Assembly (NCBI GenBank): GCA_024123915.1
Contig: CP099650.1
Coordinates: forward strand, 186,001 to 250,000
Source: Oxalobacteraceae bacterium OTU3CAMAD1
GTDB taxonomy: Bacteria; Pseudomonadota; Gammaproteobacteria; Burkholderiales; Burkholderiaceae_D
DNA: 64,000 nucleotides
Direction of reading: 5' to 3'
Below are positions 1-64,000 of the stretch, piece after piece. Made by a program: the position numbers and the translations under genes. Positions within the stretch are counted from its first letter, which is position 1; each line of letters starts with the position of its first letter. The notes below the pieces were generated by a model that saw only the letters and a program-made list of their open reading frames with translations, ran no database searches and was not told the origin of the DNA.

Positions 1-1
1 G

Positions 2-544
2 TGGTACACCTCGCGCGCACACGGCGAGCGCATCGTCGCGCGGCAGGTCGAGGCGCTCGAGGCCAGCCGCGAAATCTTCACCGGCGCGGGCACCGTGCGC
101 ACGCTCAGCCCCGGCACCACGTTCACGCTGGACGGCCAGGCATCGCTGGACGCCGGCGATGCCGACGGGCGCAACTTCGCCATTACGCGCGTGCTGCACC
201 TGGCGCACAACAACCTGGTCGCCGGAATCCGCGACGCGGCCGAGCGGGCGTTGGGCGCCAGCGCGCTGGAACAAACCATCGCGCGCGAAATGGCCGGCGG
301 CCTGCACGCGGTCGGCGCCGGCAAGGGCGAACGGCCGCTATACCGCAACCGCATCGACGCCATCCGCAGCAAGGTGCCTTACCGCAGCAGCGATGTGGAC
401 GGCCACGGCCTGCTGCTGCATCCCAAGCCGACCGTGCGCGGGCAGCAGACCGCCATCGTCGTGGGACCGGCCGGCGCGGCCATCCATACCGACCGCGATC
501 ACCGTATCAAAGTACAGTTCCACTGGCAGCGCGGCGAGCTGTAG
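2..544 (+). pseudogene. vgrG: VgrG middle fragment (type VI secretion spike), truncated at both ends
   Basis: Read in frame from the second base, this encodes the middle of a VgrG spike protein. It runs from the end of the gp27-like part (HGERIVARQ) through the conserved YRNRIDAIRSKVPYR stretch to IHTDRDHRIKVQFHWQRG, where the gp5-like OB fold normally starts. It stops two residues later at TAG, whereas a full VgrG continues for several hundred residues. There is no start codon in the window. The missing N-terminal half of what looks like the same gene is on the opposite strand immediately to the right. The two halves meet at a Tyr-(Ser/Thr)-Ser codon run, so this is an inverted piece of one gene or an assembly fold-back. 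Family identity is secure; the structure is not. Confidence 0.8.
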
Positions 545-1404
545 GCGTAGGCGCCCGGCGCGTCGCGGCTGAACGGGGCGCCGGGTTCGGCGCCGAAACT
601 GGCGGCCGACGCCGGCCGCGTGCCGTTGACGCGATAGTCCCAGCTGGCGATCTCCAGCCCGCCGGGGGTCCAGCGCGACACGCTGCGCCAGCGGTCGATC
701 ACATCCTCCTTCATCACCGCGCCCGGCTGCGTGAAGCGCGCCGTGGCCTGGGCATTGGGCTGGAAGCTGCCGTTGTGATCGGCGATCACCATCATGTGGC
801 CGCCCAGGCCGGGACCGGCCGCGTCGCCGCTGTGCTCGAAGTAATAAAACAGGCCTTCCTCGCGCATCAGGCGCTCGGCGAAGGCCAGGCTCGATTCCTG
901 GTACTGGCAGGTCAGCGAGCGCTTCGGGTAGACCTCGCGCTCGACGATGTCGTAACGCCACTGCGGCGCCAGCTTGCCGGGGGCCTGCCAGCCGTTGAAG
1001 ACGGCGTCGAGGATGTCGAACACGGTGCGGTCCTGGAACACCCGGCTGTCGCGCCCGACCGCCAGGAAGGCATACCACGGCCCGATGGTCAGCTCATAGC
1101 GGGCCAGGCCGCCATCGGCGCCTAGCATGCGCAGCGCGGTCACATGGCCGTGGAAGGGGCGCGGCGCATCGCGGCCGGCGGCCGTCTGCAGCTCGAGCAG
1201 CACCGGCTGGCCCAGCAGCGACTTCAGCGGGATCGCCGCGTCGCTGGACAACGCCGTCACGGTCAGCTTATAGGGCGCGCTGAGCGCCTCCTCGCCGCGC
1301 AGCCACTCGGCCACCAGCTTGTCCGCGCCCAAGGGCGTGCTCAGCCGCATGACGCGGTTATCCTGGGTCAAACTTTCCAAAAGCGGTGGCATGATCGTAC
1401 CCAT
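499..1404 (-). pseudogene. vgrG: VgrG N-terminal half, reading out of homology at an inversion point
   Basis: The frame starts at ATG 1404 (MGTIMPPLLESL) and encodes the gp27-like N-terminal part of VgrG: SLTQDNRVMRLSTPLG, then PWYAFLAVGRDSRVFQDRTV, then ESSLAFAERLMREEGLFYYFEH, here given only by its ends ESSLAF and LFYYFEH. Homology runs to DAPGAYAYSS near base 540, where a normal VgrG would go on with HGERIVARQ. Here the frame instead enters the reverse complement of the plus-strand VgrG fragment (PRCQWNCTLIR) and stops at 499. So about 287 residues are genuine. No RBS is striking. As written the protein would lack the OB-fold and beta-helix spike and should not work in T6SS. Phase inversion, decay or misassembly are all possible. 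Confidence 0.8.
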
Positions 1405-1454
1405 TTAACCTTATCGACAAAGAGCACCATTATGACTGAGGTTGCGATTTCAAT

Positions 1455-1476
1455 AACATTACGAATGAGTAATATT
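1455..1476. promoter_or_regulatory. Dyad in the vgrG upstream region
   Basis: In the 87-bp gap upstream of the minus-strand vgrG start there is an AT-rich dyad, AACATTAC and GTAATATT, with one mismatch and a 6-bp spacer. The position is right for an operator or promoter element, but no regulator or transcription start can be assigned from sequence. Confidence 0.25.
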
Positions 1477-1491
1477 CTCGTCTATGCGGGC

Positions 1492-4260
1492 TCATTCGGC
1501 GGCGGCGGACTTGAGGAAGGCGTCGAAATCGTCGGCCGGCATCGGCTTGGCGAACAGGTAGCCCTGCCCGTAGTCGCAGCCGGCGGCGGCCAGCAGCTCG
1601 CGCTGCTCGGGCGTTTCGACGCCCTCGGCGATCACTTTCAGCCCCAGCTTGTGCGCCATGACGATGATCGCGCCCGACAAGGCCATGTCGCTCGAGTCGG
1701 CCGCCAGGTTGCGCGTGAACGAGCGGTCGATCTTTAAATAGTCGATGTCGAATTTCTTCAGGTACGACAGCGACGAGTAGCCGGTGCCGAAGTCGTCCAG
1801 CGCGACCTGGATGCCGGCGTCGCGCAGCTGCAGCAGCTTGTTGCTGACGGCCGTGTTGGCGTCGAGCAGCAATCCTTCGGTGATTTCCACCACCACCGAT
1901 TGGCCCGGCAAATCCAGCGCCCGCAAATGGTCGAGCCAGGCCACATAACAGCCGTCCTCGCGCTGGAACTCCAGCGGCGACTGGTTGATGCTGACCTGGA
2001 AATCCGGATGGTGCTCGCTGCGCCAGCGCCGCACCCACTGCGCCGATTCGCGGAACACCCATTCGCCGATGCCGGAGATCAGCCCGCTCGCCTCGGCCAA
2101 CGGGATGAACTCCAGCGGGCTGACGACGCCGCGCTGCGGGTGGTTCCAGCGGATCAGCGCCTCGGCCTTGTGGATGCGCCCGCTCGCCAGGTCGACGATG
2201 GGCTGGAAGTACAGCGCGAACTGCTCGCCGGCGAGCGCGCCGCGCAGGTCGTTGGTCAGGCGCATGCGGTTGAGCGCGGCCACCTGCAGGGTCGGCGTGA
2301 AGAAGCTGTAGCGGTTGCGCCCGGCGCCCTTGGCCGCGTACATGGCCTGGTCGGCGTGCTTGAGCAGGTCGCCGATGTCGAGCGCGTCGTCCGGGTACAG
2401 GGTGATGCCGATGCTGGCCGACACGAACGCCTGCTCCTGCCCCAGCGCGAACGGCGCGCGCAGGCTGTCGATGATCTGCTGCGCGATGCGCTCGACGCGG
2501 TCGGTCTGGCCCAGCGTCGACAGGATCACGGTGAACTCGTCGCCGCCGAGCCGCGCGACGGTGTCGGATTTGCGCACGCAGGCGCTGATGCGGCGCGCCG
2601 CGTCCACCAGCAGGATGTCGCCCTGGTGGTGGCCGAGCGTGTCGTTGACCTCCTTGAAGTGGTCCAGGTCGATAAACAGCACGGCCAGGCTGGAGCGCTC
2701 GCGCTGGCAGACGACGATGTCGTGCGCCAGCCGGTCGTGGAACATGCGCCGGTTGGGCAGCTGCGTCAGGGTGTCGAAGTTGGCCTGCTGCCAGATCAGG
2801 GTCTCGCTCTGCTTCTTGGCCGTGACGTCCTCGATCATGCACAGGTGGTGCGGCTGGCTGGCGGCCTCGGTGTCGAGCACGGTGATCGACATGTCGATCC
2901 AGGCCATGTCGCCGTTCGGAAGGTACATGCGGCTGGTGGCCTTGAAGCCGGTCGAACCCTGCGCCGTCAACATGGCCATCTGCGCCTTGATCTGGGCGGC
3001 GTCGTCCGGATGGGCGATGTCGAGCCACTTGCCGGCGCGCAGCTCCTGCTGCGAGCGGCCGACGATGTCGAGGTAGCGCAGGTTCAGGTCGCGGTATTCG
3101 TAGCTGACCGAGTCGACCAGCGCGATGCCCAGCGGCGAGGCCTCGAACATGGTGCGAAAGCGCTGTTCGCCCTTGCGGATGGCGTCGAGCGCGCGCTTGC
3201 GTTCGCGCGCCAGCAGGCTGAAGTGGACCGTCGCCGCCAGCACCAGCGCCAGCGCGACCGCGCCCAGCACCCGGTACAGCCACACCAGGCTGGCGCGCTT
3301 GTCGTCGCCGTCGTACAGGAAGCCGTCGAAGCTGACCGCCTTGGGCAGCATGCCCAGCCCGGCGTAGACGTCGGCGATGTGGCGCCAGCGCTCCGGGTTC
3401 ATGTAGCCGACCTCGACGAGCACCGGCTGCACCAGCCCCACCATCTGGCGCGCCTCGTACAGCAGGTGCCGGCGGTCGTTGCGGCGCGAGTACTTGTTCA
3501 GGATCAGGTCGACGGTCTCTTCCTGGTGGCTCATCGCCCATTGCCAGCCGCGCATGGTGGCGGCGCGGAAGGCGCGCACCCGCTCCGGATGGCTGGCGAT
3601 CTCGCGCTCGCTGGTGAACAGGTTGTCGCCGTAGAAGTCGATGCCGACCGCGCGCGGGCTGTAGATATCGTACGGAAAGCCGACCCGGTCGAACAGGTCG
3701 GGCTCGTTGGTCGTGTAGACGGCCATGGCGTCGACCCGGCCCTCGATCAGGTCGTGCGGATCGAAACTGGGCGCCACGCGCTGGATGCTGCCGACCGGCA
3801 CGCCCTCCTTGGCCAGGTAGGCCAGCAATTCGTCGGCGTTGCCGGCCTCGTCGGAAAGCGAGCCGATCATCGCCCGCTTGCCGATCACGCGGCGGATGTC
3901 GGGCTCGCCGCCGGACTGGCGCATCGCCAGCCCGTACGGCGAATGCTGGAAGATCACGCCCAGCACCACCACCGGCTTGCCGGCCAGCCGCGCCAGCAAC
4001 AGGCTGCTGCCGGCCACGCCGTACTCGGCCTTGCCGGACAACACGTCGCGCTCGGCCTCGTTGCCGTCCGCGCCCTCGAGGATGCGCACGTCGAGCCCGG
4101 CGTCGCGGTAATAGCCCTGTTCGATCGCGGCGTAGTAGCCGGCGAACTGGAATTGATGCAGATGCTTGAGCCGCAGCGTGACTTTGTCCTGCGCGACGGT
4201 CGGCGCGGCGACCAGCAACAGCACAAGGAGGGAGAGGATGACGCGTATGCGGGATGGCAC
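1492..4260 (-). CDS. Periplasmic NMT1/THI5-like sensor fused to PAS, GGDEF and EAL domains
   Basis: A membrane-bound c-di-GMP enzyme of about 922 residues. After a signal peptide (VILSLLVLLLVAAPTVAQ) comes an NMT1/THI5-type substrate-binding domain of about 300 residues (KLRLKHLHQFQFAGYYAA-like start), a membrane segment near residue 335 (VLGAVALALVLAATVHF), a PAS domain, a GGDEF domain with intact RLGGDEF, and a C-terminal EAL domain with KAEALIRWN, DDFGTGYSSL and AEGVET. Both catalytic signatures are intact, so it could make and break c-di-GMP under control of a periplasmic ligand. The family binds thiamine-precursor-like pyrimidines or related small molecules; the ligand here is unknown. 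I chose GTG 4260, which has AGGACC just upstream and starts right before the signal peptide; TTG 4290 is the longer alternative. Confidence 0.88.
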   Translation of the reverse strand: MPSRIRVILSLLVLLLVAAPTVAQDKVTLRLKHLHQFQFAGYYAAIEQGYYRDAGLDVRILEGADGNEAERDVLSGKAEYGVAGSSLLLARLAGKPVVVLGVIFQHSPYGLAMRQSGGEPDIRRVIGKRAMIGSLSDEAGNADELLAYLAKEGVPVGSIQRVAPSFDPHDLIEGRVDAMAVYTTNEPDLFDRVGFPYDIYSPRAVGIDFYGDNLFTSEREIASHPERVRAFRAATMRGWQWAMSHQEETVDLILNKYSRRNDRRHLLYEARQMVGLVQPVLVEVGYMNPERWRHIADVYAGLGMLPKAVSFDGFLYDGDDKRASLVWLYRVLGAVALALVLAATVHFSLLARERKRALDAIRKGEQRFRTMFEASPLGIALVDSVSYEYRDLNLRYLDIVGRSQQELRAGKWLDIAHPDDAAQIKAQMAMLTAQGSTGFKATSRMYLPNGDMAWIDMSITVLDTEAASQPHHLCMIEDVTAKKQSETLIWQQANFDTLTQLPNRRMFHDRLAHDIVVCQRERSSLAVLFIDLDHFKEVNDTLGHHQGDILLVDAARRISACVRKSDTVARLGGDEFTVILSTLGQTDRVERIAQQIIDSLRAPFALGQEQAFVSASIGITLYPDDALDIGDLLKHADQAMYAAKGAGRNRYSFFTPTLQVAALNRMRLTNDLRGALAGEQFALYFQPIVDLASGRIHKAEALIRWNHPQRGVVSPLEFIPLAEASGLISGIGEWVFRESAQWVRRWRSEHHPDFQVSINQSPLEFQREDGCYVAWLDHLRALDLPGQSVVVEITEGLLLDANTAVSNKLLQLRDAGIQVALDDFGTGYSSLSYLKKFDIDYLKIDRSFTRNLAADSSDMALSGAIIVMAHKLGLKVIAEGVETPEQRELLAAAGCDYGQGYLFAKPMPADDFDAFLKSAAAE

Positions 4261-4340
4261 TAGTGGTCCTGGAGCGAAAGAGCTAGGCAAATTGTAGCCG
4301 CTCCACAGCGTTTGCCGGTGCTTTATGACATGTCATCGGT

Positions 4341-4380
4341 ACAAAAAGCAACGGACGGACCGGCGCGCGCCGTCCGTCCG
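4341..4380 (-). terminator. Intrinsic terminator after the RCC1 lipoprotein gene
   Basis: On the minus strand an 8-bp GC-rich stem (GGACGGAC / GTCCGTCC, bases 4353-4360 and 4372-4379) is followed by GTTGCTTTTT. It lies about 55 bp past the stop of the RCC1 gene and before the sensor GGDEF-EAL gene, so it should separate the two transcripts. Confidence 0.7.
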
Positions 4381-4431
4381 CCTCCCGCCGGCGCCAACCG
4401 GTGGCGGCGCCGCGCTTTGTGGCCTGGTGCG

Positions 4432-5877
4432 CTAGTTCGGCACGTTGACCGGCACCGGCGCGTACGGGGCGTTGGCGCCATTGCCCAGCTGGCCTTCCAC
4501 ATTGCGGCCCCAGCCCCACAGCGTGTCATCCGCTTTCAGGCCGAAGCTGTGCGACATGCCGGAGGTGACGGATTTCCAGTTGGCGCCGGTCCCGAGCTGC
4601 AGCGGCACCGGGGAATCGGTGCCGCCGGTGCCCAGTTGGCCCTCGGTGTTGGCGCCCCAGCTCCACAAGGTGCCGTCGTTGCGCAGGCCGACGGTGTGCT
4701 GCGCGCCCGCCGACAACTGCGACCAGTTGCCGTCGGTGCCGATCTGCACCGGCGCGGTGACGTCGGTCAAGGTGCCGGTGCCCAGCTGGCCATAGGTGTT
4801 CTGGCCCCATGCATACAAGGTGCCGGAGGTGGTGATCGCGGTCGAGTGGAAGGCGCCGGCCGCCACCGAGGTGTACTTGAGCGTGCCGATCTTGGCCGGC
4901 GCCGTCACATCGGTGCGGCTGGCGTTGCCGACCTGGCCGTTCACGTTGCCGCCCCAGCCATACAGATCGTTGGTGTCGCGCTGGATCGCCAGCGAATGGG
5001 TGTCGCCGGCGGCAATCGAGGCCCACAGCAGCACGCCGATCTTGGCCGGCGCCGTGCGGTTGCCGGTCAGGGCGACGTCGCCGAGCTGGCCCTTGTCGTT
5101 GCGGCCCCACGCGTACAGGTTGCCGTTGACCTTCAGCGCCAGCACGTGGGCCTTGCCCGCGGCCACCACGGCCCAGTCCTTGGCGGTACCGACCTGGGTC
5201 GGCACGGCGCGGTTGACCTGGGTGCCGTCACCCAGCTGGCCGTCCTGGTTGTAGCCCCATGCCCACATGGTGCCGTCGTTGCGGATCGCCACGGCGAACT
5301 GGTCGCCGACGGCCACCTGTTTCCAGGTCGGGCTCGCGCCGGCCACCAGCACCGGCGCGTTGCGGTCGATGGTGGTGCTGTCGCCCAACTGCGACTTGAT
5401 GTTCGAGCCCCAGCTATAGAGATTGCCGTCGGCCTTGCGCGCGATGGTCTGGTAGCCGCCGGCGGTCACGCCCATCCATGGCGCCGTGACCGTGATGGGC
5501 AAGGTGCCGACCACGCTGTCGACCGTGGCGGTGACGTTCTCGGTGCCGACGGCCCTGGCCGTGAGCGAGCCGTTGGTGGCCACCGCCAGCACCTTGCCGT
5601 TGGTCGGCGCCCAGATCAGGCCGGTGGCGGCCGTCAGCGCCTTGGTGCTGCCGTCCGAATAGCTGCCGGTGGCGACCAATACCTTGGGCGCCGTGCCGAC
5701 CGCGATCGTGGTGGCGTTGCCGGGCACGGTGATGGCGATGCTGCGCAAGGTCGGCGCCGTGGCGGCGGGAGGCGTCGCCGCCGAATCGCCGCCGCCGCCA
5801 CCGCCGCAGGCGGCCAACACCGCCAGCAGGGCCACCATCGGCACGTGCAGCAGGGACGAGAATTTAAAGTTTTTCAT
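4432..5877 (-). CDS. RCC1-repeat lipoprotein with Ig-like domain
   Basis: A 481-residue exported lipoprotein. The signal peptide ends in the lipobox VLAAC (Cys24), followed by a Gly run. A bacterial Ig-like (Big_2-type) domain covers about residues 40-133 (GSYSDGSTKALTAATGLIW). Seven RCC1 blades fill the rest, each with a W-G-x-N-x5-Q-L-G core (YSWGSNIKSQLGD, WAWGYNQDGQLGD, YAWGRNDKGQLGD, YGWGGNVNGQVGN, YAWGQNTYGQLGT, WSWGANTEGQLGT, WGWGRNVEGQLGN). Seven blades make a closed beta-propeller. In eukaryotes RCC1 is a Ran exchange factor, but bacterial secreted copies are mostly uncharacterised; binding or adhesion is inference. It has its own terminator and no functional neighbour. Confidence 0.85.
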   Translation of the reverse strand: MKNFKFSSLLHVPMVALLAVLAACGGGGGGDSAATPPAATAPTLRSIAITVPGNATTIAVGTAPKVLVATGSYSDGSTKALTAATGLIWAPTNGKVLAVATNGSLTARAVGTENVTATVDSVVGTLPITVTAPWMGVTAGGYQTIARKADGNLYSWGSNIKSQLGDSTTIDRNAPVLVAGASPTWKQVAVGDQFAVAIRNDGTMWAWGYNQDGQLGDGTQVNRAVPTQVGTAKDWAVVAAGKAHVLALKVNGNLYAWGRNDKGQLGDVALTGNRTAPAKIGVLLWASIAAGDTHSLAIQRDTNDLYGWGGNVNGQVGNASRTDVTAPAKIGTLKYTSVAAGAFHSTAITTSGTLYAWGQNTYGQLGTGTLTDVTAPVQIGTDGNWSQLSAGAQHTVGLRNDGTLWSWGANTEGQLGTGGTDSPVPLQLGTGANWKSVTSGMSHSFGLKADDTLWGWGRNVEGQLGNGANAPYAPVPVNVPN

Positions 5878-6046
5878 GATGATCCAGTTTCACAGTGAAA
5901 GTCTGCGTTGCCGGCCGCCGGAGATGACAGCCATCCTCGACCAGTGTAGTCGGAAGGGCCACGCCCGCATCGCTGGAGCAGGACCGAATTAGCCGTGCAA
6001 TTTGACCGATGCAACTATTTAGCAACATTTCCAGAGTGGATGTACG

Positions 6047-6081
6047 AAAAAAAAGCAGATACATCGCTGCATCTGCTTTTT
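6047..6081 (-). terminator. Intrinsic terminator downstream of ygiQ, potentially bidirectional
   Basis: An 11-bp perfect stem (AAAAAGCAGAT / ATCTGCTTTTT) with a 10-nt loop, bases 6050-6081. On the minus strand it is followed by a run of eight T, placed about 40 bp after the ygiQ stop. The plus strand also shows a T tract, so it may work both ways. Confidence 0.85.
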
Positions 6082-6119
6082 GTGTACCTGCTTTTCGGCA
6101 GGGCGCCGGCGGTGCGGCC

Positions 6120-8570
<2,451 letters not shown>

Positions 8571-8641
8571 TGTACCGGAAATGCCATCCCTCCGCTCACG
8601 GGGCGCGGAAAATTCTTTTAGTATTCAACAACTTGTGACGA

Positions 8642-8678
8642 AAGCGCCAGTATTATCGGTCGATAAACGCTGGCGCTT
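8642..8678 (-). terminator. Nested hairpin downstream of the DUF4404 gene
   Basis: Perfect outer arms AAGCGCCAG / CTGGCGCTT (8642-8650, 8670-8678) enclose a second perfect palindrome TTATCG-GT-CGATAA. It lies 31 bp past the minus-strand DUF4404 stop. There is no proper U-tract on either strand (CTTTCG on the minus side), so it may be a weak terminator, an mRNA-end stabiliser or a protein site. Confidence 0.5.
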
Positions 8679-8708
8679 CGACACCGCCCGGGCGGGCGGC
8701 GGCAAGCT

Positions 8709-8987
8709 TTAAACGCCGATATTGGACAGCATGCGGCCCAGTTCGCGCAGCGCCGGCTCCAGTTTGGGGTGTTCGGCGGCGAATTTGGCCGAAATTTCCT
8801 GCGAACGCTCGGCCAGCCCGTAGGTGGTGGTGCCGCCGTCGGGCTGTTCTTCCTTGCCGCGCTCGAGCAGCGCCTGGATGTCGCCGTCCAGCTGCACCAG
8901 CAATTCCTGCAGCTCGGCGTCGACCGGGCCGGCATTGGCCAGGTTGGCCTGCAGGGTTTTGAGCGATGTTTTCAGATTACTGTCCAT
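8709..8987 (-). CDS. DUF4404 family small protein
   Basis: A 92-residue soluble, mostly helical protein (TSLKTLQANLANAG, LQELLVQLDGDIQALLERG, TYGLAERSQEISAKFAAEHP) that matches the DUF4404 pattern, including the AERSQEISAKFAAEHP core. No catalytic residues or signal are visible and the function is unknown. ATG 8987 is preferred to an upstream in-frame start because GAGGGATAAG precedes it at good distance. The VF530 gene upstream ends 19 bp before, so the two are probably co-transcribed. Confidence 0.8.
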   Translation of the reverse strand: MDSNLKTSLKTLQANLANAGPVDAELQELLVQLDGDIQALLERGKEEQPDGGTTTYGLAERSQEISAKFAAEHPKLEPALRELGRMLSNIGV

Positions 8988-9006
8988 GATGCTTATCCCT
9001 CGTTGT

Positions 9007-9216
9007 TCAATCGGCAAATTTAGTGGTCACGTACAACTCTTCGACCTTGGTCCTTGCCCACGGAGTCTTGCGCAAAAACTTCAGGCTGGATTTAACGCTT
9101 GGATCGCTGATGAAACAATTGATATCGATCCGCTGGGCCAGCTGTTCCCAGCCGTAATGCTTGTGCAAACGGGTGACGATGGCTTCCAGCGTGACGCCGT
9201 TCAGTTCGTTGCTCAT
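9007..9216 (-). CDS. VF530 family (DUF2132) DNA-binding protein
   Basis: 69 residues, full length for the family: [20 protein letters not shown], then [20 protein letters not shown], then [14 protein letters not shown]. The [22 protein letters not shown] signature is diagnostic. A VF530 structure from Vibrio fischeri gave the family its name and a DNA-binding label, but a cellular role is not established. It heads a two-gene minus-strand unit with the DUF4404 gene. Confidence 0.88.
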
Positions 9217-9249
9217 GTGTTGCTGCTCATGGTTATATCTTACTCAAAA

Positions 9250-9292
9250 AATGAAAGGGCCGAAGCCGATTCTACACAAATCGGGTTCGGCC
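9250..9292 (-). terminator. Intrinsic terminator after the first M3 peptidase gene
   Basis: On the minus strand, arms GGCCGAAcCCGAT and ATCGGcTTCGGCC (9280-9292, 9258-9270) close a 9-nt loop and are followed by CTTTCATTTTTT. It lies between the M3 peptidase stop and the VF530 start, next to the REP-like element. Confidence 0.75.
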
Positions 9293-9314
9293 TCGGGTTC
9301 CGGGTGAACGAATC

Positions 9315-9401
9315 AAACCCGTATGCGTTTGGCGCCATGCATGCGTTATCGCTTAGGGGTCGGACCCAGAAGGGTCCGACCCCGCATGGGGGTGCGGGTT
9401 T
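9315..9401. repeat. REP-like nested palindrome, copy A
   Basis: Inner arms GGGGTCGGACCC (9356-9367) and GGGTCCGACCCC (9372-9383) around AGAA, with outer arms AAACCCG (left) and GCGGGTTT (right). It sits 9 bp past the stop of the first M3 peptidase gene. The same two-level design recurs at 11579-11648 and 22647-22709. Confidence 0.7.
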
Positions 9402-9409
9402 ACGAGAGA

Positions 9410-11551
9410 TTACTTCTCGGTCAAACCCCGACGTTCCAGCAGCGGCTCGATCTTGGCGTCGCGGCCGCGGAATTCGCGGAACATTTGCATCGCGTCCATC
9501 GTGCCGCCCTTTGACAGCAGCATCTTGCGGAAGTAATCGCCGTTCTTGCGCAGCATGCCGCCGTTTTCGTTGAACCATTCGACGGTGTCGGCGTCCAGGC
9601 GCTCGGACCACAAGTAGCCGTAGTAACCGGCCGAATAGCCGCCCGAGAACACGTGCGAGAAGTACGTGGTGCGGTAGCGCGGCGGCACCGGCGCGTAGTC
9701 GACGCCGGCGGCCTTCAACGATGCCGCTTCAAAGCCCAGCACGTCGGTCGGGATTTGCGACGCGCCCAGCTGGTGCCATTTCTGGTCCAGGATCGACGCG
9801 GCCAGGTACTCGGTGGTGCGGAAACCTTCGTTGAATTTCTTCGAAGCGATCACCTTGTCGAGCAACTCCTGCGGCATGGCGGCGCCGGTCTGGTAGTGCT
9901 TGGCGTAGTTGGCCAGCACTTCCGGCTGGGTCGACCACATCTCGTTGACCTGCGACGGGAATTCGACGAAGTCGCGGGGCACACGGGTGCCGGCGAAGCG
10001 CGGGTATTTGACGTTCGAGAACATGCCGTGCAGCGCGTGGCCGAACTCGTGGAACAAGGTGCGCAGTTCGTCGTAGGTCAGCAAGGTCGGCTCGCCGTCG
10101 TTCGGCTTAGGAATGTTGAGGTGGTTGGCCACCACCGGCTGCGTGCCCATCAGCGACGATTGCGACACGTAGGCATTCATCCAGGCGCCGCCGCGCTTGT
10201 TGCTGCGGGCGTAGAAGTCGGCGATGAAGATGGCCAGTTGCTTGCCGTCGGCGTCGATGACGTCGAACACGCGCACGTCCGGGTTGTACACCGGCAGGTC
10301 CTTGCGCTCCTTGAACGACAGGCCGTAGACCTTGTTGGCGGCGAAGAACACTCCGTTTGTCAGCACGCTGTTCAGCTCGAAGTACGGCTTGAGCTGGTTC
10401 TGGTCGAAGTTGAAGCGCTCGGCGCGCACCTTGTCGCTGTAGAACGACCAGTCGTGGGCGGCCAGCTGGAAACTATTACCATTCGCACCCTTCTCCTTGT
10501 CGATCACCTGCTGGATCTCGGCGCCCTCTTTCTTGGCGTTGGCGACGGCCGGACGGGCGAACTCGGACAGCATCTTGTTGACCGCTTCCGGATCGTGCGC
10601 GGTCTGGTCTTCCAGCGCGTACGCGGCGAAGCTTGGATAGCCCAGCAACGCGGCCTTGTCGGCGCGCAGCTTGGCCAGTTGCAGCACCACTTGCGTGTTG
10701 TCGAACTTGCCGCCGTGGCTGCCGCGCGTCAGCGACGCGGCCATCAGGCGCTCGCGCGTGGCGCGGTTGGTCAGCACGGCCAGGTTGGCCTGGCCGGAGG
10801 TATTGACGACCGGGATGGCGAATTTGCCTTCCAGGCCGCGTTTGTTGGCGACGATGGCGGCGGCGTCGATCGCCTTGTCGGTCATGCCGGCCAGTTCCTC
10901 GCGGGTGTCGACGATCAGCGCCGAGGCGTTGGCTTCCTCCAGCACGTTTTGCGCGAAGGTGGTTTGCAGCTTGGCCAGCTCGGCGTTCATGGCCTTGAGC
11001 TTGTCCTTGTCGGCGGCCGACAGCTTGGCGCCGGCACGCACGAAGTCGGTGTTGTAGCGTTCCAGCAGGTATTTCGACTCGGCGTCGAGGTTCAGCTTGT
11101 CGCGCTTGTCGTACAGCGACTTGATGCGGGCATACAGCTTGCCGTTGAGGCGGATCGCGTCGCTGTGGGCGGCCAGTTTCGGCGACAGCTCGCGCTCGAG
11201 CGCCTTGAAGGTGTCGTTGGTGTTGGCGCCGGACAGGTTGCCGAACACGCTGGAGACGCGCGACAGCAGCTGGCCCGATTTTTCCATCGCGACGATGGTG
11301 TTGTCGAAGGTGGCCGGCTTCTTGTTGTTGGCGATGGCTTCGATCTCGGCGGCCTGCTGGCGCATGCCTTCGGTGAACGCCGGCGCGTAGTCGTCGTCCT
11401 TGATCTTGTCGAACTGCGGGTAGCCGTATTGCAGCGGGCTCACCTTGGCGAACGGGTTGCTCGCCGCCAGCAGCGAGGCGGGTTGGGCGGCGTGGGCAAC
11501 GCTACAGATCGCGGCGACGCCGGCGGCAATGATCAGGTTGGTGCGATTCAT
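9410..11551 (-). CDS. Exported M3 family oligopeptidase (Dcp-like), copy 1
   Basis: 713 residues with a signal peptide (LIIAAGVAAICSVAHA, then AQPAS), so probably periplasmic. The zinc site LFHEFGHALHGMF and the downstream Glu region are intact, followed by the M3-typical FVEFPSQVNEMW and the C-terminal FSGGYSAGYYGYLWSE. Peptidyl-dipeptidases of this family remove C-terminal dipeptides from short peptides; E. coli Dcp is cytoplasmic, so the signal peptide is a notable difference. The start ATG 11551 is followed at once by the signal peptide. The gene lies directly downstream of a close paralogue, separated by a REP-like element, and most motifs are shared. Confidence 0.9.
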   Translation of the reverse strand: MNRTNLIIAAGVAAICSVAHAAQPASLLAASNPFAKVSPLQYGYPQFDKIKDDDYAPAFTEGMRQQAAEIEAIANNKKPATFDNTIVAMEKSGQLLSRVSSVFGNLSGANTNDTFKALERELSPKLAAHSDAIRLNGKLYARIKSLYDKRDKLNLDAESKYLLERYNTDFVRAGAKLSAADKDKLKAMNAELAKLQTTFAQNVLEEANASALIVDTREELAGMTDKAIDAAAIVANKRGLEGKFAIPVVNTSGQANLAVLTNRATRERLMAASLTRGSHGGKFDNTQVVLQLAKLRADKAALLGYPSFAAYALEDQTAHDPEAVNKMLSEFARPAVANAKKEGAEIQQVIDKEKGANGNSFQLAAHDWSFYSDKVRAERFNFDQNQLKPYFELNSVLTNGVFFAANKVYGLSFKERKDLPVYNPDVRVFDVIDADGKQLAIFIADFYARSNKRGGAWMNAYVSQSSLMGTQPVVANHLNIPKPNDGEPTLLTYDELRTLFHEFGHALHGMFSNVKYPRFAGTRVPRDFVEFPSQVNEMWSTQPEVLANYAKHYQTGAAMPQELLDKVIASKKFNEGFRTTEYLAASILDQKWHQLGASQIPTDVLGFEAASLKAAGVDYAPVPPRYRTTYFSHVFSGGYSAGYYGYLWSERLDADTVEWFNENGGMLRKNGDYFRKMLLSKGGTMDAMQMFREFRGRDAKIEPLLERRGLTEK

Positions 11552-11578
11552 GTTATCCCTTGGTGTATAAGTGGTTGT

Positions 11579-11648
11579 AACCCCGCACGGCGCTCAGTCG
11601 CGGGGTCGTACCCCTTGGGGTACGACCCCTCGTACGGGGTGCGGGTTT
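11579..11648. repeat. REP-like nested palindrome, copy B
   Basis: Outer arms AACCCCGCAC and GTGCGGGTT enclose an inner hairpin GGGGTCGTACCCC-TT-GGGGTACGACCCC (11602-11629). It fills most of the gap between the two M3 peptidase genes. The inner stem differs by one compensated base pair from copies A and C. Confidence 0.72.
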
Positions 11649-11659
11649 GGCTTTCTCTA

Positions 11660-13789
11660 TTACTTGCCGGTCAGGCCACGGCGCTCCAGCAGCGGCTCGA
11701 TGACAGGATCGCGGCCACGGAAATTGTGGAACAGATTCATCGCATCGTCCGTGCCGCCGCGCGACAGCAGCTTGGCGCGGAACCAGTCGCCGTTCTCGCG
11801 TTTCAGGCCGCCCTTCTCCTTGAACCATTCGACGGTGTCGGCGTCCAGCTTCTCCGACCACAGGTAGGCGTAGTAGCCGGCCGAATACCCGCCCGAGAAG
11901 CTATGCGAGAAATACGTGGTGCGGTAGCGCGGCGGCACCGGCGCGAAATCGACGCCCATGTCCTTCAGCGACTGCGCCTCGAAGCCCAGCACGTCGGTCG
12001 GGATCTGCGCCGGGGTCAGCTGGTGCCAGCGCTGGTCCAGCAGCGACGCGGCCAGGTACTCGGTGGTCATGAAACCCTGGTTGAACTTTTTCGATGCGAC
12101 CACCTTGTCCAGCAATTCCTTCGGCATCGGCGCGCCGGTCTTGTAGTGCTTGGCGTAGTTGGCCAGCACTTCCGGCCATACGGCCCACATCTCGTTCACT
12201 TGCGACGGATACTCGACGAAGTCGCGCGGCACGCTGGTGCCGGAGAAACGCGGATACTTCACGTTCGAGAACATGCCGTGCAGCGCGTGGCCGAACTCGT
12301 GGAACGCGGTCTTGACCTCGTCGTAGGTCAGCAGGGTCGGCTCGCCGGCCGGCGGCTTAGGAATGTTGAGGTGGTTGGCCACCACCGATTTGGTGCCCAG
12401 CAGCGACGATTGCGAGATGTACTCGTTCATCCACGCGCCGCCCTGCTTGTTGCCACGGGCGTACATGTCGGCCAGGAAGATGGCCAGCTGCTTGCCGTCG
12501 GCGTCGAACACGTCGAACACGCGCACGTCCGGGTTGTACACCGGCAGATCCTTGCGCTCCTTGAAGGTGATGCCGTACAGCTTGGTGGCGGCGAAGAAGA
12601 CGCCGTTGATCAGCACGTTATCCAGTTCGAAGTAAGGCTTCAGCTGGTTCTCGTCGAAGGCGAAGCGTTGCGCGCGCACCTTGTCGGTGTAGTAGGCCCA
12701 GTCGGCCGCGCCGATCTTGAAGGCACCCTTCTCGGCGTCGACCACGGCTTGCAGGTCGGCCGCTTCCTTCCTGGCGTTGGTGACGGCCGGCGGGGCCAGT
12801 TCGCCCAGCAGCTTGTTGACGGCGGCCGTATCGTGCGCGGTCTGGTCTTCCAGCGAGTAGGCGGCGTAGTTGGCGTAGCCCAGCAGGGTGGCCTTCTCGG
12901 CGCGCGCCTTGGCGATCTTCAGCACCACCTGGCGGTTGTCGAACTCGCCGCCATTGGCGCCGCGCGACAGCGACACGGCCATCAGCTTGTCGCGCACGGC
13001 GCGGCTCTTGAGCACGGCCAGCGGCGGCTGGCCGCTTGTGTTGACCAGCGCGATCAGGAACTTGCCATCCTTGCCTTTGGCCTTGGCGGCCGCGGCGGCC
13101 GCGTCGATCTCGGCGTCGCTCATGCCGGCCAGTTCCTCGCGGGTATCGACCAGCAGCGCCGACGCGTTGGTTTCCTTCAGCACGTTTTGCGTGAAGGTGG
13201 TCTGCAGGGTGGCGATGACGCCGTTGAGCGCCTTCAGTTTTTCCTTGTCGGCGGCCGACAGGTTGGCGCCGGCGCGGACGAAATCGGTGTGATAGCGTTC
13301 CAGCAGGTGCTTCGATTCGGCGTCCAGTTTCAGGTTGTCGCGCTTGTCATACAGCGCCTTGACGCGCGCGTACAGCTTGGCGTTCAGATAGATGGCGTCG
13401 CCATGGGCGGCCAGCTTGGGCGACATTTCGCTGTCGATGGCGTCGAGCTTGTCGTTGGTATTGGCACCTTGCAGGTTGGCGAAGGTGGTTTGCACGCGCG
13501 TCAGCAGCGCGCCGGATTTCTCCATCGCCACGATGGTGTTGTCGAACGTGGCCGCTTTCTTGTTGTTGGCGATGGCATCGATTTCCTTCAGTTGCAGGCG
13601 CATGCCTTCCGCGTAGGCGGGCAGGAAATGCTCATCCTTGATCTTGTCGAAGGCCGGATAGTGGAACGGCAAGGTGCTGGCGGTGGCCAACGGGTTGCCG
13701 GCCAGGGAGGCGGCCGGAGCGGCCAGAACTGTCTGGGAAAAAGCCAGGCCAAGGGCGACGGCGACAACAAGCATCTGAGGACGGGACAT
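11660..13789 (-). CDS. Exported M3 family oligopeptidase (Dcp-like), copy 2
   Basis: 709 residues, a paralogue of the next gene downstream along its whole length. A signal peptide (LVVAVALGLAFSQTVLA, then APAAS) points to the periplasm. The zinc motif is AFHEFGHALHGMF, with FVEYPSQVNEMW and FSGGYSAGYYAYLWSE behind it. Activity as a metallo-oligopeptidase or peptidyl-dipeptidase is inferred from the family. It is the promoter-proximal member of the pair: about 300 bp without genes lie upstream, and 108 bp including a REP-like palindrome separate it from copy 1. Confidence 0.9.
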   Translation of the reverse strand: MSRPQMLVVAVALGLAFSQTVLAAPAASLAGNPLATASTLPFHYPAFDKIKDEHFLPAYAEGMRLQLKEIDAIANNKKAATFDNTIVAMEKSGALLTRVQTTFANLQGANTNDKLDAIDSEMSPKLAAHGDAIYLNAKLYARVKALYDKRDNLKLDAESKHLLERYHTDFVRAGANLSAADKEKLKALNGVIATLQTTFTQNVLKETNASALLVDTREELAGMSDAEIDAAAAAAKAKGKDGKFLIALVNTSGQPPLAVLKSRAVRDKLMAVSLSRGANGGEFDNRQVVLKIAKARAEKATLLGYANYAAYSLEDQTAHDTAAVNKLLGELAPPAVTNARKEAADLQAVVDAEKGAFKIGAADWAYYTDKVRAQRFAFDENQLKPYFELDNVLINGVFFAATKLYGITFKERKDLPVYNPDVRVFDVFDADGKQLAIFLADMYARGNKQGGAWMNEYISQSSLLGTKSVVANHLNIPKPPAGEPTLLTYDEVKTAFHEFGHALHGMFSNVKYPRFSGTSVPRDFVEYPSQVNEMWAVWPEVLANYAKHYKTGAPMPKELLDKVVASKKFNQGFMTTEYLAASLLDQRWHQLTPAQIPTDVLGFEAQSLKDMGVDFAPVPPRYRTTYFSHSFSGGYSAGYYAYLWSEKLDADTVEWFKEKGGLKRENGDWFRAKLLSRGGTDDAMNLFHNFRGRDPVIEPLLERRGLTGK

Positions 13790-14098
13790 GATCTGGATCT
13801 TTCAATAAGCGCCAAGAAAAATGCCGGCGCGGCGAAGCGCGGCACGGAAGCGCAAGATCATATCAGGGTGATATACAGACAGTCACTCGCAAAAAATGGT
13901 GCACTGCACTTGATTGGAAAGCGGCGCCATTTTCCGAAGAATGCTTTGTTGAGGCGGGTTTTTTATCGTGGATGGACGTCAAGTAGCAATATCGGCCGTA
14001 GAAAAGGCGAGCCTTCTTCGACCCTCTCGCGGCAAACAATTGTTTGAATTGTTATTGTTTATATTAGTATTACGACATTCATTCTGGAGCCAGTTCCC
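13790..14098. promoter_or_regulatory. Divergent intergenic region of 309 bp
   Basis: No gene was found here. The region must hold the promoters for the minus-strand M3 gene and the plus-strand exported protein. Close to the latter is an AT-rich stretch with the perfect palindrome AACAATTGTT (14035-14044) and TATATT (14060-14065), a possible -10. No clear -35 is present, so this is a weak assignment. Confidence 0.3.
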
Positions 14099-14881
14099 AT
14101 GCCGCGTATCCTGCTTGTTGCCGCCATGCTTGCCGCCGGTGCCACCGCCGTTCCGCGCGCCGCCGACGCCGCCGTCTCCCTGGCGGCTTACAAGAAGGTG
14201 GCGCCGCCGCCAGGCCTGTACCGTCTCGACCAGGACGGCACCATGCGTATGCCCGATGTGGACGCCAGCTTCCGGCAAAAGGAGGATGGCGCCACCGGTG
14301 ACGTCAGCACCCGCAGTACCCAGGGCGGACAGAGCTACGACCGTCAATTCAAGGGCAAGGGGCCGAACACCTTCTGCGTCAAGTCCAGCGCGGGCAAGCC
14401 GGTGGCGCTCCCGCCCGAGATGGCGGCGGCGGCCTGCAAGAACCTATCGGAAAGCGCCACCGACGACACCATCGTGCTCGAGTCGCAGTGCTCGATCGGC
14501 AAGATCAAACTCACCATCCGCAAGCTGGGCAAGGACACCTGGGAATACCTGCACGAGGGCGACGTTAAGGTGCACAGTGGGGCGCCCGACATGAACGCCA
14601 TGCGCCCGATGCTGGAGATCGCGGCGAAGAACGCCGCCACGCCGGAAGAACGGGCGCAGGCCAAGAAGATGTTGAAGGAGTTGCCGCAACAGCAGGCGGC
14701 TATGCAGGCGCAACTGGACGAAACCAGGGCCGCGATGCTCAAGGAACAAGCACAAGCCACCTCGCCCGAAGAGAAAGCCGCCATCGCGCAGGCGCTGCAG
14801 GCGATGGGGCAAGGCGGTCCGCGCATGCAGACCAACAGCCGCACGCTGTGGACGCGCATCGCCAACGGCTGCGCGCCGTAG
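14099..14881 (+). CDS. Exported protein of unknown function, DUF3617-like features
   Basis: 260 residues with an N-terminal signal peptide (ILLVAAMLAAGATAVPRAADA). The first mature part contains PPPGLYRLDQDGTM and later paired cysteines (FCVKSS, AACKN, SQCSIGKI), a layout that recalls DUF3617 proteins, though I would not insist on it. The last third is a charged Ala/Glu/Gln-rich helix (RAQAKKMLKELPQQQAAMQA) ending in NGCAP, probably a coiled coil. The start has GGAG nine bases upstream. It converges on the TMEM175-like gene with 13 bp between stops. Function unknown. Confidence 0.75.
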   Translation: MPRILLVAAMLAAGATAVPRAADAAVSLAAYKKVAPPPGLYRLDQDGTMRMPDVDASFRQKEDGATGDVSTRSTQGGQSYDRQFKGKGPNTFCVKSSAGKPVALPPEMAAAACKNLSESATDDTIVLESQCSIGKIKLTIRKLGKDTWEYLHEGDVKVHSGAPDMNAMRPMLEIAAKNAATPEERAQAKKMLKELPQQQAAMQAQLDETRAAMLKEQAQATSPEEKAAIAQALQAMGQGGPRMQTNSRTLWTRIANGCAP

Positions 14882-14894
14882 GCGCGTGAGAAAC

Positions 14895-15470
14895 TTACGA
14901 GCGCATCGCCGCCTCGATGCGGCGGTCGGGCAGGAACCACAGTATCGCCACCAGCACGAGCAACGTGAACGATGCCCACACCGCGACGAATGCCAGCGGC
15001 ACTGCAAGGAAATACAGCACCATCGACGCCATGCCTTTGCGGTCCTTGCCGATGGCCTTGGCCAGCACGCGGTCCTTCGGATTGCAGGAGATCAGCATGT
15101 GCTCAAGGATGAAATAGGCCACCGAAGCCAGGAACAACGTGGCGGCGTAAAGCGCGACGGGCAGCGGCGCGAAATGGTTCTCCCCCATCCAGCCGGTGGC
15201 GAACGGGATCAACGACAGCCAGAACATCAGATGCAGGTTGGCCCACAGCACATTGCCGTTGACCACGGTCGAGGCGTGCAGCATGTGGTGGTGGTTGTTC
15301 CAATAAATGCCGACGTAGACGAAACTGAGCACATAGCTGAAAAACACCGGCACCAACGGCTCCAGCGCCGCCAGATCGGCACCATGCGGCACCTTTAGTT
15401 CCAGCACCATGATGGTGATGATGATCGCGATGACGCCATCGCTGAACGCCTCAAGCCTGCCTTTGCCCAT
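14895..15470 (-). CDS. TMEM175-family (DUF1211) membrane protein, putative K+ channel
   Basis: 191 residues starting at ATG 15470, behind GGGGAATCAC. The family signature RLEAFSDGVIAIIITIMVLE lies in the first helix, and about six hydrophobic segments follow (FFSYVLSFVYVGIYW, LMFWLSLIPFATGW, ALYAATLFLASVAYF, MVLYFLAVPLAFVAVW). Bacterial TMEM175 homologues are K+-conducting channels with the FSD motif at the filter helix; that role is transferred here from the family. An upstream in-frame start would add 25 polar residues in front of the first helix and is less likely. Confidence 0.87.
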   Translation of the reverse strand: MGKGRLEAFSDGVIAIIITIMVLELKVPHGADLAALEPLVPVFFSYVLSFVYVGIYWNNHHHMLHASTVVNGNVLWANLHLMFWLSLIPFATGWMGENHFAPLPVALYAATLFLASVAYFILEHMLISCNPKDRVLAKAIGKDRKGMASMVLYFLAVPLAFVAVWASFTLLVLVAILWFLPDRRIEAAMRS

Positions 15471-15548
15471 GTGATTCCCCGGTGTTTTTTGTGGGCTGAT
15501 TTTACAGGATGGCAGACAGCCTGGTGGCGTCCTGTCCTCCCCCATCGG

Positions 15549-15974
15549 TTAGGCTCGCATGAGCTGGCATCGAAGTCCGAAATGCGACGCTGCCTTTGCC
15601 ATGATGCGATCAAAGGTCCACAGTTCGGCTTGGTATTCCTGGACCAAGGCCAAATGCAGTGCGTCGCCCGCGCGAACGCTTGTCTGCCATCCATCCAACA
15701 TATGTGACGCCATACGATGGTCGTTGTCATCGACCGCAAGCCTGACTAACGCGGGCGCAACGACGTTCGCGAATGCATCAACTGCCTTCTTTGCTGCACG
15801 CTTTGTTATTAGCTTGCGCCGAACCTGTATGCCGAATGCCGACAGTAACTCCACCTCGGTCCAGCTACTGTAGGCGAGGGCATCACCGGGACTAGTCATC
15901 AAGCGCTCGGCAAGTTGGCTGCCGGATTCTGGGACCAGGAAAGCGATCAAGACACTGGTGTCGACATAGCGCAT
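15549..15974 (-). CDS. PIN-domain toxin (VapC-like)
   Basis: 141 residues, a complete PIN ribonuclease fold. Acidic residues expected for metal binding are visible: Asp in YVDTSVLIAF, Glu in WTEVELLSAF, Asp in RAGDALHLALV and Asp in LWTFDRIMA. VapC toxins cleave RNA, often tRNA or rRNA, and the target here is unknown. The ATG overlaps the antitoxin stop by one base (TGATG), so translation is coupled. Together with the upstream gene it forms a type II toxin-antitoxin pair. Confidence 0.9.
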   Translation of the reverse strand: MRYVDTSVLIAFLVPESGSQLAERLMTSPGDALAYSSWTEVELLSAFGIQVRRKLITKRAAKKAVDAFANVVAPALVRLAVDDNDHRMASHMLDGWQTSVRAGDALHLALVQEYQAELWTFDRIMAKAASHFGLRCQLMRA

Positions 15975-16210
15975 CAGAAACGATCCGAATCGCGCATTTT
16001 GCGAATGAATTCGGCGGCGGGCTCACCTCGATAACGAATGCCGGCCCGATGTTCGGCCAAGCTCGGAACTTGCTGGCGGGGCTGTTCGCTTTTAACGATC
16101 TTGACGACCGCTTTTCCACGCTTGGTGATCGTCACCTGCTCACCACTTTCCACTAACTCGACCAGCTTGCTAAGCTGGGCTTTCGCTTCAGCCAAAGAAA
16201 ATGTGTACAT
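15974..16210 (-). CDS. Phd/YefM-type antitoxin
   Basis: 78 residues with the Phd/YefM N-terminal DNA-binding pattern (FSLAEAKAQLSKLVELVESG, then VTITKRGKAVVKIV) and a short charged C-terminus (EFIRKMRDSDRF) that would wrap the PIN toxin. It starts at ATG 16210 behind GAGG. It should neutralise the downstream toxin and repress the operon at the palindrome just upstream. Confidence 0.9.
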   Translation of the reverse strand: MYTFSLAEAKAQLSKLVELVESGEQVTITKRGKAVVKIVKSEQPRQQVPSLAEHRAGIRYRGEPAAEFIRKMRDSDRF

Positions 16211-16219
16211 GGGAACCTC

Positions 16220-16248
16220 ATGACTATCTGGATAGTCATTTAATCATA
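16220..16248 (-). promoter_or_regulatory. Operator and -10 of the toxin-antitoxin operon
   Basis: A perfect 9-bp inverted repeat, ATGACTATC-TG-GATAGTCAT (16220-16239), lies 9 bp upstream of the antitoxin start. A TATGAT (-10 like, minus strand, 16243-16248) abuts it, so the palindrome would cover the transcription start. This fits autorepression by the antitoxin or the complex. Confidence 0.65.
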
Positions 16249-16365
16249 GCACCGGGCGAAACCGACCGCACGGCCGGCTGTGGCGTTCGGAGCTGCGTCA
16301 ATCGTGCGCTCTATCCCGCCCATGCGCAAGGGCGTAAAGTAGTGATCACTGCGGAGGAGCCCATC

Positions 16366-16668
16366 ATGAACAGCAATCACCAGTCCCAGCAGGGCCAGCC
16401 TTACATCGCCGAGCGAGTCGCCCATCTGGAGACGGCGATTGACTACCAAGGCCAGGCCACATCAGGACTGCGCGACGAAATGCGGGCCGGCTTTGTCCGT
16501 ACCGATGCCGGCTTCGTCCGTACCGACGCCGAGTTCGTTCGCGTGCACGAGCAATTGATGAAGATTCGCACCACGGACTTCCGCATTCTGTTGAGCATCT
16601 GCCTGACCACCGCCCTTGGCACGGCGGGCTTGATCGTCAAGGTCTATGGCCTGCTGCCGCCGCCTTGA
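16366..16668 (+). CDS. Small coiled-coil protein with C-terminal membrane anchor
   Basis: 100 residues from ATG 16366, behind a strong GGAGGAG. The N-terminal two thirds are charged and repetitive (GFVRTDAGFVRTDAEFVRVH, three near-identical units), likely coiled coil. The last 30 residues form one membrane helix (LLSICLTTALGTAGLIVKVY). The design, with repeats followed by a C-terminal anchor, resembles the larger gene at 39390-39953. No function is known. It lies divergent from the toxin-antitoxin pair. Confidence 0.7.
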   Translation: MNSNHQSQQGQPYIAERVAHLETAIDYQGQATSGLRDEMRAGFVRTDAGFVRTDAEFVRVHEQLMKIRTTDFRILLSICLTTALGTAGLIVKVYGLLPPP

Positions 16669-16713
16669 GCGTCGATCATTGCGCCACCGCGTGCATACCT
16701 CACCCTTTGAAAA

Positions 16714-17160
16714 CTACTGGCGAATCTCCGGCTCGACGAGTTGCGCCAGCAGCACCAGCGACTCCTGCCAACCCAGATAGCATGCCTCGGCCGGGATCAC
16801 CGCCGGTATGCCTTCCTGCACGACCTTGATCTCCACGCCGCAGAACACCTCCCGCAAGGTCACGGTCGTCTGCATCTGGCCCGGCAGGTTGGGATCGTCG
16901 AACTTGGCCGTGTAGCGCAGCAACTCGTTTGGCACCAGTTCCAGGTATTCGCCGCCGAACGAGTGGCTGTCGCCGGTGGTGAAGTTGGTGAATGACATGC
17001 TGTAGGTGCCGCCGACCTTGGCATCCATCTGGTGGACCTTGCCGATAAAGCCAAACGGCGGCAGCCATTTGGCCATGGCGTCCGGGGTCAGGAAAGCGCG
17101 GTAAACCCGGTCCGGCGTGGACTTGAGGACGCGATGCAGTTGCACGGTATTGGTGGTCAT
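16714..17160 (-). CDS. SRPBCC / AHSA1-type protein
   Basis: 148 residues starting at ATG 17160 behind CAGGAGAATCG. The START-like fold is recognisable from VQLHRVLKSTPDRVYRAFLT, MAKWLPPFGFIGKV and GGEYLELVPNELLRYTAKFD, ending in LGWQESLVLLAQLV. Members bind small hydrophobic ligands or act as Hsp90-activator-like proteins; no substrate can be named. A longer in-frame start at 17217 lacks an RBS. Confidence 0.88.
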   Translation of the reverse strand: MTTNTVQLHRVLKSTPDRVYRAFLTPDAMAKWLPPFGFIGKVHQMDAKVGGTYSMSFTNFTTGDSHSFGGEYLELVPNELLRYTAKFDDPNLPGQMQTTVTLREVFCGVEIKVVQEGIPAVIPAEACYLGWQESLVLLAQLVEPEIRQ

Positions 17161-17219
17161 AATCGATTCTCCTGAAAGAAGTAGAGGACAGCCCTCAGAT
17201 GATACGACGAACGCCAAGC

Positions 17220-17252
17220 GGCCGATTCGACATCGGCCCGCATTTTTTTTTA
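17220..17252 (+). terminator. Plus-strand intrinsic terminator without an annotated plus-strand gene
   Basis: A perfect 7-bp stem GGCCGAT / ATCGGCC with a 5-nt loop, followed by CGCA and nine T on the plus strand. Both flanking genes are on the minus strand, so no known transcript ends here. On the minus strand it has no T tract. Confidence 0.65.
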
Positions 17253-17286
17253 ACTATCGTGGCGCAGCTGCTGCAGCCTGGCCCGA

Positions 17287-18435
17287 CTACCCGCCCAGCG
17301 TGACGGCCCGGCCCTGCGCCTTTGCCAGGTACAGCCCGGCGTCGGCGCGGCGCAGCATGGCCTCGATGCTGTCCGCATCCGACAGGCGCATGGCGATGCC
17401 GGCGCTGTACGACAGTTCGAAATCCAAGGTCGGCAACACATAATCGGTTAGCCAGTCGCGCAGGCGGCGGTCGTAGGCCTGGACGGCGGCGATGTCAGCA
17501 CGGTTGAGCAGCACGCAGAATTCCTCGCCGCCGTAGCGGCAAAAGACGTCGCCGGTGCGGCTGACCGCCCGCAGCGCCGCCGCGAAGCGCTGCAGCGCGC
17601 GGTCGCCGGCGGCATGGCCGCGCGTGTCGTTCAGTTGCTTGAAGTGGTCGAGGTCGAGCATCAGCACACCCATCGGCTGCCGGTAGCGCACGCTGATCGC
17701 CAGGTCGACGCCGGCCTGCGCCAGCCAGGCGCGGCGGTTGAGGGCGCCGGTCAGGCCGTCGACCGTGGCGAGCCGCTCGAGCTCGCGCGCGGCCTCGTCG
17801 CGGTGGGCCAGCAGGATGGCCGCCAGCGACAGCACCACCGTGATGTTGGCCACCAGCGCGAACACCAGGTTGACCGCGTGCGGCGCGAAGAAATGGGGAA
17901 AGTCGACCGTGTAGAAGGCGCCCAGCGCGCCGCGCCAGGCGGTCACCACCATTTGCGCCAGCAGCGAGATCACCAGCAACCAGCGCCAGCGGCCGACCGG
18001 CGCCTGCGGCCGTCGGCACAGCGCCATGACCACCATCGCCATCTGCAGGGTCAGCAAACCATTGGCCCAGCCGACGCGGAAGGCGTAACTCGAAAAGCCT
18101 GCGCCGTAGCCGAGCGTCAGCAGCACGGCGATGATGGCTGGCGCGCGCGCGGTGGCCTGGCGGCCGCACCACAAATCGAAGGCGACCGCGTTGAACGCCA
18201 TGCCGCCGGCGATGCAGCCCATCGACAAGGTCGACAGCAGGCGGTCGAGCCAGGCACCGGGCTCGCACATGCTCGACAGCAACAACAGCACCCAGCCGGC
18301 CGTTTGCAGGACGATGCCGACCTGCGCCCGCCGCGCGGGCCGGTTGACATGGCCCATGAAGTACGGCAACGCTACCGCCATCGTCAACATGTTGAGCGTC
18401 ATGGCGATGAGCAGGGTGGAAACGTCGATTTGCAT
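17287..18435 (-). CDS. Membrane-bound GGDEF diguanylate cyclase
   Basis: About 382 residues from ATG 18435. The N-terminal half has around six membrane helices (VSTLLIAMTLNMLTMAVALP, ending before a GGDEF domain that starts near RLATVDGLTGALNRRAWL). The active site is FCRYGGEEFCVLL, a valid GGEEF form, and LDLDHFKQLNDTRGH precedes it. It should synthesise c-di-GMP at the inner membrane; no EAL domain is present. ATG 18507 would add 24 residues, but a TATAAA-like -10 lies too close to it, so 18435 is preferred. No strong RBS is seen for either. Confidence 0.88.
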   Translation of the reverse strand: MQIDVSTLLIAMTLNMLTMAVALPYFMGHVNRPARRAQVGIVLQTAGWVLLLLSSMCEPGAWLDRLLSTLSMGCIAGGMAFNAVAFDLWCGRQATARAPAIIAVLLTLGYGAGFSSYAFRVGWANGLLTLQMAMVVMALCRRPQAPVGRWRWLLVISLLAQMVVTAWRGALGAFYTVDFPHFFAPHAVNLVFALVANITVVLSLAAILLAHRDEAARELERLATVDGLTGALNRRAWLAQAGVDLAISVRYRQPMGVLMLDLDHFKQLNDTRGHAAGDRALQRFAAALRAVSRTGDVFCRYGGEEFCVLLNRADIAAVQAYDRRLRDWLTDYVLPTLDFELSYSAGIAMRLSDADSIEAMLRRADAGLYLAKAQGRAVTLGG

Positions 18436-18562
18436 GAAAAACCACGGGAGGGCGTGGCGGGGCGCGGCACGCGGGCCGATAGTATAACGCACAACCATCT
18501 GTTCCATCAGACAACTTTATAGGCATTGACACAACTAAATATCGGTGTTGCGTCTTGCAGAT

Positions 18563-18591
18563 GGGAACAAAGCGCCGAGCTCGGCTACACT
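18563..18591 (+). promoter_or_regulatory. Candidate promoter of the UPF0303 gene with palindromic spacer
   Basis: GGGAAC and TACACT are 17 bp apart, and the last 12 bp of the spacer form a perfect palindrome GCCGAGCTCGGC (18574-18585). The position is about 45 bp upstream of the gene. The -35 is poor, so this is tentative. Confidence 0.3.
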
Positions 18592-18637
18592 GCGGTCTGC
18601 TACGCTTACCGACTAAGTACCCACTAAAGGATTATCG

Positions 18638-19105
18638 ATGGAAAATTTCCCGGAGTTGCTCGACACGCTGACGCAGCAGGAAAAGGAATTGCAATTTACA
18701 GCCTTCGGCAGCGATACCGCGCTGGCGCTGGGCTTGAAGGTGGTCGAGCTGGCCAAAGACAGGCAAAAGAGCGTGACGATCAACATCACCGTCAACGGCA
18801 AGGTGCTGTTCCATCACGCGATGCAGGGCGCCTCGGCCGACCAGGCCGACTGGATACGCCGCAAGAACAATGTGGTGGAGCGCTTCGGCCGCTGCTCGTT
18901 CTTCATCGGCATCGACCATAAACACCGGGGCGTGGCGTTCGACGAGATCAAGTATCTCGATCCGGCCGACTACGCGGCCCACGGCGGCGCGTTCCCGATC
19001 ACGATCAGGAACGTCGGCATGATCGGCACGGTGACGGTGTCGGGCCTGCGCCAGGCGGAAGACCACGCGATCGCCGTCGAGGCGTTGCGCGCGGTGCTGG
19101 TTTAA
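18638..19105 (+). CDS. UPF0303 / heme-degrading-domain (HbpS-like) protein
   Basis: 155 residues, full length for UPF0303. Characteristic stretches are FGSDTALALGLKVVELA, VTINITVNGKVLFHHAM and WIRRKNNVVERFGRCS, ending in VSGLRQAEDHAIAVEAL. The fold is shared with HbpS and DUF336 proteins, some of which bind heme or cobalamin; activity in this branch is unproven. No signal peptide, so cytosolic. It converges with slyX with 17 bp between the stops. Confidence 0.88.
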   Translation: MENFPELLDTLTQQEKELQFTAFGSDTALALGLKVVELAKDRQKSVTINITVNGKVLFHHAMQGASADQADWIRRKNNVVERFGRCSFFIGIDHKHRGVAFDEIKYLDPADYAAHGGAFPITIRNVGMIGTVTVSGLRQAEDHAIAVEALRAVLV

Positions 19106-19122
19106 AACTCAGTATTCAGCAA

Positions 19123-19335
19123 TTAATAGTGCGGCGGCGGCTCGTGCGCGAGCGCGCCGCCGCTGTTGCCCTGCGCCTGGTCGCGCACATGCTGGACCAG
19201 CGCGGCGCACATCTGCTCGAGCTTGTCGATCTGCTGTTGCTGCTCGTAGACGCGCTGGTTCAGCGACTCGACGATGTGCTCCTGGTGCGCCAGTTTGATT
19301 TCAATATCGATGAAGCGGTCTTCGGTGTTGCCCAC
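19123..19335 (-). CDS. slyX: SlyX family protein
   Basis: About 70 residues, a short coiled coil with the SlyX pattern (EDRFIDIEIKLAHQEHIVES, LNQRVYEQQQQIDKLEQM) and the conserved C-terminal HEPPPHY. GTG 19335 has GGGAG six bases before it and gives the usual SlyX N-terminus; ATG 19359 is an alternative adding eight residues. The function of SlyX is not known. Confidence 0.85.
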   Translation of the reverse strand: MGNTEDRFIDIEIKLAHQEHIVESLNQRVYEQQQQIDKLEQMCAALVQHVRDQAQGNSGGALAHEPPPHY

Positions 19336-19380
19336 GGCATGCTCCCTGCTGGAAAGCATGCATTCTAACCGCCCCGGCGC

Positions 19381-19836
19381 TTATTTCAGATAGACGCCCC
19401 CGCACATCACCATATCTTCTTCCGGCACGCAGTACATGCTCTTCGGTTCGATCTTGCCGTTGGTCGGGTTGGTGAACTTGTAATCCTGCCAGAACGGCTT
19501 TTTCTTCTTGGCCAGCTCGATGCGCTCCTTGATGAAGAACTTGCCGTCAACGTCGCGGATCTCCATCAAGTTCTTGCCGATCATCTTGGGATTGGCGCCG
19601 TGCGTGCGCACCGTGCCGTCGAGGCCGTAAATCACCAGATACAGGTCGCGATCGACGAACTGGCCATCTTTCTTGCCGATCTCGGCGTAGGTTTTCTCGT
19701 TGCCGTTGGCCTTCCAGTATTTCAAGCCCTTGGCCACCATGGCCTCGGCCTCCGGCTTGGTGGCGAATTCCTCGGCCTGGGCTGCGGGCAAGAGCGCGCA
19801 GGAGAGCAGCAAAGCAGCGATAAGTCGGGTACGCAA
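19381..19836 (-). CDS. Exported single Cache-domain protein
   Basis: 151 residues. The signal peptide (LIAALLLSCALLPAAQA) is followed by one Cache-like domain (AEAMVAKGLKYWKANGNEKT, LYLVIYGLDGTVRTHGANP, IGKNLMEIRDVDGKFFIKE) and a pair of cysteines near the end (MYCVPEEDMVMCGG). Such free periplasmic Cache proteins probably bind small ligands. The start is TTG 19836, supported by a near-perfect GGAGGTGA four bases upstream; there is no ATG or GTG in a better place. Confidence 0.8.
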   Translation of the reverse strand: MRTRLIAALLLSCALLPAAQAEEFATKPEAEAMVAKGLKYWKANGNEKTYAEIGKKDGQFVDRDLYLVIYGLDGTVRTHGANPKMIGKNLMEIRDVDGKFFIKERIELAKKKKPFWQDYKFTNPTNGKIEPKSMYCVPEEDMVMCGGVYLK

Positions 19837-19924
19837 GATGTCACCTCCGGAAGCATTTGGACCAAAGCGGTCGGCAAATCGATGCTAGCACATTGCCCCG
19901 GAACAACGCGCGCTTATCGCCGAC

Positions 19925-21997
19925 TCAGGACTTCACTTCCGGCTTGGGTGTGGTTAAAAGTTCCTTCATCCTTGCCAGTCGCTCCTTGGGCGTGATGATT
20001 TCGGACTCGACCGGCGCGGCGGTGCCGACGTCGAGCTCCATTTCCTTGATGAAGCGCGACGGGTCGCAATGCACTTGCTCGCCGCCGCGCTTGCGCTTTT
20101 TGCACCACGTGATCTGCAGGGTGCGCTGGGCGCGCGTGATGCCCACGTACATCAGGCGCCGCTCCTCCTGCACGCGGGCGGCGATGGTCTCGGCCGGCGC
20201 GTCCGGGTCGCCCTTGTGCGGCAGGATGCCCTCCTCCACGCCGACCAGGAACACGTGCGGATACTCCAGCCCCTTGGACGCGTGCAGGGTCGACATGCGC
20301 ACCGCGTCGGGGTCCTCGTCCTGGCCCTCGAGCATGGACATCAGCGCCACCATCTGGGTCAGCTCGAGCACGTTCTTCTCGTCGCTGTCGCGGTCCTTGC
20401 CGCCACGGCCGCGCTCCTTGAGCCAGTTGGTGAATTCCAGCACGTTCTGCCACTTGCCCTGGGCGGCGCGCTCGTCGAACATATCGTACAGATAAGACTC
20501 GTAATTGATCGCCTCCAGCAGGTCGTCCAGCACCTGGGCGGCGTTGTCGCCGCTGCCGCTCGGACCGGGACGGCTGGCGCGCGACTCGAGATTGTTGATG
20601 AAATTGCAGAAGTCGCGCAGCGGGCCCAGTTGGCGATCGTTGAGCAGGGCTTCGATGCCGCCTTTGAACACGGCCTCGAACAGCGAGCACTGCCACTGGC
20701 CCGAGAAGGTGCCAAGCGTTTCCATGGTCGACTGGCCGACCCCGCGCCGGGGCGTGGTCACGGCGCGGATGAAGGCCGGATCGTCGTCGGTGTTGGCCAG
20801 CAGGCGCAGGTAGCTGATGATGTCCTTGATCTCGGCCTTGTCGAAGAAGCTTTGGCCGCCGGAAATCGTGTACGGAATGCGTTCCTTGCGCAGGCTCTGC
20901 TCGATGATGCGCGCCTGGTGGTTGCCCCGGTACAGAATGGCGTAGTCGGACCACTTGTTCTTGCGCTGGAAATGGTCGGCCGAGATCATGATGGCCACCT
21001 GCTCGGCCTCCTGGTCGTCGTTGGCCATGCCGAGCACGTTGATCGGCTCGCCCAAGCCGTGTTCGGACCACAGCGACTTTTCGAACAGCTTGGGATTGTT
21101 GCCGATCACCGCGTTGGCCGCCTGCAGGATGCGCGTGGTCGAGCGGTAGTTCTGCTCCAGCTTGATCACCTGCAGGTCGGGGAAGTCGGTCTGCAGGGTC
21201 TTCAGGTTTTCCACCGAGGCGCCGCGCCAGGCGTAGATGGCCTGGTCGTCGTCGCCCACGGCGGTGAACATCGGCTTTTTGCCGACGCCGGTCACCATCA
21301 GCTTGACCAGCTCGTACTGGCAGGTGTTGGTGTCCTGGTACTCGTCCATCAGCAGGTAGCGCAGGCGGCGCTGCCACTTGTCGCGCACCGGCTCGTTGCT
21401 GCGGAACAGTTCCACCGGCAAACGGATCAAATCGTCGAAGTCGACCGCCTGGTAGGCGGACAGGGTCGCCACGTAGCTGGCGTAGATGCGCGCCGACTGC
21501 GCCTCGTCCTCGTCCTTGGCCTGCTGCAGCGCGATCATCGGGTCGACCAGGCCGTTTTTCCACAGCGAGATGTCGGTCTGGATGCGGCGCACCACCTGCT
21601 TGTCGGTGGTGATGGCCAGATCCTGGATCAGCGAGCCGCAGTCGTCGCTGTCCATGATGGAAAAGCGGTCCTTGAGCCCGACGCCGTTGGCCTCCTGGCG
21701 CAGGATCTTGACGCCCAGCGAGTGGAAGGTCGATACCGTCAGCTGCTTGGCCTGCTTGGGCTGCTTGAGCAGCTTGGCGATACGCTCCTGCATCTCCAGC
21801 GCCGCCTTGTTGGTGAAGGTCAGCGCGGCGATGGTGCGCGGGTCGTAGCCCCGGTCCTCGATCAGGTGGGCGATCTTTTGCGTGATCACGCGCGTCTTGC
21901 CCGAGCCGGCGCCGGCCAGCACCAGGCACGGGCCGTCCAGATAGGTCACGGCTTCGCTTTGCGGGACGTTGAGGCCGAATTGTGGTGCTTTGGACAT
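19925..21997 (-). CDS. rep: ATP-dependent DNA helicase Rep (UvrD/Rep, superfamily 1)
   Basis: 690 residues with the full SF1 motif set in order: LAGAGSGKTRVI (Walker A), LTFTNKAALEMQERI, LMDEYQDTNTCQYELV (II), VGDDDQAIYAWRGA (III), LEQNYRSTTRIL (IV), STLHASKGLEYPHVFL (V) and EERRLMYVGITRAQRTL (VI). It unwinds DNA 3' to 5' and in E. coli helps restart forks together with PriA, whose gene is 4.4 kb away. The N-terminus LNVPQSEAV supports the chosen ATG. It is transcribed alone on the minus strand. Confidence 0.95.
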   Translation of the reverse strand: MSKAPQFGLNVPQSEAVTYLDGPCLVLAGAGSGKTRVITQKIAHLIEDRGYDPRTIAALTFTNKAALEMQERIAKLLKQPKQAKQLTVSTFHSLGVKILRQEANGVGLKDRFSIMDSDDCGSLIQDLAITTDKQVVRRIQTDISLWKNGLVDPMIALQQAKDEDEAQSARIYASYVATLSAYQAVDFDDLIRLPVELFRSNEPVRDKWQRRLRYLLMDEYQDTNTCQYELVKLMVTGVGKKPMFTAVGDDDQAIYAWRGASVENLKTLQTDFPDLQVIKLEQNYRSTTRILQAANAVIGNNPKLFEKSLWSEHGLGEPINVLGMANDDQEAEQVAIMISADHFQRKNKWSDYAILYRGNHQARIIEQSLRKERIPYTISGGQSFFDKAEIKDIISYLRLLANTDDDPAFIRAVTTPRRGVGQSTMETLGTFSGQWQCSLFEAVFKGGIEALLNDRQLGPLRDFCNFINNLESRASRPGPSGSGDNAAQVLDDLLEAINYESYLYDMFDERAAQGKWQNVLEFTNWLKERGRGGKDRDSDEKNVLELTQMVALMSMLEGQDEDPDAVRMSTLHASKGLEYPHVFLVGVEEGILPHKGDPDAPAETIAARVQEERRLMYVGITRAQRTLQITWCKKRKRGGEQVHCDPSRFIKEMELDVGTAAPVESEIITPKERLARMKELLTTPKPEVKS

Positions 21998-22150
21998 CGG
22001 GGGACGATCTGACGAGGAAATAGCCAGCCATTGTAGCAGCGCCGTGCACGGTCGGGGCGGCAGCGGGCCGCCCGGCGCGGGGCCTTCATGACATTTGCGT
22101 TACCATGTTGGCCTGGAGCGCAAACGCGCCCGCTTTTACACGGTAGAACT

Positions 22151-22633
22151 ATGAAATTCGAACATTTAATTGAGATTAACGATCCGCTGAATCCTTTGAT
22201 CGACGCCCTGACCGTCGAACAGCTGTGGGCCGGCCTGGTGCTGAGCGCAGAATCGCCGAAGTTGTTCGTACCGCACCTGGACGATTGCGTCGTCGACGAG
22301 CGCACCGAGAACGGCTTCCGCCGCCGCCGCCGCTTCGGCGAGCTGGTGGTCGAGGACCATGTGGTGCTCGAACCGATGCGCCAGCTGCGCTACGAAGTGG
22401 CGCCGCAGCAGGACATCAGCCGCCAGAGCCTGACGGTGACTATCGAGACCCCGACCGCCGACACCTTGTACGTGCGCTTCCAGTACCAGGACGACCACGA
22501 CGCCGCCACCGACGCCGCCAACGCCATGTACGACGAGTTCCGCAAATCGGCCTATCAAGAGTCCGACATCGACATGATCCGCGTGCTGCGCGACCTGGCC
22601 TCGCAGGGACGGCTCGGCGCCACCTTAAACTAG
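22151..22633 (+). CDS. SRPBCC family protein, DUF1857-like
   Basis: 160 residues beginning MKFEHLIEINDPLNPLIDAL, with LWAGLVLSAESPKLFVPHLD, FGELVVEDHVVLEPMRQLRY and a C-terminal helix (MYDEFRKSAYQESDIDMIRV). This matches the DUF1857 (AtaL-like) branch of the START/SRPBCC fold. No reaction can be assigned. An upstream in-frame ATG (22088) has no better RBS and would add an atypical tail. Confidence 0.8.
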   Translation: MKFEHLIEINDPLNPLIDALTVEQLWAGLVLSAESPKLFVPHLDDCVVDERTENGFRRRRRFGELVVEDHVVLEPMRQLRYEVAPQQDISRQSLTVTIETPTADTLYVRFQYQDDHDAATDAANAMYDEFRKSAYQESDIDMIRVLRDLASQGRLGATLN

Positions 22634-22646
22634 GCGGCCGGCTTTC

Positions 22647-22709
22647 ACCCCGCACTGCGGCGTACAGGGGTCGGACCCCGGGGGTCCGACCCGCTTGGCC
22701 TTGCGGGTT
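22647..22709. repeat. REP-like nested palindrome, copy C
   Basis: Outer arms ACCCCGCAC and GCGGGTT enclose GGGGTCGGACCCC (22667-22679) and GGGGTCCGACCC (22681-22692). It lies between the converging DUF1857 and HD-GYP-like genes. It has the same inner sequence as copy A and the same layout as copy B. Confidence 0.72.
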
Positions 22710-22730
22710 ACTGCTGTGCTCAATCAAGCA

Positions 22731-23870
22731 TCACAGCGCCGCCGCGCGGCCCCACACCTGTTCCATGCGCAGCGGCGGCGCGTTCAGCGCGGCCACCTGG
22801 GCATTGGTCAGCACCTCGCGGATCGCGTGCAGCGGCACGCGCGTGTCACGCTCCAGAAACACCTCCAGCGGCGCGCCGCGCGGGCCGAGCACCGACTCCA
22901 CATGCGGTGTCGTCGATTGCAGCCCCCGGCGCGACACCACCGCCACCTCGCCGTTGATCAACCGTACATAACTGCCGATGGGATAGATGCCCAGCTCGCG
23001 TATCAGCAGCGACGCCAGGTTGGTGTGCAGGGTGGTTCTGGCTTCCAGCAGGATATCGCGCAGTGCCGCGTTGGCCGACATCGCCGGACGATAGCCGCGC
23101 TCCGATACGCGCGCGCAGTAGCGGTCGGCCAGGATCACCAGCTTGGCCAGCGGCGGAATCTGCGCCCCGGCCTTGCCGAACGGATAACCGGTGCCGTCCT
23201 CGTTTTCATGGTGGTGCAGCACGCAGTCGACCCAGGTCGGGTCGGTGATGCCCACATCGGCCAGCAAGCGCGCGCTCAGCTCGGGATGGGCCATCATGCG
23301 CTCGCGCTCGGCCGCATCGAAGGCGGCGGCGCCGTCATGCCAGCGCTGCTGATCCTCCAGCAAGCCCAGATTCATCGTCAGCGCGGCCAGGGTCACGGCC
23401 ATGATGTCGTCCGGCGAGCGCTCGCGGGCGCGGGCGAGCACCTGGGCGACGATGGCGGTGTCGACGCAGTGGCGCACCGGATAAGGCGCCTGCCGCTGGT
23501 TGTGCAGGATGCTGGCGGTGGCGATATCGACATTCAGCGAGATCGCGTCGCCCACCAGGGTCGCGATCTCTTCGAGCTTTCGGCGCAGGCCGGGCGGCGC
23601 CGCGCCCCCGGCGATGGCCTGCTGCAGCCCTTGCAGTTCCAGGCACGCGCCGTTGAGCTTGCGCAGCACGGACGCTGGCCCGGCCGATTCCGGGCCGTGG
23701 TCGCTATAGTCTTCGAAACTGCCGCGCTCGACCAGATAAGCGATCTGATTGGCGCTGGCGATCATGTGTCCCTTGCGCACCAGCAACGCGCCGGTATCGC
23801 TATATACATTCCACGGAATCAGCATTCCCAACTTTAAATCCGCCGCCGTGACCTTTCGTATCTTCATCAA
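22731..23870 (-). CDS. HD-GYP-like protein with degenerate HD motif
   Basis: 379 residues. The C-terminal half matches HD-GYP c-di-GMP phosphodiesterases: first His in VRHCVDTAIVAQVLA, MMAHPELSARLL, VLHHHENEDGTGYP for the H-H-E-x-x-D-G-x-G-Y-P motif, and LVILADRYCARV. The central metal-binding HD, usually LLHDIGKL, is replaced by LTMNLGLL, so two metal ligands are missing. Catalysis is therefore doubtful and a binding or regulatory role is more likely. The N-terminal 80 residues (AADLKLGMLIPWNVYSDTGA, LLVRKGHMI) are typical for this group. No membrane segments. Confidence 0.85.
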   Translation of the reverse strand: MMKIRKVTAADLKLGMLIPWNVYSDTGALLVRKGHMIASANQIAYLVERGSFEDYSDHGPESAGPASVLRKLNGACLELQGLQQAIAGGAAPPGLRRKLEEIATLVGDAISLNVDIATASILHNQRQAPYPVRHCVDTAIVAQVLARARERSPDDIMAVTLAALTMNLGLLEDQQRWHDGAAAFDAAERERMMAHPELSARLLADVGITDPTWVDCVLHHHENEDGTGYPFGKAGAQIPPLAKLVILADRYCARVSERGYRPAMSANAALRDILLEARTTLHTNLASLLIRELGIYPIGSYVRLINGEVAVVSRRGLQSTTPHVESVLGPRGAPLEVFLERDTRVPLHAIREVLTNAQVAALNAPPLRMEQVWGRAAAL

Positions 23871-23958
23871 ACCACTACCGGAACTATCGATCTAGCAGCA
23901 TAAAGCTTCCGGATGGAAATGTGTGACTTTTTTTGTATCGTTGTGTGACAATCCAGAA

Positions 23959-25401
23959 TCATGGCGCGGGGGTGCAATCGACGCACGGATCGTCGTGCTT
24001 GGGCTCGTTCGCCAGCTGGTGCGCCAGGTCGCGCAACGCGGTGCGCACGCCCTCCTCCACCACCGGATGGTAAAACGGCATGTCCAGCATGGCGGCCACG
24101 CTCAGCCCTGCCTGGGCGGCCCATGACAGCAGATGGCCGATGTGCTCGGCGCGCGGCCCGATCATCTCGGCGCCGAGGAAGCGGCCGCTGCGGAACTCGC
24201 CGTAGACGCGCAGCATCCCCTTGTTCTGCAACATCACGCGGCTGCGGCCCTGGTTCTCGAACGACACCTTGCCGACCGCGAAGCGGCCCGTGTGCGAGGC
24301 GCACAATTCCGCGTGGCTGGCGCCGGCCGTGGCGATCTGCGGCTCGGTGAAGGCGATCGTCAGCGGCGTGCGGCGCAGGCCCGGCTTGACGTCCGGATAG
24401 CGCGCGGCGTTGTCGCCGGCGATGCGGCCCTGGTCGGCAGCCTCCGGCAATTGCGGCCGTTCGTTGTCGGCGTCGCCGGCGATGAAGATGGGGCTTTCCT
24501 GGCACTGCATGGTGTATTTGTCGTACACCGGAATGCCGTGGTGGTCGCGCTTGAGGCCGGTGTGTTCCAGTCCGAGCTCGTGCACGTTCGGGCGCCGGCC
24601 CACCGCCGAGAGCAGGTGGCTGAAGCGCTCGGTGCGCTGCTCGCCGTCCAGCTTGGTGCTGGTGACGACCAGTTGCTCGCCGTCGAGCTCAACCTTGGTC
24701 ACCTTGGTTTCATAACGGATATCGAGCTCGACGCTCATGGCGCGGCGCGCCACCGCCAGCACGTCCGGGTCGCTCAACTGGGCGATGCTCTCGCCGCGCG
24801 CGAAAATGGTCACGCGCACGCCCAGCCGGTGCAGCGCCTGCCCCAGCTCCAGCCCGATGATGCCGGTGCCGGCGATGGCGATCGATTCCGGCAAATCATC
24901 CCAATAGAACACGGCGTCGCTGTTGATGACGCGCGGACCGGCGGCGGCCCACTCCTCCGGCACGATGGGAGTCGAGCCGGTGGCGATGACGAAGCGCTCG
25001 GCCTCGACCACGGTATCGTCGCCGACCTGCAGCTTGTTGTCGCTGATGAAGCGGGCGTGGCCGTGCAGCTTGTCGGCGGCCGGATAGCCGTCGACCGCCT
25101 CGACGACGAAGCCGACAAAGCGGTCGCGCTCGGCACGCACGCGCGCCATCACGGCCTTGCCGTCGATGCGCACCGGCCCCGGATGGACGCCAAAAGCCGG
25201 CGCCGCCTTTGCCGCGTGCGCGGCCTCGGCCGCCGCGATCAGCAGCTTGCTGGGCATGCAGCCGACCCGGGCGCAGGTGGTGCCATAGGGACCGCTCTCG
25301 ATCAACACGGCTTTCTTGCCGCCGGCGGTCGCCGCGCGATAGGCCGTCATGCCGGCGGTGCCGGCGCCGATCACCGCAACTTCTGTCTTGATAGTCTTCA
25401 T
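23959..25401 (-). CDS. Dihydrolipoamide-dehydrogenase-like flavoprotein disulfide reductase
   Basis: 480 residues. FAD site VIGAGTAGMTAYRAA at the N-terminus, redox disulfide CARVGC (GTTCARVGCMPSKLL, usually CLNVGC), NAD(P) site AGTGIIGLELGQAL near residue 180, IFIAGDAD near residue 310 and the C-terminal catalytic HPVVEEG. All parts needed for a working class I disulfide reductase are present. The protein ends in an extra PCVDC. No dehydrogenase-complex genes are near, so it may serve another acceptor (lipoamide, quinone or a thiol). ATG 25401 is chosen; an upstream frame adds 16 unlikely residues. It is divergent from an ArgP-like regulator. Confidence 0.87.
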   Translation of the reverse strand: MKTIKTEVAVIGAGTAGMTAYRAATAGGKKAVLIESGPYGTTCARVGCMPSKLLIAAAEAAHAAKAAPAFGVHPGPVRIDGKAVMARVRAERDRFVGFVVEAVDGYPAADKLHGHARFISDNKLQVGDDTVVEAERFVIATGSTPIVPEEWAAAGPRVINSDAVFYWDDLPESIAIAGTGIIGLELGQALHRLGVRVTIFARGESIAQLSDPDVLAVARRAMSVELDIRYETKVTKVELDGEQLVVTSTKLDGEQRTERFSHLLSAVGRRPNVHELGLEHTGLKRDHHGIPVYDKYTMQCQESPIFIAGDADNERPQLPEAADQGRIAGDNAARYPDVKPGLRRTPLTIAFTEPQIATAGASHAELCASHTGRFAVGKVSFENQGRSRVMLQNKGMLRVYGEFRSGRFLGAEMIGPRAEHIGHLLSWAAQAGLSVAAMLDMPFYHPVVEEGVRTALRDLAHQLANEPKHDDPCVDCTPAP

Positions 25402-25454
25402 GATGTGTTCCGATTGGTTTTCTAATTTTACTTTGGAGCAAAAGAGCATTAGTA

Positions 25455-25484
25455 TTACTTATTGTATTTCAATTTTATAAGTAA
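25455..25484. promoter_or_regulatory. Operator-like dyad between the flavoprotein and LysR genes
   Basis: A perfect inverted repeat TTACTTAT / ATAAGTAA with a 14-bp AT-rich spacer, ending 5 bp before the LysR start in an 88-bp divergent promoter region. Size and place fit a LysR-type site controlling both genes. Confidence 0.55.
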
Positions 25485-25489
25485 CACTT

Positions 25490-26386
25490 ATGGCTCCACT
25501 AGACTATCGCGCGCTTGCCGTGCTGGACGCAGTCGCCAGCCACGGCAGCTTTGAAAAAGCCGCGACCGCGCTCGGCATCAGCCAGTCGGCCGTCTCGCAG
25601 CGCATCAAGGCGCTGGAAGACGCCGCCGGCCGCCTGCTGATCGTGCGCGGCCAGCCGGCCGTGCCGACCGGGCTGGGCCAGCGCCTGGTCTCGCACCACC
25701 GCAGCGTCAAATTGATGGAAGCCGCGCTCGACATCGATCTCGGCAACAAGGTTAGCATGCCGGAGATTTCCCTGGCGGTGGACGCGGCCAGCCTGGCCAC
25801 CTGGTTCCCGCTGAGCTTGCAACCGCTGCTGTCGCCGCCGCGTTGTCAACTCAACATCCAGCAGGCAACGCGCGACATGGCCCTGCATCTGGTGCGGGAG
25901 GGTAGCGTATTCGGCAGCATCGCCGCCGCCCAGCCGCACGGCGAGCACACGGCAAACGGTCCCGAGGTGACGCCGCTGGGCAAGCTGCGCTATGTCTGCG
26001 TGGCCACGCCGGTGTTCGCCGGCCACTGGTTCGGCGACGGCTTCTCGGCCGAGGCGGCCCGGCTGGCGCCGGCGGTGGTGTGCGACCGCGACATGATGGC
26101 CGGCTTCCTGCGCGAGGTGCTCGACCTGGACGGCCCGTATCCGCACCACACGGTGCCGCTGTCGCCGGCCAGCGCCGAGTGCATCCACGGCGGCCTGGCC
26201 TACGGGCTGATGCCGCTGTCGCAGGCGACCCGGCCGCTGGCCGACGGCCGTCTGGTGGATCTGGCGCCGGGCAGGCATGTCGATGTGGCGCTGAACTGGC
26301 ACGCGTGGAATCTGGACACGCCATTTACGCGCGCGCTCAGCGAGCAAATCATCGCCACCGCGCGGCGCTTTCTGTTGCAGCCTTAA
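25490..26386 (+). CDS. LysR family regulator, ArgP-like
   Basis: 298 residues. The N-terminal winged helix-turn-helix (LDYRALAVLDAVASHGSFEK, then ALGISQSAVSQRIKALED) is close to the ArgP/IciA type. The effector domain follows (LNIQQATRDMALHLVREGSV). ArgP senses Lys/Arg and normally controls the exporter argO/lysE, but here the divergent partner is a flavoprotein disulfide reductase, so target and ligand may differ. The gene ends convergently with priA, their stop codons sharing two bases. Confidence 0.85.
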   Translation: MAPLDYRALAVLDAVASHGSFEKAATALGISQSAVSQRIKALEDAAGRLLIVRGQPAVPTGLGQRLVSHHRSVKLMEAALDIDLGNKVSMPEISLAVDAASLATWFPLSLQPLLSPPRCQLNIQQATRDMALHLVREGSVFGSIAAAQPHGEHTANGPEVTPLGKLRYVCVATPVFAGHWFGDGFSAEAARLAPAVVCDRDMMAGFLREVLDLDGPYPHHTVPLSPASAECIHGGLAYGLMPLSQATRPLADGRLVDLAPGRHVDVALNWHAWNLDTPFTRALSEQIIATARRFLLQP

Positions 26387-28416
26387 ATATCGAGCGGATC
26401 GACTTCCAGCGACCATTTCACGCGGCTTTTCATCTCGCGCAGGGTCCACAGCCAATCCTTTAGGAACGCCTGCAGCATCGGCCGCGACGCCGATTCGACC
26501 AGCAACTGCGCGCGGTCGACATTGTGCACGCGGGTCATGCTCATCGGGATCGGATCGTTGATCGTGATGCCCGGATGCTCGACGCAATCGCGCGCGATAG
26601 TCAGGAACTCGATGGCGGTCGCCAGCTCGGGCGCCTCGGCCCGCAACAGCGCCTGGAACAGGTACGGCGGCAGCGCGGCCTGCTCGCGCTCCTCCAGCAG
26701 CGCGGACGCGAAGTGGTCGTAATCGTGGTGCACCACCGCGCCGTACAGCGGATGCTGTGGATAGCGGGTCTGGATCAGCACCTCGCTGATGCTGCCGCCT
26801 TCCGTGCGCCCGGCGCGGCCGGCGCGTCCCGCCACCTGCATCAGCTGCGCGAACAGCCGCTCGCTGGCGCGGTAATCCTGCGAGAACAGCGCGGTGTCCG
26901 GATTGAGAATGCCGACCAGCGTAAGCTTCTTGAAGTCGTGTCCCTTGGCGACCATCTGGGTGCCGATCAGGATATCGACCTCGCCGCGATGGACGGTGTC
27001 GAAGGCCTCCTGTGCGCTGCCCTTCTTGCGGGTCGAGTCGGCGTCGATGCGCAGCACGCGCGCCTCCGGGAACAGCGCCTGCAGGCCCTCCTCGACGCGC
27101 TGGGTGCCGCGTCCCAGCGGTTGCAGGTCGACGTTGCCGCAGGTCGGGCAGTGGCGCGGAATGCGCAGCTCCAGGCTGCAGTGGTGGCAGCGCAGCCGGT
27201 GCTCGGGACGGTGCAGCACCATGAACGAGGTACAGCGCGTGCACTCGCTGATCCAGCCGCACGATTCGCAGCAGATCACCGGCGCGTAGCCGCGTCGGTT
27301 GAGGAACAACAGCGATTGCTCGCCGCGCTCCATGCGCTGCTTGATGGCGGCGATCAGTCCCGATGTCAGGCCGTCCTTCGGCTTGTCGCGCTCCATGTCG
27401 ATCAGTTTCACCTGCGGCAGCACGGCGTTCTTGACGGCGCGCTCGCGCAGTTCCAGCTTGCGGTAGCGGCCCGACTGCGCGTGGTGCCAGCTCTCGAGCG
27501 ACGGCGTGGCCGATCCGAGCACGATCGGAATCGCCAGCTGCCAGGCGCGCCACACGGCCAGGTCGCGCGCCGAATAGCGCAAGCCTTCCTGCTGCTTGTA
27601 CGACGGGTCGTGCTCCTCGTCGATGACGATCAGCTTCAGGTTCGGCAGCGAGGCCAGGATCGCCAGCCGCGTGCCGAGCACGATGCGCGCCCGGCCCTGG
27701 TGCGCGGCCAGCCAGTGCAGCATGCGCTCGCCTTCGGACAGGCTGCTGTGCAGGGTCGCCAGCATCACGCCGGGGAAGCGCGCGCGGATATTGCCTTCCA
27801 ACTGGGGCGTCAGGTTAATCTCGGGCACCAGGATCAAGATCTGCGCATCCACGTCGCGCGCCAGCACTTGCGCGCACGCCTGCAGATACACCTCGGTCTT
27901 GCCGCTGCCGGTCACGCCGTACAGCAAAGTGGGCGTGAAACCCACGGCGCCGCCGATGGCGTCGGCCGCCTCCTGCTGCGAGGGATTGAGCACCGGCATG
28001 TTGAGCGGCGTGCCGTCGTGGGGGGCGTCGAGCTTGGCCAGCTTTTTCAGCGCCTTGTCCAGGGTGAGCGGGGTGGGCGCGCGCAGGTTCTTCGGCAAGC
28101 CCGGCAGGGCCACCTCGCCCAACGGACGCTGATAATAGTCGGCGGCGAAGCCGGCCAGCGCCAGCCATTGCGCCGACAGCGGCGCCAGCTGGCTGCGGAT
28201 CGCTAGCGCGTCCTTCAATTTCCCGTCGGGCACATCGGTCTCGGCGGCGACGCCGACGATCAGCCCCATCACCTCGCGCGGGCCGAACGGGACGAACGCC
28301 AATTGGCCGACTTGCGGCTGTTCCGCCGCATCGCAATACCAGCGGTAGTCGAAAATGGCATTCAGCGGCGTGTCGAGCGCCACCTGAAGAATGCAATGGT
28401 GAAAGAGGCCCTGCAT
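26383..28416 (-). CDS. priA: Primosomal protein N' (PriA helicase)
   Basis: About 677 residues. N-terminal 3'-OH-binding domain (ILQVALDTPLNAIFDYRW), Walker A LLYGVTGSGKTEVYLQ, DEEH box LIVIDEEHDPSYKQQEG, and eight zinc cysteines in two groups (CCESCGWISECTRC, then CHHCSLELRIPRHCPTCG). The helicase C-terminal part has GTQMVAKGHDF and QVAGRAGRAGR. It restarts stalled forks by loading the primosome. ATG 28416 (MQGLFHHC) fits the family N-terminus; a longer frame reaches 28449. Upstream lies the DnaA-box region; the gene converges with the ArgP-like gene without a visible terminator. Confidence 0.95.
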   Translation of the reverse strand: MQGLFHHCILQVALDTPLNAIFDYRWYCDAAEQPQVGQLAFVPFGPREVMGLIVGVAAETDVPDGKLKDALAIRSQLAPLSAQWLALAGFAADYYQRPLGEVALPGLPKNLRAPTPLTLDKALKKLAKLDAPHDGTPLNMPVLNPSQQEAADAIGGAVGFTPTLLYGVTGSGKTEVYLQACAQVLARDVDAQILILVPEINLTPQLEGNIRARFPGVMLATLHSSLSEGERMLHWLAAHQGRARIVLGTRLAILASLPNLKLIVIDEEHDPSYKQQEGLRYSARDLAVWRAWQLAIPIVLGSATPSLESWHHAQSGRYRKLELRERAVKNAVLPQVKLIDMERDKPKDGLTSGLIAAIKQRMERGEQSLLFLNRRGYAPVICCESCGWISECTRCTSFMVLHRPEHRLRCHHCSLELRIPRHCPTCGNVDLQPLGRGTQRVEEGLQALFPEARVLRIDADSTRKKGSAQEAFDTVHRGEVDILIGTQMVAKGHDFKKLTLVGILNPDTALFSQDYRASERLFAQLMQVAGRAGRAGRTEGGSISEVLIQTRYPQHPLYGAVVHHDYDHFASALLEEREQAALPPYLFQALLRAEAPELATAIEFLTIARDCVEHPGITINDPIPMSMTRVHNVDRAQLLVESASRPMLQAFLKDWLWTLREMKSRVKWSLEVDPLDI

Positions 28417-28454
28417 AGATCCAATCACATGAAATTCGGTGCTGTGCAAGACTG

Positions 28455-28484
28455 CACAGTTTTTGTGGATAACTTTGTGGACAA
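28455..28484. repeat. 30-bp direct repeat with DnaA boxes, left copy
   Basis: Thirty bases from CACAGTTTTTGTGG to TTTGTGGACAA are identical to 28889-28918. The unit contains a perfect DnaA box (TTATCCACA on the minus strand, 28464-28472) and a one-mismatch box (TTGTCCACA, 28476-28484). Confidence 0.9.
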
Positions 28485-29082
28485 GAGAATCTTAATCTCC
28501 GGAAACCAATCACTTAACAGTTGGTAGCCGTCGGAACCGGGCAAATATTCGAAATTATTTTCTTTTAAAATCAATCACTTGGAAAAACCCTCCTAGGAGA
28601 CGGAGAAATGCGCTTTTTTCTCTCCGGCTGTGCATAAGTGAAGTATTTCCGATTAATTTTTAACGATTTCCAACACTTTCCGGGGCGTTTTAATGGCTAC
28701 CGGAAAGTACAACGTTCGGCCGATAACGACAAATTTTATACAGGCCGCGCCCAAATGGTTTGCGCGCACATAACTTCGTTATCAAGCCAGCCATTTTGCC
28801 TAAAAATCGTGCAGCGCAACATAGACCTCATGCAAAACAACAACATTATGGCTAAGTCACGGTTTACTAAGTACTTTTATTTTTTATCCACAGTTTTTGT
28901 GGATAACTTTGTGGACAATGAAGAAATAAACTCGCGGAAGCCCGACTTATGGGTTTACAACCAGTACACAGCCTCATCCAGCAAGCCGAAATTACAATTA
29001 CAAATCAACGACTTAGAACCAACGCCCGGGCGAGGAAAATAGTGCTGCCTGTTATTCTTGCACCAAAAAAAATTGTGCATAA
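28464..29082. other. DnaA-box cluster in an AT-rich gap: candidate oriC or DnaA-binding locus
   Basis: The region between priA and hemE (28417-29159) has no credible gene. It contains five perfect TTATNCACA boxes: 28464-28472, 28629-28637, 28884-28892, 28898-28906 and 29074-29082 (all minus orientation except 28884). Two one-mismatch TTGTCCACA boxes lie at 28476-28484 and 28910-28918. Boxes 28884 and 28898 form a tight inverted pair. AT-rich tracts at about 28541-28590 and 28866-28888 could be an unwinding element. Flanking genes include the fork-restart factor priA. dnaA, dnaN, gyrB and rpmH are not in the window. The box density far exceeds chance, but origin activity is inference. Confidence 0.6.
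28889..28918. repeat. 30-bp direct repeat with DnaA boxes, right copy
   Basis: Identical to 28455-28484 over 30 bp. This copy is preceded by TTATC, which creates an extra perfect plus-strand DnaA box (28884-28892) facing the minus-strand one across a 5-bp spacer. Confidence 0.9.
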
Positions 29083-29110
29083 GTCGGTTTGCTTTCCTCT
29101 GCGCACCAAT

Positions 29111-29143
29111 GAAAATGGGGCACGCTCCATCGGAACGTGCCCC
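29111..29143 (-). terminator. Intrinsic terminator after hemE
   Basis: An 8-bp stem GGGGCACG / CGTGCCCC (29117-29124, 29136-29143), followed on the minus strand by ATTTTCATT. It starts 17 bp after the hemE stop and so shields the DnaA-box region from hemE transcription. Confidence 0.75.
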
Positions 29144-29159
29144 ACGGGTTTGCGGTAGC

Positions 29160-30242
29160 TCAAGATGCGCGCTGGGCCTTGCTGTAGGCGTGAACAGCGT
29201 CCACCATGGCCGCCACATTCTCCGGCGGCGTGAACTGGGAGATGCCGTGGCCCAAATTAAATACGTGTCCATGGCCGTTTTCCGGCTTACCGAAGGCGTC
29301 CAGCACCTTGTGCACTTCGGCGCGGATCTGCTCGGGGCTGGCGAACAGGATCGCCGGGTCCAAGTTGCCTTGCAGACCGACCTTGTGGCCGACCAGCTTG
29401 CGCGCCTGCGTCAGGTTCACGGTCCAGTCCAGGCCTACCGCGTCGGCGCCGATGTCGGCGATCTGCTCGATCCACTGGCCGCCGCCCTTGGTGAAGACGA
29501 TGGCCGGAATCTTAACGCCGTCCTTGTCCCTCTTCAGCAGCGACACCACCTGGCGCATGTAATCGAGCGAGAACGCCTGGTAGGCGCCGTCGGCCAGCGC
29601 GCCGCCCCACGAGTCGAAGATCATCACCGCCTGGGCGCCGGCGTCGATCTGGGCGTTCAGGTACTCGGCAACCGCCTTGGCATTGATGGCCAGGATGTGG
29701 TGCATCAGGTCCGGACGGTTGTACAGCATCTTTTTGATGGTGTGGAACTCGCGCGAGCCCTGGCCTTCGACCATATAGCACGCCAGCGTCCACGGGCTGC
29801 CCGAGAAGCCGATCAGCGGCACGCGGCCGTTCAATTCCGTGCGGATCTGCGTGACCGCCTTGAATACATAGTCCAGCGACCCCAGTTCCGGTGCGCGCAG
29901 CGCCAGCACGTCGGCCTCGGTTTTGAGCGGACGCTCGAACTTGGGGCCTTCGCCTTCGACGAAATACAGGCCCAGGCCCATCGCGTCGGGCACCGTCAGG
30001 ATGTCGGAGAACAGGATGGCGGCGTCCAGCGGGAAGCGGTCCAGCGGCTGCAAGGTCACTTCGGTGGCGTAATCGGGATTGGTGGCCAGGCCCATGAAGG
30101 AGCCCGCTTTTTGGCGCGTGGCGCGGTATTCCGGCAGGTAGCGCCCCGCCTGACGCATCAGCCATACCGGGGTGTGCTCGGTCGGCTGGCGCAACAACGC
30201 ACGCAAAAAGGTGTCATTCTGAAGCGGAGCAAATTGTGGCAT
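29160..30242 (-). CDS. hemE: Uroporphyrinogen III decarboxylase
   Basis: 360 residues. The substrate-binding N-terminus [20 protein letters not shown] is diagnostic, with [19 protein letters not shown] holding the catalytic Asp, and [16 protein letters not shown] and FDSWGGAL further on. It converts uroporphyrinogen III to coproporphyrinogen III in cytosolic heme synthesis. ATG 30242 gives the usual [17 protein letters not shown] start; a TTG nine bases upstream is less likely. A GATAAT is visible on the minus strand about 30 bp upstream as a possible -10. The pairing with priA is common in betaproteobacteria. Confidence 0.96.
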
Positions 30243-30309
30243 GAAAGGCAATCAAAAAGCGGGGAAAGGGCTATTATCGCACTCCGCGCCGTTTTTTTTC
30301 GGCGGACGC

Positions 30310-30338
30310 TGGAACATTGCGCGCCCTTTCTCTATCAT
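30310..30338 (+). promoter_or_regulatory. Candidate promoter for the S9 peptidase operon
   Basis: TGGAAC (30310-30315) and TATCAT (30333-30338) with the optimal 17-bp spacer, about 47 bp upstream of the S9 peptidase ATG. A plausible sigma-70 promoter by pattern only. Confidence 0.45.
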
Positions 30339-30384
30339 CCTAGCACCCCCGCCCAGTCACCCAACCCAAGCCCTCGGAGCCGCC

Positions 30385-32370
30385 ATGACATCAGAAGCAT
30401 CGACCATCGCCGAATACGGCACCTGGCCATCGACCATCAGCGCCGAGCGCGTGGCGGCCGGCGCCACGCCGATGTCGTCGCTGATGCTGGGCGGCGCCGA
30501 CGGCGGCGATATCTTCTGGCTGGCCGGACGCGCCGCCGAGGCGGGCCGCAACACGCTGCTGCGCCATCACGGCGCCGTCACCGACGAACTGACGCCGGCG
30601 CCGTTCAATGTGCGCAGCCGCGTGCATGAATACGGCGGTGGCGCCTACGCGGTCGATGGCGAGACGGTCTACTTCTCACATTTTGCCGATAACCGCGTCC
30701 ACCGGCTGGATTTCGCCGGAGATGAGGATTCGCTGTCCGCGCCAGTGCCGCTGACGGCGGCAGGCAAGCAGCGCTTCGCCGATTTCGTGGTCGACGGCGC
30801 GCGCGGACGCCTGATCGGCGTGCGCGAGCTGCACCGCGAGGATGGCCACGGCGAACCGTCCAACACCATTTGCGCGATCGGCATCGCCGACGGCGCTGAA
30901 ACGGTATTGGCGCAAGGCGCCGACTTCTATTCGTCGCCACGGTTGTCGCCGGACGGCCGCGCGCTGGCGTGGCTGACCTGGGACCACCCGCGCATGCCGT
31001 GGGAAGGCACCACCTTGTGGCTGGCCGAATTCCAGGCCGACGGCACGCTGGCGGCCCCGGTGCGCGTGGCCGGCGGCGCCGAGGAATCGATCTGCCAGCC
31101 GGAATGGTCGCCGAACGGGCTGCTGCACTTCGTCTCCGACCGCAGCGGCTGGTGGAACCTGTACCGCCTGGGCGCGGACCGCCAAGGCGTCGAGGCCCTG
31201 TGCCCGATGCAGGCGGAATTCGGCTCGCCGCACTGGACCTTCGGTAACTCGATGTATGGCTTCCGCTCGGCCTCGGAAATCATCTGCACCTATATCGACA
31301 AGGGCGTGAGCCGGCTGGCGCGCCTGCTTCCGGCCAGCGGCAAGCTCGAAGCGATCGCCAATCCGTACGAGGAAATCCGCGAACTGCGCGTGGCGCCCGG
31401 CTACATCGCCATGCTGGCGGGCGGCCCGTCGATCCCGCTGGAGCTGGCGCGCATCGACTTTACCGAGGAAGGCGTGGAAATCCTGGCGCAATCGATCGCC
31501 GACCTGCCCGACGAGGACAACCTGTCCATCCCCGCCAATATCAGCTACCCGAGCGCCAACGGCCGCACCTCGCACGCGTTCTTCTACGCGCCGCGCAACC
31601 GCGACGCGCGCGCGCCGGACGGCAGCAAGCCGCCCGTGATCGTCATCAGCCACGGCGGCCCGACCGGCATGACCGTCAACACGCTGAAACTGGCGACCCA
31701 GTACTGGACCAGCCGTGGCTTCGGCGTGCTCGATGTGAACTACGGCGGCAGCACCGGTTTCGGCCGCGCCTACCGCGACCTGCTCAAGGGCCAGTGGGGC
31801 ATCGTCGATGTCGAGGATTGCGTGGCCGGCGCCCGGGCGCTGGTCGAGCGCGGCCTGGCCGACAACGACCGCCTGATCATCCGTGGCGGCAGCGCCGGCG
31901 GCCTGACGACCCTTTGCGCGCTGACCTTCCATGATGTGTTCAAGGTCGGCGCCAGCTACTACGGCGTCTCCGACCTGCAAGGGCTGGACGACGACTCGCA
32001 CAAGTTCGAATCACGCTATACCGCCTACCTGATCGCGCCGCAGCCGCAGGCGCAAGCGCTGTACAAGGACCGCTCGCCGATCAACCACACCGACAAGCTG
32101 TCGCGCCCGATGATCTTCTTCCAGGGCCTGGACGACAAGGTCGTGCCGCCGCAGCAATCGGAAATGATGGTCGACGCGCTCAAGGCGAGCGGCGTGCCGG
32201 TGGCCTATGTGCCGCTGGAGGGCGAGGGTCACGGCTTCCGCAAGGGCGAGAACATCGTCCGCACCCTGGAGGCGGAGCTGTACTTCTATCAGCGGATACT
32301 GAAGCTGAACCCCGGCCTGCACGATCCTGCGGCGGCAGCGCCGGTCCACATCGATAACCTGAAAGACTGA
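30385..32370 (+). CDS. S9 family prolyl oligopeptidase / acylaminoacyl peptidase
   Basis: 661 residues, no signal peptide. The N-terminal two thirds form a beta-propeller (SPDGRALAWLTWDHPRMPWE, LHFVSDRSGWWNLY). The C-terminal alpha/beta hydrolase carries the nucleophile in RGGSAGGLTTL, the Asp in QGLDDKVVPPQQ and the His in LEGEGHGFRKGEN, a full catalytic triad. It cleaves short peptides in the cytosol, possibly releasing acylated N-terminal residues. ATG 30385 is preferred, with CGGAG upstream. The SNF2 helicase gene begins 7 bp after its stop, so they are co-transcribed. Confidence 0.92.
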   Translation: MTSEASTIAEYGTWPSTISAERVAAGATPMSSLMLGGADGGDIFWLAGRAAEAGRNTLLRHHGAVTDELTPAPFNVRSRVHEYGGGAYAVDGETVYFSHFADNRVHRLDFAGDEDSLSAPVPLTAAGKQRFADFVVDGARGRLIGVRELHREDGHGEPSNTICAIGIADGAETVLAQGADFYSSPRLSPDGRALAWLTWDHPRMPWEGTTLWLAEFQADGTLAAPVRVAGGAEESICQPEWSPNGLLHFVSDRSGWWNLYRLGADRQGVEALCPMQAEFGSPHWTFGNSMYGFRSASEIICTYIDKGVSRLARLLPASGKLEAIANPYEEIRELRVAPGYIAMLAGGPSIPLELARIDFTEEGVEILAQSIADLPDEDNLSIPANISYPSANGRTSHAFFYAPRNRDARAPDGSKPPVIVISHGGPTGMTVNTLKLATQYWTSRGFGVLDVNYGGSTGFGRAYRDLLKGQWGIVDVEDCVAGARALVERGLADNDRLIIRGGSAGGLTTLCALTFHDVFKVGASYYGVSDLQGLDDDSHKFESRYTAYLIAPQPQAQALYKDRSPINHTDKLSRPMIFFQGLDDKVVPPQQSEMMVDALKASGVPVAYVPLEGEGHGFRKGENIVRTLEAELYFYQRILKLNPGLHDPAAAAPVHIDNLKD

Positions 32371-32377
32371 TCCACGC

Positions 32378-35300
32378 ATGGCCGACCCGAAGCTGCTTGC
32401 CGAATTTGACGCGCTTGAATTCAATGAAAAAATGATACTGGCGCTGCTCGCCCTGATCGGCGAGCCGGTCGGGCGCACCGCCATCCTCGATCATTTGAAC
32501 AAGGCGCGCATCGAGGACAAGGACGGCCACCACTACAACGTCGGCACCCTGGACGAATCGATGCGCAAGCTGGAACGGCTGGCCTTCATCAGCGTCGTCA
32601 CCGGGCGCGGCTTCGTCTGCAATCCCAAGCTGCGCTGGCCGGCCATGCGCGCCTCGATCGGTACCCACGCGCTCGACGACCTGTGCGAAGCCTACGATGA
32701 ACTGGTGCCGATGCGCCAGACCTGGAACAGCGTCGAGCCGCGCAGCTACCGCGCCGGCATGGCGCGCCTGCGCATGGGCCTTCTGCGCGGCCAGGCGCCG
32801 CAGCAGATCCAGCCGATCCTGGCCTTCTGCCTCGGCAGCTACGAGGCGGCGCAGCTGCACCCCATCGTCGACATCTTCGGCCGTCCGTTCGAGCCGGGGA
32901 TGATCGCGCGCGTCCATCCGCTGCTGCAGGACGACGTGCTGGCGGTGCTGCTGGAGAACGCCAAGCGTGAACTGCCCACCGTGCCGGTGATCCGCGAGTT
33001 CTGCGAACAGCACCTGCAACGGCGACTGGCGGCCAAGGACGACATCAGTCCCGAACTGCGGCTGGCGTTGGCGGAGGACGCCATCCTGTGCGGCCGCCTG
33101 GACGACGCCAAGCGCTATCTGGAGCGCACGGCCGGCCCGCAAAGCCAGTTCCTGGCCAGCACCATCGTGCTGCTGCGCGGCGCCACCGGCGCGGCCTTCG
33201 TCGGCTACGAGGCGGCGCTAAAGCTGCTGCGCCGCGAAACGGGCAAACGCAAACACCTGTTCGCCGGCATCGGCGCCTATCTGTATCTGCTGTCGCTGTT
33301 GCGCAGCGAGGACCCCAAACATCAAAAAGCGGCGGACGCCTACCTCGAGATCGCGGTACGCATGCCGCCAAACTACGACGCCGCCATCCACCAGCAGATC
33401 GACATGCTGCGCCAGATCCGCGCAGGCACCATGCAAACGGACGTCGTCTCCGCGCTGCCGTGGGACACCGCCGTGCAGACGCAGTTGTTCCAGTGCCTGC
33501 TATATTTCTGGCTGTCGTTGCCGCATCTGGGCGAGCGCCGCCTGCAGTTGCAGGAGCTGTTCGAGAACGCCGAACGCGCCGGCTACCTGTTCATCGCGGC
33601 GCAGGCGGCCGCCCTGCTCGGCCACCTGGGCGACGTCGACCAGCAGCGCCACGCGAGCGCGCTGCGCACGCGTCTCGGCATCCCGGACATGACGGTGTGG
33701 TTCGAGCGGCAGGAAGCGTGGCAGCGGCAGTTGTCGGCGTTGATCAACCTGCAGCAGCCGGCGACGGCGGAAGCGGCCGGCGCCACGCGACTGGTGTGGC
33801 AGCTGACCTACGACAACCGCCACGGCCTGACCGACGTCGCGCCGGTCGAGCAAAAACGCGACGCGCGCGGCTTGTGGAGCAAGGGCCGCGCCGTCGGCTT
33901 GAAGCGCCTGCGCTTCGAGCCGGAACAATTCGATTTCCTGACGCCGCAGGACGTGCGCGTGTCGGAGGCGATCTCGGTGGCCCACCGCAGCTACCAGTCC
34001 AGCGGCCTGGCCTACGAGATCGACCCGCAGCGCGCCGCCTCCGCGCTGATCGGCCACCCGCTGCTGTTTTGGGCCGACGCCCCCGACACGCGCGTGGAAA
34101 TGCTGGCCGGCGAGCCGGAACTGCTGATCAAGAAAAGCCCGGGCAACCTGGAAATCCGCCTGCACCCGCGCATCCCGGACGACAATTCCTTCGTCATCGT
34201 CAGCAAGGAGACGCCGACGCGCCTGCGCGTGGTCAGCATCCTCGACGAGCACCGCCGCATCGCCGCCATCGTCGGCGACAGCCTGACGGTGCCGGCGCAC
34301 GCCGAGCAGCAGGTGCTGCACGCGATCAGCTCCATCTCGTCGCTGGTGACGGTGCAGTCGGAGATCGGCGGCGCCGCGCCGGACATGCAGCAGGTGGAGG
34401 CCGACACCCGGCTGCACGTGCATCTGCTGCCGTACCAGCACGGCCTGAAGATGCAGATCCTGGTGCGGCCGCTGGCCAACGGCGCCTACTACGCGCCGGG
34501 CGCCGGCGCCGACAGCGTGATCGCCGATGTCGGCGGCAAGCCGGTGCAGGCGCGCCGCCATCTGATCGACGAACGCGACGCCGAGCGTGAGCTGATCGCC
34601 AAGTGCCCGGTGCTGGAATCGGCCGAACAGGATCATGGCGAATGGCTGCTCGGGCAACCGGCGCTGTGCCTGCAATTGCTGGTCGAGCTGCAGGAAATGA
34701 AAGCGGGCAGCATCGTGCTGGCCTGGCCGGAGGGCGAGAAATTCCGCGTCACCGCCAAGGTCGAGACCAAGCAGGTGCGCCTATCCATCAAGAGCAACAA
34801 GGACTGGTTCGCGGCCAGCGGCGAGGTGCAGATCGACGAAGACAAGGTTATGGACCTGCGCACCCTGCTGGAGCTGATGCAGAAGAACCAGAGCCGCTTC
34901 GTGGAACTGGGCGAGAACCGCTACCTGGCGCTGACCGAGGAGCTGCACCGGCGCCTGCGCGAAGTGTCGGCCTACGGCGAGCTGACCGCCGACGGCGTGC
35001 GCCTGCATCCGCTGGCCGCGTTCGCGCTTGAGGAGCTGGCCGACGACGTCGGCGGCCTGAAGGCGGACAAGCTGTGGAAGGAGCACTTGCAGCGCATGGC
35101 GTCGCAGGCGGCGTTCGAGCCGCATCTGCCAAGCACCTTGCAGGCCGAGTTGCGCGACTACCAGCTGGAAGGCTACAACTGGCTGTCGCGCCTTGCGCAT
35201 TGGGGCGTGGGCGCCTGCCTGGCCGACGATATGGGCCTCGGTAAAACCTTGCAGGCGATCGCGCTGATCCTGTCGCGCGCGCCGCAAGGGCCGACCCTGG

Positions 35301-36541
35301 TCATCGCGCCGACGTCCGTCTGCATGAACTGGATCAGCGAGACGGCGCGCTTCGCGCCGACGCTCAACGTCAAGCTGTTCGGCGCCGGCGACCGCGCCGA
35401 AACGATGTCCACCCTGCAGCCGTACGACGTGGTGGTGGCCAGCTACGGCCTGCTGCAGCTGGAATCGGCGCTGTTCGCCGGCGTGAAGTGGAACACCATC
35501 GTGCTCGACGAGGCGCAGGCAATCAAGAACGGCGCCACCAAGCGCTCGCAGGCCGTCATGGCGCTGCAAGGCGACTTCCGCATGATCGCCACCGGCACGC
35601 CGCTGGAAAACCATCTGGGCGAGTTGTGGAACCTGTTCCGCTTCATCAATCCCGGCCTGCTGGGCAGCATCGAGCAGTTCAACCTGCGCTTCGCGGCGCC
35701 GATCGAAAAGCCGCAGGACCACCGCGCCGAACTGGGTGCGCGCAACCGCCTGCGACGCCTGATCCAGCCGTTCATGCTGCGCCGGACCAAGGCTCAGGTG
35801 CTGACCGAGCTGCCGTCGCGCACCGAGATCACGCTGGAGGTCGACCTGTCGAAGGAGGAGACGGCGCTGTACGAATCGTTGCGCCGCACCGCCCTGGAAA
35901 ACCTGGCCGCCGTCGAGGGCCCGGCCGAGAAGAAGTCGATCCAGATCCTGGCCGAGATCATGCGGCTGCGGCGCGCCTGCTGCAATCCGAACCTGATCGC
36001 GCCCGAACTGGGACTGGCCAGCAGCAAGCTGGCGGCGTTCGCGCACCTGCTTGAGGGCCTGCTGGAGAACCGCCACAAGGTGCTGGTGTTCAGCCAGTTC
36101 GTCGACCACCTGTCCTTGATCCGCGCGCACCTGGACGCCAACGACATCAGCTATCAATACCTGGACGGTTCGACTTCGATGGCCGACCGCAAGAAGCGCG
36201 TCGACGCCTTCCAGGCCGGCACCGGCGACGTCTTCCTGATCAGCCTGAAGGCGGGCGGGGTCGGCATCAACCTCACCGCCGCCGACTACGTGATCCACAT
36301 GGACCCGTGGTGGAACCCTGCGGTGGAGGACCAGGCCTCGGACCGCGCGCACCGCATGGGCCAGCTGCGCCCGGTGACCATCTACCGCCTGGTGGCGCGC
36401 CATACGATCGAGGAAGGCATCGTCGACCTGCACCAGCACAAACGCGACCTGGCCGACAGCTTGCTGGAGGGCAGCGACGTCTCGGGCCGCATGTCGGCCG
36501 GGGAAATGCTCAACATGCTGCAAGAAGGCTTGAAAAAATAA
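32378..36541 (+). CDS. Large SNF2-family helicase with long N-terminal extension
   Basis: 1,387 residues. The SNF2 motor fills the last 500: Walker A LADDMGLGKTLQAIAL, Walker B VLDEAQAIKN, TGTPLENHLGELWNLF, and the second lobe SLKAGGVGINLTAADYVIHM with DQASDRAHRMGQ. The first 850 residues begin with a winged-helix-like stretch (NEKMILALLALIGEPVGR) and continue with helical and SWIM-lacking sequence that I do not recognise. SNF2 ATPases move on double-stranded DNA and remodel bound proteins such as RNA polymerase; the target here is unknown. It follows the S9 peptidase after 7 bp. Length is about double that of HepA/RapA-independent SNF2 proteins. Confidence 0.92.
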   Translation: MADPKLLAEFDALEFNEKMILALLALIGEPVGRTAILDHLNKARIEDKDGHHYNVGTLDESMRKLERLAFISVVTGRGFVCNPKLRWPAMRASIGTHALDDLCEAYDELVPMRQTWNSVEPRSYRAGMARLRMGLLRGQAPQQIQPILAFCLGSYEAAQLHPIVDIFGRPFEPGMIARVHPLLQDDVLAVLLENAKRELPTVPVIREFCEQHLQRRLAAKDDISPELRLALAEDAILCGRLDDAKRYLERTAGPQSQFLASTIVLLRGATGAAFVGYEAALKLLRRETGKRKHLFAGIGAYLYLLSLLRSEDPKHQKAADAYLEIAVRMPPNYDAAIHQQIDMLRQIRAGTMQTDVVSALPWDTAVQTQLFQCLLYFWLSLPHLGERRLQLQELFENAERAGYLFIAAQAAALLGHLGDVDQQRHASALRTRLGIPDMTVWFERQEAWQRQLSALINLQQPATAEAAGATRLVWQLTYDNRHGLTDVAPVEQKRDARGLWSKGRAVGLKRLRFEPEQFDFLTPQDVRVSEAISVAHRSYQSSGLAYEIDPQRAASALIGHPLLFWADAPDTRVEMLAGEPELLIKKSPGNLEIRLHPRIPDDNSFVIVSKETPTRLRVVSILDEHRRIAAIVGDSLTVPAHAEQQVLHAISSISSLVTVQSEIGGAAPDMQQVEADTRLHVHLLPYQHGLKMQILVRPLANGAYYAPGAGADSVIADVGGKPVQARRHLIDERDAERELIAKCPVLESAEQDHGEWLLGQPALCLQLLVELQEMKAGSIVLAWPEGEKFRVTAKVETKQVRLSIKSNKDWFAASGEVQIDEDKVMDLRTLLELMQKNQSRFVELGENRYLALTEELHRRLREVSAYGELTADGVRLHPLAAFALEELADDVGGLKADKLWKEHLQRMASQAAFEPHLPSTLQAELRDYQLEGYNWLSRLAHWGVGACLADDMGLGKTLQAIALILSRAPQGPTLVIAPTSVCMNWISETARFAPTLNVKLFGAGDRAETMSTLQPYDVVVASYGLLQLESALFAGVKWNTIVLDEAQAIKNGATKRSQAVMALQGDFRMIATGTPLENHLGELWNLFRFINPGLLGSIEQFNLRFAAPIEKPQDHRAELGARNRLRRLIQPFMLRRTKAQVLTELPSRTEITLEVDLSKEETALYESLRRTALENLAAVEGPAEKKSIQILAEIMRLRRACCNPNLIAPELGLASSKLAAFAHLLEGLLENRHKVLVFSQFVDHLSLIRAHLDANDISYQYLDGSTSMADRKKRVDAFQAGTGDVFLISLKAGGVGINLTAADYVIHMDPWWNPAVEDQASDRAHRMGQLRPVTIYRLVARHTIEEGIVDLHQHKRDLADSLLEGSDVSGRMSAGEMLNMLQEGLKK

Positions 36542-36632
36542 GGTTTGTGGATACCGCGTGAACTTTGCCGCGCGGCTCCCGTCTTACTGGCATGGCGCCG
36601 TGCGGCGCCACGTCACGTAAAGGGGAACCACG

Positions 36633-37091
36633 ATGAAAACCATTGCAGAAGTCATGAGCCGGGACGTCACCAGCGTCTCCCCGGACGATACGATACGGCA
36701 GGCCGCCGAGATGATGGACGATCTCGACGTCGGCGCGCTGCCGGTCACCGAAGGCAACCGCCTGATCGGCATGATCACCGACCGCGACATCACCATCCGC
36801 GCCACCGCCGCCGGTCTGGGGCCGGAGGAAACCCTGGTCACCGAGGTGATGAGCGAGGATATCTGCCACTGCTACGAGGACCAAAGCATCGACGAGGTGA
36901 TGCAGGACATGCGCGACATGCAGGTACGCCGCGTGCCGGTCGTCAGCCGCGACCAGCACACCTTGATCGGCATCGTGTCGCTGGCCGACCTGACCGACCC
37001 GGAGGCCGAGACCGATCCCGAGGAAACCGCCGAAACCCTGCGCGATATCTCGTCGCCGACCGGCATGGGACAGCCGTCGGCGCGGCCGTAG
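36633..37091 (+). CDS. CBS-domain pair protein
   Basis: 152 residues with two CBS domains and no other domain: VMSRDVTSVSPDDTIRQAAE with GMITDRDITIRA, then VMSEDICHCYEDQSIDEVMQ with GIVSLADLTD. CBS pairs bind adenosyl nucleotides and usually regulate a partner; none is fused here. The acidic tail (EAETDPEETAETL) is unremarkable. It has its own RBS (AAAGGGGAA) and lies 91 bp after the SNF2 gene. Confidence 0.92.
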   Translation: MKTIAEVMSRDVTSVSPDDTIRQAAEMMDDLDVGALPVTEGNRLIGMITDRDITIRATAAGLGPEETLVTEVMSEDICHCYEDQSIDEVMQDMRDMQVRRVPVVSRDQHTLIGIVSLADLTDPEAETDPEETAETLRDISSPTGMGQPSARP

Positions 37092-37143
37092 GGAGGCCCG
37101 GGATTTCCCCGGTCGCCGCGTTTTGTCTTGTATCGAGCGCTCT

Positions 37144-37193
37144 CAAGCGGGCCGATTAGTGATAATCTCCAACGCTTCGACTTGGCCCGCTTG
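37144..37193. promoter_or_regulatory. Stem-loop in the DUF885 upstream region
   Basis: Perfect 10-bp arms CAAGCGGGCC (37144-37153) and GGCCCGCTTG (37184-37193) with a 30-nt loop, 57-106 bp upstream of the DUF885 gene. There is no T tract, so it is unlikely to be a terminator; it may be a leader structure or a binding site. Confidence 0.4.
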
Positions 37194-37249
37194 CCGCAGC
37201 GTGATGTGGACGCGCGTGCCTTGTCAAAATAAACACAAGGCTGCAGACG

Positions 37250-39211
37250 ATGATCAAGACAAAAATTGCACTGGCTGTGGTGATGGCGGCACTCGCCTTC
37301 ACGCCGGCCGGCGCGGCGACCACCAACAAGGAAGCCAGCACCAGTACTAAAAACAAGAACGCCAAGAGCGGCAAGAGCGCCGGCAAAACCGGCACCAAAA
37401 GCGCGACCGCCGGCAAGGCTGGCAAAAACAGCAAGACGACCACGAAGGGCGGCAAGAGCGGCAAGGGCAAAGCTGTCGCGGCCGCGGCGGCGACAACTGC
37501 GGTGGTCGCCGCCAGGCCGGCCGTGGCCGCCGTGCCCGAACGGCGCCAGGACCGTTCGTTCGACACCCTCAGCAACCAGTTCCTCAACGCGCTGTGGCGC
37601 ATCGACTCGGAAAGCGCGATCTACGCGGGCAAGTACGACACCGCCGCCACGCTGAGTATTCCGGACGTGGCCACGCAGACCAAGGAACTGGCCTTCATCG
37701 ACGACTGGAAGCTGCGCTTCGGCAAAGTCAACGCCAGCCAACTGTCGCCCAAGCAGCGCACCGATCTGGCGCTGCTAATCAACAAGCTCGATAGCGACCG
37801 CTTCCGCCTGACCACCCTGCGCGAGTTCGAATGGAACCCGGCCAGCTACAACGTCGCAGGGCCACTGGACCTGATCCTGAGCACGGAATACGCGGCCCAG
37901 CCGCAGCGCCTGCGCACCTTGCTCAAGCGCATCGCCAGCATTCCGGCGTACTACGAGGCGGCGCGCAACAACATCGTCAACCCGACCCGCGAACATACGC
38001 GCCTGGCGATCAAGCAGGCGCCCGGCGTGCAGACCGTGCTGATCGAAGTCGACAAGGCGGCCCAAGCCTCGATCCTGACGCCGATCGAGAAGCAGCAGTT
38101 CACGCAGCGGGTCAACGCGGCGCTGACGGCGGTCGACGGCTACGTGGCCTTCCTGACCGAGATGGACAAGCTGATGGACACCAAAGGCCGTCGCACCTTC
38201 CGCATCGGCAAGGCGATGTATGAGCAGAAGTTCGCCTACGACATCCAATCCGGCAGCACCGCCGAGCAGACCTATCAAAAGGCGTTGGCCGCGCGGGAAG
38301 ATCTGCTGGCCAATATGGACAAGCTGTCCGACGACATGTGGGACAAGTATTTCCCGGGCGTGGCCAAGCCGGCCGACCGCTTTGCCAAGATCGGCATGAT
38401 GATCGACAAGCTGTCGGCCAACCACGTGCGGCGCGAGGATTTCGTCAACGAGATCAAGCGCCAGATCCCCGTGCTGCAGGATTGGGTGATCAGCAAAAAC
38501 CTGCTGACCCTGGACCGCAACAAGCAGCTCGAAGTGCGCGCGACGCCGGCCTATCAGGCGGGTGTGGCGGGCGCCAGCATCGACGCGCCGGGACCGTACC
38601 GGCCGCAGGACCGCACCTACTACAACGTCACGCCGCTCGACGGCGCGACGGCGGAGGCGGCCGAGAGCAGCCTGCGCGAGTACAACCACTGGATCCTGCA
38701 GATTCTCAATATCCACGAGGCGATCCCGGGCCACTACGCGCAACTGGTGTATGCCAACAAGTCGCCGTCGATCGTCAAATCGATCTTCGGCAACGGCGCG
38801 ATGGTCGAGGGTTGGGCGGTCTACGGCGAACGCATGATGCTGGACTCCGGCTACGGCGACAACGCGCCGGAGATGTGGCTGATGTATTCGAAGTGGAACC
38901 TGCGCAGCGTGACCAACACCATCCTCGACTACAGCGTGCACGTGCTGGGTATGACGGAGGAACAGGCGATCGACCTGCTGACGCGCCAGGCCTTCCAGAC
39001 GCGCACCGAGGCGGTCGAGAAGTGGCATCGGGTGCAGGTGTCGTCGGTGCAGCTGACCAGCTATTTCAGCGGCTACAGCGAGATCATGGAATTACGCGAG
39101 GAACGTAAAAAGGCGCTGGGCGACAAGTTCAACCTCAAGGAATTCCACGAGCAATTCCTTAGCTACGGCAGCGCGCCGGTGCGGGTGATCAAGGGCTTGA
39201 TGACGAAGTAG
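37250..39211 (+). CDS. DUF885 family putative metallopeptidase with Lys-rich linker
   Basis: 653 residues. A signal peptide (LAVVMAALAFTPAGA) is followed by about 55 residues made almost only of Lys, Ser, Thr, Gly, Ala and Asn (STKNKNAKSGKSAGKTGTKS and on), then an Ala/Val stretch and the DUF885 domain from about residue 100. The zinc-like motif is NIHEAIPGHYAQL, with MVEGWAVYGERMM after it, as in DUF885 enzymes. The substrate is unknown. The basic linker could bind cell wall, outer-membrane lipid A phosphates or nucleic acid; that is inference. A terminator follows. Confidence 0.88.
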   Translation: MIKTKIALAVVMAALAFTPAGAATTNKEASTSTKNKNAKSGKSAGKTGTKSATAGKAGKNSKTTTKGGKSGKGKAVAAAAATTAVVAARPAVAAVPERRQDRSFDTLSNQFLNALWRIDSESAIYAGKYDTAATLSIPDVATQTKELAFIDDWKLRFGKVNASQLSPKQRTDLALLINKLDSDRFRLTTLREFEWNPASYNVAGPLDLILSTEYAAQPQRLRTLLKRIASIPAYYEAARNNIVNPTREHTRLAIKQAPGVQTVLIEVDKAAQASILTPIEKQQFTQRVNAALTAVDGYVAFLTEMDKLMDTKGRRTFRIGKAMYEQKFAYDIQSGSTAEQTYQKALAAREDLLANMDKLSDDMWDKYFPGVAKPADRFAKIGMMIDKLSANHVRREDFVNEIKRQIPVLQDWVISKNLLTLDRNKQLEVRATPAYQAGVAGASIDAPGPYRPQDRTYYNVTPLDGATAEAAESSLREYNHWILQILNIHEAIPGHYAQLVYANKSPSIVKSIFGNGAMVEGWAVYGERMMLDSGYGDNAPEMWLMYSKWNLRSVTNTILDYSVHVLGMTEEQAIDLLTRQAFQTRTEAVEKWHRVQVSSVQLTSYFSGYSEIMELREERKKALGDKFNLKEFHEQFLSYGSAPVRVIKGLMTK

Positions 39212-39239
39212 TAGTTGCACGGCATTGATATGGCGGGGC

Positions 39240-39272
39240 GGGGTGCCGGCGGAGACGTTGGCGCCCCGTTTT
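39240..39272 (+). terminator. Intrinsic terminator after the DUF885 gene
   Basis: Stem GGGGTGCC / GGCGCCCC (39240-39247, 39260-39267; one G-U pair) followed by GTTTTC on the plus strand, 28 bp after the stop. Confidence 0.7.
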
Positions 39273-39389
39273 CATTGGGCCGCGCATTGAGCGCTTGCGA
39301 GCGCGCAAAGGCCTCATCCACCGATTCGATACGATGGTCGCTTGGCCCATGCCGGGCCGATTCTGCTAGGATAAAAGCCGGGAGTGATC

Positions 39390-39953
39390 ATGACCATGCC
39401 GATCAAGTTTGATACCCTTGAGTACGCCAGAAGGTTGGCGGAAGCCGGAATCCCGGCCGATCAGGCCGACGCCCATGCGCAGGCGCTGAGCGAGGCGCTG
39501 GCGACGGCCAGCGTCACGCCGGCCGAGTTGGTGCTGGTGAGAAGCGAGCTCTTGGCGCGAATGGATATGCTGAAGAGCGAGGTGTATGCGCGCATGGATC
39601 GGCTGAAGGTCGAAATCGATGCGCGAATCGACCAGTTGAAGATTGAAATCGATGCGCGAATCGACCAGTTGAAGATTGAAATCGATGCGCGAATCGACCA
39701 GTTGAAGATTGAAATCGATGCGCGAATCGACCAGTTGAAGATTGAAATCGATGCGCGATTCGACCGATTGGACTTTGAAATCGATGCGCGATTCGACCTT
39801 TTCAAAAGGGAAATCGATGCGCGATTCGAGCGGCTTGAAGCGCGGACGAACGCCAAGTTCAAAGTCTTATACTGGCTGACCGGCTTATCGCTCGTAATGA
39901 GCGGTCTCACCCTCGCGACGCAAATCTATATGCTGGCGAAACTGTTGCCTTAA
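39390..39953 (+). CDS. Repeat coiled-coil protein with C-terminal membrane helix
   Basis: 187 residues from ATG 39390, five bases after GGGAG. The N-terminus (FDTLEYARRLAEAGIPADQA) resembles DUF1640/CCDC90-type proteins. The middle is nine 11-residue units: two diverged (SELLARMDMLK, SEVYARMDRLK), four identical at DNA level (EIDARIDQLKI) and three slightly changed (EIDARFDRLDF and so on). Eleven-residue periodicity favours a long coiled coil. One membrane helix ends the protein (VLYWLTGLSLVMSGLTLATQ). Function unknown; a membrane-anchored spacer or scaffold is plausible. It converges with tatC, 2 bp between stops. Confidence 0.82.
   Translation: MTMPIKFDTLEYARRLAEAGIPADQADAHAQALSEALATASVTPAELVLVRSELLARMDMLKSEVYARMDRLKVEIDARIDQLKIEIDARIDQLKIEIDARIDQLKIEIDARIDQLKIEIDARFDRLDFEIDARFDLFKREIDARFERLEARTNAKFKVLYWLTGLSLVMSGLTLATQIYMLAKLLP
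39612..39842 (+). repeat. 33-bp tandem repeat array inside the coiled-coil gene
   Basis: Seven in-frame 33-bp units starting GAAATCGATGCGCGA. Units 1-4 (39612-39743) are identical; units 5-7 share the first half and differ in the second. Two older diverged units lie upstream. Copy number changes would keep the frame. Confidence 0.92.
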
Positions 39954-39955
39954 CG

Positions 39956-40714
39956 TTAGGACTGCTTCTCTTCCGGCGCCGTCGAGATGCGCACGAACAG
40001 CGGCGCCACCAGCAGGCCCAGCTCGAACAGCAGGCACATCGGGATAGCCAGCGAGAACATGCTGACCGCGTCCGGCGGCGTGACGATGGCTGCGATGACG
40101 AACGCGCCGACGATGGCGTAGGGACGAATTTCCTTCAGCTTGGCCACGGTCACAAAGCCCATGCGCACCAGGATCACCACCACCACCGGCACCTCGAAGG
40201 TGGCGCCGAAGGCCAGGCACATCGACATGACGAAGTCGAGATAATTCTCAATGTCCGGCGTCACCGCGATCGACTGCGGCGAGAACTCGGCGATGAACTG
40301 GAACACGCGGCCGAACACCAGGAAGTAGCAGAACGCCACGCCCGACATGAACAGCAGCGACGACGAGATGACCAGCGGCGCGATCAGGCGCTTTTCATGC
40401 GCGTACAGACCGGGCGCGACGAACGCCCACAGCTGGTACAGCACCCACGGCAATGACAGGATGATCGAGATCACCAGCGTGACCTTCATCGGCACCAGGA
40501 ACGGCGAAATGACGCCGGTGGCGATCATCTTCGAGCCGACCGGCAGCGAGGCAATCATCGGCTGCGCGATGAAATCGTAGATTTGCGCCGGCCCCGGCCA
40601 CATCATCAAACCAAAACACACCAGCGCCACGCCGATCGACGCCTTGACCAGACGGTCGCGCAGTTCGATCAGGTGGGAAATGAAGGTTTCTTCGCCGGAG
40701 TTCGGTGTAGTCAT
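39956..40714 (-). CDS. tatC: Sec-independent protein translocase TatC
   Basis: 252 residues with the TatC signature near the N-terminus (TFISHLIELRDRLVKASIGV), six membrane helices, and FVAPGLYAHEKR and FEVPVVVVILVRMG. TatC binds twin-arginine signal peptides in the inner membrane and nucleates the pore with TatA and TatB. Start ATG 40714 overlaps the tatB stop by one base (TAATG). It is the last gene of the long minus-strand series. Confidence 0.97.
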   Translation of the reverse strand: MTTPNSGEETFISHLIELRDRLVKASIGVALVCFGLMMWPGPAQIYDFIAQPMIASLPVGSKMIATGVISPFLVPMKVTLVISIILSLPWVLYQLWAFVAPGLYAHEKRLIAPLVISSSLLFMSGVAFCYFLVFGRVFQFIAEFSPQSIAVTPDIENYLDFVMSMCLAFGATFEVPVVVVILVRMGFVTVAKLKEIRPYAIVGAFVIAAIVTPPDAVSMFSLAIPMCLLFELGLLVAPLFVRISTAPEEKQS

Positions 40715-41214
40715 TAGTAGAAGCTAGCGTTGGTATTGCCGCGTGGGCGGAAGCGGGCGACGCGCGCCGCGCCGGAGGTCACATGCAGCTTGCCGCCGTG
40801 GCGCTGCTTGTACCAGGCCGGGATGGCGGCGCTGCGCACCACCTTCTTGCGGCGGAATTCGCGCGCCTTGCGCGCCAGGTCGTCCGTGCTGACGCTGCCG
40901 TACGAGGAGGTGTCGGGTGTCGACGCCGGCGTGTCGTGCCAGGCGTTTTCGACTTCGGAGATATTCTGCGAAATCGAGTTTTCCACATCGCTCTTGATGT
41001 TCTGAGCGGCGTCCTGCACCGTCTTGTGAAGGTTTTTCAGTTCCTCCAGCTCGATTTCGCGCGAAACCTCGGATTTGACCTCGTTCAGGTAGCGCTGGGC
41101 GCGCCCGTACAAGGTCCCGGCCATGCGCGCCACGCGGGGCAGCTTTTCGGGACCGATGACGATCAGCGCAACCACGCCGATCACAGCAAGTTTGGTAAGA
41201 CCGAGATCGATCAT
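40714..41214 (-). CDS. tatB: Sec-independent protein translocase TatB
   Basis: 166 residues. One N-terminal membrane helix (LTKLAVIGVVALIVIGPEKL) and the conserved PEKLPRVARMAGTLYGR, followed by an amphipathic and then coiled helix (EVKSEVSREIELEELKNLHK) and a basic C-terminus. The glutamate in the membrane segment (GPEKLP) is typical for TatB. It couples to TatC in the receptor complex. Confidence 0.95.
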   Translation of the reverse strand: MIDLGLTKLAVIGVVALIVIGPEKLPRVARMAGTLYGRAQRYLNEVKSEVSREIELEELKNLHKTVQDAAQNIKSDVENSISQNISEVENAWHDTPASTPDTSSYGSVSTDDLARKAREFRRKKVVRSAAIPAWYKQRHGGKLHVTSGAARVARFRPRGNTNASFY

Positions 41215-41268
41215 AGGATATGCGCGTAAGCCAGGGGCCGGGCGACAACTCGCGGGGCCCGCACAGGC

Positions 41269-41478
41269 TTACTGCTTGTTTTTCTCTTTGGCGTCGACGT
41301 CGATGGTGCTCGGCGTGGCCGGCGTGACGGGCTTGTCTTCGTCGCCCTTGACGCCATCCTTGAAGCCCTTGACGGCCTTGCCGATGTCGGAACCCATATT
41401 GCTCAGTTTCTTGGTGCCGAAGACCAGCATCACAATCACCAGAACGATCAGCCAGTGCCAAATACTAAATGAACCCAT
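41269..41478 (-). CDS. tatA: Sec-independent protein translocase TatA
   Basis: 69 residues from ATG 41478 ([20 protein letters not shown]), then the [20 protein letters not shown] hinge and amphipathic helix and a charged tail. TatA polymerises to form the export pore. The RBS AAGGGGAA fits this start; an adjacent ATG at 41481 and a longer frame exist. 54 bp separate it from tatB. Confidence 0.95.
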
Positions 41479-41540
41479 CATATTCCCCTTGCAAGGCGCA
41501 TGCGCCCAGATTATCCGTTGATTCAAGAACCGCGTGCGAC

Positions 41541-41579
41541 AGTATAAGCGAACAGCGGCGTGTCATGTAGATGTCATGT
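41541..41579 (-). promoter_or_regulatory. Candidate tatABC promoter region with direct repeat
   Basis: In the 145-bp hinT-tatA gap, TATACT (minus strand, 41541-41546) is a good -10, with a poor -35 17 bp upstream. Two direct TGTCATGT copies (41561-41568, 41572-41579) lie at the -35 position and could be an activator site. The tat genes may therefore have their own start in addition to read-through. Confidence 0.35.
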
Positions 41580-41623
41580 GGCAAGCGATATAAACCACCG
41601 GTATGCCGTTTGGAAGCCGGCTG

Positions 41624-41995
41624 TTACCGCTGGCCGCGCCAGGGGTGCGCGCCGCCGATCACGTGCAAATGCAGATGGTACACCTCCTGCCCGCCGTCCG
41701 GCCCACTGTTGATCAGGGTCTTGTAACCGCCGCCGGGCGTGCCGTCCGCATCATAGCTGACCGCGCAACCGAATTCCTCTGCCAGACGGGGGGCGAGCGC
41801 CAGCATCTTGCCCAGCAGCGGCGCCTCGTTGGCGCTGCAATCGGACAGTGTCGAGATGTGTTTCTTAGGAATCACCAGCAAATGCACGGGCGCCGCCGGA
41901 TTGATATCCTTGAACGCGAGCAACTCGTCATCCTCGTACACGGCCGTCGAAGGAATTTTCTTTTCGGCTATCTTGCAAAACAAACAGTTTTCCAC
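41624..41995 (-). CDS. hinT: Histidine triad nucleotide-binding protein (HinT-like)
   Basis: 123 residues. NCLFCKIAEKKIPSTAVYED at the start, LLVIPKKHISTLSD in the middle and the histidine triad VYHLHLHVIGG near the end. HIT proteins hydrolyse AMP-lysine or phosphoramidates. It lies between hisE and tatA, as in other betaproteobacteria, with 34 bp to hisE. Confidence 0.95.
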   Translation of the reverse strand: MENCLFCKIAEKKIPSTAVYEDDELLAFKDINPAAPVHLLVIPKKHISTLSDCSANEAPLLGKMLALAPRLAEEFGCAVSYDADGTPGGGYKTLINSGPDGGQEVYHLHLHVIGGAHPWRGQR

Positions 41996-42029
41996 AGCGA
42001 CTCCATCAATGATTCGAGTTGACCCGGCG

Positions 42030-42368
42030 TTATTCCTTGCGCGCGGCTTTTTCGGCGATGCCGGAGACGCCTTCGCGGCGCGCCAGCTCGTCGAGCACCT
42101 GCTGTGGCTTCAGATCGAACTGGGCCAGCAGCACCAGCGTATGGAACCACAAGTCGGCCACTTCGTACAAGACCTTGTCGGCGTCGCCGCTGGCGCGCGC
42201 GTCCTTGGCGGCCATGACGGTCTCGGTGGCTTCCTCGCCGATTTTTTTCAAGATGGCGTCGTCGCCCTTGGCGAACAGCTTGGCGACGTAGGAGGCGGCG
42301 GGGTCGCCGCCGTTGGCCGGCTTGCGTGACTCGATCAGCTCGGCCAGGCGGTCCAGTTGTGTGCTCAT
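42030..42368 (-). CDS. hisE: Phosphoribosyl-ATP pyrophosphatase
   Basis: 112 residues. Motifs for a MazG-like all-alpha pyrophosphatase: [30 protein letters not shown] and [16 protein letters not shown]. It converts PR-ATP to PR-AMP, step 2 of histidine synthesis. ATG 42368 overlaps the hisI stop by 4 bases, so the two separate proteins replace the HisIE fusion of enterics. Confidence 0.96.
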
Positions 42369-42808
42369 GGTGTCTTCTTCGGCTTTGCCGCGTAAATATC
42401 GGACGGGTCTTTCAGCACCGGCTCGCTGTTCTGCCAGTCGCCCTCGAGCGCGTCGCCCTCGAACTTCTGGTAGAAGCACGAATGCCGGCCCGTGTGGCAG
42501 GCGATGCCGCCCGCCTGCTCGATCTTGAGCAGCACCACGTCCTCGTCGCAGTCGAGGCGGATTTCCAGCACCTTTTGCGTGTGGCCGGACTCCTCGCCCT
42601 TGTGCCACAGTTTCTTGCGCGAACGGCTCCAGTACACCGCCTCGCCCAACTCGACCGTCTTGGCCAGGGCGTCGCGGTTCATCCATGCGAACATCAGCAC
42701 GTCATTGCTGCCGGCTTCCTGGGCGATGACCGGCACCAGGCCGTTCTCGTCCCATTGAATTTTTTTCAGCCATTTGGCTTTGGCGAGGCTGCTCGGAGTG
42801 GTCGACAT
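42365..42808 (-). CDS. hisI: Phosphoribosyl-AMP cyclohydrolase
   Basis: 147 residues. Zinc and substrate motifs [40 protein letters not shown] and [11 protein letters not shown] are all present. It opens the adenine ring of PR-AMP (step 3). ATG 42808 has GGATAG upstream; a TTG further out would overlap hisF. Overlaps hisE by 4 bp. Confidence 0.96.
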
Positions 42809-42828
42809 AATGCTATCCAGTGCTGTGA

Positions 42829-43593
<765 letters not shown>

Positions 43594-43600
43594 GGCAGCC

Positions 43601-44389
43601 TTATTCTTCCTCGTCGTCGATGAGGTCGCCGCTGAGCTCGTCGGCGCGCAGCTGCGCCGAGGCCAGGTCGATCGTGCCCTCGTAGATCGAGCGGCCGCAG
43701 ATGACGCCCTCGATGCCTTCGTCCTGCACCGCGCACAGCGCTTCGACGTCGGCCAGGTTGTGCAGGCCGCCGGAGGCGATGACCGGAATCTTGACCGCCT
43801 GCGCCAGCTTGACGGTGGCGTCGATGTTGACGCCGCCCATCATGCCGTCGCGGCCGATGTCGGTGTAGATGATCGATTCGACGCCGTAGGCCTCGAATTT
43901 CTTGGCCAGGTCGATCACCTCGTGGCCGGACATCTTGCTCCAGCCATCGGTGGCGACCTTGCCGTCCTTGGCGTCCAGGCCGACGATGATGTGGCCCGGG
44001 AACGCGCCGCAGGCGTCGTGCAGGAAGCCAGGCTCCTTGACGGCGGCCGTGCCGATGATGACGTAGCTGATGCCGGCGTCCAGATAGCGCTCGATGGTGT
44101 CGAGGTCGCGGATGCCGCCGCCCAGCTGCACCGGGATCTCATCCAGGCCGTTTTCCTCGGCGTACTCCTGCACCACCTTCAGGATCGCCTTGACGGCGCC
44201 CTCGTTCTTCGGCTTGCCCGCGAAGGCGCCGTTCAGATCGACCAGATGCAGGCGGCGCGCGCCCTGCTTCAGCCAATGCAAAGCCATGTCGGCCGGATCT
44301 TCGGAAAATACGGTGGCGAGTTCCATATCGCCTTGTTTCAAGCGAACGCAGTGACCGTCTTTGAGGTCGATGGCAGGAATGAGCAGCAT
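43601..44389 (-). CDS. hisA: ProFAR isomerase
   Basis: 262-residue TIM barrel related to His[21 protein letters not shown] holds the catalytic base, [15 protein letters not shown] the acid, and [14 protein letters not shown] and [15 protein letters not shown] the phosphate sites. It performs the Amadori rearrangement before HisHF. The C-terminus carries an acidic DDEEE tail. Confidence 0.97.
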
Positions 44390-44441
44390 GATGGTTTAAG
44401 TGTGAGAAGGTGAGAGGGTTCGGGGAAACATCAATAAGCGA

Positions 44442-45080
44442 TCAAGGATTCCAGTGAACGAAGTTCTTGTACAACTGCAGCCCGGTCGCGGCGCTTTTCT
44501 CCGGATGGAACTGTGTAGCAAAAATATTATCACGAGCGACGGCGCAACTGAACGGCGCACCGTAGACGGTCAGGCCGACCGTGTGGGCGCTCTGCTCGGG
44601 CTGGGCGAAATAACTGTGCACAAAGTAGAAATAACTGTTGTCGGCGATCTCGCTCCACATTGGGTGGGACGCGTTTTGCTGGACTTGGTTCCACCCCATC
44701 TGCGGCACCTTGAAGCGCGAGCCGTCCTCCTGCAACTGGCCGTCGAGCTGGAAGCGCACCACCTTGCCGGGCAGCAGGCCCAGGCCGGCGGCGTCGCCCT
44801 CCTCGCTGCCATCGAACAACATCTGCTCGCCGATGCACACGCCCAGCAGCGGCTTGTTGCGCGCGGCCACCATCAGCGCGTCCTGCACGCCCGATTCGCG
44901 CAGGCTGCGCATGCAGTCCGGCATCGCGCCCTGGCCCGGCAGCACGATGCGGTCGGCGCTCTCGATATCGGCCACTTCGCCGGAGATCAGAACGTTGGCC
45001 TCGGGGGCGACGGCGCGCAGCGCTTGCGCGACCGAACGCAGATTACCCATACCGTAATCAACTACGACAATTTTTTTCAT
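44442..45080 (-). CDS. hisH: Imidazole glycerol phosphate synthase glutaminase subunit
   Basis: 212 residues, class I glutamine amidotransferase. Triad: Cys in [12 protein letters not shown], His and Glu in [10 protein letters not shown]. The N-terminus is [18 protein letters not shown]. It feeds ammonia to HisF. ATG 45080 is the family start; a longer frame upstream is out of homology. Burkholderia has a marC-like gene between hisB and hisH that is absent here. Confidence 0.97.
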
Positions 45081-45108
45081 AATCTTGGTGTGTAAGCCGG
45101 TTGTGCCC

Positions 45109-45699
45109 TTACAGGCTGCCCTTGGTCGACGGAATGGTGCCGGCGGCGCGCGGATCCAGCTCGGACGCCATGCGCAGCGCGCGGCCAAAGGCCTTGAACA
45201 CGGTTTCGCATTGATGGTGCGCGTTGGTGCCGCGCAGGTTGTCGATGTGCAAGGTCACCAGCGCGTGGTTGACGAAGCCGCGGAAAAATTCCAAGGTCAG
45301 GTCGACGTCGAAGGTGCCGATCATCGCGCGCGTGAACGGGATATGGTATTCGATGCCTGGACGGCCGGAGAAATCGAGCACCACGCGCGACAGCGCCTCG
45401 TCCAGCGGCACATACGAGTGGCCGTAGCGGACGATGCCCTTGCGGTCGCCGATGGCCTTGGCCACGGCCATGCCGAGGGTGATGCCGACGTCTTCGACCG
45501 TGTGGTGGTTGTCGATGTGGATGTCGCCGGTGGCTTCGACGTCGAGGTCGAACAGGCCGTGGCGGGCGATCTGGTCCAGCATATGGTCGAGGAAGGGCAC
45601 GCCGGTGTTCAGCTTTTGCTTGCCGGTGCCGTCGAGATTGATGGAAACGCGGACTTGCGTCTCGTTGGTGTTGCGGATGATTTCTGCGGTGCGGTTCAT
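45109..45699 (-). CDS. hisB: Imidazoleglycerol-phosphate dehydratase
   Basis: 196 residues, monofunctional type. Metal-binding motifs [28 protein letters not shown] and [17 protein letters not shown]. It lacks the phosphatase domain that enteric HisB carries, so a separate HisN-type phosphatase outside the window is needed. Lies 28 bp upstream of hisH. Confidence 0.97.
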
Positions 45700-45734
45700 G
45701 AAAGACTCGGTGGCGGTGATTTAAGCTGCAAGCG

Positions 45735-46838
45735 TTAAGCTAAAAGCGATGCAAGGGATGCCGAAAGGGCATCCAGGAAGGCGGCATTCTCTTCCGGTGT
45801 GCTGACCGTGACACGTAAACAATTGGCCATCACGGTATCCATTTTACTCATATTTTTAATTAATACCTTGTGAGACAGTAGTTTCGCATAGGCATCATCG
45901 GCATTTGGCACCCGAATCAAGATAAAATTCGCCGCCGACGGAAATACCTCGACCCCCGGCACAGCGGCCAGCGCGGCCATCAGATCGGTCCGTGCGGCGC
46001 GCAAAGCGGCCGCCTGCTGGTTCAGCACCTCCAGATGGTCGAGCGCGAATTCGGCCGCCGTCTGCGTCAGCACGTTGATGTTGTAAGGAGGCCGCACTTT
46101 GTCGAATTGCTCCAGCAATTTGGGCGCGGCGGACATGTAGCCGAGGCGGATGCCGGCCAAACCGAGCTTGGACACCGTGCGCATGACGATCAGATTGTCG
46201 AACTCCGGCAGGCGGTGCATGAAGGTTTGCTGGGCGAACGGCTCGTAGGCCTCGTCGACCACGGCCAGGCCGAAACCATCCAACGCCTTGATGATGGTGA
46301 CGATGTCGTCGTCCGAGAACAGGTTGCCGGTCGGGTTGTTCGGGTAGGACAGGAACACCAGCGCCGGTTTGTGCTTCTCGATCGCCGCCAGCATGGCCGG
46401 CATGTCGAGCGTCAGGTCGGCCTTGACCGACACGCCGACGTAGTCCATGCCGGCGAACTTGGTCGAGCGCGAATACATGACGAACGACGGCGTCGGCGAG
46501 ATGGCGACGGCGCGGCGGTCCTGGTGGGCGCAGGCCATGCACAGGATCGAAATCAGTTCGTCGGAGCCGTTGCCCAGCATGACGTCGTAGCCGGCCGGGA
46601 TGCCCAGCTTGGCGCGGATGCGTTCCTTGGTGCTCTCATAGGACGCCACCGGGTAGCGGTTCAGGGTGACGTCGGCCAGGCGCTGGGCCAGTTCGCGCGT
46701 CAGATGCTCCGGCAGGTGGTAAGGGTTCTCCATCGCATCCAGCTTGATAAAACCGCTCGCGTCGGCGACATGGTAGCCATTAACGGCGCGCACATCGGAA
46801 CGGATGGTGGTGTTGATCAGGGTGTCGATGGAAGACAT
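45735..46838 (-). CDS. hisC: Histidinol-phosphate aminotransferase
   Basis: 367 residues, fold type I PLP enzyme. The PLP lysine is in MRTVSKLGLAGIRLGY, with LGNGSDELISILCMA, FLSYPNNPTGN and VVDEAYEPF before it. It transfers an amino group from glutamate to imidazole acetol phosphate. It starts 13 bp after the methyltransferase stop. Confidence 0.96.
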   Translation of the reverse strand: MSSIDTLINTTIRSDVRAVNGYHVADASGFIKLDAMENPYHLPEHLTRELAQRLADVTLNRYPVASYESTKERIRAKLGIPAGYDVMLGNGSDELISILCMACAHQDRRAVAISPTPSFVMYSRSTKFAGMDYVGVSVKADLTLDMPAMLAAIEKHKPALVFLSYPNNPTGNLFSDDDIVTIIKALDGFGLAVVDEAYEPFAQQTFMHRLPEFDNLIVMRTVSKLGLAGIRLGYMSAAPKLLEQFDKVRPPYNINVLTQTAAEFALDHLEVLNQQAAALRAARTDLMAALAAVPGVEVFPSAANFILIRVPNADDAYAKLLSHKVLIKNMSKMDTVMANCLRVTVSTPEENAAFLDALSASLASLLA

Positions 46839-46851
46839 CTTGCGTGGGCTC

Positions 46852-47715
46852 CTAGGTGGTGGTGGCGGTGCGTTTCACCGCGGGTTTTTTACTGCTACGG
46901 GGGACGGGCTTCTTCTTTTCGGGCGGTGGCGGCAGATCCGCCGCCGCGAGGCGTTCGGCGATGATGGCGCAGTAATCGGCATTGAGCTCGAAGCCGACGA
47001 AATTGCGCCCGCAGCGCTTGGCGGCGATGGCCGTCGTGCCGCTGCCCATGAACAGGTCCAGCACCACGCCGTCGGCCGGGCACGAGGCCTTGACCATGCG
47101 CTCGATGATCTCCAGCGGCTTCTGCGTCGGATGGTCGGCGCGCTCGGGATGCTCGCGGTGCAGACGCGACACGCTCCACAAATCCTTGGGGTTGTAGCCC
47201 ACTTCCAGCCACTTGGCGCCGACGAAGATCGAGCGTGATCGCGCCTTCTTGGTCTCGGCGTCGTACGGAATGCGCACCGCGTCCAGATCGAAGTAGTAGT
47301 CCTTGCGGCGCACGAAGAAGCCGATGGTGTCGTGCACCGACGAATAACTGCGCACGCTGCCGCCCATCGACGGCACCCGGCGGTCCCAGATAATCTCGTT
47401 CATCATCGTCATGCGCTTTTTCAGCAGCACGAAGATCTCCGGCGAAAAACGCCAGGTCAGGAAGATATACAGGCTGCCGTTGGGTTTCAACTTGGGCAGC
47501 GCGGCGTCGATCCATTGCTCGGTCCAGCGCAGGTACTCCTCCACCGTCTGCGAGTCGGAATCGTTGCCGTAGTCCTTGCCCAGGTTATAGGGCGGGTCGG
47601 TCAGGATCAAATCGATGGAGCCATCCGGGATGCGCGCCAGTCCGGCCAGCGCATCCTCGCAGAAGACCTGGTTGATCCAGGCCTCCTGACTGTCCATGGC
47701 CACGGCCACGGTCAT
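46852..47715 (-). CDS. Solitary DNA methyltransferase inside the his operon
   Basis: 287 residues, beta-class amino-methyltransferase: catalytic motif [16 protein letters not shown] near residue 40, target-recognition region in the middle, and SAM motifs X and I ([28 protein letters not shown]) near residues 210-240. DPPY suggests N6-adenine, though N4-cytosine is possible. The tail is basic and Pro-rich ([17 protein letters not shown]). ATG 47715 overlaps the hisD stop by 4 bases (ATGA). No restriction endonuclease is nearby, so it is an orphan methylase. The recognition sequence cannot be read from the protein. Why it is co-expressed with histidine genes is unknown. Confidence 0.92.
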
Positions 47716-49037
47716 TGCGGCGTCTTCAAACGCAGTTCGGCGCTGCGCGCGTGGGCCTGCAAGCCTTCGCCGTAGGCCAGTTCGGCCGCGACCTTGCCCA
47801 GGGTTTGCGCGCCCTCTTCGCTGACCATGATCACCGATGAACGTTTCTGGAAATCGTACACGCCCAGCGGCGACGAGAAGCGCGCGGTGCGCGACGTCGG
47901 CAGCACGTGGTTCGGGCCGCAGCAGTAGTCCCCCAGCGACTCGGACGAGAAGCGGCCCAGGAACATGGCGCCGGCGTGGCGGATCTTGTCGGCCCACTGC
48001 TGCGGATTCTCGGCCGAGATTTCCAGGTGTTCGGCGGCGATCGAGTTGGCGATGGCACAGGCCTCGTCCATGTCGCGCACCTTGACCAGCGCGCCGCGAT
48101 CGGTCAGCGAGGTGCGGATGGTTTCGTGGCGCGGCATCGTCGGCAGCAGTTTGTTGATGCTTTCTTCCACCTTGGCGATGTAATCGGCGTCGGGGCAAAG
48201 CATGATGGCCTGCGCCAGTTCGTCGTGCTCCGCCTGGGAGAACAGGTCCATCGCCACCCAATCCGGATCGGTGGTGCCATCGCAAACGATCAGGATTTCC
48301 GAAGGGCCGGCGATCATGTCGATGCCGACGATGCCGAACACGCGGCGCTTGGCGGCGGCCACGTAGGCGTTGCCCGGGCCGACGATCTTGTCGACCGGCT
48401 GTATCGTTTCGGTGCCGTGAGCCAGCGCGCCGACGGCTTGCGCGCCGCCGATGGTGATGACGCGGGTGACGCCGGCGATGGCGGCGGCGGCCAGCACCAT
48501 CTGGTTCTTCACGCCGTCCGGCGTAGGCACCACCATGATGATTTCCTCGACGCCGGCGACGTGCGCCGGGATCGCGTTCATCAGCACCGACGACGGATAG
48601 GCGGCCTTGCCACCAGGGACATAGATGCCGACCCGGTCGAGCGGGGTGATTTTTTGGCCCAGCACCGTGCCATCGGGCTCGGTGTAGGTGAAGCCTTGCA
48701 GCTCCTGCTTCTGGCGCTCGTGGAACACGCGGATGCGCTGCGCGGCCACTTGCAGCGCCTCGCGCTGCGCGGCCGGAATCGCGGCCAGCGCGGCCTGCAG
48801 TTCGGATTCGGGAATGTCGAATGCGGCCATGCTGGCGGCGCCGCCGTTGGGGATGCGGTCGAAGCGGTTGGTGTATTCCAGCACGGCGGCGTCGCCGCGC
48901 GCCTTGACGTCGGCCAGGATGCCGGCGACGGCGCGCTCGATGGCGTCGTCGGTGCCCGCTTCAAACGCCAGCAGGGTGTCCAGTGACTTTTTGAAATCGG
49001 CTTGGGTGGAATCGAGCTTGGTGATTTGAATCGGCAT
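47712..49037 (-). CDS. hisD: Histidinol dehydrogenase
   Basis: 441 residues, with [49 protein letters not shown] and the zinc and catalytic region [14 protein letters not shown], and [20 protein letters not shown] near the end. It oxidises histidinol to histidine in two NAD-dependent steps. Its stop overlaps the methyltransferase start; 14 bp separate it from hisG. Confidence 0.97.
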
Positions 49038-49051
49038 GATGGAATCCGTGG

Positions 49052-49726
49052 TTACTTCTTCGAAGCGCGTTCGAACGCTTCGATGATCGGTTGCAGACGC
49101 TCGCGCTTGAGCTTCAACGCGGCCTGGTTGACGATCAGGCGCGACGAGATGTCCATGATGGCTTCGACTTCGACCAGGTCGTTGGCGCGCAGCGTGTTGC
49201 CGGTGCTGACCACGTCGACGATGGCGTCCGACAGGCCGACCAGCGGCGCCAGCTCCATCGAGCCGTACAGCTTGATCAGATCGACGTGCACGCCCTTCTT
49301 GGCGAAGTGCTCGCGCGCGGTCTGCACGAACTTGGTGGCCACGCGCAAGCGCGCGCCCTGGCGCACGGCGGTCTCGTAATCGAAGCCGTTCTTGACGGCG
49401 ACCGACATGCGGCAGGCCGCGATGTTCAAGTCGATCGGCTGGTACAAGCCCTCGCCGCCATGCTCCAGCAGCACGTCCTTGCCGGCCACGCCGAAGTCCG
49501 CCGCGCCATGCTGCACATAGGTCGGTACGTCGGTGGCGCGCACGATGATGACGCGCACGTCGGGATCGTTGGTCGACAGGATCAGCTTGCGCGACGTCTC
49601 GGGGTTTTCGGTGACGGTGATGCCTGCCGCTTCCAGCAGCGGCAAGGTGTCCTCGAAAATACGTCCCTTCGACAGCGCCAGGATCAGCTGCTGGTTGGCC
49701 GGGGCTTGGGCTTGGAATGCGCTCAT
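49052..49726 (-). CDS. hisG: ATP phosphoribosyltransferase catalytic subunit, short form
   Basis: 224 residues, the HisG-S form that lacks the C-terminal regulatory domain and needs HisZ, which is not in the window. Motifs: [39 protein letters not shown] and [20 protein letters not shown] (the PRPP loop). It catalyses the first, feedback-controlled step. The start lies only 2 bp after the murA stop. No his leader peptide or attenuator is visible. Confidence 0.97.
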
Positions 49727-49728
49727 GT

Positions 49729-50979
49729 TTACTTTATCCGTTTGATATTGGCGCCGACGGCGGACAGCTTCACTTCCATTTGGTCGTAACCGCGGTCGAG
49801 GTGATAGATGCGGTCGATCAGGGTCTCGCCGCGCGCGGCCAGCGCCGCGATCACCAGCGAAGCCGAGGCGCGCAAGTCGGTCGCCATCACCGGCGCGCCG
49901 ACCAGCTGCGCGACGCCCTTGATGTGGGCCGTGTTGCCGTCGGTCTCGATGGACGCGCCCAGGCGATTCATCTCCTGCACGTGCATGAAGCGGTTTTCGA
50001 AGATGGTTTCGGTCACGCGGCTAGGACCGGAGGCGATGGTGTTGACCGCCATGAACTGCGCCTGCATGTCGGTCGGGAAGCCGGGGTATTCGGTGGTGCG
50101 GAAGGTGACCGGCTCCGGGCGCTGGTCCATCTGCGCCCGGATCCAGTTGTCGCCGATGGTCATCTTAAGGCCGACTTCGCGCAGCTTGTCGAGCGCCGCG
50201 TCCATGATGTCGACGCGGGTGTTGCGGATCGTGATGTCGCCGCCGGTGGCCGCGACAGCGCACAGGAAGGTCGCCGCCTCGATGCGGTCGGAGATGACGG
50301 CGTGTTTGGCGCCGTGCAGCTCGGCCACGCCCTGGATCACCAGGCGGTCGGTGCCGATACCTTCGATCTTGGCGCCCATGGCAACCAGCAGGTTTGCCAG
50401 GTCGGTCACTTCCGGCTCGCGCGCGGCGTTTTCCAGGATCGTCTCGCCTTCGGCCAAGGTCGCGGCCATCAGCAGGTTCTCGGTGCCGGTCACGGTGATC
50501 ATGTCGGTGACGATGCGCGCGCCCTTGAGCTTTGCGCACTTGGCGTAGATGTAGCCGGCGTCGATGGTGATCTCGGCGCCCAGCGCCTGCAGACCCTTGA
50601 TGTGCTGGTCGACAGGGCGCGAACCGATCGCGCAGCCGCCCGGCAGCGACACCTTGGCTTCGCCGAAGCGCGCCAGCAATGGGCCGAGCACCAGGATCGA
50701 GGCGCGCATGGTTTTCACCAGCTCATACGGCGCTTCGAGCTTGTTGATCGCGGAGCCGTTCAGCGTGACGGCGTCGCCGTCCTGCTTGACCTGCAGGCCG
50801 GTTTCCTTCAGCAACTTGAGCATCGTGGCGACGTCGTGCAGGTGCGGCACGTTGGTCAGTTCCAGATCGCCGGCGGTCAGCAGGCCCGCGCACAGGATGG
50901 GCAGCGCCGCGTTCTTGGCGCCGGAGATGTTGATGTCGCCGTGCAGGCGGTTGCCGCCTTGGATGAGGAGCTTGTCCAT
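49729..50979 (-). CDS. murA: UDP-N-acetylglucosamine 1-carboxyvinyltransferase
   Basis: 416 residues. N-terminal [20 protein letters not shown] and the catalytic Cys loop [16 protein letters not shown], the cysteine that fosfomycin alkylates. It commits UDP-GlcNAc to peptidoglycan synthesis in the cytosol. It sits between bolA (2 bp) and hisG (2 bp), so it is embedded in the long operon. Confidence 0.97.
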
Positions 50980-50981
50980 GC

Positions 50982-51218
50982 TTATCCTTTGTATTCTTCA
51001 GGGGTGAGGGTTTTCATCGACAGCGCGTGGATCTCTTCGCGCATGCGGTCGCCCAGCGCGGCGTAAACGATCTGATGGCGCTGGATCGGACGCTTGCCCG
51101 CGAACGCCGGCGAGACGATGACGGCCTGGAAGTGCTGGCCGTCGCCTTCGACTTCGAGGTGGGTGCATTCGAGACCGGCGGAGATGTAGCCGTGGATCAG
51201 TTCTGGAGTGGTGGTCAT
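50982..51218 (-). CDS. BolA family protein (IbaG-like)
   Basis: 78 residues. [20 protein letters not shown] and [20 protein letters not shown] match the BolA fold, with the conserved His that in IbaG helps bind a shared [2Fe-2S] cluster with monothiol glutaredoxins. The position next to murA is the same as ibaG-murA in E. coli, which favours IbaG over BolA proper. Confidence 0.92.
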
Positions 51219-51263
51219 GATGAATCCTTAAATAATAATGGCGCCGCTTTAGTGACGTAACCC

Positions 51264-52031
51264 TCAGTGGCGTAAACGATAGCCGCTGCGCAGAAGACGA
51301 ATGGCGGCCAGCGACAGCACCACCAGGAAGCCGGAGACGATGGCAAGGCTGGTCCATGGATTGGTGTCGGACTGGCCGAAGAAACCGTAGCGGAAGCCGT
51401 CGATCATGTAGAAGAACGGGTTCAGGTGCGACACCGTCAGCCAGAACGGCGGCAGCGAGTGGATCGAGTAGAACACGCCGGACAGGAACGTCAGCGGCAT
51501 GATCAGGAAGTTCTGGAACGCGGCCAGCTGGTCGAACTTCTCGGCCCAAATGCCGGCGATCAGGCCCATGGTGCCCAGGATGGCGGCGCCCAGCAGCGCG
51601 AACACGATGATCCACAGCGGCGCGGTGAACGACATGTGTGCGAAATAGGCGGTGGCGGCGAACACGCCAAGGCCGACCGCGATACCGCGCACCATCGCCG
51701 CCAGCACGTAGGCGGAGAAGATCTCCCAGTGCGACAGGGGCGTGAGCAGCACGAACACCAGGTTGCCGGTGATCTTGGACTGGATCAGCGACGACGACGA
51801 GTTGGCGAAGGCGTTCTGCAAAACGCTCATCATCACCAGGCCGGGAATCAGGAACGACGTGTAGCTGACGCCTTCATACACCTGCACCCGGCCTTCCAGC
51901 ACGTGGCCGAAGATCAGCAGGTACAGCATGGCCGTCAGGATGGGCGCGGCGACGGTTTGCGTGGCGACTTTCCAGAAGCGCAGCGTCTCCTTGTAGACCA
52001 GGGTGCGGAAGCCGCTCGAGATGAAGTTCAT
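51264..52031 (-). CDS. ABC-2 type transporter permease (YadH-like)
   Basis: 255 residues with six membrane helices (TLVYKETLRFWKVATQTVAA, AAILGTMGLIAGIWAEKFDQ, GFLVVLSLAAIRLLRSGYRL). The pattern is that of COG0842 permeases like E. coli YadH. Its start overlaps the ATPase stop by 4 bases. The substrate is not known; the place between the mla genes and murA suggests an envelope component, but that is inference. Confidence 0.93.
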   Translation of the reverse strand: MNFISSGFRTLVYKETLRFWKVATQTVAAPILTAMLYLLIFGHVLEGRVQVYEGVSYTSFLIPGLVMMSVLQNAFANSSSSLIQSKITGNLVFVLLTPLSHWEIFSAYVLAAMVRGIAVGLGVFAATAYFAHMSFTAPLWIIVFALLGAAILGTMGLIAGIWAEKFDQLAAFQNFLIMPLTFLSGVFYSIHSLPPFWLTVSHLNPFFYMIDGFRYGFFGQSDTNPWTSLAIVSGFLVVLSLAAIRLLRSGYRLRH

Positions 52032-52942
52032 ACGGTCCCCTTGTCCATGATCTGCAGGAAGATATCTTCCAGGTCGGCCTGTTGCAGCTGCATGTCGTCG
52101 ATGACGGCGCCGGATTCGCGCAGGCGCGCCAGGATGGCCTCGACCTCCGAATATTCGTTGATGCGCAGGCTGTATTTACGTCCGTGCTCGGATGCCTCGG
52201 GATGCGTGACCAGATGCTGCAAATCGGCCGGCAAATCGCCCTGCACCATGTTGACGATCAGCTGCGAGCCGGAGATGCGGCGGATCAGCGCTGCCATCGT
52301 ATCCAGCGCGACGACCTTGCCGCTTTTGAGCATGGCCACGCGCTTGCACATGGCTTGCGCCTCTTCCAGATAGTGGGTGGTCAGCACCACGGTGTGGCCT
52401 TCTCGGTTCAGGCGCGAGATGAACTTCCACAAGGTCTGGCGCAGTTCGACGTCGACGCCGGCGGTCGGCTCGTCGAGCACGATGACGGGCGGCTTGTGCA
52501 CCAGCGCCTGCGCCACCAGCACGCGGCGCTTCATGCCGCCCGAGAGCGCGCGCATATTGGTGTCGGCCTTGTTGGTCAGGTCGAGGTTGTGCATCACTTC
52601 GTCGATCCAGGCGTCGTTGTTGGGCAGGCCGAAGTAGCCGGACTGCAGGCGCAGGGTTTCGCGCACGGTGAAGAACGGGTCGAACACCAGCTCCTGCGGC
52701 ACCACGCCGAGCTTGCGGCGCGCCTCGCGGAAGTCGCCCGTGACGTCGTGGCCGTGGATGGACACCTTGCCGGCGTCGGGCCGGATCAAGCCGGCGATGA
52801 TGGAGATCAGCGTGGTTTTGCCGGCGCCGTTGGGGCCCAGCAGGCCGAAGAACTCGCCCTCCTCGATCGAGAGGGAGACGCCGCCCAGTGCCTGGAGCGA
52901 CTTGTAGCGCTTCTCGACATTCGTTATTTGGATCGCTGTCAT
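52028..52942 (-). CDS. ABC transporter ATP-binding protein (YadG-like)
   Basis: 304 residues. Walker A LLGPNGAGKTTLI, signature ALSGGMKRRVLVAQAL, Walker B VIVLDEPTAGVD and the H-loop LTTHYLEEA are intact. The last 80 residues are the accessory domain usual for drug or polysaccharide-type ABC-2 ATPases. It pairs with the overlapping permease gene. A gap of 199 bp upstream (52943-53141) holds no gene and could contain a secondary promoter. Confidence 0.94.
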   Translation of the reverse strand: MTAIQITNVEKRYKSLQALGGVSLSIEEGEFFGLLGPNGAGKTTLISIIAGLIRPDAGKVSIHGHDVTGDFREARRKLGVVPQELVFDPFFTVRETLRLQSGYFGLPNNDAWIDEVMHNLDLTNKADTNMRALSGGMKRRVLVAQALVHKPPVIVLDEPTAGVDVELRQTLWKFISRLNREGHTVVLTTHYLEEAQAMCKRVAMLKSGKVVALDTMAALIRRISGSQLIVNMVQGDLPADLQHLVTHPEASEHGRKYSLRINEYSEVEAILARLRESGAVIDDMQLQQADLEDIFLQIMDKGTV

Positions 52943-53141
52943 TCGTGACTTATCAGTTGTTCGCGGCGGCGTAGACCGGCGCGGGATGCGTAATGATGCC
53001 TAAAGGCGGAAGGTAGACCAGGCGCCACGGCTCTTAGGCGGTGGCAACGTTCAATTATATTGGAAATCTGGTTCGGCAGAGCCGGATGGGCAATAACCGG
53101 GGTGAGTCAGGGATACAGCGGGCGGCGGGGTGGGGCGGGGG

Positions 53142-53486
53142 TCAATGATGGCGGTGCAGGTCGGCAGGCACGTCGGCCTGGCCGGCGCAAGCTTGCGCGG
53201 GGTCGCTTTGTTCGGGGAAGACCAGCGCGCAGACGCCATAAAGCTTGGTCAAGCTTTGCAGCGCCGGCGGCAGGTTCTTCAGTTCCAGCTTGACGCCGGC
53301 CTCGCTGGCGGCGCGTTGCCAAGCCAGCAAGACCGAAACGGCCACCGAATCGACCGTCAACACGTGGCGCAAATCGAACACCGTCTGGCCGGCCTTGATG
53401 GCGGCCAAGCCGCGCTCCAGCGCCGCAGTGGCGTTGAGCACGGTCAGGGACGTGAGCGATTGCAAGTTGTCGGTCGGTTCGGACAT
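53142..53486 (-). CDS. mlaB: STAS-domain protein MlaB
   Basis: 114 residues. A STAS fold with FDLRHVLTVDSVAVSVLLAW, where the VDSVAVSVL loop is the anti-sigma-antagonist-like site that contacts MlaF. In the Mla system it stabilises the MlaFE ATPase in the cytosol. The His/Asp-rich end (ADLHRHH) is unusual but short. Confidence 0.88.
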   Translation of the reverse strand: MSEPTDNLQSLTSLTVLNATAALERGLAAIKAGQTVFDLRHVLTVDSVAVSVLLAWQRAASEAGVKLELKNLPPALQSLTKLYGVCALVFPEQSDPAQACAGQADVPADLHRHH

Positions 53487-53519
53487 GGTCGTTATCTTAG
53501 GAAAAACGTCGCGGAGACG

Positions 53520-54161
53520 TTATTTTGCCGTAGTTTTCAAAGGTTTGCTGGCCAGCGATTGGTTTTTCGCGGTCAGGGTCTTGATCAGGCCGTCGATGCC
53601 GCCCTTGCTGATCTCGGACGCGAACGTGCCTTTGTAGGTTTCGACCAGCCAGGCGCCCATGACGTTGATGTCATAGATCTTCCAGCCGGTGGCGGCCTTG
53701 GCCACGCGGTAGTTCAGGGTGATCGGCTCGCCACGGGTCATGTTGACCTTCGAGCGCACTTCCACCTCGGTATCCGACGGGTCGGCGCGCAGCGGCTGGA
53801 AGTCCACGGTTTCGTTCTTGATCTGCGACAGCGCGCCCGAGTAGGTGTAGATCAACAGGGTGCGGAACTGCTCCGACAGCTGCTTTTTCTGCTCGGGGGT
53901 GGCGTCGCGCCAGAAACGGCCGGCCGCCAGCGAGGTCATACGGTCCGAATCGACGTACGGCAGGATCTTGGTCTCGACCAGTTGCATGACTTTCTTGGTG
54001 TCGCCGGCCTGGATCGCCTTGTCGCTCTTGGCCGTCTCGATGACGTCCTGGCTGATGCGCTTGACCAGCGCGTCCGGCGCTTCGTTGGCTGGGCCGGCGG
54101 CGTGGGCATTGAAGGCCAGCGAAACGGTGGCGATGGCTAACAGCTGTTTAAATAATTTCAT
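53520..54161 (-). CDS. mlaC: Periplasmic phospholipid-binding protein MlaC
   Basis: 213 residues with a signal peptide (LLAIATVSLAFNAHA). The body matches MlaC/Ttg2D: PYVDSDRMTSLAAGRFWRDA, EQFRTLLIYTYSGALSQ, WKIYDINVMGAWLVETYKG. It ferries phospholipid between MlaA at the outer membrane and MlaD at the inner membrane. Confidence 0.95.
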   Translation of the reverse strand: MKLFKQLLAIATVSLAFNAHAAGPANEAPDALVKRISQDVIETAKSDKAIQAGDTKKVMQLVETKILPYVDSDRMTSLAAGRFWRDATPEQKKQLSEQFRTLLIYTYSGALSQIKNETVDFQPLRADPSDTEVEVRSKVNMTRGEPITLNYRVAKAATGWKIYDINVMGAWLVETYKGTFASEISKGGIDGLIKTLTAKNQSLASKPLKTTAK

Positions 54162-54191
54162 CTTTTATCTACCTATGTGGGTTCTTCGGGG

Positions 54192-55079
54192 TCACAGGCT
54201 GGCGTCGCTCGCAGCCGGCGTACCGGAGTTTAACTCCTTGGGTGCCGATTCGGATGACACGCTTGCGGATTTTTCCGCAGGTTTCGCGTCGGTAGGGCCT
54301 TGCGGCGTGACCGGCGCGGCCGGCGCGGCGTCGGGTTTGGCCGCTGGCGCGCCCTCGTCTTCCGCCGGATCTTGTTTCTTGGAACTATTCGGATTGCCGT
54401 CCGGATGGATCTGGCTCTCGCGGCGCTGCAGGTAGCCGTCGCGGATGAACTCATAGCGGTCCAGCGCGGCGTCTTCCAGCATGCTGGTGGCGTCGAGCAG
54501 GCTGGCGCGGGTGTCGACCAGGTTGACGCCGGTGCCGATGTTACGCAGGTAGACCGGGGTTTTGTACGACCAGATGTTGCCGGCGAAGTCGGCCGGCAGC
54601 GCCACGGTGTCGCGCACCGTCGACGGGCCCAGCAGCGGCAGCATCAGGTAGGGACCGGACGATACGCCCCAGGTGCCCAGCGTCTGGCCGAAGTCTTCCT
54701 TGTGCTTTTGCAGGCCCGCCTCGGAGGCGATGTCGAACAGGCCCAGGATGCCCAGGGTCGAGTTCAGCGCGAAGCGGGTGACGTCGGTCATGCCGGCCTC
54801 GCCCTTGCCTTGCAGCAGGTTGTTGACGGCGGTCCAGGCGTCGCCCAGGTTGCCGAAGAAGTTGCCCACGCCCGTTTGCACGAACGACGGCGTAACGTCG
54901 CGGTACACGGTCGCAACGGGCTTCAACGCGTAGGTATCGACCGTGTCATTGAACGAGAACACGGCGCGGTTGTAGCTCTCGTACGGATCGCGCGGGTTGG
55001 GACCGGCGCAGCCGGCCAGCATCAAGGTGACGCCCAGCGCCAGCGCGGCCTGACGGAAGTGTTTCGGAGTGCTAGACAT
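54192..55079 (-). CDS. mlaA: Outer-membrane lipoprotein MlaA (VacJ)
   Basis: 295 residues. Lipobox LMLAGC (Cys24), then DPYESYNRAVFSFNDTVDTY, GNFFGNLGDAWTAVNNLLQG and SSGPYLMLPLLGPSTVRDTV. MlaA removes misplaced phospholipid from the outer leaflet. The last 75 residues are a Pro/Ala/Glu-rich tail that typical MlaA proteins lack. In E. coli mlaA is not in the mla operon; here it lies between mlaD and mlaC. Its ATG directly abuts the mlaD stop. Confidence 0.95.
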   Translation of the reverse strand: MSSTPKHFRQAALALGVTLMLAGCAGPNPRDPYESYNRAVFSFNDTVDTYALKPVATVYRDVTPSFVQTGVGNFFGNLGDAWTAVNNLLQGKGEAGMTDVTRFALNSTLGILGLFDIASEAGLQKHKEDFGQTLGTWGVSSGPYLMLPLLGPSTVRDTVALPADFAGNIWSYKTPVYLRNIGTGVNLVDTRASLLDATSMLEDAALDRYEFIRDGYLQRRESQIHPDGNPNSSKKQDPAEDEGAPAAKPDAAPAAPVTPQGPTDAKPAEKSASVSSESAPKELNSGTPAASDASL

Positions 55080-55550
55080 TTATTCTTCCTTTTTTCCTTC
55101 AGCGGCCTTGCTGTAGATGAACTGATTGATCAGGTCTTCCAGCACGGCGGCCGATTGGGTTCGTGCGATTTTGTCTCCGGCGGCCAGATTATTGGTGTCG
55201 CCGCCGGCCTCGATGCCTACGTATTGCTCGCCCAGCAGACCGGCCGTCAGAATTTTGGCGGAGCTGTCCTTAGGGAATTTATAACCTTCTTCCATATTCA
55301 AGGTTACCAGCGCCTGGTAACTCTTGTCATCAAACTTGATCTCGCCGACGCGGCCAATCACCACGCCCGACGCCTTGACCGCCGCCTGTGGACGCAGGCT
55401 GCCGATGTTGTCGAACTTGGCCGTGATCGGGTACGTTTTGCCAAAGGACATGGAACCCATGTTGCCGGCTTTCAAGGCCAAGAACATCAGCGCGGCCACG
55501 CCGATGACGATGAACAGACCGACCCAGACATCCAGTGATTTACGTTGCAT
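55080..55550 (-). CDS. mlaD: MCE-domain phospholipid transport protein MlaD
   Basis: 156 residues. One N-terminal membrane helix (LDVWVGLFIVIGVAALMFLA) followed by an MCE domain (YPITAKFDNIGSLRPQAAVK, ASGVVIGRVGEI, LGEQYVGIEAGG). MlaD forms a hexameric periplasmic ring on the MlaFEB complex. Length is normal for the short MlaD form. Confidence 0.95.
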   Translation of the reverse strand: MQRKSLDVWVGLFIVIGVAALMFLALKAGNMGSMSFGKTYPITAKFDNIGSLRPQAAVKASGVVIGRVGEIKFDDKSYQALVTLNMEEGYKFPKDSSAKILTAGLLGEQYVGIEAGGDTNNLAAGDKIARTQSAAVLEDLINQFIYSKAAEGKKEE

Positions 55551-55593
55551 AGCTATCCTCGCGTAATACTACTAAGTATTCTTTAATAATGTT

Positions 55594-56379
55594 TTATTTG
55601 CTGAACATCAAAGCGGTCAGCATGAAGTCGAGCCACCAGATCATCAGCGATGAAATCACGACTGTGCGGGTGGTGGCGCGCGCAACGTCTTCCGGCGTCG
55701 GCTGGGTCTGATAACCCTGGTACAGCGCGATAAAGGTGATGGCGATGCCGAACACCACGCTCTTGACGAAGCCGTTGAAGATATCCTTCCAGATATCGAC
55801 GCCGCCCTGCATCTGCGACCAGAACGCGCCCTCGTCGACCCCGATCAACTTGACGCCGACCAGATAGCCGCCCAGCACGCCAACGGCGCTGAACACCGAC
55901 GCCAGCAGCGGCACCGAGATCACGCCGGCCCAGAAACGGGGCGCGAGCACGCGCTGGATCGGGTTGACGGCCATCATTTCCATCGCCGACAACTGCTCGC
56001 CGGCCTTCATCAGGCCGATTTCCGCCGTCAGCGAAGTGCCGGCGCGGCCGGCGAACAGCAGCGCGGTGATCACCGGCCCCAGCTCGCGCGTCAGGCCCAG
56101 GGCCACCAGCAGGCCGAGCGACTGCTCGGCGCCGTATTTATTCAGCGTGTAATAACCCTGCAGGCCCAGCACCATGCCGACGAACAAGCCGGACAGGGTG
56201 ATGATCAACATCGAGTAATTGCCGATGAAGTGCAACTGCTCGATCAGCAAGCGCGGGCGGCGCAGCAGGCCGGGCGACAGGCCCAGCATGTTGAGGAACA
56301 AGCGCGCGCCGTAACCGATGCTTTCGATATAGTCGCGCAGCGGCGCGCCCAGCTGGGACAACCAATTTCTTACAGTCAT
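55594..56379 (-). CDS. mlaE: Phospholipid ABC transporter permease MlaE
   Basis: 261 residues, five to six membrane helices. Family motifs: LLIEQLHFIGNYSMLIITLS, FAGRAGTSLTAEIGLMKAGE, QLSAMEMMAVNPIQRVLAPR. Inner-membrane channel of the Mla system. Its ATG overlaps the mlaF stop by 4 bases. Confidence 0.96.
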   Translation of the reverse strand: MTVRNWLSQLGAPLRDYIESIGYGARLFLNMLGLSPGLLRRPRLLIEQLHFIGNYSMLIITLSGLFVGMVLGLQGYYTLNKYGAEQSLGLLVALGLTRELGPVITALLFAGRAGTSLTAEIGLMKAGEQLSAMEMMAVNPIQRVLAPRFWAGVISVPLLASVFSAVGVLGGYLVGVKLIGVDEGAFWSQMQGGVDIWKDIFNGFVKSVVFGIAITFIALYQGYQTQPTPEDVARATTRTVVISSLMIWWLDFMLTALMFSK

Positions 56380-57191
56380 GCTTTCCCCCCCAGGCCCAAA
56401 TCATCGGCCAGGGACTTGCCTGGATAGTGGAACGGCACGGGGCCGTCCGCTTCGGCGTTGACGAACTGGTGCACGTAAGGATCGGTCGACACCATCATGT
56501 CGGCCGGCGTGCCGTGCGCGACGATCTTGCCCTGCGACAGGAAGTAGACGTAGTCGGCGATGGCGAAGCATTCCTTGACGTCGTGCGACACCAGCACCGT
56601 GGTCGAGCCGAGCGCGGTGTTGAGGTTGCGGATCAGGTTGGCGGTCACGCCCATCGAGATCGGGTCGAGGCCGGCGAACGGCTCGTCGTACAGGATCAGT
56701 TCCGGGTCGAGCGCGATCGAGCGCGCCAGCGCGACGCGGCGCGCCATGCCGCCGGAGATCTCGCCCGGCTTCAATTTGGCGGCGTTGCGCAGGCCCACCG
56801 CGTGCAGCTTCATCAGCACCAGGTTGCGGATTAGCTCTTCCGGCAGATCGGTGTGCTCGCGCAACGGGAAGGCGACGTTTTCAAAGACGGTGAGGTCGGT
56901 GAAGAGCGCGCCATGCTGGAACAGCATGCCCATTTTGCGCCGCAGCAGATACAAGCCGGCGGTATTCAACTTGTGCACAACCTGGCCCTGGACTTTCACC
57001 TGGCCTTTTTGCGGGCGGATCTGGCCGCCGATCAGTCGCAATACCGTCGTCTTGCCGCTGCCCGAACCGCCCATCACTGCGATCACTTTCCCGCGTGGGA
57101 AATCCATCTGGAGGCCCGACAGGATCGAGCGCTTTCCATAGGAAAAGTGTAAATCACGGATTTCGACAAGATTAGGCACGACTGAACTCAT
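56376..57191 (-). CDS. mlaF: Phospholipid ABC transporter ATPase MlaF
   Basis: 271 residues from ATG 57191. Walker A VMGGSGSGKTTVLRLIGG, signature EISGGMARRVALARSIALDP, Walker B ELILYDEPFAGLDPI and H-loop VLVSHDVKECFAI. Drives phospholipid movement by MlaFEDB. It is the first gene of the minus-strand series. A longer in-frame start at 57305 would lie upstream of the candidate -10 and is rejected. Confidence 0.95.
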   Translation of the reverse strand: MSSVVPNLVEIRDLHFSYGKRSILSGLQMDFPRGKVIAVMGGSGSGKTTVLRLIGGQIRPQKGQVKVQGQVVHKLNTAGLYLLRRKMGMLFQHGALFTDLTVFENVAFPLREHTDLPEELIRNLVLMKLHAVGLRNAAKLKPGEISGGMARRVALARSIALDPELILYDEPFAGLDPISMGVTANLIRNLNTALGSTTVLVSHDVKECFAIADYVYFLSQGKIVAHGTPADMMVSTDPYVHQFVNAEADGPVPFHYPGKSLADDLGLGGKA

Positions 57192-57206
57192 TATTTTTAA
57201 TGCCGT

Positions 57207-57236
57207 ATTGTAGTGCAGAAAGGTTAATCTCTGCTG
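57207..57236 (-). promoter_or_regulatory. Candidate promoter of the mla-mur-his-tat series
   Basis: TACAAT on the minus strand (57207-57212) lies 15 bp before the mlaF ATG in an otherwise gene-free gap of 283 bp. No good -35 is seen 16-18 bp upstream. An imperfect GC hairpin (AGGCCC / GGGCCT) without a T tract lies further upstream, at about 57240-57258. Confidence 0.35.
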
Positions 57237-57474
57237 GAGAGGCCCCGATTTCGGGCCTTTGGCGCTATGGTGCGTGGCAGATAATACAACACTACTGAAT
57301 CTCAAGTCAGCAATTTACACGAGGCATGAAATGTTACATTGCTGCGGCGCGGTAGCCAGTGTGCGGGCAAAACTCTTACCGGATTCTGACTGACGCGGGA
57401 TAAATAACCGTGCGGACAGGCACATAGTCCCCGATTTAGGCGCATCGGGGGCGGGCCGGGCTGAACAGAACCGT

Positions 57475-58212
57475 TCAGCCGCCGTTCATGCGCTCGAACA
57501 ACGCCTCGCCCATCTTGCGCGAGCCCGCCGACAGGCCGACCAGCACCTCGTCGCGGCCGTCCGCCAGTTGGATCAGCGCCTCCGTGGCGAACTCGTCGGG
57601 AGACATCATCGGTTGGCCGCTGGTGGCGCCACTGCGCGTCCCACCGCCCAGGCCCGTGTCGACGATGGGCGGCGCCATCTCCACCACCCGCACGCCGGTG
57701 CTTTTGAGCTGGTGGCGCAGGGTGAGCGTAAACGAATGCATGGCCGCCTTGGTCGCGCAATAGATGGGGATGTCGGCCAGCGGGGCGAAAGCCAGGCCCG
57801 AGCTGACGTTGACGATTGCCGCCATCGGCTGCCGCAACAGCAGGGGCAGCAGCTCGCCGACCAGCCGCACCGGGGCGGTGAAATTGGTCGCCACCTCCTG
57901 TTCCAGCTGGTCGAGCGCTCCGGCCTCGTGATAGTTGCGTCGGTATTGCACGCCGGCGTTGTTGATCAGCACGTTCAGCGCGGGATGGTTGGCGGCCAGC
58001 CACTCCACCATGGCCTGGCGGCTGGCGGCGTCCGTGATGTCGCAGACGCGGGTAATCAGGGCCGGCGCTTGCGCCTGGGCCCGGCGCAGCGACTCTTCGC
58101 CGCGTCCGCAGATGATGACCTGGTTGCCGCGCTCGGCGAGTTGGCGCGCCAGCGCGAAGCCGATGCCGGCGGCGGCCCCGGTGATGAGGATGGTATTAGA
58201 TGTCAGATGCAT
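57475..58212 (-). CDS. SDR family oxidoreductase (DltE-like)
   Basis: 245 residues from ATG 58212, preceded by AAGGAGTCCC. Rossmann motif LITGAAAGIGFALARQL, NNAG in LNVLINNAGVQYRR, catalytic Ser in VNVSSGLAFA and the Tyr/Lys pair in IYCATKAAMHSF. The sequence is closest to the DltE/COG3967 branch. The substrate is unknown. A hairpin GGCTGAAC / GTTCAGCC overlaps the stop codon but has no T tract. The upstream neighbour is a LysR gene on the same strand. Confidence 0.9.
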   Translation of the reverse strand: MHLTSNTILITGAAAGIGFALARQLAERGNQVIICGRGEESLRRAQAQAPALITRVCDITDAASRQAMVEWLAANHPALNVLINNAGVQYRRNYHEAGALDQLEQEVATNFTAPVRLVGELLPLLLRQPMAAIVNVSSGLAFAPLADIPIYCATKAAMHSFTLTLRHQLKSTGVRVVEMAPPIVDTGLGGGTRSGATSGQPMMSPDEFATEALIQLADGRDEVLVGLSAGSRKMGEALFERMNGG

Positions 58213-58432
58213 GTCGGGACTCCTTCTTTGGTTGTAAACGGGAAGGTGTGCCGACGAGGACGAGGGTTTTCCGCGGGCACACCTGTACCACCGGCAAGCC
58301 GGTGCAGGTGTCGCGGATACCCTGTTGGGAAAAGCAGCCGCCCCGGGGAGGGACGGTGACCGGGCTACCATCGGGTCAGCGCTCTTTCGACGGGGAAAAT
58401 GGTAGCACGGCCCGTTTTAAGCCGCAAGCCGC

Positions 58433-59389
58433 TTACAGCAGCGCGGCGGGGAGCTGCTCGACCAGCGCGTCGATCGCCAGGCGCAGGCGCAGCGGCATAT
58501 GCGAGGTGCCGGGCCAAACGGCATAGCAATCCATCGTCGCGCTTGGCAAATCGTCGAGCACGCCCACCAGCCGGCCGTCGCGCAGACGCTCGCGCACCAG
58601 CCATTCGGGCAGCCAGGCCAGGCCCAGCCCGGCGGTGGCGGCGTCGGCGATGGCCTCCAGGTCGTCGAGCTGCAGGCGCGAGGCCAGCGGCGTGTCGACG
58701 ATGCGCCCGCTGGCGTCGGCTAACTGCCAAACGTTGATGCGGTCGCCGCGCCGGTACTGCAGGATGCTGTGCGCGGCCAGCGCGGCCGTGTCGCGCGGCG
58801 CGCCGTGGGCGGCCAGGTAGGCCGGCGACGCGCACACGCGCTTGCGCTGCACCACCAGCTTGCGCGCGCGCAGCCCGTCGCTGTCGGCGCCCAGCACGCC
58901 GCTGCGGATGGCCAGGTCGAAGCCTTCGGCCAGCACGTCCACCGGGCGGTCGCTAAAGCTCAGGTACAGGTCCAGCGCCGGATGCCGGCGCGCCAACTCC
59001 AGCAGGATGGGCGCCACGCAATGGCGGCCGAACAGCACCGGCATCGACACACGCAGCCGGCCCGCCACCTCGTGCCGGCCGGACAGCATCTGCGCCTCGG
59101 CCGCGCGCATCGCCGCCAGCGCGCGCAGGCAGTGCTCGTGATAGATCTGGCCGTCCTCGGTCAGGCTTTGCACCCGCGCGGCGCGGTGGAACAGGCGCGC
59201 GCCCAGCCGCGCCTCGAGCCGCGCCATCGCCTTCCCCACCGCCGAGCGCGTCAAGCCCAGGTGCTCGGCGGCACGCGCCAGCCCGCCCAGACGCACCACC
59301 TCGACGAACATGGTGATGCCGTCCAGCCGCTCCTGGCCAGCCGGCAACGCGTCCAGCTGGATCATCGGGGAATTTAATTCTTCTTTCAT
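58433..59389 (-). CDS. LysR family transcriptional regulator
   Basis: 318 residues. N-terminal HTH (DGITMFVEVVRLGGLARAAE, then LGLTRSAVGKAMARLEARLG) and a type 2 periplasmic-binding-like effector domain (VSMPVLFGRHCVAPILLELA, FDLAIRSGVLGADSDG). It belongs to the branch that often regulates a divergent oxidoreductase or catabolic gene set. The divergent four-gene operon on the plus strand is the likely target, and the SDR gene on the same strand is another. ATG 59365 is an alternative start. Confidence 0.92.
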   Translation of the reverse strand: MKEELNSPMIQLDALPAGQERLDGITMFVEVVRLGGLARAAEHLGLTRSAVGKAMARLEARLGARLFHRAARVQSLTEDGQIYHEHCLRALAAMRAAEAQMLSGRHEVAGRLRVSMPVLFGRHCVAPILLELARRHPALDLYLSFSDRPVDVLAEGFDLAIRSGVLGADSDGLRARKLVVQRKRVCASPAYLAAHGAPRDTAALAAHSILQYRRGDRINVWQLADASGRIVDTPLASRLQLDDLEAIADAATAGLGLAWLPEWLVRERLRDGRLVGVLDDLPSATMDCYAVWPGTSHMPLRLRLAIDALVEQLPAALL

Positions 59390-59397
59390 CGGAATTT

Positions 59398-59412
59398 ATC
59401 TCTACCAAAGAT
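59398..59412. promoter_or_regulatory. LysR-type box between regulator and divergent operon
   Basis: ATCTCTACCAAAGAT has ATCT/AGAT arms around 7 bp and fits the T-N11-A form of LysR boxes. It is 9 bp from the regulator start and about 90 bp from the first operon gene. The tract to its right is AT-rich. Confidence 0.4.
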
Positions 59413-59499
59413 CGTATTTTTCTACTTTAGCATAGCGCCTAGCCGTCGCGGCGGTGTTCCCGGCCGCCGGCCTCTTTCTGCTGATCAAGGAGCCACACC

Positions 59500-59799
59500 A
59501 TGAAACTGCTTTGCCTCGACATCCCCCAGCCCGGCGCCACGATGGAAAAATACCAGCCGCACATGCTCGATGAGGCGCGCCACGCCTGGCAGCTCTACAA
59601 AAGCGGCGTCGTGCGCGATATGTATTTCCGCCAGGACCGCCCGGGCGTGGCCATCATCGCCGAGTGCGAGTCGGTCGAAGCGGCCAGGCAGGCGCTGCGC
59701 GAATTCCCGCTCGCGCAGGCCGGACTGATCGACTGGGAGGTCATTCCGCTCGGCCCCTTCCTCAACTGGGAGATGCTGTTCGCGCCCGGTAACGCCTGA
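59500..59799 (+). CDS. Muconolactone-isomerase-like ferredoxin-fold protein
   Basis: 99 residues with an alpha/beta-barrel pattern (VVRDMYFRQDRPGVAIIAEC, VEAARQALREFPLAQAGLID, VIPLGPFLNWEMLF). Proteins of this kind are annotated as muconolactone isomerase-like. RBS AAGGAG is eight bases before ATG 59500. It is the first gene of the operon controlled by the divergent LysR. The reaction is not established. Confidence 0.75.
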   Translation: MKLLCLDIPQPGATMEKYQPHMLDEARHAWQLYKSGVVRDMYFRQDRPGVAIIAECESVEAARQALREFPLAQAGLIDWEVIPLGPFLNWEMLFAPGNA

Positions 59800-59845
59800 T
59801 CGCATGACAGCCGGCGTCGCATCCTCCCAACAACTGAAAGTCGCC

Positions 59846-60766
59846 ATGATCAAGACAGTCGCCTTCCACAACAAAGCGGTGCAGCTTTCCGGACACCTTC
59901 ATCTGCCGGACGACTTCCGCGAAGACAACAAATATCCGGCCCTGGTCGGGATACACCCGGCCGGCGGCGTCAAGGAACAAACGATCGGCCTGTATGCCGC
60001 CAGGCTCGCCGCGCACGGCTTCATCGTGGTGGTGTATGACTCGTCCTACCAGGGCGCCAGCGGCGGCGAACCGCGTTTGCTGGAAGACCCGGCGGTCCGG
60101 GTTGAAGATGCGCGCTGCGCAGCCGACTTCCTCACCACGCTGCCGTACGTCGACGCCGAGCGCATGGCCGTGTACGGCATCTGCGCCGGCGGTGGTTACG
60201 CGCTGGCCGTCGCCCAGAGTGAGCGCCGCTTCAAGGCGGTAGCCGGGATCAGCGCCACGCCGATGGGCGAGGCGGCCCGCAGCGCGTTCGGCGTACCGAT
60301 ACCAACGGCAGAACTGATCGGGACGATGGAAGCGGCGGCCGCGCAGCGTACCGCCGAGGCCCGGGGCGCGCCACCGGCCTATGTCCCCTTCGTTCCGGAA
60401 GGCCTGGAAGACATCGACGAGCACACGCCGACGATGTTACGCGAAGGTTACGATTACTACCGCACGCCGCGCGGTCAGCATCCCAACTCCAAGGGCCGCT
60501 TTACGATGGCCAGCCTGGACAAGATGCTGGCGTTTACGACCTTCCACCTGATCCCGGAGTTGCTGACGCAACCGTTGCTGTTGATCGCGGGTAGTGCCGC
60601 CGACACCAGGATCTACAGCGAACAGGCGTACGCGCTGTCGAACGGACCGAAGGAGTTGTTCGTCATCGACGGCGCCACCCACATCGCGCTGTACGACCGC
60701 CCCGAGTACGTGGACCAAGCCGTGCCCAAGCTCGCGCTCTTCTTCGCCGCCAATCTCAAGGCTTAA
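59846..60766 (+). CDS. Alpha/beta hydrolase with Cys nucleophile elbow
   Basis: About 306 residues. The nucleophile elbow is YGICAGGGYALAVA, with Cys where Ser is usual, as in dienelactone hydrolases and the YcjY group. Asp and His follow in LLIAGSAADTRIYSEQ and IDGATHIALYDRPEYV. It likely hydrolyses a lactone or thioester. ATG 59846 is chosen; ATG 59804 would begin 4 bp after the previous stop and is also credible. Confidence 0.87.
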   Translation: MIKTVAFHNKAVQLSGHLHLPDDFREDNKYPALVGIHPAGGVKEQTIGLYAARLAAHGFIVVVYDSSYQGASGGEPRLLEDPAVRVEDARCAADFLTTLPYVDAERMAVYGICAGGGYALAVAQSERRFKAVAGISATPMGEAARSAFGVPIPTAELIGTMEAAAAQRTAEARGAPPAYVPFVPEGLEDIDEHTPTMLREGYDYYRTPRGQHPNSKGRFTMASLDKMLAFTTFHLIPELLTQPLLLIAGSAADTRIYSEQAYALSNGPKELFVIDGATHIALYDRPEYVDQAVPKLALFFAANLKA

Positions 60767-60809
60767 TACGCCGCCACATCACTTTCGCTTCAATCAAGGA
60801 AACCAATAC

Positions 60810-61505
60810 ATGACCAAGCAAGCATCCGCACTCAAACCCGTCCTGTTCGTCGTCAGCAGCAACGCCGTCAAGGGCGCGACAGGCATTCCCACCGGCTACA
60901 ACCTGGCCGAGGTGACGCACCCGCTGGAAAAACTGCAAGCGGCCGGCATCGCCGTGGAATTCGCCTCGCCCAAGGGCGGCGACGCCCCGCTCGACGGCCT
61001 TGAGGACATGAGCGACCCGGTCATCGCGCGTTACTGGGCCGACGCCGACTTCCGCCAAGCCATCGCCCACACGCTGCCGCTGGACGACATCGATCCGGCG
61101 CGCTATTCGGCCATTTTCTTCGCCGGCGGCCACGGCACGATGTGGGACTTCCCCGACAACGCCGCCGCGCAAAACGCCATCCGCGCAATCGACGCGGCCG
61201 GCGGCATCGTCTCGGCCGTGTGCCACGGACCGGCGGCGCTGGTCAACGCCCGCCGCGCCGACGGCTCCCTGCTGGTGGCCGGCAAGCGTCTGGCCGCCTT
61301 CACCGACGACGAAGAGGAGGAGGTGCAGTCGACCCACGTCGTGCCGTTCCTGCTGGCGAGCACGCTCACCGAACGCGGCGCGCACCACCAGAACGCCGCC
61401 AACTGGGCCGACAACGTGGTGGTCGACGGCCGCCTGATCACAGGTCAAAACCCGCAATCGGCCGGCAGCCTGGGCGTGGCGCTGCGCGACGCCTTGCTGG
61501 CGTAA
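60810..61505 (+). CDS. DJ-1/PfpI family class I glutamine amidotransferase-like protein
   Basis: 231 residues. The nucleophile is in IVSAVCHGPAALVNA, with AIFFAGGHGTMWDFPDN before it and RGAHHQNAANWADNVVVDG after it. The layout is that of the HchA-like DJ-1 group, which include glyoxalase III and deglycase-type enzymes acting on reactive carbonyls. RBS AAGGAAACC. Third gene of the operon. Confidence 0.9.
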   Translation: MTKQASALKPVLFVVSSNAVKGATGIPTGYNLAEVTHPLEKLQAAGIAVEFASPKGGDAPLDGLEDMSDPVIARYWADADFRQAIAHTLPLDDIDPARYSAIFFAGGHGTMWDFPDNAAAQNAIRAIDAAGGIVSAVCHGPAALVNARRADGSLLVAGKRLAAFTDDEEEEVQSTHVVPFLLASTLTERGAHHQNAANWADNVVVDGRLITGQNPQSAGSLGVALRDALLA

Positions 61506-61526
61506 CGCGACAACCTGGAGGGCGCG

Positions 61527-62558
61527 ATGAAACTGATCTGTGTTGAAGAGCATGTACTCGATCCGGCCATCGGCGCCGCCACGCAACGACTGGCCCTGGC
61601 GCAGGCGCCCTATCTGCCAGATTGGGGCAGCCGGGTGACCGACGGCGTGCACGTGGCCGACCCCGCCCGGCCGCACGTCATCGCCGCCAGCGAATCGACC
61701 CGCAAGGGGCTGGAGATGGGCGCGCCGCGCCTGGCCGACATGGACAGCGCCGGCATCACGATGCAGGTGCTCTCCTACGGCGGCTTTCCGCAGCTATTGC
61801 CCGACGCGCAGGCGATCGACCTGAACCGCGCGGCCAACGACCGGCTGGCCACGGCCGCGCAAGCGCACCCGACGCGCTTCGCCGGCTTCGCCACCCTCCC
61901 CTGGCAGGCGCCGGAGGCGGCGGCGCGCGAACTCGAGCGCGCCGTCACGCAGCTCGGCCTGAAGGGCGCGCTGATCAACGGCCGTCCCGGCGACAGCTTC
62001 CTCGACGATCCGCGCTACGCGCCCATCCTCGCCGCCTTCGACGAGTTGAAGGTGCCGCTGTATGTTCATCCCGGCCTGCCGTTGCCGGCGGTGCAGGCGC
62101 CCTACTACGGCGGGTTCGAGCGCGAACTTGGCGCGCGGCTGGCGATGTTCGCCTGGGGCTGGCATAACGAAGCCGGCATCCAGGTCGTGCGCATGCTGCT
62201 CGCCGGCATATTCGATCGCTACCCCGGCCTACAAGTCATCAGTGGCCACTGGGGCGAGATGGTGCCGTTCTTCCTGCAACGACTGGAAGATTCGATTCCA
62301 CAAGAGGCCTCCGGCCTGCGCCGCCCCATCGTCCAGACCTACCGCGAGCATGTTTACGTGTCGCCCAGCGGTATGCTGACGATGCCGCACTTCCAGTTCA
62401 TCCGTGCGGTGCTGGGCGCGGAGCGCATCCTGTACTCGATCGATTATCCATATCAGAGCCTGGACGGCGCGCGGGCGTTCATCGAACGCCTGCCGGTCAG
62501 CGACACGGACAAGGCGTTGATCGCCCACGGCAACGCCGAGCGGCTGCTGGGGCTGTAA
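61527..62558 (+). CDS. Amidohydrolase-related metal-dependent hydrolase/decarboxylase (ACMSD-like)
   Basis: 343 residues, amidohydrolase_2 TIM barrel. MKLICVEEHVLDPA replaces the usual HxH with EEH, as in ACMSD/gamma-resorcylate decarboxylase relatives. VPLYVHPGLPLPAVQAPYYG, VISGHWGEMVPFFLQRLED and ILYSIDYPYQSLDGARAF hold the His and Asp ligands. Aromatic acid decarboxylation or ring-cleavage product hydrolysis is the family role. RBS GGAGGGCG. It is the last gene of the operon; the IS110 element begins 32 bp after its stop. Confidence 0.88.
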   Translation: MKLICVEEHVLDPAIGAATQRLALAQAPYLPDWGSRVTDGVHVADPARPHVIAASESTRKGLEMGAPRLADMDSAGITMQVLSYGGFPQLLPDAQAIDLNRAANDRLATAAQAHPTRFAGFATLPWQAPEAAARELERAVTQLGLKGALINGRPGDSFLDDPRYAPILAAFDELKVPLYVHPGLPLPAVQAPYYGGFERELGARLAMFAWGWHNEAGIQVVRMLLAGIFDRYPGLQVISGHWGEMVPFFLQRLEDSIPQEASGLRRPIVQTYREHVYVSPSGMLTMPHFQFIRAVLGAERILYSIDYPYQSLDGARAFIERLPVSDTDKALIAHGNAERLLGL

Positions 62559-62589
62559 GCAGCACGGCGGGCAAGTCTGAGCAGTGCGG

Positions 62590-63702
62590 GGGTCAGATAC
62601 CGTCTTGAATAGCAAGCCCTTTCAGCAAATAATTTGCGTCAAAGGGCTTGCCGTTGTGAATCACCCCGTAGATCAGGTGGGCGAGTTTATGCATCACGGC
62701 GCCGACTACGGCCTTCTTTGCCATGCCAGTGGTGGCCAATCGCTCTGCGAAACGACGTAGTATGGGGTTATGCCGGCTCCCCACTAAGCTTGGCATGTAG
62801 AGTGCGGCACGCATCGACGTGCTGCCAGTTCGACTGATCACGGTTCGTCCTTTGAGCGAACTCCCGGAACTGCGCTGTTTGGGTGTTACTCCGAGAAAGG
62901 CTGCAAATGCCTTAGCGCTGTCAAATCGTCGAATGTTGCCGAGGTGGCCCAGGATTTTGGCCACCGTCGTCATCCCCAAGCCAGGAATGCTGACCAGTAA
63001 ATCGGCGTCACGTTTGAGATCAGGATGACGGTCAATGTGGTCGTCGATATCATCTTCGAGCTTTTCAATCTCAGCGCTCAGCCAGGCGATGTGCTGCTTG
63101 ACGTGTTCTGCTACATCATCGAGCCCACTGATGCTTAACGCCTCCATCCGATTTTCTTCTTGCTGGCGAATATCTTTTAATGCCTGTACGCGCAACGACC
63201 ACGCCCGCAGCTGGCGCTGCTCGAGAGGCGGTGGATGCCAGGCCGGCGGTGCCATCGCACGGCAGTAGCGCGCAATCAAGCCTGCATCGATTTCATCGTT
63301 CTTATTGCGTATATTTTCGCTGTGGCCAAAGCCTTTGATGCAGGCAGGATTGACCACGCTCACCAGCATGCCGACTTGATGCAAAGCTAGCGCTACCGGT
63401 TCAGAATAGACCCCAGTCGCTTCCATGCACACATGCATCGCCGACAGCGGCACTTTGGATTTACCAAGCCAGTCCACCAACGCCTGATGGCCCTTGGCAC
63501 AATTTTCAACTACCTTGGCCTTAATCTTCCCGTCCACCAACAAGGCCACATCGAGCTTCTTCTTACTGACATCAATACCTACCGCAGCGCTTATCGTATC
63601 CATTTTTGACCTTCCTCGTATGCGGGCTTACGCGCTAACGCGATGGCCCCAGATACCGTTCGGACTTATAAAATGAAACAGGCGAAGGCACCTATCTGAC
63701 CC
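62590..63702 (-). mobile_element. IS110-family insertion sequence
   Basis: The transposase gene is flanked by the inverted repeat GGGTCAGATA (62590-62599) and TATCTGACCC (63693-63702), giving about 1.1 kb. The left repeat overlaps the transposase stop. IS110 elements have subterminal rather than terminal repeats, so the true ends may lie some bases outside. A second inverted pair at the right (ACCGTTCGGACTTA at 63655, TAAGTCTGAACGGT at 63719) spans the right repeat. Confidence 0.75.
62593..63603 (-). CDS. IS110 family transposase
   Basis: 336 residues. The N-terminal DEDD (RuvC-like) domain has GIDVSKKKLDVAL, MEATGVYSEP and NKNDEIDAGLIARY. The C-terminal Transposase_20 domain has LLVSIPGLGMTTVAKILGHL, FAAFLGVTPKQRSSGSSLKG and the serine RTGSTSMRAALYM. 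Both halves are intact, so it may be active. RBS AGGAAGG before ATG 63603. Confidence 0.95.
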   Translation of the reverse strand: MDTISAAVGIDVSKKKLDVALLVDGKIKAKVVENCAKGHQALVDWLGKSKVPLSAMHVCMEATGVYSEPVALALHQVGMLVSVVNPACIKGFGHSENIRNKNDEIDAGLIARYCRAMAPPAWHPPPLEQRQLRAWSLRVQALKDIRQQEENRMEALSISGLDDVAEHVKQHIAWLSAEIEKLEDDIDDHIDRHPDLKRDADLLVSIPGLGMTTVAKILGHLGNIRRFDSAKAFAAFLGVTPKQRSSGSSLKGRTVISRTGSTSMRAALYMPSLVGSRHNPILRRFAERLATTGMAKKAVVGAVMHKLAHLIYGVIHNGKPFDANYLLKGLAIQDGI

Positions 63703-63797
63703 ACGTGCTCGTCGGCACTAAGTCTGAACGGTGTCACTCCGCCTGACCGCATCAACATCTGTATTATCCGGTGCCGAGGCGGTAATCTCAATATACG

Positions 63798-63879
63798 AAG
63801 TCTGACATTCGGACATGAACCCATGCGTAGGTAGGGAGCTTCCTTTCTACGGCTTAGCCCGTGTCCGAATGTCAGACTT
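63798..63879. repeat. 82-nt element with perfect 18-bp inverted arms
   Basis: AAGTCTGACATTCGGACA (63798-63815) and its exact complement (63862-63879) enclose a 46-nt loop. It lies about 95 bp right of the IS repeat in non-coding sequence. It could be a MITE-like element, a REP-type hairpin or an RNA structure. It does not fit the attC consensus and has no adjacent T tract. Confidence 0.75.
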
Positions 63880-63898
63880 GACCCCGAGGTTTGGGAAT

Positions 63899-63941
63899 AA
63901 AAAAACCGGGCAGCGAACGGGGATCACCCACTCGCTCCCGG
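63899..63941 (-). terminator. Intrinsic terminator for a gene entering from the right edge
   Basis: On the minus strand, CCGGGAGCGA / TCGCTGCCCGG (one bulge) is followed by seven T and ATT. It begins 27 bp past a minus-strand stop codon at 63969. Confidence 0.75.
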
Positions 63942-63968
63942 CTGGGAAGCAAACCGTTCCGCTGCTAA

Positions 63969-64000
63969 TTAACGTGGCAGGTCGGAATAGCCCATCAGGA
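63969..64000 (-). CDS. C-terminal end of a minus-strand gene cut by the window
   Basis: Nine codons reading LMGYSDLPR and TAA (63969-63971) on the minus strand, followed by a terminator at proper distance. Too short to identify the protein; the frame is chosen because of the terminator. Confidence 0.4.
   Translation of the reverse strand, partial: LMGYSDLPR

Follow-up and report, generated by a model that had tools for sequence, protein, structure and literature searches.

According to passages of PMC5742627, PMC4585315 and PMC10380432, the datA locus of Escherichia coli lies near oriC and needs DnaA boxes 2, 3 and 7, which run in one direction, together with a single IHF site at an optimised spacing. 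In passages of PMC4585315 and PMC4245941, DARS2 needs IHF, and it also needs Fis. DARS-like sequences are described as conserved in many proteobacteria (passage of PMC10380432), and the excerpts differ on whether DARS2 is conserved in beta- or gammaproteobacteria (PMC5742627) or in gammaproteobacteria (PMC4245941, PMC8682772). The DnaA-box clusters of Bacillus subtilis and Streptomyces repress untimely initiation and lie outside oriC, as the element reported here probably does; the passage concerned describes no IHF-spaced geometry for them (PMC5742627), and B. subtilis is stated to have no IHF (excerpt of PMC13220808). In the literature passages, E. coli is the sole organism for which a datA locus and its IHF geometry are described. 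The literature matches listed, from a search that most subscription papers fall outside, hold no description of the hemE-priA element or of a betaproteobacterial datA.

In the E. coli MG1655 sequence, datA box 2 is followed by an IHF site (−) at +65 and by box 3, in the same direction, at IHF+97, with an inverted one-mismatch box at +109. The cores of DARS1 and DARS2 have boxes at 0(+), 14(−) and 26(−). Beyond the IHF match nearest to the DARS2 core, a perfect box runs in the opposite direction, and a consensus scan of DARS1 found no IHF match within one mismatch. E. coli oriC has a known IHF site; the scan missed it and is therefore not exhaustive.

The window analysed here is a 64-kb stretch of Oxalobacteraceae bacterium OTU3CAMAD1 (C1:186001-250000 of CP099650.1, a single contig of 7,481,272 bp). 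The site of interest, at C1:214.4-215.2 kb, is the gap between hemE and priA (Table 1), which an earlier note on this DNA had proposed as a candidate replication origin or DnaA-titration site. Its description of the gap as non-coding and AT-rich was borne out (43% G+C, against 57-69% across 2-kb windows of the window), as was its remark that dnaA is distant (C1:13-1389). The gap was measured from the hemE stop to the priA ATG, which was picked from the sequence (an in-frame TTG at 28449 is an alternative); the hemE start codon is that given by the ORF tool. Because hemE and priA both point left, the gap is flanked by co-directional genes. The hemE gene shares 98% identity with its counterpart in Duganella sp. 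CF517, and we infer a terminator-like function for the 13-bp inverted repeat 3′ of it.

The five perfect TTATNCACA boxes of Table 1 are the only five in the window, where 0.39 would be expected by chance, and five were reached in none of 100 dinucleotide shuffles. Together with the two one-mismatch TTGTCCACA boxes they span 619 bp (28464-29082), in agreement with the seven boxes in about 620 bp that had been counted earlier, and the inverted pair described at that time (28884-28892/28898-28906) does have a 5-bp spacer. The gap also holds two copies of a 30-bp exact repeat. Perfect matches to the IHF consensus occur just twice in the window, at 28569 and 29003, and these too are separated by 434 bp, in register with this repeat; 0.24 such sites were expected in the window, and two were reached in 3 of 100 shuffles. 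The co-direction of the genes, the repeat and the two IHF sites in register had been missed by the earlier note.

Read from hemE, these features fall into two modules, each with a single box, an IHF site 56-67 bp further on (67 in module A, 56 in module B) and tandem boxes at IHF+97 and IHF+109. Same-direction boxes flank a single IHF site in both modules, the +97 box having one mismatch and the +109 box being perfect. Module A also has an inverted TTATCCACA at IHF+123. The 0/14/26 triple is exact in module A, and its third box is degenerate in module B.

Table 1. Features of the hemE-priA gap and its flanking genes (positions in the window).
Feature	Positions	Strand	Remarks
hemE-priA gap	28417..29159		non-coding, 743 bp, 43% G+C; whole element inside
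priA, primosomal helicase	26383..28416	-	Pfam PriA domains; downstream of element
hemE, uroporphyrinogen decarboxylase	29160..30251	-	Pfam URO-D 454.9 bits; upstream of element
13-bp inverted repeat, terminator-like	29116..29144		just downstream of hemE
30-bp exact repeat, copy 1	28455..28484	+	sequence repeat
30-bp exact repeat, copy 2	28889..28918	+	434 bp from copy 1
Module A, hemE-proximal	28884..29082	-	box, IHF site, tandem boxes, inverted box; strict-pattern match
Module A single box TTATGCACA	29074..29082	-	perfect; place of datA box 2
Module A perfect IHF consensus AATCAACGACTTA	29003..29015	+	consensus scan
Module A one-mismatch box TTGTCCACA	28910..28918	-	IHF+97, place of datA box 3
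Module A perfect box TTATCCACA	28898..28906	-	IHF+109
Module A inverted perfect box	28884..28892	+	with the 28898 and 28910 boxes, 0/14/26 spacing of DARS core
Module B, priA-proximal	28464..28637	-	box, IHF site, tandem boxes
Module B single box TTATGCACA	28629..28637	-	perfect
Module B perfect IHF consensus AATCAATCACTTG	28569..28581	+	consensus scan
Module B one-mismatch box TTGTCCACA	28476..28484	-	IHF+97
Module B perfect box TTATCCACA	28464..28472	-	IHF+109

The box-IHF-box orientation is common to this element and E. coli datA, both of which are non-coding, with a spacing of 65/97 in E. coli and of 67 or 56/97 here. The strict pattern matched the fetched E. coli K-12 datA locus once, and no match was found in the fetched E. 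coli oriC, DARS1 and DARS2 loci. On the other hand, datA is single, whereas two modules are present here. The inverted box of datA at +109 is replaced by a strong same-direction box, with a further inverted box at +123 in module A. The surroundings differ as well: datA lies between the glyVXY tRNAs and queG, about 10% of the genome from oriC, and the present element lies between hemE and priA, about 3% from the likely oriC. In a MAFFT alignment, the partner of E. coli box 3 was the +109 box and not the +97 box; the +97 box is therefore a counterpart of datA box 3 chosen by spacing.

The conservation of the module was assessed in 101 hemE loci, comprising the best 80 from a public species collection, 20 further genomes and the window. 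The counts refer to the 93 loci with priA next to hemE, among which near relatives are not independent. Eight loci were dropped (L132, L149, L170, L175, L206, L209, L210 and L211); in L132 and L170 the sequence stops soon after hemE, yet boxes are present in both. Of the 93 gaps, 76 showed the complete geometry around a perfect IHF site and 17 did not; the number rose to 88 when one IHF mismatch was allowed. The 76 gaps hold one module (50 gaps), two (25) or three (one). Three modules were seen in Herminiimonas fonticola (L163), where the hemE-priA gap is 1173 bp long. Dinucleotide shuffling of the 93 gaps (20 sets) gave a mean of 0.0 with the geometry, and shuffles of the window's own gap contained a module in 0 of 2000 cases. 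Among the 116 perfect IHF sites, a perfect upstream box was present at 113, and a box with at most one mismatch was present at +108..110 in 111 and at +96..98 in 95; at control offsets a box was found in 1/116.

The strict pattern matched 59 of 399 genomes of the order Burkholderiales, representing 38 of 159 genera, and 7 of 369 genomes at class level, the own genome being included in both counts. The reversed pattern gave 0 matches in every order- and class-level row, and the 340 order genomes without a match may owe this to the strictness of the pattern or to absence of the element. Outside the genus, the position of the site is not kept: in one such genome (G075) the hemE-priA gap with boxes lies at 143 kb and the antipode of a three-mismatch dif-like site near 1.70 Mb. 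Two more modules (3267.4 and 3268.6 kb) were seen in the own genome at C1:3267366-3268801 (L011), 1.24 kb apart and toward the terminus.

Judged from the sequence, the gap may best be read as a doubled datA-like DnaA control element that would serve IHF-dependent DnaA inactivation and would not be an origin, a reading to which we give a probability of roughly 0.55. IHF would bend the DNA between the flanking DnaA boxes, and ATP-DnaA bound to these boxes would form head-to-tail contacts leading to ATP hydrolysis (the DDAH reaction). In 12 genomes of the genus, the element is 187-281 kb away from the likely oriC (2.9-4.1% of the genome); it would therefore be duplicated shortly after initiation and would help to shut DnaA down when a round of replication is under way. 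This near-origin argument rests on oriC being at the inverted-pair site described below, which is disputed by the KOPS distribution. A datA-like role would fit the position and the geometry best. Several observations count against it: a strong box at +109 takes the position occupied by an inverted box in E. coli datA, the +97 box is one mismatch off in 92 of 116 cases, and the module copies at 3267-3269 kb are far from the likely origin. In addition, the boxes at 28884(+), 28898(−) and 28910(−) are spaced like the DARS1 and DARS2 cores, which points to reactivation. The different position in G075 and the 340 unmatched order genomes also weigh against it.

The main rival is a DARS-like element, in which the box triple and IHF would promote ADP release from DnaA and thus its reactivation; we consider it unlikely. 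The 0/14/26 spacing of module A matches both E. coli cores, and the triple is kept, with at most one mismatch per box, in 71 of the 116 modules. The perfect IHF sites would suit the IHF requirement of DARS2, and the wide conservation of DARS-like sequences cited above is also in its favour. However, neither the DARS1 nor the DARS2 locus is hit by the strict pattern, and the IHF geometry differs, DARS1 having no IHF match and DARS2 its nearest comparable one at 87 instead of 97, as far as the non-exhaustive scan goes. Unlike DARS1 and DARS2, the element has a strong same-direction box beyond IHF and a place near the likely oriC, and this place suits datA better. The triple is also imperfect in module B, where its third box is degenerate. 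Elsewhere in the genome, a mid-replichore site at C1:6038301-6039358 (L020) contains two perfect IHF sites and four inverted pairs of boxes at a distance of 14 bp, with one mismatch in one member. From its sequence, this site at 6038.3-6039.4 kb is a better DARS2 candidate than the hemE-priA element. A combined view, which we likewise regard as having little probability, is that the module is an older, unsplit DnaA switch with a datA half and a DARS core, from which the datA and DARS loci of E. coli would descend. One element would then inactivate or reactivate DnaA depending on IHF and the stage of the cell cycle.

The proposal of the earlier note that the gap is the chromosomal origin (oriC) is improbable. 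The gap does share with oriC a cluster of densely spaced perfect DnaA boxes, IHF sites and AT-rich DNA, and a passage of PMC2864759 places the skew transition of C. metallidurans some 90 kb away from dnaA, next to a 213-nt stretch that carries three perfect boxes and may be a counterpart of the gap. However, the gap differs from oriC in having no DnaA trios and in not being antipodal to dif, and a better candidate lies 221 kb away. The hemE-priA gap contains no run of three TAG/AAG trios, and any such run was found in 1 of 93 gaps.

In the better candidate (C1:436151-437200; L036:6151-7200), AT-rich DNA and TAG trios occur twice, each time with an inverted pair of DnaA boxes (158-159 bp apart). 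In 820 kb of the own genome, trio runs beside a DnaA box were found only here, at 436.43 and 436.97 kb. There are parS-like sites at 449.2 kb, about 12 kb away, with two weaker ones in 1.2 Mb sampled elsewhere, and a dif-like site at 4.20 Mb has its antipode at 459 kb. The inverted-pair pattern was found in 13 of 15 single-contig genomes of the genus, singly or twice within some 3 kb; it was absent from the other two (G046 and G049) and from all seven order-level genomes tried. For one of the 13 (G055) the precise length was lacking, so it was omitted from the distance comparison, leaving 12 genomes. In 12 of 12, the inverted-pair site was nearer to the dif antipode than hemE-priA or dnaA was, with mean distances of 33 kb, 208 kb and 369 kb, respectively. 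oriC is most likely at 436.4-437.2 kb.

In the own genome, the minimum of a 6-mer classifier (correct on 57 of 58 arm stretches, each left out in turn) was at 412 kb, that of a synonymous-codon model at 409 kb, and the GC3 change-point at 420 kb, not at 215 kb. These three positions are some 17-28 kb away from the inverted-pair site, compared with some 195-205 kb for hemE-priA. Above the minimum, hemE-priA stood at 1162 and the inverted-pair site at 186 for 6-mers, and at 139 and 25 for codons. An origin at dnaA was ruled out by KOPS (27 log units), composition and the dif antipode.

In the own genome, KOPS conflict with the dif antipode, k-mers and codons. KOPS, of which 118 of 128 had the expected polarity in the sampled arms, switch there at 168-277 kb, an interval that contains the hemE-priA site; the score peaks at this site and is 14.8 log units lower at the inverted-pair site. 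In a second genome of the comparison (G043), hemE-priA lies at 1.553 Mb and the inverted-pair site at 1.834 Mb, and no trios were found beside a box in the stretch searched by the same rule. The k-mer and codon models applied to it were trained on the own genome; with these, the values above the minimum for hemE-priA and the inverted-pair site were 116 and 239 (4-mers), 310 and 362 (6-mers) and 30 and 50 (codons), which favour hemE-priA, whereas the 8-mers (676 and 469) do not. KOPS also went the other way in G043, being 32.1 log units below the best at hemE-priA and 24.7 at the inverted-pair site, with the switch (C1:1640000-1660000) 94 kb from hemE-priA and, as in the own genome, well removed from the likely oriC. 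The polarity measures of this genome point to 1.64-1.70 Mb, with the optimum at neither candidate site. We conclude that the polarity signal around the likely oriC is disturbed.

Two other intervals were rejected as origins. In the KOPS-switch interval of G043 (1.63-1.67 Mb), no trio-box site was seen, and no 500 bp contained more than two near-boxes. The boxes of the glmU cluster (422.85-423.37 kb) all share one strand, no IHF match or trio-box site was found, and counts vary among relatives. This cluster (C1:422854-423370; L035) has four perfect and five one-mismatch boxes between a convergent Lrp-like gene and glmU, and is present in part of the genus.

Taken together, the hemE-priA site is probably not oriC. 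It is about equally doubtful that the gap is a DnaA/IHF-regulated priA promoter region, which would tie primosome supply to the replication cycle. The element is directly upstream of priA, with the nearest boxes about 48 bp from the ATG. At the six sufficiently long loci without priA after hemE by tblastn (L149, L175, L206, L209, L210 and L211), no perfect box was found in the 800-1000 bp that follow hemE, and the boxes may therefore go with priA. However, the same modules occur at 3267-3269 kb, where a priA copy is possible, and one to three copies with a fixed IHF-box spacing exceed what a promoter needs. Least probable of all is that the gap would merely titrate DnaA and play no catalytic part. 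The five perfect boxes in 742 bp (the top density in the 820 kb examined, matched in the genome by five boxes at 6038.5-6039.2 kb) speak for such a sink, but the conserved IHF sites and fixed spacing would be needless for it. The titration proposal of the earlier note thus survives as far as a DnaA control site is concerned, and the layout supports an IHF-dependent element of the datA/DARS class instead of a sink.

If the datA-like reading is true, the element would be a near base-pair-exact datA counterpart in many Burkholderiales, with a fixed gene neighbourhood and, in the genus, a narrow range of distances from the likely origin, and these harmless soil bacteria would offer a convenient system in which to study it. 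In this genus, the likely oriC is about 320-440 kb from dnaA (12 genomes), and densely clustered DnaA boxes do not necessarily mark an origin, even where KOPS seem to switch. IHF-timed control of DnaA would then be an old and general device, reaching far beyond E. coli.
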